Below are positions 1 to 7,963 of a stretch of DNA of 7,963 nt, piece after piece. Position 1 is the stretch's first letter. Every line of letters starts with the position of its first letter. Source of the DNA: Desulfobacterales bacterium (GTDB lineage Bacteria > Desulfobacterota > Desulfobacteria > Desulfobacterales > JAUWMJ01); the NCBI GenBank assembly GCA_030613225.1, contig JAUWMJ010000121.1, positions 1-7,963 on the forward strand. The letters are read 5' to 3'. A program made the position numbers and the translations under genes. Below the pieces are notes generated by a model, which saw only the letters and a list, made by a program, of their open reading frames with translations, was not told where the DNA came from and made no database searches.

Positions 1-32
1 GACGTGGTTTTAAAAATTGAATAAACTGATAT

Positions 33-38
33 GAGGAA
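33..38 (+). promoter_or_regulatory. Ribosome binding site deciding the topA GTG start
   Basis: GAGGAA lies five bases before the GTG at 44. Together with the conserved N-terminal sequence that follows, it supports a non-ATG start. Confidence 0.75.
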
Positions 39-43
39 CAAAA

Positions 44-2314
44 GTGAGCAAACCTTTAATAGTTGTTGAATCACCAACTAAAATTCGAACCATAAAACAG
101 TATCTTGGCAATAAGTATAATGTAGCCGCAACCGTTGGGCATATAAAAGACCTTCCTGCAAAGGAAATAGGTATTGATGTTGAAAACGATTTCAAAGCAA
201 AATATATAAATATACCCGGAAAGCAAAAGGTTATAAGGACATTAAAACAGGCGGCAGGCAGTGCCACAGACATCTATCTGGCACCTGACCCGGACAGGGA
301 AGGAGAAGCCATTGCGTTCCACGCATCTGAAGTTTTGAAAAAAAAGGGAAGAAAGTTTCACAGGGTCCTTTTTCATGAACTTACAAAAAACGCTATAATA
401 GAAGCAATAGCCTCTCCTAAAAAACTTCATAAAAACAAGTATGAAGCTCAGCAGACACGAAGAATACTCGACAGGCTTGTTGGATACCAGACATCTCCTT
501 TGTTGTGGCGTAAAGTAAAAGGCGGTCTTTCCGCAGGAAGGGTGCAATCTGTTGCCCTGCGAATAATCTGTGAAAGAGAGCGCGCTATCTGGGCTTTTGA
601 ATCTGAAGAATACTGGTCGATAACAGCTCACCTTGAAGGTAACTCTCCTCCTCCTTTCACGGCAAAACTGGTCAAGCAAAAAGGGAAGAAAATTAAAATC
701 CCGGACGAAAAGAAATCCTCTGCTATCGTGAATGAGCTGTCCGGGAAAGACTTTGTTATAGAAAAAGTGTTAAAAAAAACCAGAAAAAGAAACCCTCTGC
801 CCCCTTTCATCACAAGCAAACTGCAACAGGAGTCCATACGAAAACTCAGATTTTCTGCAAGAAAAACCATGATTATAGCCCAGCAGTTGTATGAAGGTGT
901 CGTACTTGGTTCCGGCGAACCTGTCGGACTTATCACATATATGCGAACCGATTCCACCAGGATATCAAAAGAATCCGCAATAGAAGCACTTGAACTGATA
1001 AAAAAGCGTTTCGGAAAAGAATATGCCCCTGATAAACCAAGATTTTTTAAGAATAGAAAAAAGGTTCAGGATGCACATGAGGCGATTCGGCCCACGTCCG
1101 TCTTTAACACACCTGAAAAAGTAGCGTCTCATCTTTCAAAAGAGCAACTCGCTTTATACCGTCTTATATGGCAGCGGTTCGTTGCATCTCAGATGCAGCC
1201 TGCTCTTATCAATCAGGTTGCGGTTTCAATTAAGTCCGGTAACTATCTATTTTCAGCAAACGGGTCTTTAGTTAAATTTCCCGGCTTTATGGCCCTTTAC
1301 ATGTCAGTGGATGAAGCAATTGAAAGTGAAAAGAAAACAAAACTGCTTCCTGAACTTTCAGAAGGCATGATATTAAAACTTTTACAGTTAGAACCCAAAC
1401 AACACTTCACCATGCCTCCTCCAAGGTTTTCAGAAGCATCTTTGGTAAAAGAGCTTGAAGAAAACGGAATAGGCCGCCCCAGCACCTATGCGGCAATCCT
1501 GTCAACAATCCGAGGGAAAGGATATGTCGAGCTCACAAGAGGATATTTCATACCAAACGAACTCGGTTTTATCGTAAACGACCTTCTTGTAGAAAGTTTT
1601 CCGGAAGTATTTGATGTGAAATTTACCGCCAGGATGGAAGATGATTTAGACCGCGTGGAATCTGCTGAAATTAATTCTATCGACATTCTTACCAGCTTCT
1701 ACGGCCCGTTTAAGAAGAAACTGGATGAAGCATCAAAGGGCATGCTCAGCATGAAAGGCGTCGGCCTCCCGACAGGACTGTCATGTCCGCAATGCAACAA
1801 AGAACTCAATATCAAAGTCGGAAAAAACGGACACTTTCTTGCATGCAGCGGGTATCCGGATTGCACTTATTCCAGAGATTATATCCGTGATGAAAAAGGT
1901 AAGATAAAGCCGGTCGAACCCTCCACAGATGAAATTTCTGATAAAGTATGTGAAAAATGCGGCAAACCAATGATATTAAAGACAGGTCGTTATGGAAAAT
2001 TTCTTGCATGCAGTGGCTATCCTGATTGCAAGAACACTCAGTCCGTCAATTCAACAGGTCATGGGAAAAAGACCGGAGTTAAATGTCCCGAAAAGGATTG
2101 TACCGGCGATCTTGTCGAAAGAAAATCCAAAAGAGGGAAAATCTTTTATGGCTGCAGTCGCTTTCCCAAATGCACATTCGCTACATGGGACAAACCCGTT
2201 GATAAGAAATGCCCGGACTGCGGTGCTGCCTTTCTTGCAGAAAAAACAACCAAAAAACATGGCACCGTTCTATCCTGCCTGACCAAAAGTTGTGCTTACC
2301 AGGAAACAAAATAA
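44..2314 (+). CDS. topA: DNA topoisomerase I (type IA), TopA
   Basis: This type IA topoisomerase relaxes negative supercoils by transient single-strand cleavage. The 756-residue protein shows the family order. The N-terminal Toprim domain has LIVVESPTK with Glu9, and the acidic triad Asp82/Asp84/Glu86 in DPDREGE. Next come SAGRVQS near residue 165, the active-site Tyr299 in GLITYMRTDSTR, and GIGRPSTYA near 475. The C-terminus carries four Cys4 zinc-ribbon repeats starting at Cys581, Cys636, Cys681 and Cys723, the last ending at Cys750. The start is GTG at 44, preceded by GAGGAA at 33-38; it gives the canonical N-terminus (MSKPLIVVE) with Glu9 at the same number as in E. coli TopA. The 43 bases upstream are too short to identify a neighbour. 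No convincing terminator lies directly after the stop; the first strong one is the ilv attenuator at 2504-2544. All key residues are present. Confidence 0.98.
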   Translation: MSKPLIVVESPTKIRTIKQYLGNKYNVAATVGHIKDLPAKEIGIDVENDFKAKYINIPGKQKVIRTLKQAAGSATDIYLAPDPDREGEAIAFHASEVLKKKGRKFHRVLFHELTKNAIIEAIASPKKLHKNKYEAQQTRRILDRLVGYQTSPLLWRKVKGGLSAGRVQSVALRIICERERAIWAFESEEYWSITAHLEGNSPPPFTAKLVKQKGKKIKIPDEKKSSAIVNELSGKDFVIEKVLKKTRKRNPLPPFITSKLQQESIRKLRFSARKTMIIAQQLYEGVVLGSGEPVGLITYMRTDSTRISKESAIEALELIKKRFGKEYAPDKPRFFKNRKKVQDAHEAIRPTSVFNTPEKVASHLSKEQLALYRLIWQRFVASQMQPALINQVAVSIKSGNYLFSANGSLVKFPGFMALYMSVDEAIESEKKTKLLPELSEGMILKLLQLEPKQHFTMPPPRFSEASLVKELEENGIGRPSTYAAILSTIRGKGYVELTRGYFIPNELGFIVNDLLVESFPEVFDVKFTARMEDDLDRVESAEINSIDILTSFYGPFKKKLDEASKGMLSMKGVGLPTGLSCPQCNKELNIKVGKNGHFLACSGYPDCTYSRDYIRDEKGKIKPVEPSTDEISDKVCEKCGKPMILKTGRYGKFLACSGYPDCKNTQSVNSTGHGKKTGVKCPEKDCTGDLVERKSKRGKIFYGCSRFPKCTFATWDKPVDKKCPDCGAAFLAEKTTKKHGTVLSCLTKSCAYQETK

Positions 2315-2320
2315 AAAAGC

Positions 2321-2349
2321 TTGACAAGGATTTATCAACTTGTTAAAGG
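2321..2349 (+). promoter_or_regulatory. Putative sigma70-type promoter of the ilv operon
   Basis: A perfect -35 box TTGACA (2321-2326) starts six bases after the topA stop codon. A 17-base spacer leads to TAAAGG (2344-2349), a weak -10 box helped by an upstream TG one base away (2341-2342, extended -10 pattern). Transcription would begin near 2356, about 28 bases before the leader start codon. An imperfect dyad, TTGACAAG / CTTGTTAA (2321-2328 and 2339-2346), covers both boxes and could be an operator. The assignment rests on pattern and position only. Confidence 0.5.
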
Positions 2350-2383
2350 GAGATAACACAACGCAAAAGAGCAAGAAAATATC

Positions 2384-2473
2384 ATGATAAAAATTTTAGC
2401 CATTAACAACCTAATTAGCATAATTATTCTACTCGTAGTAGAGATACTAGTCTACTGCGAGAACCCGGGTTGA
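2384..2473 (+). CDS. ilv operon leader peptide (29 aa, Ile/Leu/Val-rich)
   Basis: This short ORF runs from ATG 2384 to TGA 2471-2473. It encodes 29 residues, of which 8 are Ile, 5 Leu and 3 Val. The densest run is codons 10-19, reading LISIIILLVV (2411-2440); the tail is YCENPG. No ATG, GTG or TTG lies in frame between the upstream stop at 2354 and this ATG, so the start is fixed. The ribosome binding site is weak (AAGAGCAAGAAA-like). The peptide is probably not functional as a protein: its translation is the sensor. Its codons 6-10 form RNA arm 1 of the attenuator, and its stop codon lies inside arm 2, as expected for a ribosome-mediated attenuator of ilv genes (compare the ilvL and ivbL leaders of enterobacteria). 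Three of five Leu codons are CTA, which is scarce in the neighbouring ilvB. I recognise the class, not a named orthologue. Confidence 0.87.
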   Translation: MIKILAINNLISIIILLVVEILVYCENPG

Positions 2474-2503
2474 TAATGGCTTAATATATAATAAATAAAA
2501 AAT

Positions 2504-2544
2504 AAAAACCGTTATCAGCCCGATGCTGATAACGGTTTTTTTTT
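2504..2544 (+). terminator. Intrinsic terminator (attenuator hairpin 3:4)
   Basis: A perfect 16-bp stem (2504-2519 with 2525-2540) has a five-base loop. The stem's 3' end runs into nine consecutive T residues (2536-2544). The 5' arm begins with five A residues, so the structure is also a terminator-like hairpin on the other strand. It lies 31 bases after the leader stop and well before ilvB, which makes it a regulated terminator. It may also stop read-through from topA. Confidence 0.93.
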
Positions 2545-2555
2545 GCTTAATAAAA

Positions 2556-2654
2556 TGTAGCCGTTCACGGCTTGAAACTTGAAATTAGAAATTCGGGAGA
2601 AGGCCAAATTTCCAATTTCTATTTTCTAATTTCAACGTTCCGTGAACGTTTACA
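2556..2654. repeat. 99-bp element with terminal inverted repeats (copy 1)
   Basis: The left end, TGTAGCCGTTCACGG (2556-2570), and the right end, CCGTGAACGTTTACA (2640-2654), are inverted repeats matching at 13 of 15 positions. Inside, TTGAAATTAGAAA (2579-2591) is exactly complementary to TTTCTAATTTCAA (2623-2635). The interior has a 7-bp period: CTTGAAA, CTTGAAA, TTAGAAA from 2571, and ATTTCCA, ATTTCTA, TTTTCTA, ATTTCAA from 2608. There is no coding capacity. A related end occurs between ilvB and ilvN (4538-4559). It is probably a small non-autonomous mobile or REP/MITE-like element, and it lies in the untranslated leader of ilvB downstream of the attenuator. Confidence 0.65.
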
Positions 2655-2789
2655 ATAAAACTTACCATGGACCCGCCTGACGACAGCGGGCAGGGTTTTA
2701 TCCCGCTAAAAGCGGGGCTGATTTTTGATTATTAGTATCTGTGATAATTCCGTGAAAATCCGTGGTAAAAGCTAAAAAAGGATAATGCT

Positions 2790-4475
2790 ATGAAACTGAC
2801 AGGCGCACAAATCATAATGCAAGTATTAAAAGAAGAAGGTGTTGACACGATCTTCGGTTTTCCCGGTGGTGCTGTTATAGATATCTATGATGAACTTGAA
2901 AGAACAGATATACGTCATATACTTGTCCGCCATGAGCAAGGCGCTGTTCATGCCGCAGATGGATATGCAAGGGCCAGTGGAAAAGTCGGCGTCTGTCTGG
3001 TTACTTCCGGTCCCGGTGCAACAAATACCGTTACCGGCATTGCATCCGCCTATATGGATTCCATCCCCCTGGTTATAATCACCGGGCAGGTTCCCACCCA
3101 TCTTATAGGAAATGACGCCTTTCAGGAAGTTGACATTGTGGGAATAACAAGGCCATGCACCAAGCACAACTATCTTGTCAGTAAAACCGAGAATCTTTCC
3201 AGGATTATCAAAGAAGCCTTTTACCTGGCCCGTTCCGGTCGCCCCGGTCCTGTTCTGGTTGATATCCCAAAAGATGTTGCAAACAGACGCATAAGTTATA
3301 AAGGGACAACAAAAGTAAAACTTAAGTCTTACAATCCTACCTACGATCCGAATATACACCAGTTAAAGAAAACAGTAAAACTTATTGAAAATGCCAAAAG
3401 ACCGCTTATTTTCGCCGGTGGTGGTGTTGTCCTTTCAAAGTCTTCCGGTGAACTTACTGAATTTGCGCGTAAAACACAAATTCCTGTAACGACCTCCCTG
3501 ATGGGTCTTGGCGCTTTCCCGGCCACCGACCCCCTGTGGCTCGGCATGATAGGAATGCATGGCACATACAGGGCGAACATGTGCACAGGAGATTGCGACC
3601 TTCTTATTGCTATAGGTGTCAGGTTTGATGACCGTGTTACAGGAAAGACGGACGCCTTTGCCGCCCAGGCTAAAATAGTACATATCGACATTGATCCTAC
3701 ATCCATACGTAAGAATATTCCGGTCTATATCCCCATTGTTGGTGACTGTAAAATCAGCCTTGATCACCTTAACCGTCTCATTGATAATGTCGATCTGGAT
3801 AATGTCAGTAAAAAAAGAGAAAAATGGCTAAATCAAATTGACCAGTGGAAGAGTACAAACCCCCTGGCCTATAACCAGAAAGATGTTATCAAACCGCAAT
3901 ATGTCATCGATAAACTTTACGAGCTTACACAAGGCAAAGCAATTATAACAACCGAGGTGGGACAGAATCAGATGTGGGCGGCCCAGTACTATCATTTTGA
4001 TCAACCCGGCCATTTTATCACTTCCGGTGGTCTGGGCTGCATGGGATTCGGTCTACCTGCGGCGATCGGGGCACAGGTAGCCTGCCCTGGCAAACTTGTC
4101 GTAGATATTGCAGGGGACGGGAGTATTCAAATGAATATACAGGAAATGGCAACCGCCATACAATATTCTCTCCCGGTTAAGGTTGTTATCTTAAATAACG
4201 GGTATCTCGGCATGGTGAGACAATGGCAGGAATTGTTTTATGAGAAGAGATATGCCTCCACATTAATGGAACATACCCCCGACTTTGTAAAACTGGCAGA
4301 GGCTTACGGTGCTCTTGGGTTAAGGGCAACTAAACCCGACGAAGTTGAATCAGTCCTTTCTAAAGGACTCTCTTCCACAAAGACAGTAATCATGGATTTC
4401 CTGGTTGAAAAAGAAGAAAATGTTTATCCAATGGTGCCCGCCGGTGCTCCCATAACAGAGATGCTGCTGGTTTAG
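2790..4475 (+). CDS. ilvB: Acetohydroxyacid synthase (acetolactate synthase), large catalytic subunit
   Basis: The catalytic subunit of AHAS condenses two pyruvates to 2-acetolactate (valine/leucine) or pyruvate with 2-oxobutyrate to 2-aceto-2-hydroxybutyrate (isoleucine), using thiamine diphosphate, Mg2+ and FAD in the cytoplasm. The 561 residues match the usual length. Visible features are the N-terminal TPP domain with FGFPGGAV and catalytic Glu49 in [15 protein letters not shown], the SGPGATN turn, and the AHAS-typical [24 protein letters not shown] stretch (near residues 98-120). A middle domain follows, then the C-terminal TPP/metal motif with GDG at 442-444 and NN at 469-470, and the [10 protein letters not shown] segment. 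The start ATG has AAAGGA seven bases upstream. It is the first structural gene after the attenuator and should depend on it. The gene to ilvN is unusually distant (276 bases). The FAD-binding and AHAS-specific motifs argue against other TPP enzymes such as pyruvate oxidase. Confidence 0.97.
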
Positions 4476-4478
4476 ACT

Positions 4479-4515
4479 GGATGCTTGCTGGATACTTGAT
4501 ACTGGATGGGGTAAA
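4479..4515. repeat. Degenerate CTGGATA-type short direct repeats
   Basis: Four near-copies of CTGGATG / CTGGATA / TTGATAC / CTGGATG follow the ilvB stop codon with 7-bp or multiple spacing. They are imperfect, and part of the spacer's general 7-bp-period texture. Confidence 0.5.
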
Positions 4516-4537
4516 CAGATTCTTGTATTTTGAACAA

Positions 4538-4715
4538 TGTAACCGGTCGCGGTTGGAAAAAACAAAAAAGCATAAGAGATTTATGGGATCCTCTTTTGGA
4601 GATTTAGATGCAAAAGAATTAATTCAAGAATTGAGATCAATATCCCAAATGCTTCAGTCGTTGCATAGTTCATTGAGAAAACTGTGAACTGTGAACCGGC
4701 AACCGTGAACGGTTA
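4538..4715. repeat. ~178-bp element with terminal inverted repeats (copy 2)
   Basis: TAACCGGTCGCGGTTG (4540-4555) and CAACCGTGAACGGTTA (4700-4715) are inverted repeats matching at 14 of 16 positions. The left end (4538-4559) aligns without gaps to the left end of the element after topA (2556-2577), with the shared pattern TGTA, then RCCG, then CGG, then GAAA. The right end includes 7-bp units CTGTGAA, CTGTGAA, CCGGCAA, CCGTGAA (4682-4709). A short ORF lies between the ends. The element separates ilvB from ilvN, two genes usually adjacent or overlapping, so an insertion is plausible. Confidence 0.55.
4583..4687 (+). pseudogene. Short ORF inside the repeat element; possible helical-bundle remnant
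   Basis: This frame gives 34 residues from ATG 4583 to TGA 4685-4687; the same frame stays open back to an ATG at 4481, which would give 68 residues. The segment after GDLDAKELIQEL is amphipathic and helical in character, with hydrophobic residues spaced as in a bundle helix, and ends SSLRKL. It faintly resembles the C-terminal helix of the small four-helix-bundle (S23/IVP-like) proteins, but I cannot establish homology by eye. The stop codon falls within a CTGTGAA repeat unit. It lies between the inverted ends of the element at 4538-4715, so it may be the decayed cargo of that element. No strong ribosome binding site is visible. It may equally be chance open frame. Confidence 0.22.
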
Positions 4716-4751
4716 TTCAACAATATATCGCTGATAAAAGGAAGAAATGCT

Positions 4752-5240
4752 ATGACAGAAGAAAAACATATTTTTTCCATGCTGGTTGACAACCAGCCTG
4801 GAGTACTTTCAAGAGTAGTTGGATTGTTTAGCGGAAGAGGCTTTAATATTGAAAGCCTGTGTGTTGCTGAAACCATGGAACCTCTTGTATCGCGGATTAC
4901 TATTGTTACAAAGGCGAACAGCCCAGTTATTGAACAAATCGAAAAACAGCTTAACAAGCTTATTAACGTAATTAAAATTCGTGATCTTACAGGACCAAAA
5001 TCTGTCAAGCGGGAAATGGCCCTTATTTGTGTCCAGGCCAAAGCAGAGCACAGGGCTGAGATTTTAAGGATTGTAGATATTTTCAGATGCAATGTTGTTG
5101 ATATAGGTCTGAAACATTACATCATAGAGGTGACCGGTGATGAGGGTAAAATAAAGGCCATATTGAATCTTTTAAAACCCATGGGGATCAAGAAGATCGC
5201 AAGGACAGGGATTATGTCGCTTTTTCGCGAACCGAATTAG
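4752..5240 (+). CDS. ilvN: Acetohydroxyacid synthase, small regulatory subunit
   Basis: This regulatory subunit of AHAS activates the IlvB catalytic subunit and confers valine feedback inhibition in characterised members. At 162 residues it has the IlvH-like length (about 160), longer than the ~96-residue E. coli IlvN. An N-terminal ACT domain is visible from residue 6: FSMLVDNQPGVLSRVVGLF, then SGRGFNIESL, the typical glycine-containing loop and second helix of the effector site. A second half (from about residue 78, REMALICVQA) forms the C-terminal ACT-like domain. The start ATG follows GGAAG with about seven bases between. The bases around the start (AATGCTATGA) are nearly identical to those at ilvB, suggesting similar initiation. 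The gene lies between ilvB and ilvC, in the usual ilvBNC order. The symbol ilvH would serve equally. Confidence 0.95.
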   Translation: MTEEKHIFSMLVDNQPGVLSRVVGLFSGRGFNIESLCVAETMEPLVSRITIVTKANSPVIEQIEKQLNKLINVIKIRDLTGPKSVKREMALICVQAKAEHRAEILRIVDIFRCNVVDIGLKHYIIEVTGDEGKIKAILNLLKPMGIKKIARTGIMSLFREPN

Positions 5241-5329
5241 TGCCCTTCCATAAATGGCTATTTTTCCAAAAAATCCCCATTTCCCTGGCGGGCATAGTCG
5301 TCAGATTAAGAGAAAAATAGATTATTATC

Positions 5330-5434
5330 GTTAACAATTATCAATTCACAGTTGACAATTATTTGTCTTTAAAAATGTATTTATTAAAATCAAATTGTGA
5401 ATTGTGAATAGCTAATTACGAATTGTCAATTAAA
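5330..5434. repeat. Two opposed arrays of degenerate AT-rich heptamers
   Basis: The left array runs GTTAACA, ATTATCA, ATTCACA, GTTGACA, ATTATTT (5330-5364). The right array runs AATTGTG, AATTGTG, AATAGCT, AATTACG, AATTGTC, AATTAAA (5393-5434). The arms are partly complementary: TTGACAATT at 5352-5360 is the exact complement of AATTGTCAA at 5421-5429, and AATTCACA (5343-5350) is that of TGTGAATT. The unit sequence differs from the other spacers but the 7-bp period and inverted layout are the same. Confidence 0.65.
5352..5381 (+). promoter_or_regulatory. Possible internal promoter for ilvC
   Basis: A perfect TTGACA (5352-5357) is followed after 18 bases by TGTATT (5376-5381), four of six matches to TATAAT. 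It would start transcription about 70 bases before ilvC and bypass the upstream attenuator. The -35 box is part of a repeat unit in AT-rich DNA, so a chance match is quite possible. Confidence 0.3.
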
Positions 5435-5459
5435 AAACTTTAAAATTAAGGAGAACGTT

Positions 5460-6509
5460 ATGACACAAATTAATTTTGCAGGTGTTTTGGAAGAAGTAAT
5501 TACATCTGATGAATTCTCTATTGAAAAAGCAAAACAGGTGCTCAAAGATGAAACTATTGCTGTACTCGGTTACGGTGTTCAGGGGCCGGGACAGGCTTTA
5601 AATATGAAAGATAACGGCGTCAATGTAATTGTCGGTCAAAGAGAAGGAGGCGATTCATGGGACAGGGCAGTAGCAGACGGATTTGTCCCGGGGAAAACTC
5701 TCTTTCCTCTTATGGAAGCAGCACAAAAAGGAACTGTTATTCAATTTCTCCTTTCAGACGCCGGCCAGGTTATGATGTGGCCTGAGATTAAAAAATGTCT
5801 GAACCAAGGCGATGCCCTTTACTTTTCCCATGGTTTTTCCATTGTATATAAAGACCAGACGAATATCATCCCGCCGGAAAATATTGATGTTATTCTTGTT
5901 GCACCAAAAGGTTCCGGACGAACGGTGCGCACAAATTTTTTGGACGGCAGTGGAATCAACTCCAGTTTCGCAGTGTACCAGGATTTTACCGGCAGGGCAA
6001 AAGAAAGAACTCTTTCACTGGGAATCGCCATCGGTTCCGGATATCTTTTTTCCACGACTTTTGAAAATGAAGTATACAGTGACCTTACCGGTGAGCGTGG
6101 CGTTTTGATGGGCTGCCTTGCAGGGATTATGGAAGCCCAGTACAATGTTTTACGAAAAAACGGCCACAGTCCCAGTGAGTCCTTTAATGAAACGGTTGAA
6201 GAACTTACCCAGAGTCTTATCAGGCTTGTAGCACAAAACGGAATGGACTGGATGTTTGGAAACTGCAGCACGACAGCACAGAGGGGCGCCCTGGATTGGG
6301 CTCCTAAATTCAGAGATGCTGTAGCTCCGGTTTTTGATACACTGTATGAAAATGTTGTGTCAGGAAAAGAAACCAGGCGAGTCCTTGAAGCAAACAGTGC
6401 ACCTGATTATCGGGAAAAGCTGCAAAAGGAACTGGATGAAATAAAGAATTCAGAAATGTGGCAAACCGGTGCTACAGTGCGTTCTTTAAGACCTGAAAAC
6501 AGAAAGTAA
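5460..6509 (+). CDS. ilvC: Ketol-acid reductoisomerase (NAD(P)H-dependent)
   Basis: The enzyme isomerises and reduces acetolactate or acetohydroxybutyrate to the dihydroxy acids in the Mg2+-dependent second shared step of valine and isoleucine synthesis. The 349-residue protein has a Rossmann domain with GYGVQG (37-42), a cofactor loop with Arg61, Asp65 and Ser66, and catalytic-site His124 in YFSHGF. The all-helical domain carries the metal ligands Asp208 and Glu212 (SDLTGE), Glu244 and Glu248 (NETVEE), and Ser270 in CSTTAQRG. The short form lacks the duplicated C-terminal domain of E. coli IlvC (491 residues). The wording around SDLTGERG, SESFNETVEELTQSL and NGMDWM resembles the plant/Bacteroidetes type more than the common bacterial class I type, by memory only. 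AAGGAG at 5448-5453 supports the start. It may be transcribed with ilvBN or from a promoter in the upstream repeat. Confidence 0.96.
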   Translation: MTQINFAGVLEEVITSDEFSIEKAKQVLKDETIAVLGYGVQGPGQALNMKDNGVNVIVGQREGGDSWDRAVADGFVPGKTLFPLMEAAQKGTVIQFLLSDAGQVMMWPEIKKCLNQGDALYFSHGFSIVYKDQTNIIPPENIDVILVAPKGSGRTVRTNFLDGSGINSSFAVYQDFTGRAKERTLSLGIAIGSGYLFSTTFENEVYSDLTGERGVLMGCLAGIMEAQYNVLRKNGHSPSESFNETVEELTQSLIRLVAQNGMDWMFGNCSTTAQRGALDWAPKFRDAVAPVFDTLYENVVSGKETRRVLEANSAPDYREKLQKELDEIKNSEMWQTGATVRSLRPENRK

Positions 6510-6511
6510 AG

Positions 6512-6560
6512 AGCTGATAGCTCATAGCTCATAGCTCATAGCTGATAGCTGATAGCTCAT
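6512..6560. repeat. Tandem array of seven 7-bp units (AGCTSAT)
   Basis: Seven contiguous heptamers follow the ilvC stop: AGCTGAT, three AGCTCAT, two AGCTGAT, AGCTCAT. Units vary only at the fifth base (G or C). The unit contains AGCT, so the array can pair with itself and with the opposite-orientation copies downstream. Confidence 0.92.
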
Positions 6561-6593
6561 AGTTAAAGGATTGAATCCTTCAGGCTATGAGCT
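6554..6593. repeat. Hairpin joining the heptamer array to inverted copies
   Basis: AGCTCATAG (6554-6562) is exactly complementary to CTATGAGCT (6585-6593). Between them AAGGATT (6566-6572) and AATCCTT (6574-6580) form an inner stem. Further inverted-orientation units, AGCTTTG, AGCTATG, AGCTAAT, lie at 6663-6683. Confidence 0.7.
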
Positions 6594-6746
6594 ACTTGTC
6601 ACGGCATCTTGTCGGGGCGAAGCTTGAAAAGCGTAGCCTGAAGCCGGAGGCGACGCCGGATCAGCTTTGAGCTATGAGCTAATAAATTACGAAGTAATTT
6701 AGTCGAAGCCGGAAGAAGGGCCTGCCCTGCGTAGCCGCAGGCGAAG

Positions 6747-6753
6747 AAGGGAG
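6747..6753 (+). promoter_or_regulatory. Ribosome binding site deciding the cimA start
   Basis: AAGGGAG is spaced eight bases from the ATG at 6762 and only five from an in-frame GTG at 6759. The spacing and the family N-terminus favour the ATG. Confidence 0.7.
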
Positions 6754-6761
6754 AAAAAGTG

Positions 6762-7963
6762 ATGTCACCTATCCTGCTATATGATACCACGCTTAGAGAC
6801 GGAACCCAGGGTGAAAATATCAGTTTCACTGCTGAAGAGAAAATCAAGATTGCAAAGAGACTTGATGATGCAGGGATGCATTATATCGAAGGCGGCTGGC
6901 CTGGTTCCAACCCAAGGGATAAGAAATTTTTTAATCTTGCAAAAAATATGAAATTTAAAAATGCCCGTTTGGTTGCATTCGGTTCAACACGCAGGCCCGG
7001 CATTGATGTAAAAAAAGATCATAATATTGCAGCACTTCTTGAAAGCGGCACACCGGTTGTTACCATATTCGGAAAAAGCTGGGATCTCCATGTAATGCAG
7101 GTCATGAACAACACCCTTGAAGAAAACCTTGCAATGATACGTGATTCCGTTGAGTACCTGAAAACAAATAATAAAGAAGTCATTTACGACGCAGAACATT
7201 TTTTCGACGGGTTTAAGAAAAGCAAAGATTATGCAATGCAAACCCTGTTTTCCGCCATTGACTCAGGTGCGGATTTCATTGTGCTGTGTGATACAAATGG
7301 TGGCACCCTGCCCTTTGATATCGAATCTGTTATGAGCCATGTAAAAAATACTCTAAACGAAAAATACACAGGCAAAACTAATGCCCTGCCGGTTAAAATC
7401 GGAATCCATACCCATAACGACAGCGGACTGGCTGTTGCAAATTCCATAATTGCAATAAAGGCCGGCGCTGTTATGGTACAAGGTACAATCAATGGCTACG
7501 GAGAAAGATGCGGGAATGCCGACCTTACCTCAATCATTCCGATTCTCAGTTTAAAAATGAATCTGCCGAGCATTTCAATGGAAAATCTCGAAAAAGTAAG
7601 AAAACTCTCCAGGTTCGTCAGCGAAACCGCTAATATGATTCCGTTAAACAGCAGGCCATTTGTTGGAAAAAGTGCCTTTGCCCACAAAGGTGGTATCCAT
7701 GTGAGCGCTATCATGAAAGTGCCCAAAGCGTATGAACATATAGACCCTGAACTTGTCGGAAATATGAGACGGGTTCTTATCTCTGATCTTTCAGGCAGAA
7801 GTAATGTAGAATACAAGGCCAAGGAGCTCGGAATTAACCTTGGTGGTAATGGTCATGACAGTAATAAAATAGTATCTAAAATAAAGGATATGGAACAGGA
7901 AGGATACCAGTTTGATGTAGCAGACGGTTCATTTAAAATCCTTGTGGAAAAGTTCACTGAACA
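6762..7963 (+). CDS. cimA: (R)-citramalate synthase, 3'-truncated by window end
   Basis: The enzyme condenses pyruvate with acetyl-CoA to (R)-citramalate, opening a threonine-independent route to 2-oxobutyrate and isoleucine. The visible 400 codons cover the catalytic TIM barrel and the start of the C-terminal region; homologues run to roughly 500-540 residues, so the regulatory (LeuA-dimer type) domain is cut off. Residues seen are the DRE-TIM signature DTTLRDG with Arg12 and Asp13, then TQGENISFTAEEK and YIEGGWPGSNPRD, which distinguish this clade from ordinary 2-isopropylmalate synthase. The metal-site HTHND has His216 and His218, and GYGERCGNADL includes Asn252. HKGGIHVSA and the family stretch YEHIDPELVGN follow. 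The ATG is chosen by the ribosome binding site at 6747-6753; a GTG one codon earlier is the alternative. Position after ilvC fits an isoleucine role. A 2-isopropylmalate or homocitrate synthase is the less likely alternative. Confidence 0.93.
   Translation, partial: MSPILLYDTTLRDGTQGENISFTAEEKIKIAKRLDDAGMHYIEGGWPGSNPRDKKFFNLAKNMKFKNARLVAFGSTRRPGIDVKKDHNIAALLESGTPVVTIFGKSWDLHVMQVMNNTLEENLAMIRDSVEYLKTNNKEVIYDAEHFFDGFKKSKDYAMQTLFSAIDSGADFIVLCDTNGGTLPFDIESVMSHVKNTLNEKYTGKTNALPVKIGIHTHNDSGLAVANSIIAIKAGAVMVQGTINGYGERCGNADLTSIIPILSLKMNLPSISMENLEKVRKLSRFVSETANMIPLNSRPFVGKSAFAHKGGIHVSAIMKVPKAYEHIDPELVGNMRRVLISDLSGRSNVEYKAKELGINLGGNGHDSNKIVSKIKDMEQEGYQFDVADGSFKILVEKFTE

Follow-up and report, generated by a model that had tools for sequence, protein, structure and literature searches.

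The window, as we call the whole 7,963-nt stretch of DNA analysed here, very probably carries, between topA and ilvB, a classical ribosome-mediated transcription attenuator for an Ile/Val/Leu operon. Curated protein models placed topA (44-2314), ilvB, ilvN, ilvC and most of cimA in this order on the same strand, so that the identities given to ilvB, ilvN, ilvC and cimA in an earlier sequence-only reading hold; the nearest relatives of IlvB were found in Desulfobacterales and Deltaproteobacteria assemblies, in keeping with the deltaproteobacterium-like host which that reading had proposed. An Ile/Leu/Val leader suits an operon that serves all three amino acids. The features of the element and its operon are as follows.

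2321-2349, + strand: promoter-like site, TTGACA (2321-2326), 17 nt, TAAAGG (2344-2349), read from the sequence
2384-2473, + strand: leader ORF of 29 codons, 16 of them Ile/Leu/Val, with its TGA stop inside arm 2 (translation, coding selection)
2398-2411, + strand: arm 1, pairing with 2468-2481 (13/14 pairs)
2432-2461, + strand: internal hairpin P1a, 11 bp (2432-2442/2451-2461; fold, two-sided changes)
2466-2481, + strand: arm 2 (2466-2479 with arm 3, 2468-2481 with arm 1; pairing, covariation)
2504-2522, + strand: arm 3 (2509-2522 with arm 2, 2504-2519 with arm 4; pairing, covariation)
2525-2544, + strand: intrinsic terminator, comprising arm 4 (2525-2540) and a T run (2536-2544; pairing, covariation, scan)
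2790-4475, + strand: ilvB, acetolactate synthase large subunit, the first gene behind the element (TIGR00118, 857 bits)
4752-5240, + strand: ilvN, acetolactate synthase small subunit (TIGR00119)
5460-6509, + strand: ilvC, ketol-acid reductoisomerase (TIGR00465)
6759-7963, + strand: cimA, citramalate synthase, running off the window (TIGR00977, 566 bits)

The leader ORF lies between topA and ilvB and is translated as MIKILAINNLISIIILLVVEILVYCENPG followed by the stop. Its length and its 16 Ile/Leu/Val codons agree with the sequence-only reading, as does the position of the stop codon (2471-2473) within arm 2. All 16 of these codons lie within codons 2-23, and the ribosome-binding sequence 5' of the leader is weak by eye. 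In dinucleotide shuffles of the AT-rich stretch of the window, an ORF with at least 16 Ile/Leu/Val codons was obtained in 69 of 5000 cases; because the best ORF was chosen in every shuffle, the window ORF alone is less improbable. Chance is removed by the conservation of the leader, not by the window ORF alone. The analysis covered 146 elements before ilvB or ilvD (the window included), most of them hits of a model in which leader columns are present. In 138 of these, the leader contained 11 or more Ile/Leu/Val codons and had a share of such codons of 40% or more, compared to 38 of 2920 shuffles; the leader finder takes the ORF richest in these codons, and the shuffles were handled alike. The Ile/Leu/Val share reached at least 33% in 145 and at least 40% in 139 of the 146 leaders. 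The picked leaders start with ATG (128), TTG (14) or GTG (4). Some stop at the TGA in arm 2, whereas others use a different frame and stop 11 bases further on, ending in ...GLIMA; both endings place the terminating ribosome on arm 2.

Selection on the leader frame was assessed in 34 pairs of related leaders, with every leader used once. In the leader frame, 81 of 209 single-base codon changes were synonymous (39% vs 24% expected) and 30 exchanged Ile, Leu and Val for one another, whereas the two other frames gave 40 of 212 and 44 of 217 synonymous changes, slightly below expectation. At the level of codon changes, this comparison shows that the leader frame, and no other, is under coding selection. 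Pfam includes leader-peptide families; the window leader matched no family in Pfam or NCBIfam at E up to 10, and the leaders of three relatives gave only chance-level matches in these libraries (DUF5562, E 0.14; YoaJ, E 9.9).

The pairing scheme was next compared with that of the sequence-only reading, which had described arm 1 as complementary to arm 2, 14 contiguous pairs between arms 2 and 3, and a 16-bp terminator of arms 3 and 4 followed by T residues. Helix 2:3 (2466-2479/2509-2522) was recovered with all 14 contiguous pairs, two of them G-U, and the terminator 3:4 (2504-2519/2525-2540) with its 16 bp and nine T residues (2536-2544) after its G+C part. Helix 1:2 (2398-2411/2468-2481) lies where it had been placed, with 13 of 14 pairs; it is not fully complementary because of a single mismatch. 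Helices 2:3 and 3:4 compete for 11 bases of arm 3. Two features are additional to the earlier description, namely the hairpin P1a, which lies inside the leader ORF and is nested in helix 1:2, and the promoter-like TTGACA-N17-TA at 2321-2349. Folding of 2384-2550 gave -56.1 kcal/mol compared to a mean of -23.95 for shuffled sequences (z -8.83), with none of 200 shuffles as good.

Covariation was scored on an alignment of arms 2-3-4 with 84 distinct sequences and 500 shuffles. Helix 2:3 was formed in 91.0% of cells, and 8 of its 13 pairs had two-sided changes; for helix 3:4, the corresponding values were 96.1% and 8 of 14 pairs. Control versions with slid partners were paired in 19-55% of cells. 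No shuffle reached the number of cells with two-sided changes (55 for 2:3 and 93 for 3:4) or the covariation score of either helix. For further pair types, none of the 500 shuffles reached the value of 2:3, but 171 reached that of 3:4. Because the covarying helices 2:3 and 3:4 share arm 3, both alternatives are being kept. In an alignment of 16 sequences, the signal for 1:2, P1a and 3:4 together was clear except for further pair types (106 of 500 shuffles), and that for 2:3 with P1a was weaker, being reached by 4 to 122 of 500 shuffles depending on the measure. Arm 1 could be scored in 125 of the 146 sequences, 21 being left unscored; at least 11 of 13 pairs of helix 1:2 formed in 106 of the 125, compared to 25% of shuffles, and the helix stood at one offset in 87. 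The P1a region, scored in 142 of the 146 sequences, had z below -2 in 122 relatives; in the 16-sequence alignment, P1a had two-sided changes at 4 of 7 scored pairs and 73.2% of cells paired. An alignment of relatives, which the sequence-only reading had put forward as a check for leader codons and compensatory arm changes, thus revealed a conserved leader, covarying alternative helices and a conserved gene context.

The gene order in relatives is (topA)-element-(ilvD)-ilvB-ilvN-ilvC-cimA; ilvC was not found in place in some, and a leuA-like gene comes next in some. The spacers ilvB/ilvN and ilvN/ilvC are 276 and 219 nt in the window by coordinates and similar (270 and 291 nt) in locus L003, and the scan listed no coding-strand terminator-like site in these two spacers of the window. 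This context bears on the simplest alternative, in which the hairpin does no more than terminate topA transcription and chance accounts for the short ORF and the arms. Although topA does lie upstream in the window and, in 15 of 83 relatives, is the closest upstream ORF of appreciable size, that ORF is not topA in the other 68, while the downstream genes are constant. A promoter-like site also recurs between topA and the leader: TTGAC-N(17-19)-TA was present in the 110 nt upstream of 114 of 122 ilvB/ilvD elements, these being the ones of the 146 that were long enough upstream, compared to 45 of 2440 shuffles. In the window itself, the second hexamer of this site is poor, and a sigma-70 scan did not include 2321-2349 among its sites. 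Considering also the selection on the leader and on the alternative helices, we regard a topA terminator as very improbable.

To place the attenuator among genomes, an IlvB search was used, which yielded 80 loci mostly labelled Desulfobacterales, Desulfobacteraceae or Deltaproteobacteria. A covariance model, R1, was built from 16 sequences, namely the window and 15 of these ilvB loci. R1 matched the window and 33 of the 80 loci (15 of the 33 being in the model) on the coding strand, with E-values no higher than 1.7e-8; the other 47 loci, some of them short upstream, had no match at this level. Among the distant loci L053-L080, L062 alone was matched, and L060 only weakly (E 0.025). In whole genomes, which were scanned at order and phylum level with stricter filters and with rough E-values for R1 and for R2 (below), R1 matched 254 of the 291 genomes sampled from the order of one relative, the other 37 having no match at the counted level. 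It also matched 45 of 395 genomes drawn from the same relative's phylum; not all of these 45 contain attenuators, because two of the weaker hits have aromatic leaders and another (L157) is probably false. Desulfosarcina alkanivorans, an isolate of Desulfobacterales, carries the element. As R1 includes leader columns, its hits lean to Ile/Leu/Val leaders. A scan of the 600 bases before ilvB for ORFs and terminators caught only a part of the family, because the element often lies about 1.8 kb upstream, before ilvD.

Since R1 knows nothing of the genes behind its hits, these genes provide an independent check. Repeated sequences, first five and then seven more, were dropped from the hit sets; L158, which did not reach the threshold, was left out, and for L157 the position from the genome search was used. 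The 179 distinct hits fetched, for which one IlvD, one CimA and one LeuA protein were checked against curated models, comprised 97 before ilvD, 49 before ilvB, 22 before cimA and 4 before leuA-like genes, together with 2 that had ilvC as best match and 5 with none of these. All of the best 30 phylum hits, and 15 of the 19 weaker ones that could be placed, stood before ilvD, ilvB, cimA or leuA-like genes. A second model, R2, made of arms 2-3-4 alone, matched 70 of the 395 phylum genomes at E 0.01, not all of which contain attenuators because eight of its 20 further hits were without a sensible leader; these eight were set aside as plain terminators or chance. Nine of the 20 further hits lie before cimA-like genes, called by eye and not by profile, and have Ile-bearing leaders, and three have aromatic leaders.

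Taken together, the element combines a leader rich in codons of its pathway, a mutually exclusive antiterminator and terminator, an intrinsic terminator with a U tract before the genes, an anti-antiterminator (1:2) that overlaps the leader and, in the modelled footprint, a terminating ribosome that covers arm 2. Control of ilvBNC-cimA by ribosome stalling, as suggested in the sequence-only reading, is supported by the conserved leader, the covarying alternative helices and the gene context. We infer leader translation, stalling, termination and pausing, together with a response to all three amino acids that is read from the codons. Transcription would start slightly 5' of 2384, and a ribosome would begin the leader. 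With ample charged Ile-, Leu- and Val-tRNAs, the ribosome would reach the stop codon and cover arm 2, arms 3 and 4 would form the terminator, and RNA polymerase would halt near 2540-2544. When any one of Ile, Leu or Val is scarce, the ribosome would stall within codons 2-23 and leave arm 2 free to pair with arm 3, so that the terminator would come too late and ilvB-ilvN-ilvC-cimA would be transcribed. Helix 1:2 with the nested P1a would serve as the anti-antiterminator and may also be a pause structure keeping polymerase and ribosome in step; this double role as pause and anti-antiterminator structure is probable, as proposed for ilvBNC of Corynebacterium glutamicum (PMC11857589).

Modelling of the ribosome position agrees with this scheme in nascent RNA, in which helix 2:3 stays formed with a ribosome at codons 2-23, whereas a footprint at codons 27-30 abolishes 2:3 and lets the terminator form. 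In full-length RNA at equilibrium, the terminator is favoured once the ribosome stands at codon 7 or beyond, and the probability of 2:3 is 0.02-0.43 with the ribosome at codons 7-23; in ribosome-free nascent RNA, 2:3 is preferred over 1:2. Because equilibrium folding favours the terminator from codon 7 on and 2:3 over 1:2, the switch must be kinetic, depending on which helix forms first as the polymerase moves.

That the terminator wins at equilibrium for most stall positions would also suit a real leader and structure without codon-specific stalling, acting through the nascent peptide, through Rho, or as a structure indifferent to codons as reported for ilvB of Streptomyces coelicolor, where, in the available part of PMC1262725, substitution of the candidate codons upstream of ilvB left regulation unaffected. 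However, the many interchanges of Ile, Leu and Val would be less easily tolerated by peptide sensing, the arm 2/3/4 alternatives here covary, include a strong intrinsic terminator and are complete, which the actinobacterial cases are not, and the codon content of the leader tracks the downstream gene. We therefore consider such a mechanism improbable and retain ribosome-mediated attenuation.

The tracking of the downstream gene follows from the leader codons of the hit sets. Ile-dominated leaders made up 13 of the 31 before cimA, compared to 2 of the 49 at ilvB and none of the 97 at ilvD; the cimA set consists of 22 machine-picked leaders (8 Ile-dominated) and nine picked by hand (5 Ile-dominated), and other leaders read Ile, then Leu. 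Elements of the phylum with a similar arm core occur before cimA, whose product opens the citramalate route to Ile. Leaders with mainly Ile codons, a similar layout and a cimA-like gene downstream were seen at L142, L144, L148, L155, L156, L271, L274, L275 and L276, the cimA call being by eye for L271, L274, L275 and L276. At L152, an Ile-rich leader of the cimA type precedes an acyl-CoA-dehydrogenase-like gene, which is not a biosynthesis gene.

A possible, though somewhat doubtful, explanation is that one ancestral scaffold spread through Desulfobacterota and was re-coded in place to suit the downstream gene, the aromatic (Phe/Tyr/Trp) versions being cousins or look-alikes. In such a history, the leader would read Ile, Leu and Val before ilvD or ilvB, Ile alone or Ile then Leu before cimA, and would be rich in Leu before leuA, and the core of arms 2, 3 and 4 (TGATAATGG / CCGTTATCA / TGATAACGG) would be largely kept. 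Leader codons that vary with the downstream gene offer a natural series; if the re-coding is true, nature would here have supplied a codon-swap series for attenuation beyond the gamma-proteobacteria.

A ligand-binding riboswitch or T-box-like element, with the ORF incidental, would account for the position before branched-chain amino acid genes and for the terminator/antiterminator alternatives. We give this explanation hardly any credence: the conserved columns of the 16-sequence alignment are those of the leader ORF and the arms, and no Rfam family matched the window or any of 13 fetched related loci at the gathering score. A search of 2340-2570 at E up to 10 returned 67 Rfam matches, none at the gathering score. 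Thr_leader and Trp_leader represent the same kind of regulation as the attenuation proposed here, and both were sub-threshold in the window (RF00506, 23.6 vs 55 bits; RF00513, 15.8 vs 41 bits). According to an excerpt of PMC3766115, Rfam did not yet include Ile/Val attenuators in 2013.

For E. coli, attenuation of branched-chain genes is well documented (PMC6123439, in part), and such attenuators are reported in other groups in the part of PMC1262725 available. The enterobacterial ilvGMEDA and ilvBN leaders, given in an excerpt of PMC6123439 as 32 codons each with 15 and 11 Ile/Leu/Val codons, respectively, likewise form short leaders rich in these codons with terminator/antiterminator alternatives before branched-chain genes. 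Different from them, the element described here belongs to another lineage, has no sequence relation that was found (its leader being without Pfam/NCBIfam match), contains a covarying hairpin inside the leader, and heads genes from ilvD or ilvB through cimA as one element. In Corynebacterium glutamicum, from another phylum, ilvBNC comprises the same three genes and likewise has three competing hairpins (anti-antiterminator, antiterminator and terminator), the apex of the first being proposed to pause polymerase; the contested trinucleotide is short in the excerpt of PMC11857589 that covers this operon, whereas the overlap of 2:3 and 3:4 in arm 3 amounts to 11 bases here. Actinobacterial ilvB genes are likewise preceded by terminators and by short ORFs in which Ile, Val and Leu codons form runs, and their mode of regulation is called unclear in the same part of PMC1262725; here, the alternative helices are complete and covarying.

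Among the matches listed in the open full texts and libraries searched, we found no description of a branched-chain RNA element in this phylum. Together with the lack of an Rfam match at the gathering score, this accords with the suggestion of the sequence-only reading that such leaders may be undescribed in this lineage. The mechanism is old, but within the resources searched both the family and its reach appear to be new. A survey of proteobacterial attenuators was reportedly made by Vitreschak and colleagues in 2004. The available part of PMC3766115, which covered Desulfovibrionales, suggests a possible origin of amino acid attenuators in gamma-proteobacteria, followed by very few transfers, and the element speaks against that suggestion. 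With matches in 254 of 291 genomes, it is plausibly the main control of the branched-chain pathway in the order.

Five loci with aromatic leaders (L141, L147, L280, L281 and L282) were considered as homologues of the window element and not accepted, their arm letters being different and their scores weak. At L282, a leader with a Phe/Tyr run (...SGYFFFYFFKYFICPP...) and a terminator lie just 5' of an ORF (410-1204) that matches 2-amino-3,7-dideoxy-D-threo-hept-6-ulosonate synthase (TIGR01949, above cut-off), which makes it a candidate aromatic amino acid attenuator. L141 has a Phe/Tyr-rich leader and terminator with chorismate synthase (above cut-off) about 500 nt downstream, and L147 has a similar pair upstream of a shikimate-kinase-like gene (below curated cut-offs). 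At L281, a Trp-rich leader (...LTFWGWWWNRR...) with a terminator is followed about 250 nt on by a gene that resembles the one for the indolepyruvate ferredoxin oxidoreductase alpha subunit (partial, below cut-off). The leader of L280 contains six consecutive Tyr codons, and the only profile match of its downstream gene is a metallo-hydrolase family, far below cut-off.

In the window itself, the spacer from the terminator to ilvB is about 245 nt, compared to less than 70 nt in most relatives, and within its 2560-2780 part lie an inverted repeat (2574-2591/2623-2640) and, at 2701-2717, a weak terminator-like site. The ilvC-cimA spacer contains, at 6512-6562, tandem copies of a AGCTGATAGCTCAT-like unit with a 14-nt step, which have an inverted partner at 6660-6681.
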